A stretch of DNA of 38,023 nt from a virus. The position numbers were made by a program, and so were the translations under genes. Shown piece by piece: positions 1 through 38,023 of this stretch (within the stretch, counting starts at the first letter, position 1; each line of letters opens with the position of its first letter). The notes below the pieces were generated by a model. It saw only the letters and a program-made list of their open reading frames with translations. It was not told the origin of the DNA and ran no database searches. The stretch lies in the IMG/VR virus record IMGVR_UViG_3300035670_000621, positions 1-38,023 of that record; one strand, 5' to 3'.

Positions 1-2
1 TG

Positions 3-476
3 CGCGAAGTCAAAGACGACGAGGGCTTTACGACGGAGAACAAGTACGAGCGCGAGATCCGAGACCTCGCTCGTGCCGGCGTGTTCAAGACGAAGAGCGC
101 AGGCCGCGTGTCGTCGATCTGGACTGCGTACCAGCGACACCTCAACCGCGCGCCACGCCCTGAGTACCTCGACGAGTTCGTGGGCGTGGTCGGCGAGAAG
201 ATCGAGACGACTGCTCACCTCATCAAGAAGACCACGATGCCGACGACGCGCTTCGGCACGACACTGCGCGTCGAGCTCCGCGATGACGCAGGGCATCTCT
301 TGGTGTGGTGGTGTAGCGCACCGGCCCAGTTCTACGGCATCGAGTTGGGCGACCTACTGACCGTCAAGGGCAAAGTCAAGGAGCACAAGGTGTACGGCTC
401 GACGCACCAGACCATCCTGACGCGCTGCAAGGTGGCCCTGATGACCGCCACCGAAGCCCCCCAGAGCCCTTCCTGA
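3..476 (+). CDS. OB-fold nucleic-acid-binding phage protein, 3' part (5' end outside window)
   Basis: The reading frame is open from base 3 to the TGA at 474-476, so the gene begins before the window; the GTG at 81 is only an internal codon. The C-terminal ~65 residues look like a small beta-barrel: FGTTLRVELRDDAGHLLVWW, then a GDLLTVKGKVKEHK stretch and QTILTRCKV. This resembles, from memory, the OB-fold end of a widespread phage family whose upstream half contains an NxYERxLR...AGV helix pair, also present here (NKYEREIRDLARAGV). The family is usually preceded by a zinc ribbon, which would lie outside the window. Binding of single-stranded DNA or RNA is an inference from the fold only. The gene lies at the start of the rightward cluster and is followed by a 199-base gap. 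Confidence 0.6.
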   Translation, partial: REVKDDEGFTTENKYEREIRDLARAGVFKTKSAGRVSSIWTAYQRHLNRAPRPEYLDEFVGVVGEKIETTAHLIKKTTMPTTRFGTTLRVELRDDAGHLLVWWCSAPAQFYGIELGDLLTVKGKVKEHKVYGSTHQTILTRCKVALMTATEAPQSPS

Positions 477-564
477 GCCCTCCCAGACGGCATCCAGAGG
501 GGATTACTACAAGATTCCAAACGCCGCAAGCCCCGCCAGATAAAGGACTTGCGGCAATCGTTCC

Positions 565-610
565 AGAATCCCCCAAGATTCTCTTGGACTATGCCGAGGA
601 GTGATATATC
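565..610 (+). promoter_or_regulatory. possible promoter with adjacent 6-bp dyad
   Basis: In the 199-base gap after the OB-fold gene there is a perfect dyad AGAATC-6-GATTCT (565-582), followed at once by TTGGAC (584-589) and, 15 bases later, TATATC (605-610). This could be a sigma70-like promoter with an operator touching its -35 box. The spacer is short and the -10 matches only four of six positions, so this is tentative. It would drive the cluster starting at 676. Confidence 0.25.
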
Positions 611-653
611 TTCTCCACATCGACAGCACGCCGCTGACGACCGACCGACCGAC

Positions 654-667
654 CACCGACCAAGGAG
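654..667 (+). repeat. leader repeat copy 1, CACCGACCAAGGAG
   Basis: A 14-base element ending in the Shine-Dalgarno AAGGAG, 8 bases before the ATG at 676. The same 14 bases recur before two following genes. It is preceded by a short GACC tandem run at about 639-653. Confidence 0.75.
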
Positions 668-675
668 CCACGACG

Positions 676-1140
676 ATGAAGACCACCACCAAGAACCTCG
701 ACCAAGCCTACAACGCCCTGTACGAAGTCACCTCGACCTTGACCGTGATTGGCGAGATGACGCTGGGCAACGACGACCAGAGCTTCACGGTCGCGTTTGT
801 CGGCGAGCAGGCCAACTGGTCGTCGATGCAGAAGGCGATCGACACCGCCACCGTCATCTGTGGCCTGAGCTACGACGCTGCCACCGAGATCAAGGAGCAC
901 ACGGGTGAGTGGTCGAGCGTCAAGGCTGGTCAGCAGTGGGTGCTGGTCAAGAAGTCCGATCGCTACGCCGCCCGCGCCGTGGCCTTCCACAAGATGGGCA
1001 TTAGCCTTGAGGAGCTCGTGCGTCGCGCCCGCTACATCGGCAGCACCGTGACGGCGCACCTCGACTACGACGCGATCGAGTGGGCCACCGTCAAGGCCGA
1101 GATCGTCGCCATCGAAGCCAAGGCCGCTGACATCTTCTGA
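676..1140 (+). CDS. hypothetical protein, 154 aa
   Basis: I do not recognise this protein. The frame extends upstream to 601, but the ATG at 676 is chosen because AAGGAG lies 8 bases before it within a leader shared with the next two genes; upstream codons encode a low-complexity T/D/P-rich run read from that leader. The product begins MKTTTKNLDQAYNALYEV. It is soluble, with no signal peptide or membrane segment. The second half is probably helical (LEELVRRARYIG; AEIVAIEAKAADIF). It is the first of a group of small genes joined by similar leaders and is probably an early accessory phage protein. Confidence 0.7.
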   Translation: MKTTTKNLDQAYNALYEVTSTLTVIGEMTLGNDDQSFTVAFVGEQANWSSMQKAIDTATVICGLSYDAATEIKEHTGEWSSVKAGQQWVLVKKSDRYAARAVAFHKMGISLEELVRRARYIGSTVTAHLDYDAIEWATVKAEIVAIEAKAADIF

Positions 1141-1151
1141 TCCACCCCGAC

Positions 1152-1165
1152 CACCGACCAAGGAG
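1152..1165 (+). repeat. leader repeat copy 2, CACCGACCAAGGAG
   Basis: Second identical copy of the 14-base leader, 7 bases before the ATG at 1173. The context also matches copy 3: both follow a gene ending TGATCCACC. Confidence 0.75.
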
Positions 1166-1172
1166 TCAGACC

Positions 1173-1511
1173 ATGAACTACCGACTCAGCAACGCAACAA
1201 TCGAGTGCCTCACTCGATCCATCGAACTCAGCAAGCAAGCTCTCGACAAGTACACCAGCAAGGGAAGCCACTTCGCCTACGACGCAGAGATGTGCGCACG
1301 CGAGATCTACGAGATGCAGCAGGTAGCCGTCACCGAGAGCACGAAGTCACTTGCAGGATCGGCTCTCGCTATCGAGCGTTTAGAGCAGAGCTTGCACGCT
1401 CTGACTGCAAGCCAGCGGAGGCAAATCCTCGACGACATCCAAAAGGCAAAGGCATCTCAGGACGATGGATTCCTTACCCCGTCCCAGATCAAGTATCTAG
1501 ATACCCTCTGA
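1173..1511 (+). CDS. hypothetical helical protein, 112 aa
   Basis: Unknown function. The ATG at 1173 has AAGGAG 7 bases upstream. The protein starts MNYRLSNATIECLTRSIELS and appears almost entirely alpha-helical, with alternating hydrophobic and charged residues (for example IERLEQSLHALTASQRRQIL) that could form a helical bundle. There is no signal peptide, metal site or membrane segment. It ends in TGATCC immediately before the third leader repeat, so it is probably co-transcribed with its neighbours. Confidence 0.7.
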   Translation: MNYRLSNATIECLTRSIELSKQALDKYTSKGSHFAYDAEMCAREIYEMQQVAVTESTKSLAGSALAIERLEQSLHALTASQRRQILDDIQKAKASQDDGFLTPSQIKYLDTL

Positions 1512-1513
1512 TC

Positions 1514-1527
1514 CACCGACCAAGGAG
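1514..1527 (+). repeat. leader repeat copy 3, CACCGACCAAGGAG
   Basis: Third identical copy, 7 bases before the ATG at 1535. The flanking GCCAGACCATG matches the equivalent bases of copy 2 closely. Confidence 0.75.
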
Positions 1528-1534
1528 CCAGACC

Positions 1535-1804
1535 ATGACCACTCAACACTTCATCCTGTACACCTCGAACCCCGCCGAAGCGCGCGTGGCGACACGCGAA
1601 GAGATCAGCCAGATCTTCGAGGAGCTCATCGCCCAAGACACGCTCGAAGTCTTGGCCGAAGAGGGGCAAGCTGACGACCTGAGTCTGCTGGCCGAGGTTG
1701 CCAGCGACGAAGAGAAGATCTTCAGCGTGTATGACCGTGACACCGCGTCACGGATTGTTCATCCTCAGGCACAACACCTAGCCCGCCGTCTGGGCTGGGT
1801 GTGA
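1535..1804 (+). CDS. hypothetical acidic protein, 89 aa
   Basis: Unknown. The frame is open from 1205, but the upstream part is a shadow of the preceding gene. The ATG at 1535 lies behind AAGGAG in the third leader repeat and gives a protein starting MTTQHFILYTSNPAEARVAT. It is strongly acidic in the middle (Glu/Asp-rich, about residues 22-60) and probably mixed alpha/beta. Small acidic phage proteins are sometimes inhibitors or DNA mimics, but nothing here proves that. It ends GWV at the TGA 1802-1804. Confidence 0.65.
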   Translation: MTTQHFILYTSNPAEARVATREEISQIFEELIAQDTLEVLAEEGQADDLSLLAEVASDEEKIFSVYDRDTASRIVHPQAQHLARRLGWV

Positions 1805-1847
1805 TTCAACCGACCGACCTATTACCGCAACCGCAGGAGCTAAGACC

Positions 1848-2156
1848 ATGACTCTCTCTCTCAACTCGATCGACGCAGTGTTCATGAAGATGGACGAAGA
1901 TCCGCTCATGGACGATGTGCCGTATCACATCCGCGAAGCCATCGCTCTCTACCTCGTGCACGGCTACTCGCCCGGCTCGGCCACGGCGGCACTTCTCGCC
2001 AACGACTTCGCGCGCTTCGTGCAGTGCTGCGACGCGGAGTATGAGAAGAACGCCGTCAATGTGATGCGCTGGCTGCATCACCGCGCGCCGGGCGAATCGT
2101 ACGGCACGCGGAACAAGGTCTTGAACTGGAGAGGCACCAAGCCCGAGGTGATGTGA
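1848..2156 (+). CDS. small conserved phage protein of unknown function, 102 aa
   Basis: The ATG at 1848 has AGGAG at 1835-1839. The protein carries the pattern VPYHIREAIALYLVHGYSPG, then AALLANDFARFV, and an end of the type WLHHRAPGESYGTRNKVLNW. From memory this matches a common small phage family with HG-x-PPGSFLxAVLxNDL and a C-terminal AP...GSxxxVxxWL; its function is unknown. No signal peptide or membrane segment is visible. It belongs to the run of small early genes and is followed 6 bases later by the next ATG. Confidence 0.75.
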   Translation: MTLSLNSIDAVFMKMDEDPLMDDVPYHIREAIALYLVHGYSPGSATAALLANDFARFVQCCDAEYEKNAVNVMRWLHHRAPGESYGTRNKVLNWRGTKPEVM

Positions 2157-2162
2157 CCTCCC

Positions 2163-2792
2163 ATGCCGCGCAACAACAAGTACGAGAACGACAAGCTGGC
2201 CTTCGCGGCCAGCTACTCGGCCTTCAAGAAGACGCTGGATGTCGATGGCGACAGGCGTGCGTCTCGGCAAGAAGTCCAGCGCGTCGAGCGCGAGTTCCGA
2301 ATCACGATTGGCAAGCTGGGCGTGGATGATCCCGCGGCACCGCTGCGTCTGTCGTACAGGTCACAGGTGCGAGAGGACGCGGAGACACTATGCATCTCGC
2401 TCTCGCTGCGTCTGAGCTATCACCCTGACGCGACCTATATCGTCTCGATGTCCGAGCATTCGGACTTCGAGCGCGAGACGATCCTGCGTGCGTTGACCAG
2501 CAAGCCGCAGTTCCTCGTTCGACTGGGCCGCACCTCCGGGCTCCTGCACATCAAGCAGAAGCCCGGCTGGACGCAGGCACACGAGCCGATGCCTGACGAG
2601 TCGAGCGATCAAGGAATCCCAGATTCCTGCACCGTGGATACCGACAAAGTCGGAATCTACTCAAGAGGTGAGGTGGTCGAAGCCGAAGAACTGGACGACC
2701 TGACGATTCACCTGAGGCAAAGCGTCGAGGCTCTGATGCTCGCGCTAAAGCCGTTCAAGACCGTACCGACCACACAACTGGAGCTCTTCTGA
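2163..2792 (+). CDS. hypothetical protein with C-terminal sliding-clamp-binding motif, 209 aa
   Basis: I do not recognise the body of this protein (MPRNNKYENDKLAFAASYSA at the start). The last residues are TTQLELF-stop. QLxLF is the consensus by which bacterial polymerases, MutS, Hda and others bind the hydrophobic pocket of the beta sliding clamp, and a position at the extreme C-terminus is typical. The middle contains predicted beta-strands (LCISLSLRLSY; DATYIVSMSEH) and residues 145-180 are acidic and probably disordered. The inferred role is to act at, or interfere with, the host replication fork. The TGA overlaps the ATG of the next gene (TGATG), so the two are translationally coupled. 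Confidence 0.7.
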   Translation: MPRNNKYENDKLAFAASYSAFKKTLDVDGDRRASRQEVQRVEREFRITIGKLGVDDPAAPLRLSYRSQVREDAETLCISLSLRLSYHPDATYIVSMSEHSDFERETILRALTSKPQFLVRLGRTSGLLHIKQKPGWTQAHEPMPDESSDQGIPDSCTVDTDKVGIYSRGEVVEAEELDDLTIHLRQSVEALMLALKPFKTVPTTQLELF

Positions 2793-3220
2793 TGAAAACA
2801 AAACTACTGACCCTGTGCCTGCTCATCATCACCAGCGTGTCGGCCTTCGCCGCCGATCGCGCCATCGACAAGGACACACGCCGATTCCTTGACGCGATCC
2901 GTCGTGTTGAGACCGGCGGCTTGCCGAACGCCGGCAAGGATGCAGTCGGCGACAAGGGCGCGAGCATCGGCCCGTACCAGATCCAGCGTGCGTATCACGC
3001 TGACGCCCGGATGAAGACGGGCAAGTACGAGGACTGCTCGACGAGCCACGCCTACAGTGAGCAGACCATGCTGGCCTACTTCGCGCGCTACGCTCCGAAA
3101 GCGTTGGAGTCGAAGGACTGGGAGACGCTGGCCCGCGTGCACAACGGTGGGCCAAAAGGTCACACGAAGAAGGCGACGCTCGGCTACTGGGCCAAGGTGC
3201 AGAAGGAGATGAGCAAGTGA
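2792..3220 (+). CDS. secreted lysozyme-like endolysin, 142 aa
   Basis: Residues 1-20 form a Sec signal peptide (positively charged MKTK, hydrophobic LLTLCLLIITSVSAFA, cleavage before AD). The mature part carries a likely catalytic glutamate in RRVETGG (E40), followed by GASIGPYQIQ (57-65), a YHADA helix, HNGG (117-120) and GYW (131-133). This layout is like i-type/goose-type lysozyme or lytic transglycosylase folds that cut the glycan strand of peptidoglycan. A cleavable signal means it can reach the periplasm without a holin pore. It lies in the rightward cluster, far from the spanin/holin-like genes at 8.5-9.7 kb. Which lysozyme family it belongs to is uncertain. Confidence 0.75.
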   Translation: MKTKLLTLCLLIITSVSAFAADRAIDKDTRRFLDAIRRVETGGLPNAGKDAVGDKGASIGPYQIQRAYHADARMKTGKYEDCSTSHAYSEQTMLAYFARYAPKALESKDWETLARVHNGGPKGHTKKATLGYWAKVQKEMSK

Positions 3221-3222
3221 GC
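3202..3222 (+). repeat. 21-bp gene-junction repeat, copy 1
   Basis: Identical to 3417-3437. It contains a Shine-Dalgarno (AAGGAG), the last codons of one gene (KEMSK), its stop and the overlapping GTG of the next gene. A third, diverged copy lies at 4034-4053. Confidence 0.85.
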
Positions 3223-3435
3223 GACTATACCGTACAAACATCGGTTCGCATTTCCGCTACGCATCGCGTCAAACTCGTTGCCCATGTTTTTGACTTTGGG
3301 GGGGCATCTTTCTGGCTACAAGGGGTTGACGAGGTTGAGTTCGCCATCTCCTCGGATCACCCCAACGCTTCTCGACTGCCTGCTGCCGTCGCGGCCTTCA
3401 ACGCCGTGATGGACGCGAAGGAGATGAGCAAGTGA
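3217..3435 (+). CDS. hypothetical protein, 72 aa
   Basis: Unknown. It starts at a GTG (3217) overlapping the stop of the lysozyme gene (GTGA), with AAGGAG 8 bases upstream inside the lysozyme's last codons, so translation is coupled. The sequence MSDYTVQTSVRISATHRVKL and later FDFGGASFWLQGVDEVEF suggests a small beta-rich domain. The C-terminal KEMSK is shared with the lysozyme because both genes end in the same 21-base junction repeat. There is no signal peptide or membrane segment. The position next to the endolysin could mean a lysis-related role, but there is no direct evidence. Confidence 0.6.
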   Translation: MSDYTVQTSVRISATHRVKLVAHVFDFGGASFWLQGVDEVEFAISSDHPNASRLPAAVAAFNAVMDAKEMSK

Positions 3436-3437
3436 GC
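3417..3437 (+). repeat. 21-bp gene-junction repeat, copy 2
   Basis: Exact copy of 3202-3222, again carrying the ribosome-binding site, stop and overlapping GTG start of the next gene. It suggests duplication of the whole junction when a gene was inserted or copied. Confidence 0.85.
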
Positions 3438-4052
3438 ACGACCTACGACTTCGACGACGGCAACGGCCCTGTGCCTGCTCATCAACACCCGAACGGTGGG
3501 GGCTGGGTGGCCGATACTGCAACGGTCGCTGAGACTGCGTTCATTGGCCGTGGAGCTCGGGTGTTCGGCAATGCTTATGTGTCCGACAATGCTCGGGTGT
3601 ATCACGACGCTTTCGTGTGCCACAACGCTTGTGTGTATGGTGATGCTTGGGTGTATGGCGGCGCGGGAGTGTCCTGCGCTGCTCGGGTGTTCGGCAACGC
3701 TCGTGTGTACGACAATGCTCAGGTGTACGACAACGCTCGGGTATTCGAGAACGCACAGGTGTTCGGCAGCGCGTGGGTGTTCGACCGTGGTCGTGTATCC
3801 AACAACGCTCAGGTGTACGGTCATGCTCAGGTGTACGGCACCGCTCATGTGTTTGGCGACGCTCAGGTGTACGACCGCGCTCGTGTACTCAACGAGGCTT
3901 GGGTGTACGACAAGGCTCGTGTGTTCGGCAACGCGCGCGTGATCAGCAACGCTCGTGTGTTCGAGGAGGCTTGCGTGTACGCAGATACTCGGGTGTCAGG
4001 AGTCGTTTGGGTGTTCGACAACACCAAGGCGCAGAAGGAGATGGCGAAGTAG
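3432..4052 (+). CDS. hexapeptide-repeat (left-handed beta-helix) protein, 206 aa
   Basis: The start is the GTG overlapping the previous stop. Residues 1-30 form a module (TYDFDDGNGPVPAHQH, then NGGGWVADTA) also found at the start of the protein at 10180-10560. From about residue 30 to 195 there are roughly 27 hexapeptides of the form [NDx]-A-[RQ]-V-[YF]-x, for example NARVYDNAQVYDNARV. Such periodicity is known to build a left-handed parallel beta-helix, as in acyltransferases and polymer-forming proteins. No catalytic histidine pattern of an acyltransferase was noted, so a structural fibre or surface role is more likely. The DNA itself is an imperfect 18/36-base tandem repeat. It ends KEMAK, echoing the KEMSK ends of the two preceding genes. 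Confidence 0.75.
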   Translation: MSTTYDFDDGNGPVPAHQHPNGGGWVADTATVAETAFIGRGARVFGNAYVSDNARVYHDAFVCHNACVYGDAWVYGGAGVSCAARVFGNARVYDNAQVYDNARVFENAQVFGSAWVFDRGRVSNNAQVYGHAQVYGTAHVFGDAQVYDRARVLNEAWVYDKARVFGNARVISNARVFEEACVYADTRVSGVVWVFDNTKAQKEMAK

Positions 4053-4055
4053 CCC

Positions 4056-4163
4056 ATGAGACGACTGGGGGAGATGGTCTTCATCGGCGCGCTGCTGTGC
4101 GTGGCTGTCGTGCTGATCATCTTCTTCGTCATCACCACTGGCACACGGAGCAAAGCAAGATGA
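4056..4163 (+). CDS. 35-aa single-span membrane peptide
   Basis: A short frame from the ATG at 4056 to the TGA at 4161-4163 encodes a basic head (MRRLGEM), a strongly hydrophobic span (VFIGALLCVAVVLIIFFVIT) and a short basic tail ending SKAR. The upstream AAGGAG (4035-4040) is 15 bases away, which is long. Its stop overlaps the next start (ATGA, 4160-4163), supporting translation. Tiny one-span proteins near endolysins can be holins or regulators of lysis; this one has positive charge on both sides, so the topology is unclear. Assignment as a lysis protein is speculative. Confidence 0.55.
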   Translation: MRRLGEMVFIGALLCVAVVLIIFFVITTGTRSKAR

Positions 4164-4489
4164 GCAAGTACCAAGACTGGCTGGAGCAACCGTATCAGGA
4201 GCGCGGCGAGGAGATCGACGGCGAGATCCAAGTTAAGCAGTTCGGCTTTGTGATCGACTGCACGGTGCAGGCATCTCAGGTTATCGAGTCCACTGTGCTC
4301 GGATTCGATGACGAGGACGAAGCACGCGAAGCACTGCGCGAAGTTGTCGCCGGCGACGGCAAGCGATTCGCTGGTGTGAATGTTGACACGCTCGACGAGG
4401 AGCAGTGCGCCGAGCTCATGCAGAGAGTCATCGTTGTGTGGATCGACGAGGATGCCGTCATCGACGAGCTACGGGATCAGTTGCCATGA
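4160..4489 (+). CDS. hypothetical acidic protein, 109 aa
   Basis: The start is the ATG in the ATGA overlap with the 35-aa membrane peptide; the frame is open further upstream only because it runs through the repeat gene. The protein begins MSKYQDWLEQPYQERGEEID and is rich in Glu/Asp, with a pattern like EDEAREALREVV and a C-terminal helix DEDAVIDELRDQL. There is no recognised domain, membrane segment or metal site. The stop overlaps the methyltransferase start (ATGA, 4486-4489), so it is coupled to that gene. Confidence 0.65.
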   Translation: MSKYQDWLEQPYQERGEEIDGEIQVKQFGFVIDCTVQASQVIESTVLGFDDEDEAREALREVVAGDGKRFAGVNVDTLDEEQCAELMQRVIVVWIDEDAVIDELRDQLP

Positions 4490-6033
4490 GGTACTTGTCC
4501 ATCTGCTCGGGCATCGAGGCCGCAACGGTCGCATGGCATCACATGGGCTGGCAACCTGTAGGGTTCGCCGAGATCGAGAAGTTCCCGTCACAGGTATTGG
4601 CACACCACTACCCCGGCACACCGAACTTTGGAGACTTGACGAAGCATGAAGAGTGGAACATTGAATCTGGAGCAGTTGACCTTCTGGTCGGAGGAACTCC
4701 CTGCCAAGCATTCAGCGTTGCAGGACTCCGGCGAGGAATGGATGACGAGCGTGGTCAACTCACCCTTGAGTTTGTCCGACTGGCTGCACGCTTACGCCCT
4801 CGCTGGATCGTCTGGGAAAATGTCCCCGGTGTTTTGTCCAGCGCGGGAGGACGAGACTTTGGTTCCTTCCTCGGGGCGTTGGGCCAACTCGGGTATGGGT
4901 ATGCCTACAGAGTGCTGGACGCTCAGTTCTTCGGAGTCGCCCAACGCCGTAGAAGAGTGTTCTTTGTTGGCTACCTTGGAGACTGGCGTCCTGCCGCGGC
5001 GGTTCTTTTTGAGCGCGAAAGCCTGCGCCGGAATCCTGCGCCGCGCAGACAAGCGTGGGAAGGCTCTGCCGCCGAGTCTGGAAAGCGCGCTGCGATCAGT
5101 AGTGGAAGCGGAGCCGATGTAGTTGGCGCGATTGATTGCAGGATCAATGCCCAACGGGCGCAGAATGCACAGGCAGGTCATCTAGTCGCCGATGTAGTTG
5201 GCGCGATTGATTGCAACATCAACGCCCACACAGGACAGAACGCAGGAGCCGGCCACTTGATCACGGCAAAGTGCATCACGCGAGGCGAGGGCTACAGGTA
5301 CGACTCGGAAACTTGCAACTTGTTGCCTGTTTCCGTCAATCCAAGTGGACGACAAGACCCCGTGCGTGATCCATCACCAGCGATTACTAGAAGCTATGCA
5401 AAGCAAGTAGACAACAGCTTCAGTGAGCCGTCGAATGTTGTCGTGACTAGTGTGATGTCATCTGCAACGGCGTACCCAATCAATGGGATGTGTATCAACA
5501 AGGAACTGCGCGACAAGCAAATGACGGGAACTGGCGAGTCCAACGATCCAATGTACACGCTCCGATCCGCTGGGGCGCAGCACGCGGTGGCGTTCCATGA
5601 AAACCAAAGGGCAGAGGTAACTCTCAGCGACACGGCTGGCAGCTTAAAAGTAGGCGGCGGCAAGCCGGGCCAAGGGTACCCGGCAGTGATGCAGCCGATT
5701 GCATTCAGCGCAAAAGATCATGGTGCTGATGCTGCGTCCGACATCGCTCCGACTCTGCGAGCGATGGGTCACGCTGGCAGTCACGCAAACGGGGGAGGGC
5801 AGATGGCGGTGGCTACGACCATGCAAGTCCGTCGTCTCACGCCCGTGGAGTGCGAGCGTCTGCAAGGTTTCCCAGACGGCTACACCGACATCCGTCCTCG
5901 CGGTAAGGACACGCCTGATGGGCCGCGCTACAAGGCACTCGGCAACAGCATGGCCGTGCCCGTCATGCGCTGGATTGGCGAGCGCATCGCCGAAGTCGAA
6001 AAGCTACAATCGACTGAGCGGAAGTCACAGTGA
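4486..6033 (+). CDS. dcm: DNA (cytosine-5) methyltransferase, Dcm type, 515 aa
   Basis: It transfers a methyl group from S-adenosylmethionine to C5 of cytosine in a specific DNA site. The ordered motifs are visible: SAM-binding SICSGIEAATVAW (motif I, residues 5-17), the catalytic Pro-Cys in GGTPCQAFSVAG (motif IV, Cys73), WENVPGVLSS (motif VI, 110-119), AQRRRRVFFVG (motif VIII, 152-162), then RLTPVECERLQGFP (IX) and YKALGNSMAVPV (X) near the end. The ~265-residue stretch between VIII and IX is the target-recognition region and is unusually repetitive, with a 25-codon tandem duplication. No restriction enzyme gene is adjacent, so protection of phage DNA from host restriction is the likely role. 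The start at 4486 overlaps the previous stop; the open frame from 4405 is not needed. Confidence 0.93.
   Translation: MRYLSICSGIEAATVAWHHMGWQPVGFAEIEKFPSQVLAHHYPGTPNFGDLTKHEEWNIESGAVDLLVGGTPCQAFSVAGLRRGMDDERGQLTLEFVRLAARLRPRWIVWENVPGVLSSAGGRDFGSFLGALGQLGYGYAYRVLDAQFFGVAQRRRRVFFVGYLGDWRPAAAVLFERESLRRNPAPRRQAWEGSAAESGKRAAISSGSGADVVGAIDCRINAQRAQNAQAGHLVADVVGAIDCNINAHTGQNAGAGHLITAKCITRGEGYRYDSETCNLLPVSVNPSGRQDPVRDPSPAITRSYAKQVDNSFSEPSNVVVTSVMSSATAYPINGMCINKELRDKQMTGTGESNDPMYTLRSAGAQHAVAFHENQRAEVTLSDTAGSLKVGGGKPGQGYPAVMQPIAFSAKDHGADAASDIAPTLRAMGHAGSHANGGGQMAVATTMQVRRLTPVECERLQGFPDGYTDIRPRGKDTPDGPRYKALGNSMAVPVMRWIGERIAEVEKLQSTERKSQ
4646..5122 (+). CDS. conserved phage ORF overlapping dcm in the +1 frame, 158 aa
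   Basis: This frame lies entirely inside the methyltransferase gene, one base ahead. It begins MKSGTLNLEQLTFWSEELPA and ends with ETGVLPRRFFLSAKACAGIL, then RRADKRGKALPPSLE. I recognise this from memory as a phage hypothetical family with the same blocks: GKTSP...PSSG-W-NSGMG-PTE, then SLSDILETGDVPPRFYLSAKACxGILRRAEKRGK-LPP. The family C-terminus is formed by the +1 reading of the Dcm motif VIII region. A weak GGAG lies 12 bases before the ATG. It could be a genuine overprinted gene or a frame preserved only because Dcm is conserved; the sequence alone cannot decide. Function unknown. Confidence 0.5.
   Translation: MKSGTLNLEQLTFWSEELPAKHSALQDSGEEWMTSVVNSPLSLSDWLHAYALAGSSGKMSPVFCPAREDETLVPSSGRWANSGMGMPTECWTLSSSESPNAVEECSLLATLETGVLPRRFFLSAKACAGILRRADKRGKALPPSLESALRSVVEAEPM
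5113..5140 (+). repeat. 28-bp direct repeat in dcm, copy 1
   Basis: Perfect 28-base repeat of 5188-5215 (75-base period, 25 codons). It encodes ADVVGAIDC and belongs to a diverged 25-residue tandem duplication in the target-recognition region. Confidence 0.9.
5188..5215 (+). repeat. 28-bp direct repeat in dcm, copy 2
   Basis: Second copy of the 28-base perfect repeat. The bases after it have diverged (RINAQRAQNAQAGHL in copy 1, NINAHTGQNAGAGHL in copy 2). Confidence 0.9.
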
Positions 6034-6041
6034 CGACCGTC

Positions 6042-6075
6042 GTGTTGGGTGCAGTTGACAGGCTGCACTCAACAC
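6042..6075 (+). terminator. hairpin after dcm, no U-tract
   Basis: A 13-bp stem (6042-6054 with 6063-6075, one G-U pair, 8-base loop) starts 8 bases after the dcm stop. No T-run follows, so it may be a weak terminator, an mRNA 3' protector or part of the leader structure of the next gene. Confidence 0.5.
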
Positions 6076-6084
6076 CCCGAACAA

Positions 6085-6164
6085 CTCGCCAGCGGCTCCA
6101 GTGACCTTGGTCGGCACTACGGGGTCGAGTGTGCTGGCGAGGCTTTCATGCAACACTCGACCCC
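6085..6164 (+). promoter_or_regulatory. structured leader with pseudoknot potential before the Nmad1 gene
   Basis: A perfect 12-bp inverted repeat (6121-6132 GGGGTCGAGTGT with 6153-6164) leaves a 20-base loop. Nine bases of that loop (6133-6141) are perfectly complementary to 6085-6093 upstream. The two pairings together would make a pseudoknot. The element ends 9 bases before the ATG at 6174, where no clear Shine-Dalgarno is visible, so it may control translation of the downstream gene. Confidence 0.4.
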
Positions 6165-6173
6165 ACCTTCTCC

Positions 6174-6512
6174 ATGCACCGCACGCAGCTACTCGATCTG
6201 CACCAGCACCTCACGGACAAGGCGTACCGCTTGATGCAGGCCAAGAACCACGACTACGCTGGCGTGGCCGACCCGTTCCACAATCTCAGGCAGTGCGAGG
6301 CGTTCGGCCTGTGCAGCGTCGAGCAGGGCGTGCTCGTGCGGATGACCGACAAGATGTCACGCCTCGCGCAGTTCACAAAGAACGGCGAGCTCAAGGTGAA
6401 GGACGAGAGCCTCGAAGACACGCTCGTCGATCTCATCAACTACGCGGTGCTGTTGCGCGCGTATACGCTGGAGAAGGCACAAGCTCAGACACCCGAGAGT
6501 CTGCCCGAATAG
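6174..6512 (+). CDS. Nmad1 / DUF1599-like protein, 112 aa
   Basis: The pattern KNHDYAG...DPFHNLRQCEAFGL, then GVLVRMTDKMSRLAQF and ESLEDTLVDLINYAVLLRAY, fits the DUF1599 family (nucleotide modification associated domain 1). This is an all-helical domain related to MazG-like nucleotide pyrophosphohydrolases and often found in phages with modified DNA. The acidic residues of the last helix (E, D, D) are likely metal ligands. It would hydrolyse or shape a nucleotide pool; the substrate is unknown. A GTG at 6129 could extend the frame by 15 residues, but that start lies inside a strong hairpin, so the ATG at 6174 is preferred. Neither start has a good ribosome-binding site. Confidence 0.7.
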   Translation: MHRTQLLDLHQHLTDKAYRLMQAKNHDYAGVADPFHNLRQCEAFGLCSVEQGVLVRMTDKMSRLAQFTKNGELKVKDESLEDTLVDLINYAVLLRAYTLEKAQAQTPESLPE

Positions 6513-6521
6513 GAGCGCGAG

Positions 6522-6974
6522 ATGGTGCAAACAACTAGCATTCCGCTGCGCGGAGATGTGGGTGGAAGTCCTACTCTCGCGCTCCCTCTTCTCATGGATC
6601 GACGCTACCCGACTCTCTCGCCGCTGGCCTTCGAGATGTTCTACGACATGAGCGCACTGCGTGGCTTGCCGTTCTCGCGCCAGCCCGCGAAGTTCAGGCT
6701 GTCAGGTGGACGCGTGTGCAAGGGCAGTCGTGACTTGATGGTGCGTCTTGAGATCATCGACGGCCACCTCGACGGCATCACTGCGATGCTCGTGTCGTCG
6801 AAGATCAAGGCACGCACGCTTGCTCGCCACTTCAAGCATCTGCGAATGATGCAGCACTTGCTCGGGCTCATGGGCCATAGCGTGGACTTCGTGCAGCCGC
6901 AGGCGCAGGCGTTCATGCAACGACGCGCGAGGATCATGATGCACAAGGCTGGCCTGCTAAGATCGGCATCATGA
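6522..6974 (+). CDS. hypothetical protein, 150 aa
   Basis: Unknown. The ATG at 6522 follows GGAGCGAG closely. The protein starts MVQTTSIPLRGDVGGSPTLA and is basic in its second half, with a run of predicted helices (KARTLARHFKHLRMMQHLLG) and many Met, Arg and His residues. This could bind nucleic acid, but there is no recognised motif. The stop overlaps the next start (ATGA, 6971-6974), so the two genes are coupled. It lies among DNA-related genes (methyltransferase, Nmad1, HNH, RuvC). Confidence 0.65.
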   Translation: MVQTTSIPLRGDVGGSPTLALPLLMDRRYPTLSPLAFEMFYDMSALRGLPFSRQPAKFRLSGGRVCKGSRDLMVRLEIIDGHLDGITAMLVSSKIKARTLARHFKHLRMMQHLLGLMGHSVDFVQPQAQAFMQRRARIMMHKAGLLRSAS

Positions 6975-7255
6975 GCCAGCACTGCCCTCTCTGTGGATCA
7001 CGCGTGTACTCCTTGGCGAATCTTCGATGGAGTCAGGCTCTGGCCTCGATGCCGGGGCCGATGAAGCTGGACGCGATGCGCAGGATGACTGGGCAGTCGA
7101 AGCCGTCGCCTGATGGCCGCTGGTTGTACGCGACCAAAGAGGGTGCCGCGTTCGTGTGCAGCCCCAGCCAGATGCAGCAGATCATCGGCCAGTCGGAAGC
7201 CGAGATGCAGGCTGGCTTCGAGGAGACCACCTTCGGCGAAGACCACGAGGACTAG
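6971..7255 (+). CDS. hypothetical protein with N-terminal CxxC, 94 aa
   Basis: Unknown. It starts in the ATGA overlap with the preceding gene. The N-terminus MSQHCPLCGSRVYSL has one zinc-knuckle CxxC (Cys5, Cys8); a further single Cys occurs near residue 62 (AAFVCSP), so a full four-ligand zinc site is not obvious unless a His helps or two copies meet. The C-terminus is acidic (TTFGEDHED). It could be a small nucleic-acid-associated protein; nothing more is certain. The next ATG is 4 bases after its stop. Confidence 0.6.
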   Translation: MSQHCPLCGSRVYSLANLRWSQALASMPGPMKLDAMRRMTGQSKPSPDGRWLYATKEGAAFVCSPSQMQQIIGQSEAEMQAGFEETTFGEDHED

Positions 7256-7258
7256 TGG

Positions 7259-7648
7259 ATGAGCCCCTCGTGCCAAGTCTGCGGTGAACGGTCGAAGAAG
7301 CTGGAGCGGCACCACTACGCGCCCGAGCGCGTCTTCGGTCTCTCGACCGCCAGCACCTTTCCGATCCACCTCCTGTGCCACGAATGCCACGCCGGCTTCC
7401 ACCGTGAGGAGGCCGTGGAGGCCCGCCACACGATCGCGTTCCTACGCTGGGATGACTTGACTACAGATGGGCGCAAGTGTGAGCGCACGCGCTGCCAGAG
7501 CCTTCAGACGCGCACGCTGCCGTACGCGTACTGGGAGATGCCCGACGATCAAGTGTTCCACCGCGGCCCGATCTGTCACGGCTGCTTCGAGGTCTTCAGC
7601 ATGGAGACCCGCCGATTCTTTCGCCTGACCAAGAAGGTCGGCGCGTGA
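7259..7648 (+). CDS. HNH-like protein with a second zinc site, 129 aa
   Basis: The first half has the layout of an HNH endonuclease: CQVC (Cys5, Cys8), LERHHYAPER (His18-His19), then CHECHAGFH (Cys40, Cys43, His44, His48). HNH domains cut DNA using a metal held by the central His and a following His/Asn. The second half has a separate set of four cysteines, KCERTRC (74, 79) and ICHGC (106, 109), probably a second zinc site for DNA or protein contact. It sits directly before the RuvC-like gene with overlapping stop and start. It could act in recombination, packaging or as a homing nuclease; catalytic activity is not certain. Confidence 0.65.
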   Translation: MSPSCQVCGERSKKLERHHYAPERVFGLSTASTFPIHLLCHECHAGFHREEAVEARHTIAFLRWDDLTTDGRKCERTRCQSLQTRTLPYAYWEMPDDQVFHRGPICHGCFEVFSMETRRFFRLTKKVGA

Positions 7649-8160
7649 AGACTTACTGGGTAGGGATCGACCCCGGCTTGCACGGTGGCTTGGTTGTGCT
7701 CGAAGACGGCATGACCTTCAAGGGCTGTCACCGCACCCCGATCATCGAGGGCACCGCCGGCGCGAAGGCTCAGTACGACGAACGAACGCTGGGATCGCTT
7801 GTGAGCTCGCTGGCCGAGTTCTACGGGCAAGACGGGAACACGGTCAGGTTCTGCATCGAGGATGTCGCAGCGGCACCCGGACAGGGCGTGGTGTCGATGT
7901 TCAGGTTCGGCGTCGGCTACGGTCTTTGGCTCGGCGCGATCGCCGCCACCTCGGCACCGTGCCACAAGATCAAGCCGCAGGCGTGGCAACGCGTCGCGTT
8001 TGCCGGCAGGCCGTCGATCGACAAGAAGCAGACCTCGTTTGTGGTTGCACGCGAACTGTTCCCGATGATGCCCGTGCGGTCGAAGTCCGCCGACTCTGGT
8101 CTCACCGATGCCGCGCTGATCGCGATGGCTTGCGCTCGAATATTCACGCCGAAGAAGTAG
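7645..8160 (+). CDS. RuvC-like Holliday junction resolvase, 171 aa
   Basis: RNase H-fold nuclease that resolves branched DNA. Key features are the N-terminal VGIDPGLHGGLVV (Asp9), CIEDVAAAPG (Glu72) and the C-terminal SADSGLTDAALIAMA with Asp150/Asp155 as metal ligands, matching the RuvC order D-E-D/D. KIKPQAWQ also fits RuvC-type phage resolvases. The start is GTG at 7645, overlapping the HNH stop (GTGA). In phages such enzymes trim branched DNA before packaging. It is the last gene of the rightward cluster; hairpins and a tRNA follow. Confidence 0.85.
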   Translation: MKTYWVGIDPGLHGGLVVLEDGMTFKGCHRTPIIEGTAGAKAQYDERTLGSLVSSLAEFYGQDGNTVRFCIEDVAAAPGQGVVSMFRFGVGYGLWLGAIAATSAPCHKIKPQAWQRVAFAGRPSIDKKQTSFVVARELFPMMPVRSKSADSGLTDAALIAMACARIFTPKK

Positions 8161-8173
8161 CACCAAGTGAAAA

Positions 8174-8208
8174 GGCCGTGCGATGGTCTGACCCCCCAAC
8201 GCACGGCC
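8174..8208. terminator. hairpin in the convergent region, possible bidirectional terminator
   Basis: A perfect 9-bp stem GGCCGTGCG/CGCACGGCC (8174-8182, 8200-8208) with a 17-base loop, 13 bases after the resolvase stop. AAAA precedes it, so on the leftward strand a short U-run follows the stem; this makes it a better terminator for leftward transcripts than for rightward ones. Confidence 0.5.
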
Positions 8209-8223
8209 CCCAACAACTGAACT

Positions 8224-8246
8224 GCCGCTATCCGCAAAGTAGCGGC
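8224..8246. terminator. second small hairpin before the tRNA
   Basis: A 7-bp perfect stem GCCGCTA/TAGCGGC with a 9-base loop, between the first hairpin and the tRNA. No T-run, so the role is unclear; it could be a processing signal for the tRNA. Confidence 0.3.
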
Positions 8247-8273
8247 TGCATCACGGTTGTGATTCTAGCACAC

Positions 8274-8350
8274 GGGCGCGTAGCTCAGTCGGTCAGAGTC
8301 AGCGGCTTATACCCGCTCGGTCGTGGGTTCAAGTCCCACCGCGCCTACCA
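8274..8350 (+). tRNA. tRNA-Ile (anticodon UAU), CCA encoded
   Basis: A full cloverleaf folds by eye: acceptor GGGCGCG with CGCGCCT (last pair G-U), D arm from GCTC, anticodon stem AGCGG/CCGCT with loop CTTATAC (anticodon TAT at 8308-8310), T stem GTGGG/CCCAC with loop TTCAAGT, discriminator A and encoded CCA. It would read AUA isoleucine codons. Most bacteria read AUA with a CAU tRNA modified by lysidine, so a UAU anticodon is uncommon. It lies between two converging gene sets; the stop codon of the opposite gene begins 2 bases after the CCA. Confidence 0.92.
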
Positions 8351-8351
8351 C

Positions 8352-8576
8352 CTACAGTCTCTTCGTCTCTTCAGTTCGCCGGTCGATCAACTTGGTGTTC
8401 GGCACCATGTGATCGAGGACAAGAAGGGCCGCACGGCGTGCCATGTAGTGCGTCGAGAACATCTCGCTGAAGCCCAGCACCTTGCTGTTGCTGGCGCGCA
8501 ACCGCCAGAACCAAGAGCCCGACGGCCCCTGCTCAATCTCCAGAACTAAGGGCAGCGCGTTCTTCTTCTTGGTCAT
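8352..8576 (-). CDS. DUF1508 (YegP-like) small protein, 74 aa
   Basis: The core SGSWFWRLRASNSKVLGFSE, then MFSTHYMARRAALLVL, follows the DUF1508 pattern (F-F-LKAxNGEVL-SE-Y-S--AA-xAI), a short beta-beta-beta-alpha unit of unknown function found singly here. The start is ATG at 8576; a TTG at 8579 directly after the previous stop is the alternative. It is the last gene of the leftward late operon and ends 2 bases from the tRNA. In cellular genomes such proteins are small and stress-associated; in phage the role is unknown. Confidence 0.65.
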   Translation of the reverse strand: MTKKKNALPLVLEIEQGPSGSWFWRLRASNSKVLGFSEMFSTHYMARRAALLVLDHMVPNTKLIDRRTEETKRL

Positions 8577-8579
8577 CAA

Positions 8580-8918
8580 TCACCTGAACCGCTCAAGCCG
8601 TTGCATGGCCGTGAGCACAGCGTCTCGGTGTTCTTTCGATGCTTCCAGCAAGAGCTCGAACTGCTCACGGCACGCGTCACGCTCGGCTGCGATCTGTCGC
8701 TCGAAGAGCTCACGCTCAAGTCGTAGCTGCACCGCGAACTGCTCGACGCTTCGGCGGTGTTCATCCATCGCACGCTCGACCATGCGTGGGAGGAAGCGGT
8801 AGACGAAGACCGCGATGATGGCAAGGATTCCGACTGCACCGATATCACCAGCGTGACTCACAAGCGTCGTCACTGAATCCGATGCGACTGCCGCTGTCTC
8901 GTCTACCAGAAGGCTCAC
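8580..8918 (-). CDS. holin-like membrane protein with coiled coil, 112 aa
   Basis: One membrane segment at about residues 26-43 (IGAVGILAIIAVFVYRF) is preceded by a 25-residue polar N-terminus and followed by PRMVERAMDEHRRSVEQ and a long charged helix to the end, likely a coiled coil. The positive charges just after the segment suggest the helix is cytoplasmic. It starts with GTG overlapping the stop of the u-spanin gene (GTGA). Position beside a spanin suggests a holin or antiholin that times lysis, but one-span proteins of this shape are also found in other phage roles. Confidence 0.5.
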   Translation of the reverse strand: MSLLVDETAAVASDSVTTLVSHAGDIGAVGILAIIAVFVYRFLPRMVERAMDEHRRSVEQFAVQLRLERELFERQIAAERDACREQFELLLEASKEHRDAVLTAMQRLERFR

Positions 8919-9301
8919 CGCTCACCTCCCCGTGTCGTACTGACGAGAGCCCTCTTGCGCGTGTAGTCACGGCCCAGCCATGTGGCGATCATCGACGCGA
9001 TGGCGATGCCGATCGTCTCAGGCAAGCCGACCATGCCAGAGATGGAGCCGCCGAGATCCTCGACACGCTGCTCGACCTTGTTGTCGATGCGCTCGACTTC
9101 GTTCTCGTAGTCTTCGCGTGCCTCAGCGAATCGCTTCTCAACCTCGGCGCGGTCGGCTGATTCGCTGTGTAGGTCGGCGACCTCGACCTCGACGAGCGAG
9201 AGACGCTTGTCCACCGACCAGCCGAGCTCCTTGATGTCGGCACCCGTGGCGCAGGCCGCGACGGTGTAAGTGATGAGGATGGCAAGAAGTAGGCGTTCCA
9301 T
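8915..9301 (-). CDS. candidate unimolecular spanin (u-spanin), 128 aa
   Basis: The N-terminus is a lipoprotein signal (MERLLLAILITYTVAAC, lipobox VAAC, Cys17). Residues about 30-84 are a charged helix likely to be a coiled coil across the periplasm. A C-terminal membrane segment (about 91-109, GIAIASMIATWL) is followed by a basic tail (GRDYTRKR). A lipid anchor for the outer membrane at one end and an inner-membrane anchor at the other is the known plan of u-spanins such as T1 gp11 (about 130 aa), which fuse the inner and outer membranes in the last lysis step. Neighbours are another lipoprotein and a holin-like gene. An o-spanin or an unrelated lipoprotein is the alternative. Confidence 0.65.
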   Translation of the reverse strand: MERLLLAILITYTVAACATGADIKELGWSVDKRLSLVEVEVADLHSESADRAEVEKRFAEAREDYENEVERIDNKVEQRVEDLGGSISGMVGLPETIGIAIASMIATWLGRDYTRKRALVSTTRGGER

Positions 9302-9319
9302 CGTGCGTGTCCTCGAAGA

Positions 9320-9730
9320 TCAGGGCTGCGTGTCGAACCACACGAGGCCGAGTGCTTCGGCTTCGCCCGGACGCAAAACACCTTGTTCACGCACCCACGC
9401 GGCCAAGGGCTCGTGGATCTTCTGGCGGATGATCTCGTCGCGGGAGCGTGACCACACGAACACATAGCCCGACTCGACTACGAGCGGCCCGAGCACAGGT
9501 TCGTCGGGCTTCTCGTAGAGCTCGATCGTCATGTCGGCACGGGCGATGACGACCAGCGTGTCGCCGTCGAAGCGAGCGAGCGCGCCGGTGCTGAGGTCGT
9601 CAGAGGCCACCGTCACAGAGCCGACGAGCTTGGGATTGCTGCCAAGGATCGAGCAAGAAGAAGCAGCGAAGGCGAAGCACGCCGCCGCAAGTGCGTGCAA
9701 CAAAGCAGAAGAGATCAGGCTGGGCTTCAT
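9320..9730 (-). CDS. hypothetical lipoprotein, 136 aa
   Basis: The signal sequence MKPSLISSALLHALAAACFA continues to FAASSC, with Cys26 as the likely lipidated residue (lipobox ASSC, a weak match). The mature part starts SILGSNPKLVGSVTVASD and has beta-strand character (DTLVVIARADMTIELY) and a C-terminal helical part (IIRQKIHEPLAAWVREQ). No recognised domain. It precedes the u-spanin candidate by 18 bases in the leftward operon, so a lysis role or an outer-membrane exclusion role (changing the infected cell surface) is possible. Confidence 0.6.
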   Translation of the reverse strand: MKPSLISSALLHALAAACFAFAASSCSILGSNPKLVGSVTVASDDLSTGALARFDGDTLVVIARADMTIELYEKPDEPVLGPLVVESGYVFVWSRSRDEIIRQKIHEPLAAWVREQGVLRPGEAEALGLVWFDTQP

Positions 9731-9784
9731 GTGCCCAAGTCTGACCTCTCCCAGATCAATGCGCAGCGGCTGTATGCGTCAGGA

Positions 9785-10183
9785 CTACGGCATCGCGGAA
9801 ATGATGAACCACGCTGTCCCATTACTGATAACGGTCACCGAGTCGTGCAGCGTGTAGAGACCGTAGGTGTTACTGCCGTTGATCTCTTCGGTGCCGTCCC
9901 CGAACAACTCGCCGCCGCCGCCCGTGGCGAGGGTCGTCATTACGGTGAACACGCGGTTGGGCACATCGGCTGCCGGCGGTAGATACACCTGCACGACGGT
10001 CGCCGTGGAGTTGATCAGCACGCAGTCGTCGCCCTCGACGATCGTGTAGGGCGTGTCGGCGTCCGCGAGCGTACGGATGTTCTTCGACTGGCGCAGCGCG
10101 AAGTTGGTGTTGATCGTCGAACGGCTGGCCGAGACGGTGTCGGTCGATGCGATCGTGGTGATGGCTGTGGTGATTGTGCTCAT
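9785..10183 (-). CDS. hypothetical virion/tail-fibre-type protein, 132 aa
   Basis: Starts MSTITTAITTIASTDTVSAS and contains the phrase STINTNFA common in phage structural proteins that set up a trimer-like fibre start. The rest is beta-rich with small residues (VVQVYLPPAADVPNRVFTV; TYGLYTLHDSVTVI) and ends SNGTAWFIISAMP, an ending often seen in fibre tip or minor tail proteins. No enzyme motif. The start overlaps the stop of the beta-helix gene upstream (ATGA). Inferred to be a tail fibre accessory. Confidence 0.6.
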   Translation of the reverse strand: MSTITTAITTIASTDTVSASRSTINTNFALRQSKNIRTLADADTPYTIVEGDDCVLINSTATVVQVYLPPAADVPNRVFTVMTTLATGGGGELFGDGTEEINGSNTYGLYTLHDSVTVISNGTAWFIISAMP

Positions 10184-10560
10184 GATCTCTGCTCGTCGTG
10201 GAGGATCTCGTCTTCGACGACTTGGTTGCCGCCGATGAAGGTGCAGCCGTAGAGCTCCGATGCTCCACGGATGACAGCGTTGCCGTAGATGCGCGACTCA
10301 CCATCTACGCGCGCTGTGCCTTCGACCACGCAGTTGCCGAAGCACTGCGCCTCATGATCGACGAACGCGTTGCCGCGGATATGAGCCTGTTCGTAGATCC
10401 ACGCGTCGCCACACACCCATGCGTTCTGGTAGACCTTGGCCGTCGAGTCGATCCACACTGCGTCATCGACGACCGCAGTGTCAGCCACCCAGCCGCCGCC
10501 GTTGATGTGCTGATGCGCCGGCACAGGGCCAGCACCGTCACCGAAGTCGTAGGTCGGCAT
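10180..10560 (-). CDS. hexapeptide-repeat (left-handed beta-helix) protein, 126 aa
   Basis: The N-terminus (PTYDFGDGAGPVPAHQH, then NGGGWVADTA) is the same module that starts the 206-aa repeat protein at 3432, and the coding DNA over 80 bases is about 80% identical by eye. It is followed by about 13 hexapeptides of the type NAWVCGDAWIYEQAHI, RGNAFVDHEA and so on, predicting a short left-handed beta-helix. It lies between two tail-fibre-like genes, which argues for a virion surface or fibre role. The last residues (LHDEQRS) overlap the next gene start. Confidence 0.7.
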   Translation of the reverse strand: MPTYDFGDGAGPVPAHQHINGGGWVADTAVVDDAVWIDSTAKVYQNAWVCGDAWIYEQAHIRGNAFVDHEAQCFGNCVVEGTARVDGESRIYGNAVIRGASELYGCTFIGGNQVVEDEILHDEQRS

Positions 10561-10562
10561 GG

Positions 10563-11750
10563 TCAGCGTTCCGTGATCACAAGCGAACCGTTGACGCTGG
10601 TTGCTGTGGTTGCTGAGGTCTTGGCGAATAGCAGCAAGGTGCTACCGTTGTAGATACGGATGCCGGGCGCGTCGTAGTCAAAGTTGGTGGCGACATTCGC
10701 CAAGGCCGGCGAGATCTGCACGATGGGGCGAGCAATGATCAGAGAGATCGCTCCACCGCCGAGGGATGTGCCCAGCGTGATCGACTGCACAGAGCGCACG
10801 CCGTTGTCGCCAGCCTGAAGTTCGAACCATACGGTCGTTCCGATGACTGGAGTCGCCGGGATCTGCGAGCCGACGAGGTTGAACAGCCTGCCTGTGCGAC
10901 CTGCCGTGCCGTCTGAGTTCGTGTAGCTGATCGTGCTGATGTTGATGATCGAACCGTTGGTATTGGCGGTCGTCGTGACCAGTCCAACCATGCAGCCCTC
11001 GCCATTTGTCGTGCCGTTGAAGTCACGAGCGGGGAGCGTGGGCATCGTGAAGCTCTGAGCCGTTGTCTGTGTAACCGACAAGCCCGTGTTCACCCACATC
11101 ACATCGTAAATCCAGAATGAGTGCAGCACGCTGGAGTTCAGCGATGCCTTCGAAACGAACAAGTTGCCAGTCGGTGTCCAGATCGGAAGCGACCCAGAAT
11201 CCGCAGCGGTCGTGCCATCGGTCACTCGACCGTTGACACCCGGAGTGCCCGGCGACCACGCGCCGGGGAAGCCCGTGTCCTTCCAGTAGCTGTACCAGTA
11301 ACCAGTCGCATCCGATGCCGTGCTTGTCTTGAAGATCGGCATGATGCGTCCACGAATGGCGACATCTTGCGGCACGCTTGTCTTGCGTCGGCCAGCCTCG
11401 TCGAAGACACCCCACTCGCCGCCGTCATTCCACTGCAAGGATTCACCAGCAGAGAGCGTGGCCTTGAACAAGATGTACTCGGTACCGCTGACATCCTTCT
11501 TCACCGTCACGGTGTTGGCCGCAGTCGCGTGACGATTGAAGACTGAGATTGACTTTACGCCGCGCTGGGTTGACGATGCGGGCGCAGCGACAATCACGGT
11601 TGTACCCGCCGTGTTGATCGTGCCGTGACCGTCGCCCGGCGTGAACGCCGAGGTCGTCATGTCCACATACGACACTGCGTAGTCGATGTCCGCGGTCGAG
11701 CTAGTCGTGAGGTCGAGACTCTTGGTTGTTGCGTCGAGTGTGATCGCCAT
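10563..11750 (-). CDS. tail fibre / receptor-binding-type protein, 395 aa
   Basis: The ATG at 11750 (MAITLDATTKSLDLTTSSTA) is used; an extra five upstream codons overlap the previous gene. Residues 1-120 form a module I remember as common in tail proteins of environmental phages: STADIDYAVSYVDMTT, then AAPASSTQRGVKSISVFNRH, TVTVKKDVSGTEY and AGESLQWNDG. It would be a beta-sandwich attachment domain. The remaining ~270 residues look like a larger lectin-like beta domain (YWYSYWKDTGFPGAWSPGTP; VQISPALANVATNFDYDAPG), possibly the receptor-contacting part. Inferred from its place after the J protein. Confidence 0.65.
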   Translation of the reverse strand: MAITLDATTKSLDLTTSSTADIDYAVSYVDMTTSAFTPGDGHGTINTAGTTVIVAAPASSTQRGVKSISVFNRHATAANTVTVKKDVSGTEYILFKATLSAGESLQWNDGGEWGVFDEAGRRKTSVPQDVAIRGRIMPIFKTSTASDATGYWYSYWKDTGFPGAWSPGTPGVNGRVTDGTTAADSGSLPIWTPTGNLFVSKASLNSSVLHSFWIYDVMWVNTGLSVTQTTAQSFTMPTLPARDFNGTTNGEGCMVGLVTTTANTNGSIINISTISYTNSDGTAGRTGRLFNLVGSQIPATPVIGTTVWFELQAGDNGVRSVQSITLGTSLGGGAISLIIARPIVQISPALANVATNFDYDAPGIRIYNGSTLLLFAKTSATTATSVNGSLVITER

Positions 11751-11751
11751 A

Positions 11752-12336
11752 TCAGAAGCCCCCAAAGGCCATGCGGCCCATGACCTGCGGCTGACTTAGT
11801 CCACCGCCACCACCGCCAGCGGGCGCGGCCCATGTGCCGTCAGCCCTGAGGAAGTTACTTGTACCACCACCGCTCGCACCCACGAGGCCCGCGTCCGTCG
11901 AGCTAAACAACGGCAGCGTCACATCTGCACCCGTCGAGCTCGTGAGCACGCGCGTCGCTGCGGTGTAGCCGAGGTCAGTCGTGAAGCGCGAATCGTCACC
12001 AGCCGCGACCGTGCCGGCACTGGTGCCGACATTCAGCACAGCCGCACCGCCGAGCCCAAGACTCGTGCGGCCCGTGCTCGCGGTCAGACCCGTCGCTCCG
12101 CCGTCCCACTTCAGGCGGTCGGTATACGCGGTGTCCCAGTTCGTCTGGCTCGATGTCGTCGGGATGGAGTAGCCGGCGGTGAAGGTCAGCGCGAGCGTGC
12201 CGCTACTCGTCACGGGCGAGCCGCCGACGGTCAGGCCAGTCGGTGCTGACAAGGCCACACTCGTGACCGTGCCGCTACCACCGCCACCACCGCCGCCGCC
12301 CTTCGGCTTCTTGAGGTCGGTCTGATAACGACTCAT
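11752..12336 (-). CDS. tail fibre protein with poly-glycine linkers, 194 aa
   Basis: Starts MSRYQTDLKKPKG and then a run of eight glycines (residues 13-20). The next part, SGTVTSVALSAPTGLTVGG and TSSGTLALTF, is a well-known tail-fibre repeat style. It is followed by TNWDTAYTDRLKWDGGATGL, LNVGTSAGTVAAGDDSR and TSNFLRADGTWAAP, all typical fibre shaft phrases. A second glycine run (six) precedes the C-terminal GLSQPQVMGRMAFGGF. No catalytic residues. It probably forms a flexible trimeric fibre segment attached to the tail tip. It overlaps the preceding gene by four bases (ATGA). Confidence 0.75.
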   Translation of the reverse strand: MSRYQTDLKKPKGGGGGGGGSGTVTSVALSAPTGLTVGGSPVTSSGTLALTFTAGYSIPTTSSQTNWDTAYTDRLKWDGGATGLTASTGRTSLGLGGAAVLNVGTSAGTVAAGDDSRFTTDLGYTAATRVLTSSTGADVTLPLFSSTDAGLVGASGGGTSNFLRADGTWAAPAGGGGGGLSQPQVMGRMAFGGF

Positions 12337-12701
12337 ACCGTGTACCTCTGGTAGTAGCCGTACACCACAATGCCTGACGCGTTGTCTGCATAGGCTTTGA
12401 TGATCATGCCGTTCTGCATGAGTCGGTGATCCTGAATCATCACCGCACCTTCGCCGTGGCTGAGGTCGATGTGGATAACATCATCGGGCACCGTCGTGCC
12501 ACCCATCAACAAGTAGAGTCCGTTGGTCGCGTGCGACGCGTTCACATTGCACGCCTCGATCGTGATGAAGTCCAGCGTCGTCGTGCCCGAGGCCACGGTG
12601 TGGATCGTCTGCGCACCACCGCTCGTGGTCGCAGTGATCAGGATGTTCTTCCCATCGGTCTGTCCCGACAGGTATCCAGTGGTGATATCGCCGCGTGCCA
12701 T
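12333..12701 (-). CDS. hypothetical minor virion protein, 122 aa
   Basis: Starts MARGDITTGYLSGQTDGKNI. The protein is small and beta-rich (LDFITIEACNVNAS; TNGLYLLMGG; DNASGIVVYGYYQRYTV) and lacks signal or membrane segments. It sits 3 bases after the stop of the large J-type protein and overlaps the fibre gene, so it is probably a tail-tip or fibre-linked structural component. I do not recognise a named family. Confidence 0.55.
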   Translation of the reverse strand: MARGDITTGYLSGQTDGKNILITATTSGGAQTIHTVASGTTTLDFITIEACNVNASHATNGLYLLMGGTTVPDDVIHIDLSHGEGAVMIQDHRLMQNGMIIKAYADNASGIVVYGYYQRYTV

Positions 12702-12704
12702 CGT

Positions 12705-15700
12705 TTATGCTCTCCCGAAGATCTGGTGCTCTGCGAAGTATTGTAAGCCACTGCGCTCGAACCGCTGACGCGGGATGCGTAGCAACTGCGTGGCGAAGTG
12801 ATACACGCGGATGTTGTACGCCGTGCTCGGGCGCGTCATCGTCAATCGCCAGTACGCGTAGATACCGCGCACCTTGCCCGGAGTGAACTGCGACCAATCC
12901 GACTCCACGCCGTTCTCGTCCACAGTCTTCGTCTCAATGATCAAGGTGACGCGGCCCGGGTCGTCGCCGTTCTCCAGCGTGTTCAGCGGCCCTTCCCATG
13001 TCCACTGCTGGCCGACATCGTCCCAGCCGTAGGTGGCATCGGCCCATGTCGTCGGCCAGATCTGCTCGACGGTTGCGTAGGCCGAGTTGTACCACCACTC
13101 TGCGCGCTGGTCGATCGGGATGACATGGGTGGCCGTGGTGTAGGTGGCCGTCAAGTTCGAGCGGCTGAACTCAAGGTAGCCCTGAGGGAACAGCGTGCTC
13201 GTCGTCACCTGACAACCAGTCAGCGTTGCGTTCGGGAACACCGCACCCGAGCGTCGCCACCCGATGCCGTAGTCCTCCCAGCTTCGCGTGTAGTAGGTGT
13301 TGTTGCCGCTATCGACCACGCTCTCCGCGTCGATCACACGCGGTGCCCACTCGATGACATCAGCCGCCGAGTACTTGCCCTTGTTGGAGATCGCACGCAC
13401 AACCAACTGCGCGCCCGGCAAGTTGAGTCCATGCAGGTGATTGAACGCCGACAACGAAGTGTTCACAGCCGAGGCCCAGTTCGGCGTTGGCCCGAGCTTG
13501 CCCGTGTCGGTCGGCACCGCGCCGACACGCTGGCCGAGGATCCAGCCACCACGCCGAATCTCGATCGTCGAGCCCTGCTCCAGCGATGCTGGCACCACCC
13601 GATAGGTGGCCTGTTCGCCATCCATCACGGCAGGGTACGCCGAGTCCCACGCCGGCGCGCTGGGCGGAGGCGACTTGCCGATGATGCGCACGCTGGCCTT
13701 GGCTGCGCGGGAAGGCGTGCGCGCGGCCCCAGACGCGCTCTTGGCCGTCACCGCCACCGTGTAGGTCTTGCCGACCAGCGCGTTGTCCAAGACCAGCACA
13801 GCCGATCTGGCGGCACCGCTGGCCGTCGAGATCAGGGTGTAGTCGCGAGTGTTCGTGTTCGAGCCGTCCTCAAGGGCCAGCCAGATGTCGAAGCCGGCGG
13901 TCTGGTCGCTGTCGGAGTCGAACAACCAAGTCACCAGCAGCCTCGGCTGATGCGCGCCGCCGGGGCCACGCATCACCATCTCCTCGACTCTCACATCGTC
14001 CACGATCGGCGGCACGCTCGACGAGCCGAGCGCAGGTGCCGATGCCGTCAGGAACTCGTCCGTGATGTCTGGGGTCTCGTTCGGGAGCTCGACATCGAAC
14101 GCCGCCTCGACATACTCGGTGAAGGACACCTCACGCTTGAGGTCGGGCGTGAGCGTGATGCTGTCGATCTGGGCCAGCAAGCTGTCGCCGTCCACGCTCA
14201 GGATGTACACATCGTCCTTCGTCGGCGTGTACGAGAACGCAGTCGAGACGGCCAGCGCGGTGCCGACATAGTAGGTGCCAGCCGCGGTAGAGATCGTGCG
14301 CTCCTCGGGCTCGAAGCCAGTCGGCGCGGATGCCGAACGGTGCAGGATCTTGTAGGTCGTAGCAGCCGCCAGCGTGACGGCACGGTCGAGGTAGATCTCG
14401 CTCGTGGTTGCCGAGTCCGTCGAGACGCGGCCCGATACTCCACGGTCGATCACATCGTGCGCGATCTGCACGACATCCAGCGGCTCAAGGCCGACCAGAT
14501 CCACGCTGCCCGTAAAGCGTCCACGCCGGCGCACCAAGTGCTCCATGTTCAGGAGGAACTGAGCTTCGCGCGCGGCCTGCGCCCGACGAACCACGCCGTC
14601 GAGCGTGACTTGCCTCCGGCGCAGGAGCCCTGAATCCGTGGTGCCTTGAATCGACGAGTGCTCGGCAGAGATCATCGACCGCTCGTAGTTTAGGTCACGA
14701 TCAAGGAAGCCGACCTCAATCTGATTGAATCGTGTCTGCGGGCTGAGGTAGTCGATCTGGAAGCTGTCACGCTCGACTTGCGCGAGGCCGACGAGATCGA
14801 CAACTGGGCGCGGCTTGTACACCGACACCTTGATCCTGCGGCCCATGCGGATCGGCACGGCACGCGCGGTCTTGCAGATGTCGAGGATGACTTCCCACGC
14901 GGGACGCTGCGTATCCACGGCACCGTCGAACTCGAAGCGCGGATGGCGACCCTGAATCGTGCCGGCGGGCGTGAGCGTTGCCACAGAGAGAACGGCTGAC
15001 CAGTAGCTGACATCGTTCCACGGCGCGGACGCGAGGTCGTAGTGGCAGATGATCACATCCTTGGTCGCAGTCGAGACGATGTCGAGGATCTCGTAACCAC
15101 CAGCCGCGCTCGTGTTGTTGTAGTCCGCGTAGGTCGGAACAACGGGCGCACCGTAGATGCCGATGTAGTCCCCGACTCTCACCGTGCTGGGCACGCTATC
15201 CACGGGGCACTCGAACTCGATCGTCGCCAAGTTCGAGTAGGCGGTGTTCGAGGAGTTGTAGAAGATGTCGTTGAACACCAGACCGCCAGCCGTGGTCGTG
15301 GCCGAGTAGCTGACCGTGTAGCCGCTCTGGTTGTAGATCACTTCGTCGCAGTAGTCGGCCCACTCCTTGAACGACTGAATGTCGATGTCGGTGTTGGCGA
15401 AGATGTTGCCGAGTCCCCAGTTCTTATCCAGCAACATATCCATCACGATCCACGCGGGGCACTTGCTGAAGGTGCTGTCGAAGGTCGGGAACTGGATCGA
15501 GGTACCATCCCACACCGGCACCTTCTTGCCCTTGATCACACTCGTGACGCGCGGGATGTTGCCGTTGAGCTCACTTGTCGCGCGTGAACTGATTGCCAAG
15601 AGAGGCGCGGTCGGATACGAGAACGGCTCGAAGTCCAACAGGCGCAGAGTCTGCCAGCGTTGTGCATCGGCCATGCGCGTGCTGGTCGAGTTCTTGAACT

Positions 15701-17849
15701 GACGCAGCACCTCGATCTTGTACTTGGACTTCTTGACCGTGGCGGTGTTGGCCGTGTCGGCGGGGATGATCGCGCCGCCGCTCGTCGATGTCACACCGAC
15801 GGTCGTGACTGCGTTGTTCGTGAGTGTGTTGCCGTTGCCCGAAGAGTCCGTGAGAAGGGCACCACTCGACGCGAACTTGTAGAAGACAACGGGGAACAAG
15901 TCGGTCTGGATAGAGGTGCGACCGTTGCCGTTGTTGTACTGGTTCAGCACCGTGGCTGGATCCATCACGCCCTTGTAGATGGCGACATTGGACAATCGTC
16001 CATGCGTGCCGGGGCCGCGCAGAGTCAACGAGCAGGTGGACAAGTTCGGCAGCGTGACGCTGGTCGATGTCACCTGATCCACAATCTTCACGCCGTTCGC
16101 GTAGAGGCGCACGCGATGACGGCCCACACCGTCCGCGTCCTTCTCGTAGGTTGCCACGCAGTGCTGCCAACCGTAGAAGGCCGTGCGCTTGGAATCATCT
16201 GCAACGGCCGCTACGCCGTTTGAGCCCGGCGTTCCAGAAGCGACGAGACGATATGAGACATAATCGTCAGAGGTCGATGGAATATTGGACACGATGAACG
16301 AGCCCACCGTGTACGCGGCATCAAGTCCTGAGTCTGTGAACTGCACGCCGCCGAACGAGATGTACGGCACGCGACGAGACACCGTCTGTCCAGCCTGCGG
16401 GCTGTAGGTCTTTGTGACATGGCCTAGCGTGAATCCTTGCGAGCCAGTGCCAGACAACTTGACCCACTCTGTGTCCGTTGGATTCTGAGCAACGAGCGTT
16501 GCCGCCAAGTACAGTGCAAGGTTAGTGGTGACTAGGTTTAGCGTTCGAGGGAAGAAGAAGCACTCAACTGTGAACGACTCAGCCGCACCAGTTGAAGTCC
16601 ACACTGGCCCGCCAGCGGGTACGGTCAGGCCCGTCGTTCTGTTGAGGTACGGGTTCGGCAGGCTATATACCGAACCAGACACCGTGTAGTAGATCGCGCC
16701 GCCCGAGTTGAAGCTCGCGCAGTTCTGGATTGCTGGGCGCGTGTAGGTCTGCGGGTCGTACAGAGGAATGCTGATATCGTAGGCCGTGCCCGGTGCCAAC
16801 TTCTTGTAGAAGCGGAATGGACGCAGGCGCACATACCCGTCGCTGTCCTGTCCGCCCGTCGTGATCGGCAACCCGCCGCCGTCGAGTTCGATGTAGCGCA
16901 CCGCCACGCCCGTGTTGATCGGCGAGAGCGAGCCGTCGTCGTTCGTGTAGCTTGCGCCCTCGGGCAGCAACACCTTGATCACCGCGCCCTCGGCCTCGAC
17001 CGTGGTCGAGTAGGTCACGCCCGCCGTCGTCCATGTCGAGTTCGCGCTCGTAGATGTGCCGGCAAGGTTGACTGGGTTCGAGTAGTCGATGACGGCTTCG
17101 CTGGAAGTCGCTGCCGTGGTCGTCGGGTTGGCAAGCTCCGTGTCGATCGCCACTGTGCTCGTGGCGAACTCGAAGCCTTCGCACGGGGTCTGCTCCAGCG
17201 TGCCCATACGCACCTGCACCTGCACATCGTCGAGCTCCGACGCGTCGGTATCGTTCAGGTACACCTTGAACCGAGGGATCTGGCTTACGCCGTCCGTGGA
17301 CAACGGCACCGAGGTGTCCTCGGTCTGGCCGGCAATCTGTTCCAGCGGCCCTTCGCCAAGGCTCACCAGTGCCTGATACCGCGAACCGTTCGCGCCGTAG
17401 TCCTCGACGAACTCATTGATGATCTGGCCGCCGACACGGATCTCGCCGTAGTACAAGGGGATCGGCTCACCCTCGACGCGTGACGGCTCGATGCCGTTGT
17501 ATCCGTACACCGCCGAGGAGTTGTCCTCGCGCTGGCGCGGTGGCTTCGGCATCAAAGCACGCATCACCACGAACGCGATCGTGTTGATGATGAGTGCCGT
17601 CTTCAGCAGTGCGATCGTCGCGGCCTCAAGGCCACGAGGCACCATCACAAGAGCGATGCGGTCGCCAGATGCCACCTCTTGATCCCAGTCGAGACGCTGC
17701 ACGCCACGCACGGCCATCACATGGTCTTTGTGCTTCAGCCACTCATCCGGCAGAAGATCACACACCGCTGCACGAGGACGGTCGATCGTCAGTCGCTGCG
17801 CGTGACGCGCGCCCGAAAACACATTCGTGATGAGTACGACTTCGATCAT
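12705..17849 (-). CDS. J: tail tip / central fibre protein, lambda J type, 1714 aa
   Basis: The largest protein of the window, last in a lambda-like M-L-K-J order. Residues 1-110 include a hydrophobic stretch (73-100) typical of TipJ starts, then YGYNGIEPSRVEGEPIPLYY, a hallmark phrase of this family. About residues 375-645 look like an inserted concanavalin/LamG sandwich (FTVECFFFPRTL; WQHCVATYEK; RVRLYANGVKIVD; LSNVAIYKGVMD). About 720-1180 hold the conserved hub core (LGNIFANTDIDIQSFKEWAD; PRFEFDGAVDTQRPAWEVIL; RRRGRFTGSVDLVGLEPLDV). Two fibronectin-III-like domains follow, then a C-terminal part that probably sets host range. It forms the trimeric tail tip and contacts the receptor. lambda J is about 1130 aa, so this one is long, mainly from the insertion. 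Confidence 0.85.
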   Translation of the reverse strand: MIEVVLITNVFSGARHAQRLTIDRPRAAVCDLLPDEWLKHKDHVMAVRGVQRLDWDQEVASGDRIALVMVPRGLEAATIALLKTALIINTIAFVVMRALMPKPPRQREDNSSAVYGYNGIEPSRVEGEPIPLYYGEIRVGGQIINEFVEDYGANGSRYQALVSLGEGPLEQIAGQTEDTSVPLSTDGVSQIPRFKVYLNDTDASELDDVQVQVRMGTLEQTPCEGFEFATSTVAIDTELANPTTTAATSSEAVIDYSNPVNLAGTSTSANSTWTTAGVTYSTTVEAEGAVIKVLLPEGASYTNDDGSLSPINTGVAVRYIELDGGGLPITTGGQDSDGYVRLRPFRFYKKLAPGTAYDISIPLYDPQTYTRPAIQNCASFNSGGAIYYTVSGSVYSLPNPYLNRTTGLTVPAGGPVWTSTGAAESFTVECFFFPRTLNLVTTNLALYLAATLVAQNPTDTEWVKLSGTGSQGFTLGHVTKTYSPQAGQTVSRRVPYISFGGVQFTDSGLDAAYTVGSFIVSNIPSTSDDYVSYRLVASGTPGSNGVAAVADDSKRTAFYGWQHCVATYEKDADGVGRHRVRLYANGVKIVDQVTSTSVTLPNLSTCSLTLRGPGTHGRLSNVAIYKGVMDPATVLNQYNNGNGRTSIQTDLFPVVFYKFASSGALLTDSSGNGNTLTNNAVTTVGVTSTSGGAIIPADTANTATVKKSKYKIEVLRQFKNSTSTRMADAQRWQTLRLLDFEPFSYPTAPLLAISSRATSELNGNIPRVTSVIKGKKVPVWDGTSIQFPTFDSTFSKCPAWIVMDMLLDKNWGLGNIFANTDIDIQSFKEWADYCDEVIYNQSGYTVSYSATTTAGGLVFNDIFYNSSNTAYSNLATIEFECPVDSVPSTVRVGDYIGIYGAPVVPTYADYNNTSAAGGYEILDIVSTATKDVIICHYDLASAPWNDVSYWSAVLSVATLTPAGTIQGRHPRFEFDGAVDTQRPAWEVILDICKTARAVPIRMGRRIKVSVYKPRPVVDLVGLAQVERDSFQIDYLSPQTRFNQIEVGFLDRDLNYERSMISAEHSSIQGTTDSGLLRRRQVTLDGVVRRAQAAREAQFLLNMEHLVRRRGRFTGSVDLVGLEPLDVVQIAHDVIDRGVSGRVSTDSATTSEIYLDRAVTLAAATTYKILHRSASAPTGFEPEERTISTAAGTYYVGTALAVSTAFSYTPTKDDVYILSVDGDSLLAQIDSITLTPDLKREVSFTEYVEAAFDVELPNETPDITDEFLTASAPALGSSSVPPIVDDVRVEEMVMRGPGGAHQPRLLVTWLFDSDSDQTAGFDIWLALEDGSNTNTRDYTLISTASGAARSAVLVLDNALVGKTYTVAVTAKSASGAARTPSRAAKASVRIIGKSPPPSAPAWDSAYPAVMDGEQATYRVVPASLEQGSTIEIRRGGWILGQRVGAVPTDTGKLGPTPNWASAVNTSLSAFNHLHGLNLPGAQLVVRAISNKGKYSAADVIEWAPRVIDAESVVDSGNNTYYTRSWEDYGIGWRRSGAVFPNATLTGCQVTTSTLFPQGYLEFSRSNLTATYTTATHVIPIDQRAEWWYNSAYATVEQIWPTTWADATYGWDDVGQQWTWEGPLNTLENGDDPGRVTLIIETKTVDENGVESDWSQFTPGKVRGIYAYWRLTMTRPSTAYNIRVYHFATQLLRIPRQRFERSGLQYFAEHQIFGRA

Positions 17850-17852
17850 CTT

Positions 17853-18329
17853 TCACTCCCTCAAGCGGTAGACGGCCACGATGTTCTGAGCTTGGCGTGC
17901 AGGCACGGCCACAACTCCTCGCGCTCGGTGCGCCGTCAGCAGCGTCACTGGCTCTGTATTCCACACCACAACCGACACATGGGGCGTGTCGTGTGCTGAA
18001 CCGATCATCTGCAACACCACATCCCCGACGCGCGACTTGCTGTAGCAGATCTCGTCGTTCGATAAGAGCACCCAGTCGTCACGCAGCGTGTACAAGTGCG
18101 CACGCAAAGCACTCGCCTCGGGATCCGGCGCGAGCGTGACGGGGTAGTCCGTGAAGCGATGCAACACTTCGTCGCCGTGGATGCGACGCAGGATCTCCCA
18201 CACCACGCCGAGACAGTCGATGCCCGTCTTGGGATCGCGGCCACCCTCCTTGTAGGGTGCGCGCAGCAGGTCAGCGTAAAGCGAACGCCGGCTCGTGCGT
18301 TCGTTGAATCTATTTAGGCCAGCTCTCAT
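17853..18329 (-). CDS. K: NlpC/P60 peptidase-type tail tip assembly protein, lambda K-like, 158 aa
   Basis: The motif PYKEGGRDPKTGIDCLGVVW places the nucleophilic cysteine (Cys39) at the start of a helix as in NlpC/P60 cysteine peptidases. GDVVLQ and the later TPHVSVVVW supply the catalytic His. These enzymes cut peptide stems of peptidoglycan; in the tail they help assembly or penetration. lambda K carries an extra N-terminal Mov34/MPN domain that is missing here, so only the peptidase half remains. The gene lies between L and J as in lambda. A 6-bp hairpin sits directly before its ATG. Confidence 0.8.
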   Translation of the reverse strand: MRAGLNRFNERTSRRSLYADLLRAPYKEGGRDPKTGIDCLGVVWEILRRIHGDEVLHRFTDYPVTLAPDPEASALRAHLYTLRDDWVLLSNDEICYSKSRVGDVVLQMIGSAHDTPHVSVVVWNTEPVTLLTAHRARGVVAVPARQAQNIVAVYRLRE

Positions 18330-18347
18330 GCCCGCATTCTAGCGGGC
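18330..18347 (-). promoter_or_regulatory. hairpin touching the K start codon
   Basis: A perfect 6-bp stem (GCCCGC/GCGGGC, 6-base loop) fills the gap between L and K and ends at the base next to the K ATG. No Shine-Dalgarno is visible, so folding could limit K translation. Confidence 0.35.
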
Positions 18348-18352
18348 TCGCA

Positions 18353-19039
18353 TCACCTGCGACCCTGACGCGGGATGCCCGGCCAACCGCCAAAGCGTGC
18401 AGGATGCTGACGCTCAAGGCCCGCCGCCTCTTCTGCATCGCCACGCAGTTCGCACGCGTCGAGAGTCTTGGGGCACGACGGGTGAGCCGTGGCGAGCGTG
18501 CCGTTGTTCAAGTCGTAGCCGCATCGCTCGTCGCCGTAACGGAATCGGCAGTGGTTGCGGATGTATCGCTGGCCCGGCAGCGCGGCCTGAGTCAGCGACA
18601 ACGCCGAGATGTTCCAAGAGACGCGGTCAAAGGTCGCCGTGCACGACACGATCTGCCCGTCGAACCGCAGAGCCGATGCAGGGTTGCCGAGCTCTAGCGA
18701 ATGCACGAGCTTGATCACGATCGGCTGACCGACCAAGCCGTCGTAGTTCTCAAGGATCGACTTTACCAGCAGCGATTCGTTGCTGAGTTGTAGCTGGATC
18801 TGGGGCAGGTCGCCGCTGGCGTTCTGCTCCACATTCGACTGCACAACGGGGAACGGCGTGTAGTCCAGAGGCGTGCCGTCGCTCGCCGCGCCAAAGGTGA
18901 TCGTCTGGTCGTAGTTCGTGAGCCGATAACGAGTCGGCGGTGTCGTCGGCACCTCGACTTCGTACAGCCAGACCCAAGGGTACTGCTCGTTCAACTGACG
19001 GCTGCGTGCCGTCATCACATCGGTGATGGGACTAGTCAT
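18353..19039 (-). CDS. L: minor tail protein, lambda L-like, with four-cysteine cluster site, 228 aa
   Basis: The first ~165 residues (WVWLYEVEVPTTPPTRYRLT, then GTPLDYTPFPV and QLQLSNESLLVKSILE) match the beta-rich hub domain of phage minor tail protein L. The end carries four cysteines spaced C-x8-C-x15-C-x6-C (NHCRFRYGDERCGYD...PSCPKTLDAC). lambda L has cysteines spaced x8-x22-x6 that hold a 4Fe-4S cluster, so the same cluster is likely here. It lies between the M-like gene and K, in lambda order, and overlaps the M-like gene by four bases. It forms part of the tail-tip hub. Confidence 0.8.
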   Translation of the reverse strand: MTSPITDVMTARSRQLNEQYPWVWLYEVEVPTTPPTRYRLTNYDQTITFGAASDGTPLDYTPFPVVQSNVEQNASGDLPQIQLQLSNESLLVKSILENYDGLVGQPIVIKLVHSLELGNPASALRFDGQIVSCTATFDRVSWNISALSLTQAALPGQRYIRNHCRFRYGDERCGYDLNNGTLATAHPSCPKTLDACELRGDAEEAAGLERQHPARFGGWPGIPRQGRR

Positions 19040-21144
19040 TCGGAGAGCACCTCCTCAAGCGTGCAACTCCAACGATACACACTCGGGGTCAACTGCTCGA
19101 TCGCCAGCGTGTCGTTCGTGAAGCGCACGGTCACGCTCGTGCCCTTCGGGTTTGTCCACGAGAACGGAATCTGCACGCCACGGTGCGAAGTGTAGAACGC
19201 CTTGAGCGTTGTGATCTCGCTGCTCGTCGCTGCGTTGTTGCCGATCGTGTAGGTCGTGCGAGTGCGCGACTGCACCAAGCCGACATACCTGTGCTCACTG
19301 TCGAAGCGGTGATCGTTCACCGTCCACAACGACTCCTCCGAAGAGCCCCAGTCATAAGGCACGGTGAAGGTGCCCGAGGCCGAGTCATCCTCTGCGGCCA
19401 CGGCAATCGTCGCCTGATCTTGTCCCGGCTCGGTGTAGGCCGCATCCCCAGCCGCCGCGGCCCACGAGTCAAAGAACATATTGGCCGTGGCAACATTCGC
19501 CGACGAGAACTGGATGCCCTGACCCAGTCCCGAGTAGATGCGATTCGTGCCGCGATCCACGACCGTGCCGTCCGACTGGATCTCGAACTGGCTGTAGAGG
19601 CCAGCCGCCGCATCCCATGTCTGCTGCGTTGCGCCGATGTAGCACTTCAGCGCGACATAGCCCGTCTCAGGTGTCGGCACCGTCAGGGTCTGCGCCGATA
19701 GCCGCAGCGTGAAGGCCGTACCCAACGCGAGACCCGCGAGGCCAGTCTTCGTCGCCAGCAGCGTGAAGCCGGGGATGTCACCACGCACGCGGTAGAGCTT
19801 CAGGTCGAAGGTGCCGCCGGAGTTGTAGACAACTTGCAACAAGTAGCACTTCGGGATCTTGTACAGAGCCTGCGTGTAGTCCGATGTGCCGGGCGTGCCG
19901 TACACCATCACGCCGGCCTGACGCGCGACCGTCGATCCAGCGTTCTCAAAGGTGATCGACGCTTGACGGTCGTGGAACTGGGCGTCCGTGGCGATGCGCT
20001 GCGAGAACGAGTAGACCTGCTGGAGGTTGCCGAGCGACGCGCTCTTGATTCGATTGTTAGCCGAGTCAGGAATCAGCGAGCCCTCGTACCCTTGGGTGCC
20101 GGCAGAGTTGTAGCTGTTCCTGTCACCGACCCAGCCGTTCATCATCGAGTGCTTGGTCAGCGAGTGCTGGAAGATCACGCTCGTGGGAATCGTCGAACGG
20201 ATCACGCCGCCCATCGGCAGGAATCGTTCCCACTGGTCGCGCAGCACCACGCTGCCGCCGTTCGGGCGCACCTCGAACCAGTTGCAGAGGTGGCACATCG
20301 GGCCCGAGGGTGTCGTGTGCGATGAGTTCTCGACCGACAGGATGAAGCCTGTGCGGCCCGCTGCGGTGATCGGAGAGCTAGAGTCGGTGTAAGTCACGAC
20401 CTGTGTCGCCGTGCCGTCAGCCGCGATCGTATAGCCCGTCAGCACGACATTGCCGCCCGAGGTGACGCAGGTCAGCTTGAGAACGCGGTCAGGGTTCGTG
20501 CCGGCGGGGAACAGGGGCGCGGTCGTTCCAAAGCCGATCGAGTTGGCGACCACAGTCGGCGTGCCGCCCGAGACCTTGATCAGCAGATAGCGCACATCGA
20601 GCACCGTGCCGCCCGTGCCGGCACCGCCAAAGAGCCCGAAGATGTAGCCGTTGATGCTGCCCATCCTCGTGTTGGTCGTGCCCGAGTTGAGGATTGTGCC
20701 GTTGAGCCGAGCCGCCACGGCGAAGCCGAAGCGACCAGCGGCCACCGTCGATTGAGTCGCGCTCTCGCGCTGGCTGAATCGGAAGCTCGCGCGCACATCG
20801 ACATCGGCCACCGAGTAGTCGCGGTATTGGAAGCCGCACAGCGCACCGTTCGTGTACACATTCGACGCGGTCGCGGCGACTGGGCCCGCGGGCAAGTACG
20901 ACGCACCAGTGCCCGTGCCGACCGTGCCGAAGAATCCGTTGTGGATGTCGGCACCTGATAGCGCGTAGATCTCGTTGCCTGTGGTGAACTGCCAGAAGGT
21001 GTTAGCACCGAACATCAGGTTCGCGCTCCACGGCTCGAAGCGCGAATAGAAGCCAGACAACTGGCCCGAGTCCAGAGTCGTCGGGCCAGCGTCGAAGCTG
21101 TCGTTCGTAGGGTAGGTGCCGAGGAGGCTTGAGTTGGCCGTCAT
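19036..21144 (-). CDS. large minor tail protein with C-terminal lambda M-like domain, 702 aa
   Basis: The last ~100 residues, TVPYDWGSSEESLWTVNDHR then TLKAFYTSHRGVQIPFSW, VRFTNDTLAIEQL and YRWSCTLEEV, have the layout of minor tail protein M, which is normally only ~110 aa. The first ~590 residues are a beta-rich extension with lectin/concanavalin-like phrases (GYIFGLFGGAGTGGTVLDVR; GFILSVENSSH; CYLLQVVYNSGGTFDLKLYR). It therefore looks like an M protein with large surface domains added at its N-terminus. It sits after the tape measure as M does in lambda. The extra domains may bind glycans. Confidence 0.7.
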   Translation of the reverse strand: MTANSSLLGTYPTNDSFDAGPTTLDSGQLSGFYSRFEPWSANLMFGANTFWQFTTGNEIYALSGADIHNGFFGTVGTGTGASYLPAGPVAATASNVYTNGALCGFQYRDYSVADVDVRASFRFSQRESATQSTVAAGRFGFAVAARLNGTILNSGTTNTRMGSINGYIFGLFGGAGTGGTVLDVRYLLIKVSGGTPTVVANSIGFGTTAPLFPAGTNPDRVLKLTCVTSGGNVVLTGYTIAADGTATQVVTYTDSSSPITAAGRTGFILSVENSSHTTPSGPMCHLCNWFEVRPNGGSVVLRDQWERFLPMGGVIRSTIPTSVIFQHSLTKHSMMNGWVGDRNSYNSAGTQGYEGSLIPDSANNRIKSASLGNLQQVYSFSQRIATDAQFHDRQASITFENAGSTVARQAGVMVYGTPGTSDYTQALYKIPKCYLLQVVYNSGGTFDLKLYRVRGDIPGFTLLATKTGLAGLALGTAFTLRLSAQTLTVPTPETGYVALKCYIGATQQTWDAAAGLYSQFEIQSDGTVVDRGTNRIYSGLGQGIQFSSANVATANMFFDSWAAAAGDAAYTEPGQDQATIAVAAEDDSASGTFTVPYDWGSSEESLWTVNDHRFDSEHRYVGLVQSRTRTTYTIGNNAATSSEITTLKAFYTSHRGVQIPFSWTNPKGTSVTVRFTNDTLAIEQLTPSVYRWSCTLEEVLSE

Positions 21145-21157
21145 AGGTCACACTCTC

Positions 21158-23875
21158 TCACGCGCGCCCGCGCACGATGTCCGTCAGTCCACGGTTGCTT
21201 CCTGTTGCGATCTCGCTCGCCACGATATCGCCGATCACCTTGCCCTCGCGCACGAGCAGGTCGCGCACGCTCGCGCCGTCGAGTGCCGAGATGTTGGGCG
21301 AGAAGTTGACGACGATGTTCCCGCCACTCGGCATCGACTTGAACTCGACGGGGATGCCACGATTGGGGCCGGGCAACGGAACGAACGCTTCGGCACCTTT
21401 GCCCTCGCCGAAGATCGCAACCTGCGGGCCACGAGCCACGCCGCCTTCTGCATAGGCGTTCATCGAAAGACCGCTAGTCATCATCGCGCCGGCCATGATG
21501 CCACCCTTGGCAAATGTCATAGGCTTGCCCATGCTACCAGACACAACGCCACCCGACGCGGCTGCAATAGGTGCGCCGCCCGGAACAAGTGACGACAAGA
21601 TCGAGGCCACAATCTTCGAGGCGATAGCTTGGTTGATCGCTTGCACTAGGCCAGAGATAAGTCCACGCACAAAGTCCTTGAAGGCTTCGCTCGCTGACTT
21701 CGAGCCTAGCACCAAGTCGTTGAAGAGACCCGCGAGCGTGTTGGTGAATGTATTGCTCACGCTCTCCGCTAACTCCACGCCCGTCTTGTAGGTGTTCAAC
21801 GCCTCCTTGACCTTGGTGTTGATCGTTTCTGCGAAGCCGTCACCAAGTGCCTTGCCACTCTGGATAGAAACCACGGTCAACTGCTCGATGCCAGCGCGCA
21901 GCGTCTGGATGCGACCGTTGATGCCGGCCAAGTCCTCTTCGCTCAACAAGTTGTTGGCGATCAGTCCCTCGTATAGCTGGATCTCCGCGGCCAGCGGCTT
22001 GATCTGATTCTGGAGATCAGTGAAGAACGCCGATCCACGCGTGAGGCTCTCGTTCAACAACTGCGCCGATAGTGCGTTGAGCTCCTGCGCCTGACGAATC
22101 CGGCGGTCGAACTCTTCCTTGTCGGCCTGCTGCTTCTGGAGTCGCAGCTTCTCGTTCTCGCGCGCCTCGATCGCTGCCGCGTCTTCTGCCTTCTTGCGCT
22201 TGTCGGCCAGTACTTCTTCTTCGGCCTTCTTGCGCTCGTCCTTCACCTGCTCGATGAGGATGAGCTCGAACTCCGCGATCTCGGCGAGGCGTGCCTGTAG
22301 CTCTTCGCCTTGGAAGCCCTCGATACCTGCTTCGCCGAATGCACGCGCCTGATTGATCAGGATCTGGATCTGCTTGTTGACGCGCTCAAGATCAGCGTCC
22401 GTCTTCACGCCAGAGATGGCATCGACCCAACGCTGCACATCTTCTTCGGTGAGATTCGTCGCCTTGCCTAGCGCAAGGACGCCATCGGTCGCGGCCTTGA
22501 ATGTGGCACCGCCGAGCGTCTCTCTAGCATTGCGAAATACACGCGCGCCCTTCTCAACTTCACCCGACACGATGCTGACGCTCTTCGCGCCGTCAGCATT
22601 CGCACGGCGGAACTCTCCCAGACGCTTGAGTAGGTCGACCGTTGTGCCGTCGAGGTTCTCGTATGCACCCACCCAGTTGTCGATGACATCGGTGCCCTGC
22701 GTGGCAATAAAGTTTAGGAAGTTGCCTGACGCTTCACGGACTGCGTTCGTGTCGGAGTTGAACTTCGACACGACCCGAGATAGCGCGAGCACACTGTCCG
22801 CGTAAGCCTTGCCATCCTTCGAGGCAAGGGCGAACACCGAGTTGACGGCCTCCTGCGAGCCAAGCAACTTCTTGAGCTCGGTCTGAGCATCGCCACCTCT
22901 GGCCGCAATGCCGTCGAGCAACGCGACCAAGGTGTTCCTCAAGCCGGCGGTCTTGACCGTCGTCTCGTCGAAACGCTTGCCCGTCGCGGCGAAGAATGAA
23001 TCCACCTCGCCTGCGCGGGCCTGTAGCGTCTTGAGGATTGTCTCAAGACTGCGCAGTGCTTCACCCGCCGAAGTCGTCTCAGCGAGCGTGGCAAGCGACA
23101 CCGTGGCATCGTCGAGGCTGAGGCCAGACTGCCGCGCGGTGTTGGACAACGCAGCCAGTGCGCCGGCTAGGCCGTTCGCATTGTCGAAGCCCTTGGCGAA
23201 CAGCAGATTCAGCCGCGAGAACAACTCCAAGCTGTTCTTCGTGCCGCTACCCAGAGACTTGTTTGTCTCGGTCAGCAAGCGCGTGGCATCGACCAGCGAC
23301 ACACCGTTTACGCGCGCAAAGTCCAACGCCTCCGCGACATCGTAGACCACGGTCGAGGTCGTGCTGAATCCTTCCTTCAGCAAGATGAGCGCGGCCTGCG
23401 AGACCTCCTGATCCTTCACGAAGTCCTTGTTCGCCAAGGACAGCGTGCGTAGGTCTGCGGTCAACTGATCGAACGCCTCACCCGACGCCCCCGTGAAGTT
23501 GCGGATACGCGCGTTGATGACATCTACATCAGCCGATGTCGTGATGGCATCTGTCAGCGACTGCTTGAAGATGGCGACCGCAGTGCTGATACCCACAAGG
23601 CCAGCGGCCACATCCTTGATCTTGTCCTTGAAGTCCGAGAAGCCACGCCCGCCCTCTTCCGAGATCTTCTTGATCTCGGTGGTGGTCTTCTTCGCAGCCG
23701 TGCCCGTATCAGTTACAGCGGCCTCTGCTTCTTTCGCTGCGACCTCGGTCTTGTCGAACGCCTTCTTGGCATCTTCTCCAAGCTCTTTCACCTGACCCGA
23801 CAGCTTCTCGATCGCACGGATGATGCGATCGTCGAGCGATGCTGTGATCTTGAGTTCAGCGTCGTTTGCTGCCAT
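21158..23875 (-). CDS. tail tape measure protein, 905 aa
   Basis: The N-terminal half is largely helical with coiled-coil character (DDRIIRAIEKLSGQVKELGE; AKKTTTEIKKISEEGG) and includes a phage tape-measure core (LAGALAALSNTARQSGLSLD; LKKLLGSQEAVNSVFALASK). About residues 555-600 are a dense Lys/Glu helix. The end is glycine-rich with small hydrophobics (FVRGLISGLVQAINQAIASK; AASGGVVSGSMGKPMTFAKG; GKGAEAFVPLPGPNRG), the classic finish of such proteins. It sets tail length; with about 1.5 angstrom per residue the tail would be near 135 nm. It overlaps the end of the T reading frame by 20 bases, as in lambda-like tails. Confidence 0.9.
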   Translation of the reverse strand: MAANDAELKITASLDDRIIRAIEKLSGQVKELGEDAKKAFDKTEVAAKEAEAAVTDTGTAAKKTTTEIKKISEEGGRGFSDFKDKIKDVAAGLVGISTAVAIFKQSLTDAITTSADVDVINARIRNFTGASGEAFDQLTADLRTLSLANKDFVKDQEVSQAALILLKEGFSTTSTVVYDVAEALDFARVNGVSLVDATRLLTETNKSLGSGTKNSLELFSRLNLLFAKGFDNANGLAGALAALSNTARQSGLSLDDATVSLATLAETTSAGEALRSLETILKTLQARAGEVDSFFAATGKRFDETTVKTAGLRNTLVALLDGIAARGGDAQTELKKLLGSQEAVNSVFALASKDGKAYADSVLALSRVVSKFNSDTNAVREASGNFLNFIATQGTDVIDNWVGAYENLDGTTVDLLKRLGEFRRANADGAKSVSIVSGEVEKGARVFRNARETLGGATFKAATDGVLALGKATNLTEEDVQRWVDAISGVKTDADLERVNKQIQILINQARAFGEAGIEGFQGEELQARLAEIAEFELILIEQVKDERKKAEEEVLADKRKKAEDAAAIEARENEKLRLQKQQADKEEFDRRIRQAQELNALSAQLLNESLTRGSAFFTDLQNQIKPLAAEIQLYEGLIANNLLSEEDLAGINGRIQTLRAGIEQLTVVSIQSGKALGDGFAETINTKVKEALNTYKTGVELAESVSNTFTNTLAGLFNDLVLGSKSASEAFKDFVRGLISGLVQAINQAIASKIVASILSSLVPGGAPIAAASGGVVSGSMGKPMTFAKGGIMAGAMMTSGLSMNAYAEGGVARGPQVAIFGEGKGAEAFVPLPGPNRGIPVEFKSMPSGGNIVVNFSPNISALDGASVRDLLVREGKVIGDIVASEIATGSNRGLTDIVRGRA

Positions 23876-24646
23876 GTGATTGTGCCGCCTTCGCTCGTGC
23901 CTCTGCCGCTCGTGCCTCGGCCTCTTGGAGTTTGTTGCGCTCGCTCGCCGCGATATCTACCAGACGCATGAGCTTTGCCGATTGCTCCGACCAGCCACCA
24001 TCAATCGGCAGAACGCCGTTCTGGAGTTGGTGCAAAGCTCGGATGACCATGCGTCCGACATCGTCGGCATCTGACGACGGACAGCGATCTCGGCGAACTT
24101 CACCGCGACCGTCGCAAGTCGTGCAGCCAGAGTCTAGGCCAAAGCACGCCTCGCAGGTGCGCGCGTATACAGCCACCGCCGCCGGCTTGTCGCAGCCCCA
24201 GCGTTCGCGTAGCTCAGGTGTTCGACACTTCGGACACTTCGCCACCTGCTCGCCGTAGGCCGCGTGGACGGCGGCTAGAGCTTTCCCGCCTCTTCCTTCG
24301 TCACGGCCTCTCGCGTGATCACCGCGTTGAACAACTCGATGATGACCTGCGTCGGCAGGAGCTCGATCATCGAGCGCGTTGCGTAGCCGTCCTCGGCCTT
24401 CTCGAACTGGATCTGTCCTTCTGGGCCGGACAGATTGCGCCATCCAACCAGCGCACGACGCACCGTCTCGATCATGATCTTCGCGTGCTGACTCGTGCCT
24501 GTCGCTTCGGTGAACGCGGAGAGCTCGGCCTCGTCGTACACGGTGAACGGACGCAGAAGGAACACGGTCTGCACTTCGGGCGCGTGCGACTTCTCGGCTT
24601 GCAGGATGTACTCACGCGGCTTGCGCGGATCGAGGGAGAGCTTCAT
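23856..24646 (-). CDS. GT tail assembly chaperone, made by -1 frameshift, about 263 aa
   Basis: The product joins the G frame (24646 to 24281) with the -1 frame (24281 to 23856) at the slippery heptamer GGGAAAG. After the shift the protein continues K-ALAAVHAAYGEQVAKCPKCR. The T domain is cysteine-rich: CPKC, CEACFGLDSG and CTTCDGRG, where the last matches the CxxCxGxG knuckle of DnaJ zinc domains. It then has a helical tail (LMRLVDIAASERNKLQEAEA). In lambda, gpG and gpGT bind the tape measure and bring tail tube subunits to it. The open frame extends to 24443, but its upstream part is an out-of-frame shadow of G. Confidence 0.82.
24275..24646 (-). CDS. tail assembly chaperone G, 123 aa
   Basis: The ATG at 24646 is used (MKLSLDPRKPREYILQAEKS); the frame stays open upstream to 24703 but that part would run through a hairpin. 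The protein is acidic-to-mixed helical, with an ending REAVTKEEAGKL-TAG. The last codons before the stop (GCG GGA AAG CTC TAG) contain the slippery site. It keeps the tape measure soluble during tail assembly, together with the rarer GT form. Located between the tail tube and tape measure genes, as in lambda. Confidence 0.82.
   Translation of the reverse strand: MKLSLDPRKPREYILQAEKSHAPEVQTVFLLRPFTVYDEAELSAFTEATGTSQHAKIMIETVRRALVGWRNLSGPEGQIQFEKAEDGYATRSMIELLPTQVIIELFNAVITREAVTKEEAGKL
24281..24287 (-). other. -1 ribosomal frameshift site GGGAAAG
   Basis: Read on the minus strand in the G frame as G-GGA-AAG, two codons before the G stop (TAG at 24277-24275). It is the same heptamer used by lambda G/GT. 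The base at 24281 is read twice, and the -1 frame then stays open for 142 codons. Confidence 0.85.
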
Positions 24647-24665
24647 GTCCGCGAGTGTAACGAAC

Positions 24666-24696
24666 GCGGCCCGTGAGGTTGGAACCCACGGGCCGC
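24666..24696 (-). terminator. hairpin between the tail tube gene and G
   Basis: A perfect 10-bp stem GCGGCCCGTG/CACGGGCCGC with an 11-base loop, about 26 bases after the tail tube stop in the leftward transcript. Only a weak U-rich stretch (GTTCGTTACACT) follows, so it probably lowers rather than stops transcription into the G gene. Confidence 0.6.
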
Positions 24697-24721
24697 AAGT
24701 CACACACCCTACGAGACTAGG

Positions 24722-26218
24722 TCACACGCTCGGATCCCAGATGATGCACATCTCGTTGTCACCCGACACCGAAGATGTCGAGCCGCTGTGCAGGTTGAAT
24801 CCGATGTCACGGATGATGATGCCGTTGCGGTCACCCTGACCCACAGAACCGATCGCCATGTTGTTGATCTTGAAGCGGAACTTATCCGCACCAGATCCAG
24901 CGACCAAGTCCATGCGCAGGTTGCCCGTCGAGAAGAAGTTAGCCATCCAGTCGAAGTCGATCTCGGGCGACTGCTCGGGGTCGATCGTGCCCGTGGGCGT
25001 GCGACCGTTGATGTAGATGCCGTCGATACCAGTGGCCGCGGTCAAGCAGCGACGGTACTGGATGTCGTTTGCCACATCGAGCGAGAACGCCGAGGCGCAG
25101 AAGCTCTTTTGACCCGAGAAGCTGGTGATGCCGACATCGCCGACATTCATCGTCGCGCCCAGCAGGACAGGCGGTGTGCGGTCGATGAAGCTCACGCCCG
25201 AGACGCTGCCCGAGTCGGTGACGGCGTTCTTCACGCCCGAGAAGTTGAACGCGAAGAGGATCGGCTCGCCGATGTTGCCAGAGATCGAGACCGTGCCACG
25301 AGCACCAGTCAAGGACTCCAGCACGCCGTCCTTCGACACGCCGATCGAGAGGGCCGGGGAGTGAGTGGCAAGTTGTGCAAAGCCCGAGACTGTGAAGGTC
25401 GAACCAGCAACACCTGCCACATACGGGGTGACGGTCTCTGAACCAAAGGTGCCTTGCACCCGACGGATAAAGTATCCCGTGCGCGAGGCAGCAGTGCCCG
25501 AATAACCAACAACTACGCCGATAGCACCACTAGTTGCACCAACCAGCACGGTGCCATTGGCAAGCGTCTGAGCCGTTCCACAGGTGATCGAGTAGAGCGA
25601 GCTAGATGTCGGCACCCAGCCGAGGGCCGTGATCGCAGGAGTACCCGCGCTGGCCGTCAATCCGGGCGTTGCGCTACCCGTCCAAGTCCAAGTCGTCACC
25701 GAAGTCGGTGCGATATCATTGCCATAGAGACCAGCAAGAGTGCCCGCTGAATAGCCCGGGCCCTTAGTCGCCCAGATGTACTGAGTCGGCGTGTCTGCGT
25801 AGTAGTTGCCGACGACGGTCAAGGTCGCAGTGCTGGTGCCCTGAGTGATCACGGTGCCATGCAGCAACGGAGAAGTCGCAAGGGCTCCAGCAGCGATCTG
25901 AATGCGGAACAGCTCAAGACGCTGGAAGCCACACGCGACGAGCGGCAAGTCAAAGCTCGGCGTGTTCGTCGTGCTGTATGTCGCGCTGCGGCTCGTCGCC
26001 TCTAAGGAGAAGCTCGCGCTGCCTAACACCGCGCCGGCCAACGGAGCCAGCGGCGTGAAGCTCTCGCGCGCCACGCTGCGCTCGTAGGTCTCGACATCGA
26101 ATGTCAGAGAGGGGTCGATCGCCAAGTAGTTGGCGTAGGTCGAGGTGAAAGGAGAAAGGAATGTGCCCTCGACCGCTTCGGCGCGAAGGCACAACTGCTG
26201 GAGTCTTGTCAATGCCAT
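24722..26218 (-). CDS. major tail tube protein, 498 aa
   Basis: Starts MALTRLQQLCLRAEAVEGTF and is nearly all beta-strand, as tail tube proteins are. Conserved-looking parts are YERSVARESFTPLAPLAGAV and SASFSLEATSR near the N-terminus and SISGNIGEPILFAFNFSGVK, IDFDWMANFFSTGNLRMDLV and FKINNMAIGSVGQGDRNGII in the last third. Tube subunits are usually 150-250 residues, so the long middle part (about 115-290, Gly/Thr/Ser-rich, SATPGLTASAGTPAITALG) is probably an inserted domain exposed on the tail surface. It lies just before the G/GT chaperones, in the canonical place, with a terminator-like hairpin after it. Confidence 0.8.
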   Translation of the reverse strand: MALTRLQQLCLRAEAVEGTFLSPFTSTYANYLAIDPSLTFDVETYERSVARESFTPLAPLAGAVLGSASFSLEATSRSATYSTTNTPSFDLPLVACGFQRLELFRIQIAAGALATSPLLHGTVITQGTSTATLTVVGNYYADTPTQYIWATKGPGYSAGTLAGLYGNDIAPTSVTTWTWTGSATPGLTASAGTPAITALGWVPTSSSLYSITCGTAQTLANGTVLVGATSGAIGVVVGYSGTAASRTGYFIRRVQGTFGSETVTPYVAGVAGSTFTVSGFAQLATHSPALSIGVSKDGVLESLTGARGTVSISGNIGEPILFAFNFSGVKNAVTDSGSVSGVSFIDRTPPVLLGATMNVGDVGITSFSGQKSFCASAFSLDVANDIQYRRCLTAATGIDGIYINGRTPTGTIDPEQSPEIDFDWMANFFSTGNLRMDLVAGSGADKFRFKINNMAIGSVGQGDRNGIIIRDIGFNLHSGSTSSVSGDNEMCIIWDPSV

Positions 26219-26238
26219 GGTGAGTTCCTTGTGCGCCG

Positions 26239-26703
26239 CTAGTAGGCGGTCGTGGGATCGTTGTACAGAGTTCTGTAGAAGACTCGAACGGTGACCTGCG
26301 CCTCGGCGAGAGGATTGGTCGGCTCGGCCTCGAAGATCTGGTCGCTGATGATCTGGGTCGTGATGGCTTTACCACCACGAGTCCAGTCCGTCGTCAGTGC
26401 GACGCGCACATCCGTGACCAGATCCTGCAAGGTCGTCTTCCAGTTGGAATCGTAGACGCCGCAGACGATCAGCAAGTCCATCGTATGCTGGACGATGGCG
26501 ATGCGGCTGTCGTCGTGCGTCTCGCCGGTCGGCACCACGATGATGCACGGGTAGCTCGGCACCTCGAACACATTGCCCGTCCACCGACGCACCGTGTTCG
26601 GCACCGTCTTGTAGGTCAGCGGCGTGGTTGCGATCGCGGCGAGCGTCGTGTCGATGTTCGCAAGAATCGTCTCACGCACCGTCGTATCTGTCGGGTAGGC
26701 CAT
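26239..26703 (-). CDS. tail terminator-like / head-tail joining protein, 154 aa
   Basis: The real start is the ATG at 26703 (MAYPTDTTVRETILANIDTT), overlapping the upstream stop; the open frame reaching 26856 is a shadow. The protein begins with a helix (RETILANIDTTLAAI), then has beta-strands (YPCIIVVPTGETHDD; TMDLLIVCGVYDSN) and a helix (LQDLVTDVRVALTTD). This alpha-beta-beta-alpha layout is like phage tail terminator (gpU/gp17-type) proteins that close the top of the tail tube. Its place between the HK97 gp10-like gene and the tail tube fits that role. Confidence 0.65.
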   Translation of the reverse strand: MAYPTDTTVRETILANIDTTLAAIATTPLTYKTVPNTVRRWTGNVFEVPSYPCIIVVPTGETHDDSRIAIVQHTMDLLIVCGVYDSNWKTTLQDLVTDVRVALTTDWTRGGKAITTQIISDQIFEAEPTNPLAEAQVTVRVFYRTLYNDPTTAY

Positions 26704-27071
26704 CAGCGGATCTCCTCTAGCACGATGGTAACCTGACCCGTCGCAACGCTCGTGCGCACGCGCTGGAGCGTATTGGCGGCGAACCTGACCTCGATGGCCG
26801 ACTCTCCCGGCGGCGTGTAACTGAGGGCCAGCACGGGCCCGTAGGTTGCCGCCCACGCCCGCTCGACTTCGTCCACGATCAAGTCGGAGCTGTCGTACAC
26901 GAGCTCGAAGCGACGATAGGCCACGCCGTTCGTATTGCCCACGGTCGGCGCGATGATGTTGATCTGCCGGCCACGGCTATGCCCGCGGTCGCCGTTGACC
27001 TGCACGGCCCGACGCTCGTTGTACTCGACCATGCGCGACGGGCACATCGTCCAGTCGAACACCGTGGTCAC
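26703..27071 (-). CDS. hypothetical head-tail region protein, 122 aa
   Basis: Starts at a GTG overlapping the preceding stop (GTGA). The sequence MTTVFDWTMCPSRMVEYNER, then RRFELVYDSSDLIVDEVERA, WAATYGPVLALSYTPPGESA and TGQVTIVLEEIR resembles small beta-barrel tail proteins of the gpM type (a short helix followed by a strand with a replaced loop). It lies between the gp10-like and tail terminator-like genes. It could therefore be a neck or tail completion factor. No metal or enzyme motif is visible. Confidence 0.55.
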   Translation of the reverse strand: MTTVFDWTMCPSRMVEYNERRAVQVNGDRGHSRGRQINIIAPTVGNTNGVAYRRFELVYDSSDLIVDEVERAWAATYGPVLALSYTPPGESAIEVRFAANTLQRVRTSVATGQVTIVLEEIR

Positions 27072-27730
27072 GCGCCACCCCCAAGGCCCGTCCTACGCAG
27101 CGCGAGCCCGATGGCCTCGTTGAACAACTGGGTGCGGTTGTTCACGAGATCGACCGACTTCCATGTGTCGCGGTACCCGAGGCGCGCTGGCACCTTGGAT
27201 TGCTTTGCAAGCATATACAACCACACCATCGGCGAGTCCTTGCGCGGCTTGGTGCCGGGCTTGCCACGCGACACGATGAACAGCCGACCCGAGCGTGAAC
27301 GCTCCACGGACATCTGCTTCGGATATTTCTCGAAGAGGTAGCGGGCGGACTCATAACGCGGAACTCCCGAGCCCGTCAACGCGGCGGGGAGAGGGATCGT
27401 CAGCCACTTCGCACGCTTCGGCTTGATCGTGCCACCATACTCCTGCAAACGCGCGTACTTCACGCCAGCCGAGTAGTGGACGAGCGTGAGTGGCTTGCTT
27501 TGGCCGATACCGCCGACGACCTCATGCTTGAAGCTCCGACGCAACAACGCCGAGCGATTCTGCAATCGGTCACCACTGCGGCCCGTGTAGCCCGTGAACC
27601 GCTTGGTCACCATCTCCTTGGTCATGAATCGACCGTGCGCGTTGAATGCACGACGCATCTCCGCGTCCAACGCCTTCGGCAAGTTGGCGAGAGCTCGTTG
27701 CAGCCCGCGGATGTCGATCTTTCCATCCAT
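27068..27730 (-). CDS. HK97 gp10-like / minor neck protein, 220 aa
   Basis: Starts MDGKIDIRGLQRALANLPKA, the typical opening of HK97 gp10-like tail-component proteins (I-x-GL-x-L-x-LPK). It is followed by a helix AFNAHGRFMTKEMVTKRFTG, the block LRRSFKHEVVGG and VKYARLQEYGGTIKPKRAKW, a very characteristic (Y-LEYGG-I) phrase of this family. The C-terminal 90 residues (LYMLAKQSKVPARLGYRDTW) are longer than usual. It acts at the neck, helping to join head and tail. It sits directly after the connector gene, the usual order. Confidence 0.8.
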   Translation of the reverse strand: MDGKIDIRGLQRALANLPKALDAEMRRAFNAHGRFMTKEMVTKRFTGYTGRSGDRLQNRSALLRRSFKHEVVGGIGQSKPLTLVHYSAGVKYARLQEYGGTIKPKRAKWLTIPLPAALTGSGVPRYESARYLFEKYPKQMSVERSRSGRLFIVSRGKPGTKPRKDSPMVWLYMLAKQSKVPARLGYRDTWKSVDLVNNRTQLFNEAIGLALRRTGLGGGA

Positions 27731-28347
27731 CAGAAGTGGATGCGGGTGTACTTGTTCAAGGTCTTTTGCACATCGGTCAGGATCGTGTAGTCGTCCGAGT
27801 ACGAGGTCGAGCTACCACCGACCGAGAAGTTGCCGCCCGCCGACAGGCGACGACGGTGCAGATACGCGACCTGCAAGTCGCACGCCTGCGCGAGGTCGGG
27901 GTACGCGGTGATGAGGTTCGCCGTGCTCGTGGCGAAGCCGCCTGTGTACACGACCTGCGCGTAGTACGGAGCCACAGGACGCGAGGCCGCGCCCGTCGTG
28001 AACGGAGTGCCCACGGTCAGGAGACGCAAGATGCCGTACTCGTGCTCGATGATGAAGTCGTCGTCCTTCACCAGCGTCACCGCCGTCGTGAAGTCCGTGC
28101 TGTCGGACAGCTTCACCGTGAACGCTGCGACGCTCGATACGGGCGAGCCCTTCAGCGTCACGAGTCGGCGCGTCCACTTCACTGGGTACACCTCGGTGCG
28201 CGCAGACTGCTGGCTGTGCCGACGCATCTCGGTGTCGAAGCGCAGGCTCGTCGAGGTGATGAGTTGCGCGATCAAAGTGTCCTGCGACACATCGGCGACA
28301 CCGATGCCGAGCAGGGCTTTCACTCGTGTCGATGTCGTGTAGTCCAT
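27730..28347 (-). CDS. head-tail connector (gp6-like adaptor), 205 aa
   Basis: MDYTTSTRVKALLGIGVADV then LIAQLITSTSLRFDTEMRRH gives the helical start of head-tail connector proteins. The centre is beta-rich (RLVTLKGSPVSSVAAFTVKL; DDDFIIEHEYGILRLL), and LAQACDLQVAYLHRRR is the long helix that packs in the connector ring. It forms the ring below the portal. The stop overlaps or touches the next gene start. The central beta insertion with tail-like phrases (YYAQVVYTGGF) is common in this family in environmental phages. Confidence 0.75.
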   Translation of the reverse strand: MDYTTSTRVKALLGIGVADVSQDTLIAQLITSTSLRFDTEMRRHSQQSARTEVYPVKWTRRLVTLKGSPVSSVAAFTVKLSDSTDFTTAVTLVKDDDFIIEHEYGILRLLTVGTPFTTGAASRPVAPYYAQVVYTGGFATSTANLITAYPDLAQACDLQVAYLHRRRLSAGGNFSVGGSSTSYSDDYTILTDVQKTLNKYTRIHF

Positions 28348-28349
28348 GA

Positions 28350-28757
28350 TCAGAGCACCGCTGAGTCCACATTGGCGAGAGCATCAGGCGTGATGTTCTC
28401 GTTGAACAAGATTGCAACGCACGAAGGAGCGACCGAGCTCACATACGCAGTGACTGACAGGCGCACATAGCGGCGGTACTTGGCCGAGTCAACCAAGGCC
28501 GAGCAGGCCGTCAGTGCATCTGATCCTGTGAAGGTGTACGACGGGCCGGTCAAGTTCCAGTTCGAGTTGTCGTCGCTGTCTTGAACTTGCAGCGTCATCG
28601 ACTTGCCAGCGATTGAGAAGTCCACATGGCAGATGAACAGGCACGAACGATAGCCCTGCGTATCCACGCTCGTGAACGGTGTCGGTGCCGTCACGATCGT
28701 GACACCGTTACGACGCAAGCCAACGGTTCGAAGCTCTGACTTGTAGTCGTTTCTCAT
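28350..28757 (-). CDS. small beta-protein, possible capsid decoration, copy 3, 135 aa
   Basis: Starts MRNDYKSELRTVGLRRNGVT. The core LFICHVDFSIAGKSMTLQVQ, DSDDNSNWNLTGPSYTFTGS and YRRYVRLSVT matches the two related proteins upstream (28754 and 29565): an edge strand, a strand with DSxDN, a loop, and K/RRYxRLRxT before the last strands ending VAILFNE. This suggests a small beta-sandwich repeated three times. Located between the capsid gene and connector, it could decorate the capsid or neck. Start overlaps the previous stop (ATGA). Confidence 0.6.
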   Translation of the reverse strand: MRNDYKSELRTVGLRRNGVTIVTAPTPFTSVDTQGYRSCLFICHVDFSIAGKSMTLQVQDSDDNSNWNLTGPSYTFTGSDALTACSALVDSAKYRRYVRLSVTAYVSSVAPSCVAILFNENITPDALANVDSAVL

Positions 28758-29161
28758 TGTGCCACCAGCGCGATCTGCGATGTCGTCTCGCTGCTATTGA
28801 CCTTTCCGTACTGCACCGCGGTCACGCCGACGATAGTCGTCGCACCGCTTGCGCGCGTGAAGCGGATTCGCGTGTATCGCTTCGCAGCCTCGTGGCGCAC
28901 GAGGAAGGTCTTGGCGTTCACGGCTGTAGGAGTGTTTACGCTCACCACATCGCCGATATCGGTGAAGTTCACATTGTCGTCGCTATGTTGAAGCGACGCC
29001 GTGTACACGACCGCCGTCGCGCTGTACTGATTCAGAACGAACAAAGTGTAGCGGTAGCCATTCGGCTCCACGGATGCGCTATACACGGGAGTTGTGCCAC
29101 TCACCGTTGTAGATACTAGGAGCGACACGGGTCGCATCGTTGTCTTGCCGTCAAAGTTCAT
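28754..29161 (-). CDS. small beta-protein, possible capsid decoration, copy 2, 135 aa
   Basis: Starts MNFDGKTTMRPVSLLVSTTV. Shows the same plan as its neighbours: YTLFVLNQYSATAVVYTASL, then QHSDDNVNFTDIGDVVSV, AAKRYTRIRFTRASGATTIV and a final strand VTAVQYGK. By eye it is closer in length to the 28350 protein than to the 29565 one. The role is inferred from position after the major capsid gene only. Start overlaps the stop of the preceding gene (ATGA). Confidence 0.6.
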   Translation of the reverse strand: MNFDGKTTMRPVSLLVSTTVSGTTPVYSASVEPNGYRYTLFVLNQYSATAVVYTASLQHSDDNVNFTDIGDVVSVNTPTAVNAKTFLVRHEAAKRYTRIRFTRASGATTIVGVTAVQYGKVNSSETTSQIALVAQ

Positions 29162-29490
29162 AGGTCGCCCTTCTTCTTGCGTGACTTGCGCGGTGCCTCA
29201 GGCTCAACACTAGCAGGACTTGTTGTCGTGTGTTCGACGGTAGGCGCAGCGGCACGCGCAGGAACTTCGCGCGTGTATCGGTTGAAGATCACGAGCGGCC
29301 ATCGACTCCGTGGAGTCTCGACCGCATTTGCAGCCGCCGGCACCAGCTTGTACTCCTGACCCTTGATCTCACGCACCACCCACGCGTCGTCGAGATCCAG
29401 CGTCTGCCCGCTCAAGAGCCAAGTCTTGTTCAGGCCCGATGCCTTTGGATCGTGAAGAACATATCCGTGCGCAACCATGTACAGCTTCAT
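29158..29490 (-). CDS. hypothetical head-region protein with basic tail, 110 aa
   Basis: Starts MKLYMVAHGYVLHDPKASGL. The first 70 residues look like a small beta-domain (LSGQTLDLDDAWVVREIKGQ; EYKLVPAAANAV), followed by a Pro/Ala/Thr-rich stretch and a strongly basic end (RKSRKKKGDL). The basic tail could contact DNA or an acidic capsid surface. It is separated from the capsid and first decoration genes by a terminator-like hairpin, so it is probably expressed at a lower level. Family unknown. Confidence 0.6.
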   Translation of the reverse strand: MKLYMVAHGYVLHDPKASGLNKTWLLSGQTLDLDDAWVVREIKGQEYKLVPAAANAVETPRSRWPLVIFNRYTREVPARAAAPTVEHTTTSPASVEPEAPRKSRKKKGDL

Positions 29491-29514
29491 GCGTGCAGTC
29501 TACTCAATGGAAGA

Positions 29515-29543
29515 AGCCGCCACCGATCTCGTCGGTGACGGCT
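29515..29543 (-). terminator. terminator-like hairpin after the capsid group
   Basis: A 12-bp stem (29515-29526 with 29532-29543, one mismatch) with a 5-base loop, 21 bases after the stop of the 29565 gene. In the leftward transcript it is followed by TTCTTCC. It could cap the highly expressed capsid transcript. Confidence 0.65.
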
Positions 29544-29564
29544 CCCATGCTTCGCTCGTCTGGA

Positions 29565-30002
29565 TCAGTCGATCGAGAACGACATCGTGTTCAAGGTCAC
29601 GCCCGTGCCAGTTGCGTTCAGCAACAGGACGGTGACCCCGAAGTCACACGCCGCGGTGCCGACCGTGTACCGCAGCTTGAGGTAGCGGTTGCACTTGTCG
29701 GTTGTACCGGCGGTCGCGCTGTTCAAGCGGATACGACCGACATACACGGTGTCGTCATTCGTGCCAGTGATCTGGGTGAAGGCTGCGCCCGTCAGGTCAG
29801 CGTAGGTGCTGTTGTCAGCACTGTCACGAACCTTGAGGTCAACCGTACCGCTCGCGCCGACCGTGCCCGCGTTGAAGATCACGATGGCTTCAGCAAAGCC
29901 AGCCGTGTCAATCGCCGAGGAGTCTTGGTCGATGCCCGTACCATAGTTGTCAGCCTTGAAGCCCATCACCACCTTGTGGTGGCTTGCAAAGTCCATCTGC
30001 AT
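29565..30002 (-). CDS. small beta-protein, possible capsid decoration, copy 1, 145 aa
   Basis: The ATG at 30002 is chosen because AAGGAG lies 8 bases upstream; the frame is open further but runs into the capsid gene. The protein (MQMDFASHHKVVMGFKADNY) shows AIVIFNAGTVGASGTVDLKV, RDSADNSTYADLTGAAFT, CNRYLKLRYTVGTAACDFGV and ends TVLLLNATGTG, the same plan as the two proteins further along. It directly follows the major capsid gene and precedes a terminator-like hairpin, so it is probably made in large amounts, as expected of a decoration or cement protein. Confidence 0.65.
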   Translation of the reverse strand: MQMDFASHHKVVMGFKADNYGTGIDQDSSAIDTAGFAEAIVIFNAGTVGASGTVDLKVRDSADNSTYADLTGAAFTQITGTNDDTVYVGRIRLNSATAGTTDKCNRYLKLRYTVGTAACDFGVTVLLLNATGTGVTLNTMSFSID

Positions 30003-30033
30003 TTGAGTGTCTCCTTGTTTAGTTGTTAGTGGA

Positions 30034-31242
30034 TCAGGCCGCGCTCGTGCCGGCGCAGAACGCTTCGGGATAACGCACGCCAACATCCACGGTCATACCA
30101 GCGAGGATCTGGGTCTGACGCTTGGTGAAGTTCGTGCCTTCGCGCGAAGCCGCGAGCACCATGGTGCCCCACTCCGCAACCATCGACGCGGCGAACGCGC
30201 CGAGGAGAATCTTGTCCGTCGGCATCTGGGTGCTGAGGACATAACGGTGACCGAGGATGCGCTCGATCTTCTGAGCGTCCACGAACGGACGGTTCTTGAA
30301 CTGGTTATCGTCGGTGTTGGTACCGGGATCAACCGTCTGGCGCAGCGACTTGAGCAGGTTCGGGTGCAAGGCCCACACGAACTCGCCCACGGTCTGGGCG
30401 TTGTCCTCGTAGAGCTTGTGCTCCATGTTGACCAAGTTGTTGTACGCGGTCGAAGCCGACAGCGTGCCAGCGGTCTCGGTGTTGATGCCCGAGGTGTTCA
30501 AGATGCCAGTCGGCTGACCAGCGGCACCCGTGCCGTTGAACACCGCAGCGTCGATCTTGAGACCGATGTCACGGGCCAACTGGGAACGAACCAACTGCTC
30601 CGCGCTCGGCGCGCCGAGCTCGATCAGGCGGTTCGACAAGGTGCACAACGCGAACACATCGTGCGGGTACAGGTCGATCTGGCCGAAGCTCATGTCACCG
30701 CTCGTCACGGCTTCCACTTCGCCAAGCCAGTACGCGGTCGTCGCGCCGGTCACCTTCGGGATCTGAACCGGCGAGCCGGTCAGGCCACCCATGCGCACGG
30801 TGCCAGCGTCATAAGCGACGACGGCGGCCTGCAACAGCGGGATGATCTGCGACGACATCACTTGGTTCGGGACGATGAAGCCGCCGAGGCTGTCAACCGT
30901 GGACACCATGTCCTTGGTCACAACCGCTGCGTCCATCGTGCCAGCAGCCGCGCTGCACATCTCGTATTCGAGCGGTGCGAACTTGGCGACATTGCCCTTC
31001 ATCAGGCCACCGATCAGCTTGGAGAAGGAGAACTCCTTCACTTCCTTGCTGTCCTGAGCCAGTCCCGGCACGGCAAAGCGTGCGGCCTTGGCTTCAACTT
31101 CACGACGCTGGGCATCCAGCTTCTCGTCGAGTTGCTTGGCGAGACGCTCACACAGGTCGGCGTCACGCTTGTCGAGGTTTGCCTTCAACTGGCCGATCAA
31201 CGCCTGTGACAGCGCATCGACCGAACGATCATTGATTTCCAT
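30034..31242 (-). CDS. major capsid protein, HK97 fold, 402 aa
   Basis: The first ~75 residues are a charged helical region (delta domain) rich in Lys/Glu/Arg (ANLDKRDADLCERLAKQLDE) that scaffolds assembly and is cut by the protease. The mature part has the HK97 signature phrases GGFIVPNQVMSSQIIPLLQA, VQIPKVTGATTAYWLGEVEA, FNGTGAAGQPTGILNTSGIN and FVWALHPNLLKSLRQ. It forms the icosahedral shell. The start at ATG 31242 has GAGGAA 6 bases upstream; the GTG at 31272 overlapping the protease stop lacks a ribosome-binding site. It is the centre of the head gene group. Confidence 0.92.
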   Translation of the reverse strand: MEINDRSVDALSQALIGQLKANLDKRDADLCERLAKQLDEKLDAQRREVEAKAARFAVPGLAQDSKEVKEFSFSKLIGGLMKGNVAKFAPLEYEMCSAAAGTMDAAVVTKDMVSTVDSLGGFIVPNQVMSSQIIPLLQAAVVAYDAGTVRMGGLTGSPVQIPKVTGATTAYWLGEVEAVTSGDMSFGQIDLYPHDVFALCTLSNRLIELGAPSAEQLVRSQLARDIGLKIDAAVFNGTGAAGQPTGILNTSGINTETAGTLSASTAYNNLVNMEHKLYEDNAQTVGEFVWALHPNLLKSLRQTVDPGTNTDDNQFKNRPFVDAQKIERILGHRYVLSTQMPTDKILLGAFAASMVAEWGTMVLAASREGTNFTKRQTQILAGMTVDVGVRYPEAFCAGTSAA

Positions 31243-31268
31243 TTTGAGTTCCTCTGCGGTCTTTGGTG

Positions 31269-33071
31269 TCACAGGCCGCGAGCAACGCGCTCGACGACCT
31301 GAGCGTAAAACGCCGCAGCGTCTACGCTTTTCGACGACCGCAGAGCGGTCGCCTGTTCGTGTTGCACCGTCACCGCTTTGGCGATGTCGGCTTGGTCGAG
31401 ACGCTTCTCCAGCGACTCAAGTGCAATCATGAGATCAGATAGCCGCTTGTCCAGCGCGGTGAGCTTCTTGCTCATCTCTTCGCCTTCGGGCTTCTCATCC
31501 ATCATGCTCTCTTCGACTTCGATTTCCGTCTCGGTCTCCACTTCCATCTTCGTCAAGGTCGAGAACTTGTGAGCCACGAAGACATCCGTCTCCTCGTACT
31601 CACCGCCCTCCATCTCCTTGTAGATCTTGATCATGGCCGCGGGATCTTCGCTCGTGCCCTCGACCGAGAAGTCCGAGTTCGGCACCTCGATCTTGCCGTT
31701 CGTCTCGATGTCCACGATCTCGCCCACGGCCATGCCACCGCTCGAATCCCAAGTCACGAAGTCGCCGACCTTCAGTTCATCAGGCGCGGCCTTCGTCTTC
31801 GTACCACAACCGCACGCGCTCTTGTCCGCCGAGGCCGTGCCTTCACGGCACATCGAGTAGGCGACCGCGACCACTTGGTCGATCTTCCACTCGGGGTGTT
31901 CCTCGATGAGCTTGGGGATCTTCGACGACACGCACTCTTGTAGCGGGTCGGCGGCGGTCACGGGTGCGTCGCTCTTCGTGCTCTTCTTCATCGGATCAAA
32001 GGCCCAGTTCTTCAGCGAGATGTCACGCTTCGAGATCGGGCACGCCTCGCTGACGGGCTCACCCTGCTCCATGTTCTTCATGCGCGCGATGAACGAGATG
32101 GTGCGCTTCGCATCCTCGATGAGGTCAGCGTCCCAGTTCTCCTTCGCGGTCTCCAACAAGCGCAGGTTGCGCTTGATCACCGCGTCGGCATCGACGCTCG
32201 CCTTGCGGCTGCACTCGTTCTCGTCCCAAGCCTTGAGCTCCGACGCGCTCATGTTCACGCTCTCGCGCCACGCCGTGTAGGTCGCGTCGAGTTCGGCCTG
32301 ATCGACCTTGACCACCGCGCCCAGTGCGAACGAACGACGAGCCGGCGTGATGCTGGCGACGCTGCGCAGGAGTTGATCGGCAAGCGCACGACCGATCGCG
32401 CCACGCTTGACCATGTCATCCATCGCAGCCACGATCGGCTCGCTCGCGCCCTTTGAGAGCAGCGCGTTCGGGTTCGCTGGGATGGTGCAGTTCGAGAGCT
32501 CAAGTTGCTGCTGCTCTTCGTACAGCACGCCGTAAGGGCCGAGCCCGAGCTCCTTGCGTTCGGCCTCGTTCTTCGGCTTGTAGGCGCGCGTCGGCACGAA
32601 GCCCACGCTCACGGCACGCAGACCGCCCTCGTCAATCATCCGAAGCACGGCCTCGCTGACGGGATTCGCCTGCTCCGTGAAGTAGGAGATCGACTCACGC
32701 AGCACGGGCCGTCCGCTCTCGTTCTCCATAGTCCAGTCGTGCACGCGACCGATCGGGAAGCTGTCCGAGTCGTGGCCCCACAGCGCGACAGGGTTGGCCT
32801 TGAACTGGTCGAACTTCCACCCACGCACGCGGATGATGTCGCCCATGCGGTCTTGCGTCTCGTCCGATGCGATGAAGCGACGAGTCCGAGAGCCGTCGTC
32901 CATCTTCACCACGGGCGCAGCCACGCCGCGCACATGGATCGCGCTCGTGTCCGTCTTGATCGCGTAGATGTCATCGAGCTTCGCGCCGGCCAACTCCGAA
33001 TCCGTGGCGATGCCATTGAGGATTCGTGCGGCAAGCTGCGCGACTTCGCTGTTCTTGATCAGGATGTCCAT
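31269..33071 (-). CDS. prohead protease polyprotein with Tudor-like and coiled-coil parts, 600 aa
   Basis: Residues ~45-210 are an HK97-type serine protease: RFIASDETQDRMGDII, LWGHD (His100), RAVSVGF (Ser155) and LELSNCTIPANPNAL. About residues 265-340 form a helical block (SVNMSASELKAWDENECSRK). About 378-411 hold ECVSSKIPKLIEEHPEWKID and QVVAVAYSMCREG, a motif I remember from other phage capsid genes. About 433-509 look like an HVA1/Tudor-type beta-barrel (LKVGDFVTWDSSGGMAVGEI; HKFSTLTKM). The end is an acidic stretch and a coiled coil (LTALDKRLSDLMIALESLEK) that may act as scaffold. It cleaves the capsid delta domain and itself. HK97 protease is only about 225 aa. Confidence 0.85.
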   Translation of the reverse strand: MDILIKNSEVAQLAARILNGIATDSELAGAKLDDIYAIKTDTSAIHVRGVAAPVVKMDDGSRTRRFIASDETQDRMGDIIRVRGWKFDQFKANPVALWGHDSDSFPIGRVHDWTMENESGRPVLRESISYFTEQANPVSEAVLRMIDEGGLRAVSVGFVPTRAYKPKNEAERKELGLGPYGVLYEEQQQLELSNCTIPANPNALLSKGASEPIVAAMDDMVKRGAIGRALADQLLRSVASITPARRSFALGAVVKVDQAELDATYTAWRESVNMSASELKAWDENECSRKASVDADAVIKRNLRLLETAKENWDADLIEDAKRTISFIARMKNMEQGEPVSEACPISKRDISLKNWAFDPMKKSTKSDAPVTAADPLQECVSSKIPKLIEEHPEWKIDQVVAVAYSMCREGTASADKSACGCGTKTKAAPDELKVGDFVTWDSSGGMAVGEIVDIETNGKIEVPNSDFSVEGTSEDPAAMIKIYKEMEGGEYEETDVFVAHKFSTLTKMEVETETEIEVEESMMDEKPEGEEMSKKLTALDKRLSDLMIALESLEKRLDQADIAKAVTVQHEQATALRSSKSVDAAAFYAQVVERVARGL

Positions 33072-33074
33072 GGT

Positions 33075-35501
33075 TTAGTCCAGAGGTGCCAGCACGCAGC
33101 GGCAGTTGATGGTCTCTTCGGGCGCACCTTGCGGGTCGTTCGGGAAGCGTAGGTTCGGCGCGAACGCCTCGCCGGGCTTCCGAATCTCGCCGTCGAGCGC
33201 GAGATGCGAAGGACGAGTGGTGGCATCGTTCGACGACACCCACTGGATCTTCGTGACTCCCGCGCTCTCGTACTCTTGGAACGCCGCGCTGTTATACGCC
33301 TTGCCAGTCTCGGTGCGCGCGATGGTGAGCGCACGCGATTCCTTAGACCCGAAGACCGAGGCCAAGTCTTCGTCGAGCTCAGGCAGCACCTCGTTGATGC
33401 TGCTGGCGATCTCGCTTGTGGTCGTCGGGGAACTGAGCGTGACCATCATCTTGTCGCGGATCTCGGCGGCTAGCCGCGAGTTCACGCCCTCGACGATCTG
33501 GGCGCGCTGCTCGGCGATCATCCGAACGATGCGCGGGTCGGTCACTTCCAGTTGCACACCGCCGATCAGCTCGGCGGTATCGGCCAAGCCGTCGCGCCAA
33601 GTCGCCGTGATGTTCGCCGAGATGAGCTCGTCAAGCTGACGCTCCCACTCCTCCTTGTTCAGCAGGAGGTACAGCTCGACATCGCGCTCTGTCCACGCCT
33701 TCGTGGTGATCGACTTCTGAGCCGTCGGGCCAGCCTCGGCAAACTCACGCAGCTTGGCCTTTTGCGCGCGCTCGTAACGGCGGAACCAAGTCAGCACATC
33801 CGCGGCCAGCCGACGCTCGGCTGCATCCAGCGTCTTCTTGTAGATCGACTCAGCGAACGCGATGCGCTCTTCGCGGGTATCGAATCGCTTGGACGCGCGG
33901 CTCTTCACGGCCTCGGCCACAGGCTGCATCGTCGCTGACGCACCGCCGAGGATCTGGTTGGCCTGAGTGATCGAGATACTCGGGAACGCCGCGTTGATCA
34001 GGGCCGCACCGCTGGACTGCGACAGCGAGCCCTGAGCTACTTGGCTGATGATCAGGAGCAACGACTCGACCTGTGCACCGTTCAGGCCAGCCGATGCAGC
34101 AGTAGCCGCCGTAGCGGGTTCCTCGGCCGGCGCGGTCGGTGCCGCCGGCACCACGGTCTGAGGCTGGACGCTCGTGTCCTCGCCTGTGTTCGTGTCGTTG
34201 ACCGCGAACACTTGGTTGCTCATCGGCGTGAACACCGTGTTGGCCGACTCGACGGTCTCGACTTCGAGGCCCAGCATCTTGGCCGAGTCATTGAAGCTCA
34301 AGCCCACGCCATAGGCCGCGAGCTCCGCAGCCAGCTTGAACTTGGCCGAGTGGTCTTCTTGCAGCGCGGTGATACCAGAGAAGTCGAAGCTGATGTAACA
34401 GCCGGCGAGCCGAGGGTCTTCGAGACGCGACAACAGATGGCTGTTGATCTTCTCGGCCACGCTGTCGAGGTAGCCCTTCACGCCTTGCCAGAACTGGCGG
34501 TAGGCTTCGGTCACATTGTTGTAGGTCGCCGTGTCGTAGTTCCCGATGACCGGCGGCGGCACCTGAAGGATCGAGCACACCGTGTCGCGCACCCAGTTGA
34601 GGGTCTCGCGCTGCATCATGTCCTTCGGGGTCGCGGGGTTCGGGACGATGTTCACCTTGCCCGTCACCACCTTGAAGCCGCCGACAACATCGGGATCCTT
34701 GACGGCTTCGTTCACCGATTCTTGGAGGCGGTACTCCTCCTCGTTGGACATCCCGTCCTCGTAGTTGAGGAACGCGCCGGGGCCACCGCCGCGCATCACG
34801 GCTTCCTGATAACGCTCGGCTTGGAAGCCGACCGAGATCACACGCAGCGCGGCTTCAAGAGGCGAGAGCCCGCGCATCGGGTCGCCCGGGTTGTAGTCGT
34901 AGAAGTGGACGGTCGAGGCAACGGGGAAGGTCGGCGGCACCGCGCCGTTCGCAGCGTACTGCACCGCAGTGATGCGGCCCGTGTACTGGTCGCGTGCGTC
35001 CTCGACGATGTCGCCGATCACAGGCACGATGACCGTCGGCAGCGGGATCGGTGCCCGAGCATCCACGCTCGGGGAGATCGGCTTGCCCTCCGAATCCATC
35101 AGGAACCACCAGTCCTCACCGCTTAACTTGCGGTGCGTCATGCCGGCGGCTAGCAGATCAGGCAGACCCATGTCAGGGTTCGGCATCTCGAAGAGCTTGC
35201 GAATCGGGTGCTCTTCGCCGACCTCTTGCGCGTCCTCGTCGGCAGATTCCCAGATGTTCAATGGCACCTGACGCACGGCCTCGGTCAACGCCTGTACGCA
35301 CGCGTACACCACCCACGAATCCGACAATGGATCCTCGACCTCGTCACGCCCGCCGGGCGTGCTACGCGCCAGACCGATCTGACGCAGCAACGAGTCCATC
35401 GACTTGCCGATGCCCGAGGTCTCGACCTTCTCAAAGGTGAGGCCAGTGCCGGGCATACGCTTGAACGGAGACGGTCTACGCTTGCTGCTCACGGGTATCA
35501 T
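33075..35501 (-). CDS. portal protein fused to a MuF-type head protein, 808 aa
   Basis: Residues ~30-435 are an HK97-type portal: WVVYACVQALTEAVRQVPLN, DYNPGDPMRGLSPLEAALRV, RGGGPGAFLNYEDGMSNEEE, LNWVRDTVCSILQVPPPVIG and YNNVTEAYRQFW. A Pro/Ala/Thr-rich linker (~445-472) leads to a long helical part (~475-690). The last ~115 residues are MuF-like: ALTIARTETGKAYNSAAFQE, RPSHLALDG and ETINCRCVLAPLD. The portal forms the DNA channel; MuF proteins (SPP1 gp7, Mu gpF) sit inside the head and are usually separate genes. It starts at ATG 35501, close to a divergent frame at 35511. Confidence 0.88.
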   Translation of the reverse strand: MIPVSSKRRPSPFKRMPGTGLTFEKVETSGIGKSMDSLLRQIGLARSTPGGRDEVEDPLSDSWVVYACVQALTEAVRQVPLNIWESADEDAQEVGEEHPIRKLFEMPNPDMGLPDLLAAGMTHRKLSGEDWWFLMDSEGKPISPSVDARAPIPLPTVIVPVIGDIVEDARDQYTGRITAVQYAANGAVPPTFPVASTVHFYDYNPGDPMRGLSPLEAALRVISVGFQAERYQEAVMRGGGPGAFLNYEDGMSNEEEYRLQESVNEAVKDPDVVGGFKVVTGKVNIVPNPATPKDMMQRETLNWVRDTVCSILQVPPPVIGNYDTATYNNVTEAYRQFWQGVKGYLDSVAEKINSHLLSRLEDPRLAGCYISFDFSGITALQEDHSAKFKLAAELAAYGVGLSFNDSAKMLGLEVETVESANTVFTPMSNQVFAVNDTNTGEDTSVQPQTVVPAAPTAPAEEPATAATAASAGLNGAQVESLLLIISQVAQGSLSQSSGAALINAAFPSISITQANQILGGASATMQPVAEAVKSRASKRFDTREERIAFAESIYKKTLDAAERRLAADVLTWFRRYERAQKAKLREFAEAGPTAQKSITTKAWTERDVELYLLLNKEEWERQLDELISANITATWRDGLADTAELIGGVQLEVTDPRIVRMIAEQRAQIVEGVNSRLAAEIRDKMMVTLSSPTTTSEIASSINEVLPELDEDLASVFGSKESRALTIARTETGKAYNSAAFQEYESAGVTKIQWVSSNDATTRPSHLALDGEIRKPGEAFAPNLRFPNDPQGAPEETINCRCVLAPLD

Positions 35502-35510
35502 CCTCCCACA

Positions 35511-35753
35511 GTGTCCAAGCCTCGTCGTGGTCGTATGCTTGAGAGTTCATCAGCCAAAGCTGGGGACGCTCTCGTCGTCGTCACGGCAAGACTTCACAAG
35601 TCTACCTACAGCGCGTTGTTCGCCATCGCCACGAATCACCGCATCAAGCCAAGCGTCCTTATTCGTCGTGCGCTGGAGGAGGTAGTCCGATCCTCTTTCG
35701 GTACAACTCGGCCTCCCGCTCACCGAGCCGAGTCAAAGTCGTCGAGAGAATGA
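35511..35753 (+). CDS. ribbon-helix-helix (CopG/Arc-like) protein on the opposite strand, 80 aa
   Basis: The frame reads GTG at 35511 (VSKPRRGRMLESSSAKAGDA at the start). The part LVVVTARLHKSTYSALFAIA then TNHRIKPSVLIRRALEEVV has the order of a ribbon-helix-helix DNA-binding domain: a beta-strand with basic residues, a helix, a turn with a KPS cap and a second helix. The N- and C-termini are basic. It runs opposite to all surrounding head genes, starts 9 bases from the portal start and its end overlaps the end of the 35659-35907 gene. No ribosome-binding site is clear; GTG 35511 or ATG 35535 are both possible. It could regulate late transcription. Confidence 0.5.
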   Translation: MSKPRRGRMLESSSAKAGDALVVVTARLHKSTYSALFAIATNHRIKPSVLIRRALEEVVRSSFGTTRPPAHRAESKSSRE

Positions 35754-35907
35754 TGCCGCCCTCTGGGTCACCACACACGCCGAAGATGATCCAGCCGCGC
35801 TCGACGAGCGTGAACAACTGGTTCGGGCTAAGTTGATCCGCGTCGCCAGCATCGACGAGAAGCAGATGCGGTAGCAGGAAGTGATCGGGTGTCGTCGGGT
35901 TTCTCAT
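35659..35907 (-). CDS. hypothetical small protein between terminase and portal, 82 aa
   Basis: Starts MRNPTTPDHFLLPHLLLVDA and continues LFTLVERGWIIFGVCGDPEG, then LTRLGEREAELYRKRIG. The end has the LTxLGExEAxxYR style of a winged-helix C-terminal strand/helix, but it is too short to be sure. Its last 95 bases overlap the opposite-strand ribbon-helix-helix frame. It lies between terminase and portal, where small head completion proteins often sit. The 157 bases between it and the portal (35502-35658) hold no leftward gene. Confidence 0.5.
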   Translation of the reverse strand: MRNPTTPDHFLLPHLLLVDAGDADQLSPNQLFTLVERGWIIFGVCGDPEGGIILSTTLTRLGEREAELYRKRIGLPPPAHDE

Positions 35908-35991
35908 CGCGCCCTCGTGCGTGAATCATCAGGCGTGCACGCGCTGCCAGATTCACGGTGAGCGGACACGCGGGCGAGACTACCAAAGTTG

Positions 35992-37644
35992 TCAGCGACC
36001 GCGACGAAGCACACTCAGGCCAGACTTCGGCACGACCGCGAAGCCCGGCTTGTTCGACGCGCCACGCGAGAGTCCGATGATCGCTGAGTCCCACTGGTCA
36101 GGGCTTCGACCGTACCGCTCGCGCAGGCCGTCCTTGCCGTCGTCTCGATGCAACGCGATGCGCGTGCCCTTCGCGCTGTCCTCGAACTCATAGCGCGCCC
36201 ACTGCGACTGCCGCCACAACTCGTTGTACTTCTCGGGGATCTTGATCTTGCGCTCTTCGAGGAGACGCTTGGCGACCCAGTGTAGTTCGCTCTTGCGGTC
36301 GCTGAAGATCATCTGGCCGGTAATCTCCTTCCAGTCGTACTTCGCAGCAGAGCCGAAGTCCACGCCGTCCACATAGAAGCCGAGCTGCTTCAAGCGATCC
36401 AGCACGCCAGCACCCATGCCGACCGAGTCGATGTGGATGTTGCGCGCGGGGATCATCTCGCCCTTGTAGCCCCACGACTTAGCGAGCTCGACGATCTTGT
36501 TCGCCGTCGCCATCAAGTCAGGCAACCGCCACGCGACCTGTTCTTTCAGGACACCATTTGCCCAGAGCGTTGCCACCGATTCGTCGCTGCCCTGCCGCGC
36601 AACATCTACGCCGAGGTGCAACTGGCTCGCGCTCGTCACTTCGCCGAGCTCTGCATCGAGGGCCGCGACCAGCATCCCCTTGGTGACGAAGCGACGCTCA
36701 AGACTTTGCTCGGGGAACTTGCCCAACACATAGGCTGACCAGAGCGGTGAGTCCGCGCCCCACTCCATGCGCATCTGATCCACCCACTCCTTGTCCGCAA
36801 GCCAGTCGGGCGCGATGTGGAAGGAGTCGTAGGGCACAGGGTCTGCGCCATCATCCTCACACGCCGAGATCCTGATGCGATGCCAGCGCGTGCCGTTCCT
36901 GAACGAGCGCGCGAAGAAGTGATCCGAGTCTGCGTCGATCGTCGGGTTCGCCGTCAGCAGCACATGGACATTCGGGCCAGAGAGCGAGCCCTCGATGGCA
37001 CGATACACCGCGTCGTCCACGCCGGCGGCTTCGTCGATCACGACCACTAGACGCTTGTCACCAAGCTGCGCCTCGCGCTTGAGCCGCTCGACATCCACCT
37101 CGTCGGCGTCGTTCTCTTCGATGTCCACATCGTCAGGCAACCGCACGCCAGCGTGCCAACCTTGGAAGCGGTCGGGCGAGTTGGTTGCGATACCGAGCGC
37201 GTAGTGCTCGGGCGCGATCGACAATCGGATCGTGCCGAGCTCGCCGGGCAACGCAGGCCAGCGCGTCTTCGCCTTTGACCACATCGAGCCGATGCGCTGC
37301 CACAACACATCGCGCACCTGTCGGCCCGTCGGCGCGGTCGTCAGCACCACGCACTTGCTCGTGTAGATGAATGAGAGCACGGCCAGTGCCCCAGTCTCAG
37401 TCTTGCCGGCCTTACGACCAGAGCGCACCGTCACGAACCGCTTGGTAGATAACTGCTGCATGATCTCGCGCTGCGCTGCCCAGAGCCGCGCGCCAAAGAC
37501 CTTCTTGCAGAGCTTCGACTCCTGACCGCGGAACTCCTCGAACATGGCTTCGCCTTCTCGAAGGTTGTGCAGCTTGCCAACTTCGAGGAGCGATTCGAGG
37601 AGCAGCAGGCGCGTCTCCTCGTCATGTACGAGCGGCTCCCTCAA
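35992..37644 (-). CDS. terL: terminase large subunit, 550 aa
   Basis: The ATPase half has Walker A SGRKAGKTE (75-83), Walker B LVVVIDEA (199-206) and the coupling TAN (231-233). The nuclease half has GVDVARQGSDES (Asp347), HIDSVGMGAG (Asp406) and DQWDSAIIG (Asp516/Asp519), the metal-binding aspartates of the RNase H-like domain. It pumps DNA into the head and cuts it. An acidic insertion (PDDVDIEENDADEVDVERLK, about 170-189) lies between the Walker motifs. The start is taken as TTG at 37644, overlapping the upstream TGA, with GGAG 5 bases before it; no in-frame ATG lies close by. No small terminase gene was seen in the window. Confidence 0.92.
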   Translation of the reverse strand: MREPLVHDEETRLLLLESLLEVGKLHNLREGEAMFEEFRGQESKLCKKVFGARLWAAQREIMQQLSTKRFVTVRSGRKAGKTETGALAVLSFIYTSKCVVLTTAPTGRQVRDVLWQRIGSMWSKAKTRWPALPGELGTIRLSIAPEHYALGIATNSPDRFQGWHAGVRLPDDVDIEENDADEVDVERLKREAQLGDKRLVVVIDEAAGVDDAVYRAIEGSLSGPNVHVLLTANPTIDADSDHFFARSFRNGTRWHRIRISACEDDGADPVPYDSFHIAPDWLADKEWVDQMRMEWGADSPLWSAYVLGKFPEQSLERRFVTKGMLVAALDAELGEVTSASQLHLGVDVARQGSDESVATLWANGVLKEQVAWRLPDLMATANKIVELAKSWGYKGEMIPARNIHIDSVGMGAGVLDRLKQLGFYVDGVDFGSAAKYDWKEITGQMIFSDRKSELHWVAKRLLEERKIKIPEKYNELWRQSQWARYEFEDSAKGTRIALHRDDGKDGLRERYGRSPDQWDSAIIGLSRGASNKPGFAVVPKSGLSVLRRGR

Positions 37645-38023
37645 TCAATCTCCACTTGGTAGTTCGGACGCGGGCCACCGTACTGACCGCCGAGTCGATA
37701 GTTCAGGCTCGGCGACTCGATCTGCGCGCCGACCACCTTGCCCATGTACACGCCCGAGAGCGAGATCATCGGACGCGTCGCGCGACGCGACACCGCCTTG
37801 AAGTTCACGATCGACACCGAGTCGAACGAGTAGATCTCACGCACTGGATAGGTGCCGTTGCTCGTGTCAGTCCAGCACACGAGCGCGCCGTTCTTTGTGT
37901 TGCCGCTCTCGCAGTTCACGACCTCCAGCTTGCCCGTGCAGCCGACGAAGGTGTAGTCGCTCCCACCACCGCCGGCGTCGTCGATGTCAAAGCACGAGCA
38001 CTCGCGCACGAGGATGTTGCCGA
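37641..38023 (-). CDS. beta-helix-like protein, C-terminal part (5' end outside window)
   Basis: The frame is open to the window edge (GNILVRECSCFDIDDAGGGG at the start), so only the C-terminal ~127 residues are seen. The pattern of short strands with stacked Cys/Asn (VGCTGKLEVVNCESGNTKNG, then SFDSVSIVNFKAV) resembles a right-handed beta-helix, as in tail spikes and pectate-lyase-like proteins. The end LGGQYGGPRPNYQVEID overlaps the terminase start. A spike or fibre gene directly before terminase is not the usual order in lambda-like phages. Enzyme function cannot be judged from this fragment. Confidence 0.5.
   Translation of the reverse strand, partial: GNILVRECSCFDIDDAGGGGSDYTFVGCTGKLEVVNCESGNTKNGALVCWTDTSNGTYPVREIYSFDSVSIVNFKAVSRRATRPMISLSGVYMGKVVGAQIESPSLNYRLGGQYGGPRPNYQVEID

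Follow-up and report, generated by a model that had tools for sequence, protein, structure and literature searches.

A conserved opposite-strand gene with the features of a ribbon-helix-helix protein at the terminase-portal junction of a phage clade

Introduction

The genes of a head operon are generally taken to follow one another on one strand without interruption, and small frames on the opposite strand are easily dismissed. The virus record IMGVR_UViG_3300035670_000621 of IMG/VR, considered here in its entirety (38,023 bases, 61% G+C; hereafter the window), raises the question of whether such a frame can be a genuine gene and, if so, what kind of product it supplies. The minus strand carries, in the order of reading, the terminase large subunit (35992-37644; PHROG 2, E 1.8e-27), a small conserved protein designated ORF82 (35659-35907), and the portal with a C-terminal Mu F-like domain (33075-35492; PF04860, E 1.4e-42; PF04233, E 5.8e-17), followed by the genes for head maturation, the major head protein and the tail. 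Between portal and terminase, on the plus strand, an earlier note made from the sequence alone had marked a frame resembling ribbon-helix-helix (RHH) proteins and suggested that a DNA-binding regulator encoded there could control late transcription or act through antisense RNA. Outside this arrangement, a frame upstream of the terminase (37641-38021) is open at the window edge and has no family match; judged by eye, it resembles part of a beta-helix or tail-spike protein more than a small terminase. At positions 8274-8350 there is a tRNA-Ile gene (anticodon TAT).

Results

The opposite-strand frame is a conserved protein-coding gene

The frame at 35511-35753 is present exactly as described (80 aa from a GTG start), and its overlap of 95 bases with the minus-strand frame at 35659-35907 was borne out. 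Its length proves nothing, because long antisense frames are common in a window with 61% G+C, and this abundance is the point in favour of a frame left open by chance in G+C-rich DNA. Against such an origin stands purifying selection specific to this frame: in the 40-codon core compared over six clades, variable sites at the first, second and third codon positions number 14, 7 and 32 (p about 8e-5), and in the core portion outside the ORF82 overlap pN/pS amounts to 0.22, while of the six possible frames the RHH frame is the only one free of stops in all six clades. Control antisense frames over the portal are interrupted by stops in some relatives. Conservation in related phages, which the earlier note had proposed as a check, extends to every relative holding the locus, that is, 28 of 28 other IMG/VR contigs with an opposite-strand frame at the terminase-portal junction, many of them recovered with terminase or portal as query as well. 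The clade contigs lacking the frame (L023, L037/L095, L057 and L059) show one side of the junction only. Even in the diverged contigs L060 and L061, with portal 45% and terminase 51% identical, there is an opposite-strand homologue, 44% identical over 41 residues. The frame is a real, conserved protein-coding gene, and its appearance by chance is scarcely credible.

Both start codons at the junction are reassigned

In place of the GTG at 35511 the L014 clade has ATC and the L031 clade TTG, and the codons at 35511-35534 are poorly conserved, whereas the ATG at 35535, located inside the invariant CGTATGCT, is kept in 26 of 26 close relatives. Judged by this pattern, the gene starts at ATG 35535 and not at GTG 35511, so that its product has 72 aa (35535-35753, plus strand) and the upstream extension at 35511-35534 is probably untranslated. 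No Shine-Dalgarno sequence was found for the RHH gene, and of the genes checked here roughly one in three likewise has none. On the opposite side, the portal GTG at 35492 persists in all clades and has GGGAGG (minus strand, 35502-35507) at a suitable distance, while the L014 clade has lost the ATG at 35501; the portal thus probably starts at GTG 35492 rather than at ATG 35501. The start-to-start distance of 9 bases given earlier holds for the pair GTG 35511 and ATG 35501; with both starts corrected, the divergent start codons of the RHH and portal genes are 42 bp apart, and the gap between them (35493-35534) accommodates the portal Shine-Dalgarno sequence.

The partner in the 95-bp overlap, ORF82, converges on the RHH gene. 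Diverged relatives have it at 52-58% identity, with the shared motif LTPNQLF...RGW; it matched no family in profile searches, and in L060 and L061 it was not detected. As its sequence conservation indicates, ORF82 is itself a real gene, and the overlap lies between two conserved genes that converge.

Affiliation of the product with ribbon-helix-helix proteins

The core of the protein, LVVVTARLHKSTYSALFAIATNHRIKPSVLIRRALEEVVR, follows the strand-helix-helix pattern of RHH proteins, and six of its residues (T17, R19, S40, L42, I43 and R44) are invariant, T17 and R19 in all members. Its best family match is PHROG 4113, a family of unknown function (E 3.8e-4; among the members E ranges from 3.8e-4 to 1.3e-2); the RHH core was also matched, weakly, by the Arc-like PHROG 582, the CopG-like PHROG 7325 and the repressor PHROG 876 (E-values 0.006 to 0.4), and RHH_1 and RHH_3 match the same core below the cut-off. 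Small and single-domain like CopG-type repressors, the protein aligns without gaps over 34 columns with CopG (P 0.0043 vs 0.21 for reversed CopG), T17 and R19 corresponding to polar strand residues of CopG. All these profile and CopG alignments, each weak alone, cover one core in one register. The profile search suggested by the earlier note has thus given RHH-type matches, but none reaching a curated family cut-off, and for this reason the RHH subfamily is left unassigned.

Structural comparison is of the same tenor. The fold search produced no significant match (all E above 0.4), and its list is rich in RHH proteins (VapB, PutA, CopG, AmrZ and MatP). The monomer model, with a mean pLDDT of 67, contains two confident helices and a helix where the strand is expected. 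A PDB sequence search with the protein found nothing, and annotated phages gave one weak match, in an Erwinia phage (E 0.5). The L060 homologue is longer, 103 aa, with the RHH domain in its C-terminal half, and its model adopts strand-helix-helix in the second half at low overall confidence, with no useful fold match. The N-terminal half bears a similar PSQLVRALIEFEAE segment (27% identity), so a tandem RHH arrangement may tentatively be considered for this homologue, although this half is not matched by the profile that matches the C-terminal half. Family profiles, CopG comparison and fold search, each weakly, all point to an RHH domain. Conservation, the common register of the profile matches and the fold comparison speak for the earlier assignment to an RHH-type DNA-binding protein on the opposite strand; the function is a matter of inference.

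Search for control elements

Scanning for promoters and terminators by simple consensus matched nothing, including promoters in the 42-bp gap and a plus-strand terminator downstream of the RHH gene before the terminase. The search for a host through terminase in genomes gave matches of only 27-33% identity, in Chloroflexota MAGs, which are too distant to point to a particular host. Synonymous sites at the portal 5′ end display no excess constraint. A 7-bp inverted repeat, GCATACG/CGTATGC (35453-35459 and 35532-35538), retains its 72-nt spacing in three clades; it was rejected as an operator because the heptamer occurs in the window at chance frequency, the repeat could not be located in the L014 clade, and the surrounding codons have no unusual synonymous constraint. 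Control of late transcription, as supposed in the earlier note, is possible, but neither an operator, promoter or terminator nor excess synonymous constraint at the portal 5′ end came to light.

Origin of the gene and other occupants of the junction

No such RHH gene was found in more distant phages (terminase 31-35% identical), and the terminase and portal genes of one contig, L109, share four bases. The G+C content of the RHH gene, a short one, is 56.5% vs 63% in portal and terminase. According to the definition of phage morons (PMC4378225), these are the traits of a single gene inserted between genes that adjoin in other phages and differing from them in base composition. The RHH gene looks like a moron-type insertion since fixed in the clade, and it departs from morons in this clade-wide fixation and in having no promoter or terminator recognised by the consensus scan.

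Other genes occur around this junction. In L010 a DNA methyltransferase-like gene (about 4520-5880; motifs DPPYGLSFMGKKWD and GSGSTGKAA by eye) lies between terminase and ORF82, and inserts of similar size are present in L005, L008, L015, L016 and L018; the window has no methyltransferase there, but has one at 4405-6033. Between terminase and portal of L104, a zinc-ribbon-like frame (2116-2313; NrdR-like by eye) is found on the sense strand, which suggests that small DNA-binding genes may have settled at this junction more than once.

Discussion

By analogy with characterised families, and with a probability that we put at about 0.6, the gene would encode a 72-aa single-domain RHH protein acting as a dimeric DNA-binding repressor of its own promoter, and perhaps of others. 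RHH proteins work as dimers and insert a two-stranded sheet into the major groove of DNA. If the family mode is followed, two chains would pair their strands, the resulting sheet would enter the major groove, T17 and R19 pointing towards the DNA, and the dimer would repress transcription by binding to a short operator. This operator would most likely be situated at the gene's own promoter, which would have to lie upstream of 35535, in the region of the 42-bp gap and the 5′ end of the portal gene, so that the protein would regulate itself; leftward transcription of the head genes, or promoters at other places, could be modulated as well. Since no operator, promoter or terminator was identified, the role as repressor is one that we infer. 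In its genetic setting the proposed regulator would differ from its likely kin: the CopG gene shares an operon with its target gene and the known phage RHH repressors belong to the immunity region, whereas the RHH gene stands alone on its strand, inside the head operon and opposite to it.

The position and the apparent history of the gene also fit moron-type cargo acting on host promoters or superinfecting phages with no role in the head operon. Absence from more distant phages, the four-base overlap of terminase and portal in L109, the lowered G+C content and the failure to find a link to a late operator are all consistent with such a role, but its fixation in the whole clade, with site and orientation unchanged, is unlike variable cargo, and an own promoter or terminator was not recognised; we regard it as an unlikely reading, though one to be kept in mind. 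Many RHH proteins are antitoxins, and the L060 homologue has weak RelB and CopG-antitoxin matches, yet the gene has no conserved same-strand neighbour that could serve as the adjacent toxin of a type II pair, and the sole small conserved neighbour, ORF82, is convergent and escapes detection in L060 and L061, making an antitoxin function very improbable. Equally improbable appears a packaging DNA-recognition factor, similar to a small terminase and encoded next to the large subunit: the gene is kept beside terminase across the clade and no small terminase was recognised among the window proteins scanned, but a divergent one could be missed because many window proteins are of unknown nature, the RHH gene is not on the terminase strand, and we know of no RHH small terminase.

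The opposite-strand location with its 95-bp overlap, together with the want of a plus-strand terminator before terminase, might suit an antisense transcript directed against ORF82 and terminase mRNA, the protein being incidental. Selection, however, acts on amino acids, third positions varying freely while the protein is kept, and RNA as the principal agent is hardly to be expected; the antisense-RNA action conjectured in the earlier note is possible, and would be secondary because it is the protein sequence that selection keeps. Returning to the RHH repressor, leftward late transcription would cross its gene in the antisense direction and could thereby shut the gene down late in infection. 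A reciprocal arrangement, in which the protein represses leftward terminase-portal transcription early and its gene is later silenced through antisense interference by that same transcription, is doubtful; if true, the terminase-portal junction would contain a mutually exclusive timing device. Among the matches listed, our literature search did not find an antisense RHH gene at such a junction. Being conserved across a clade of uncultured phages, the RHH gene is a concrete candidate regulator to test.
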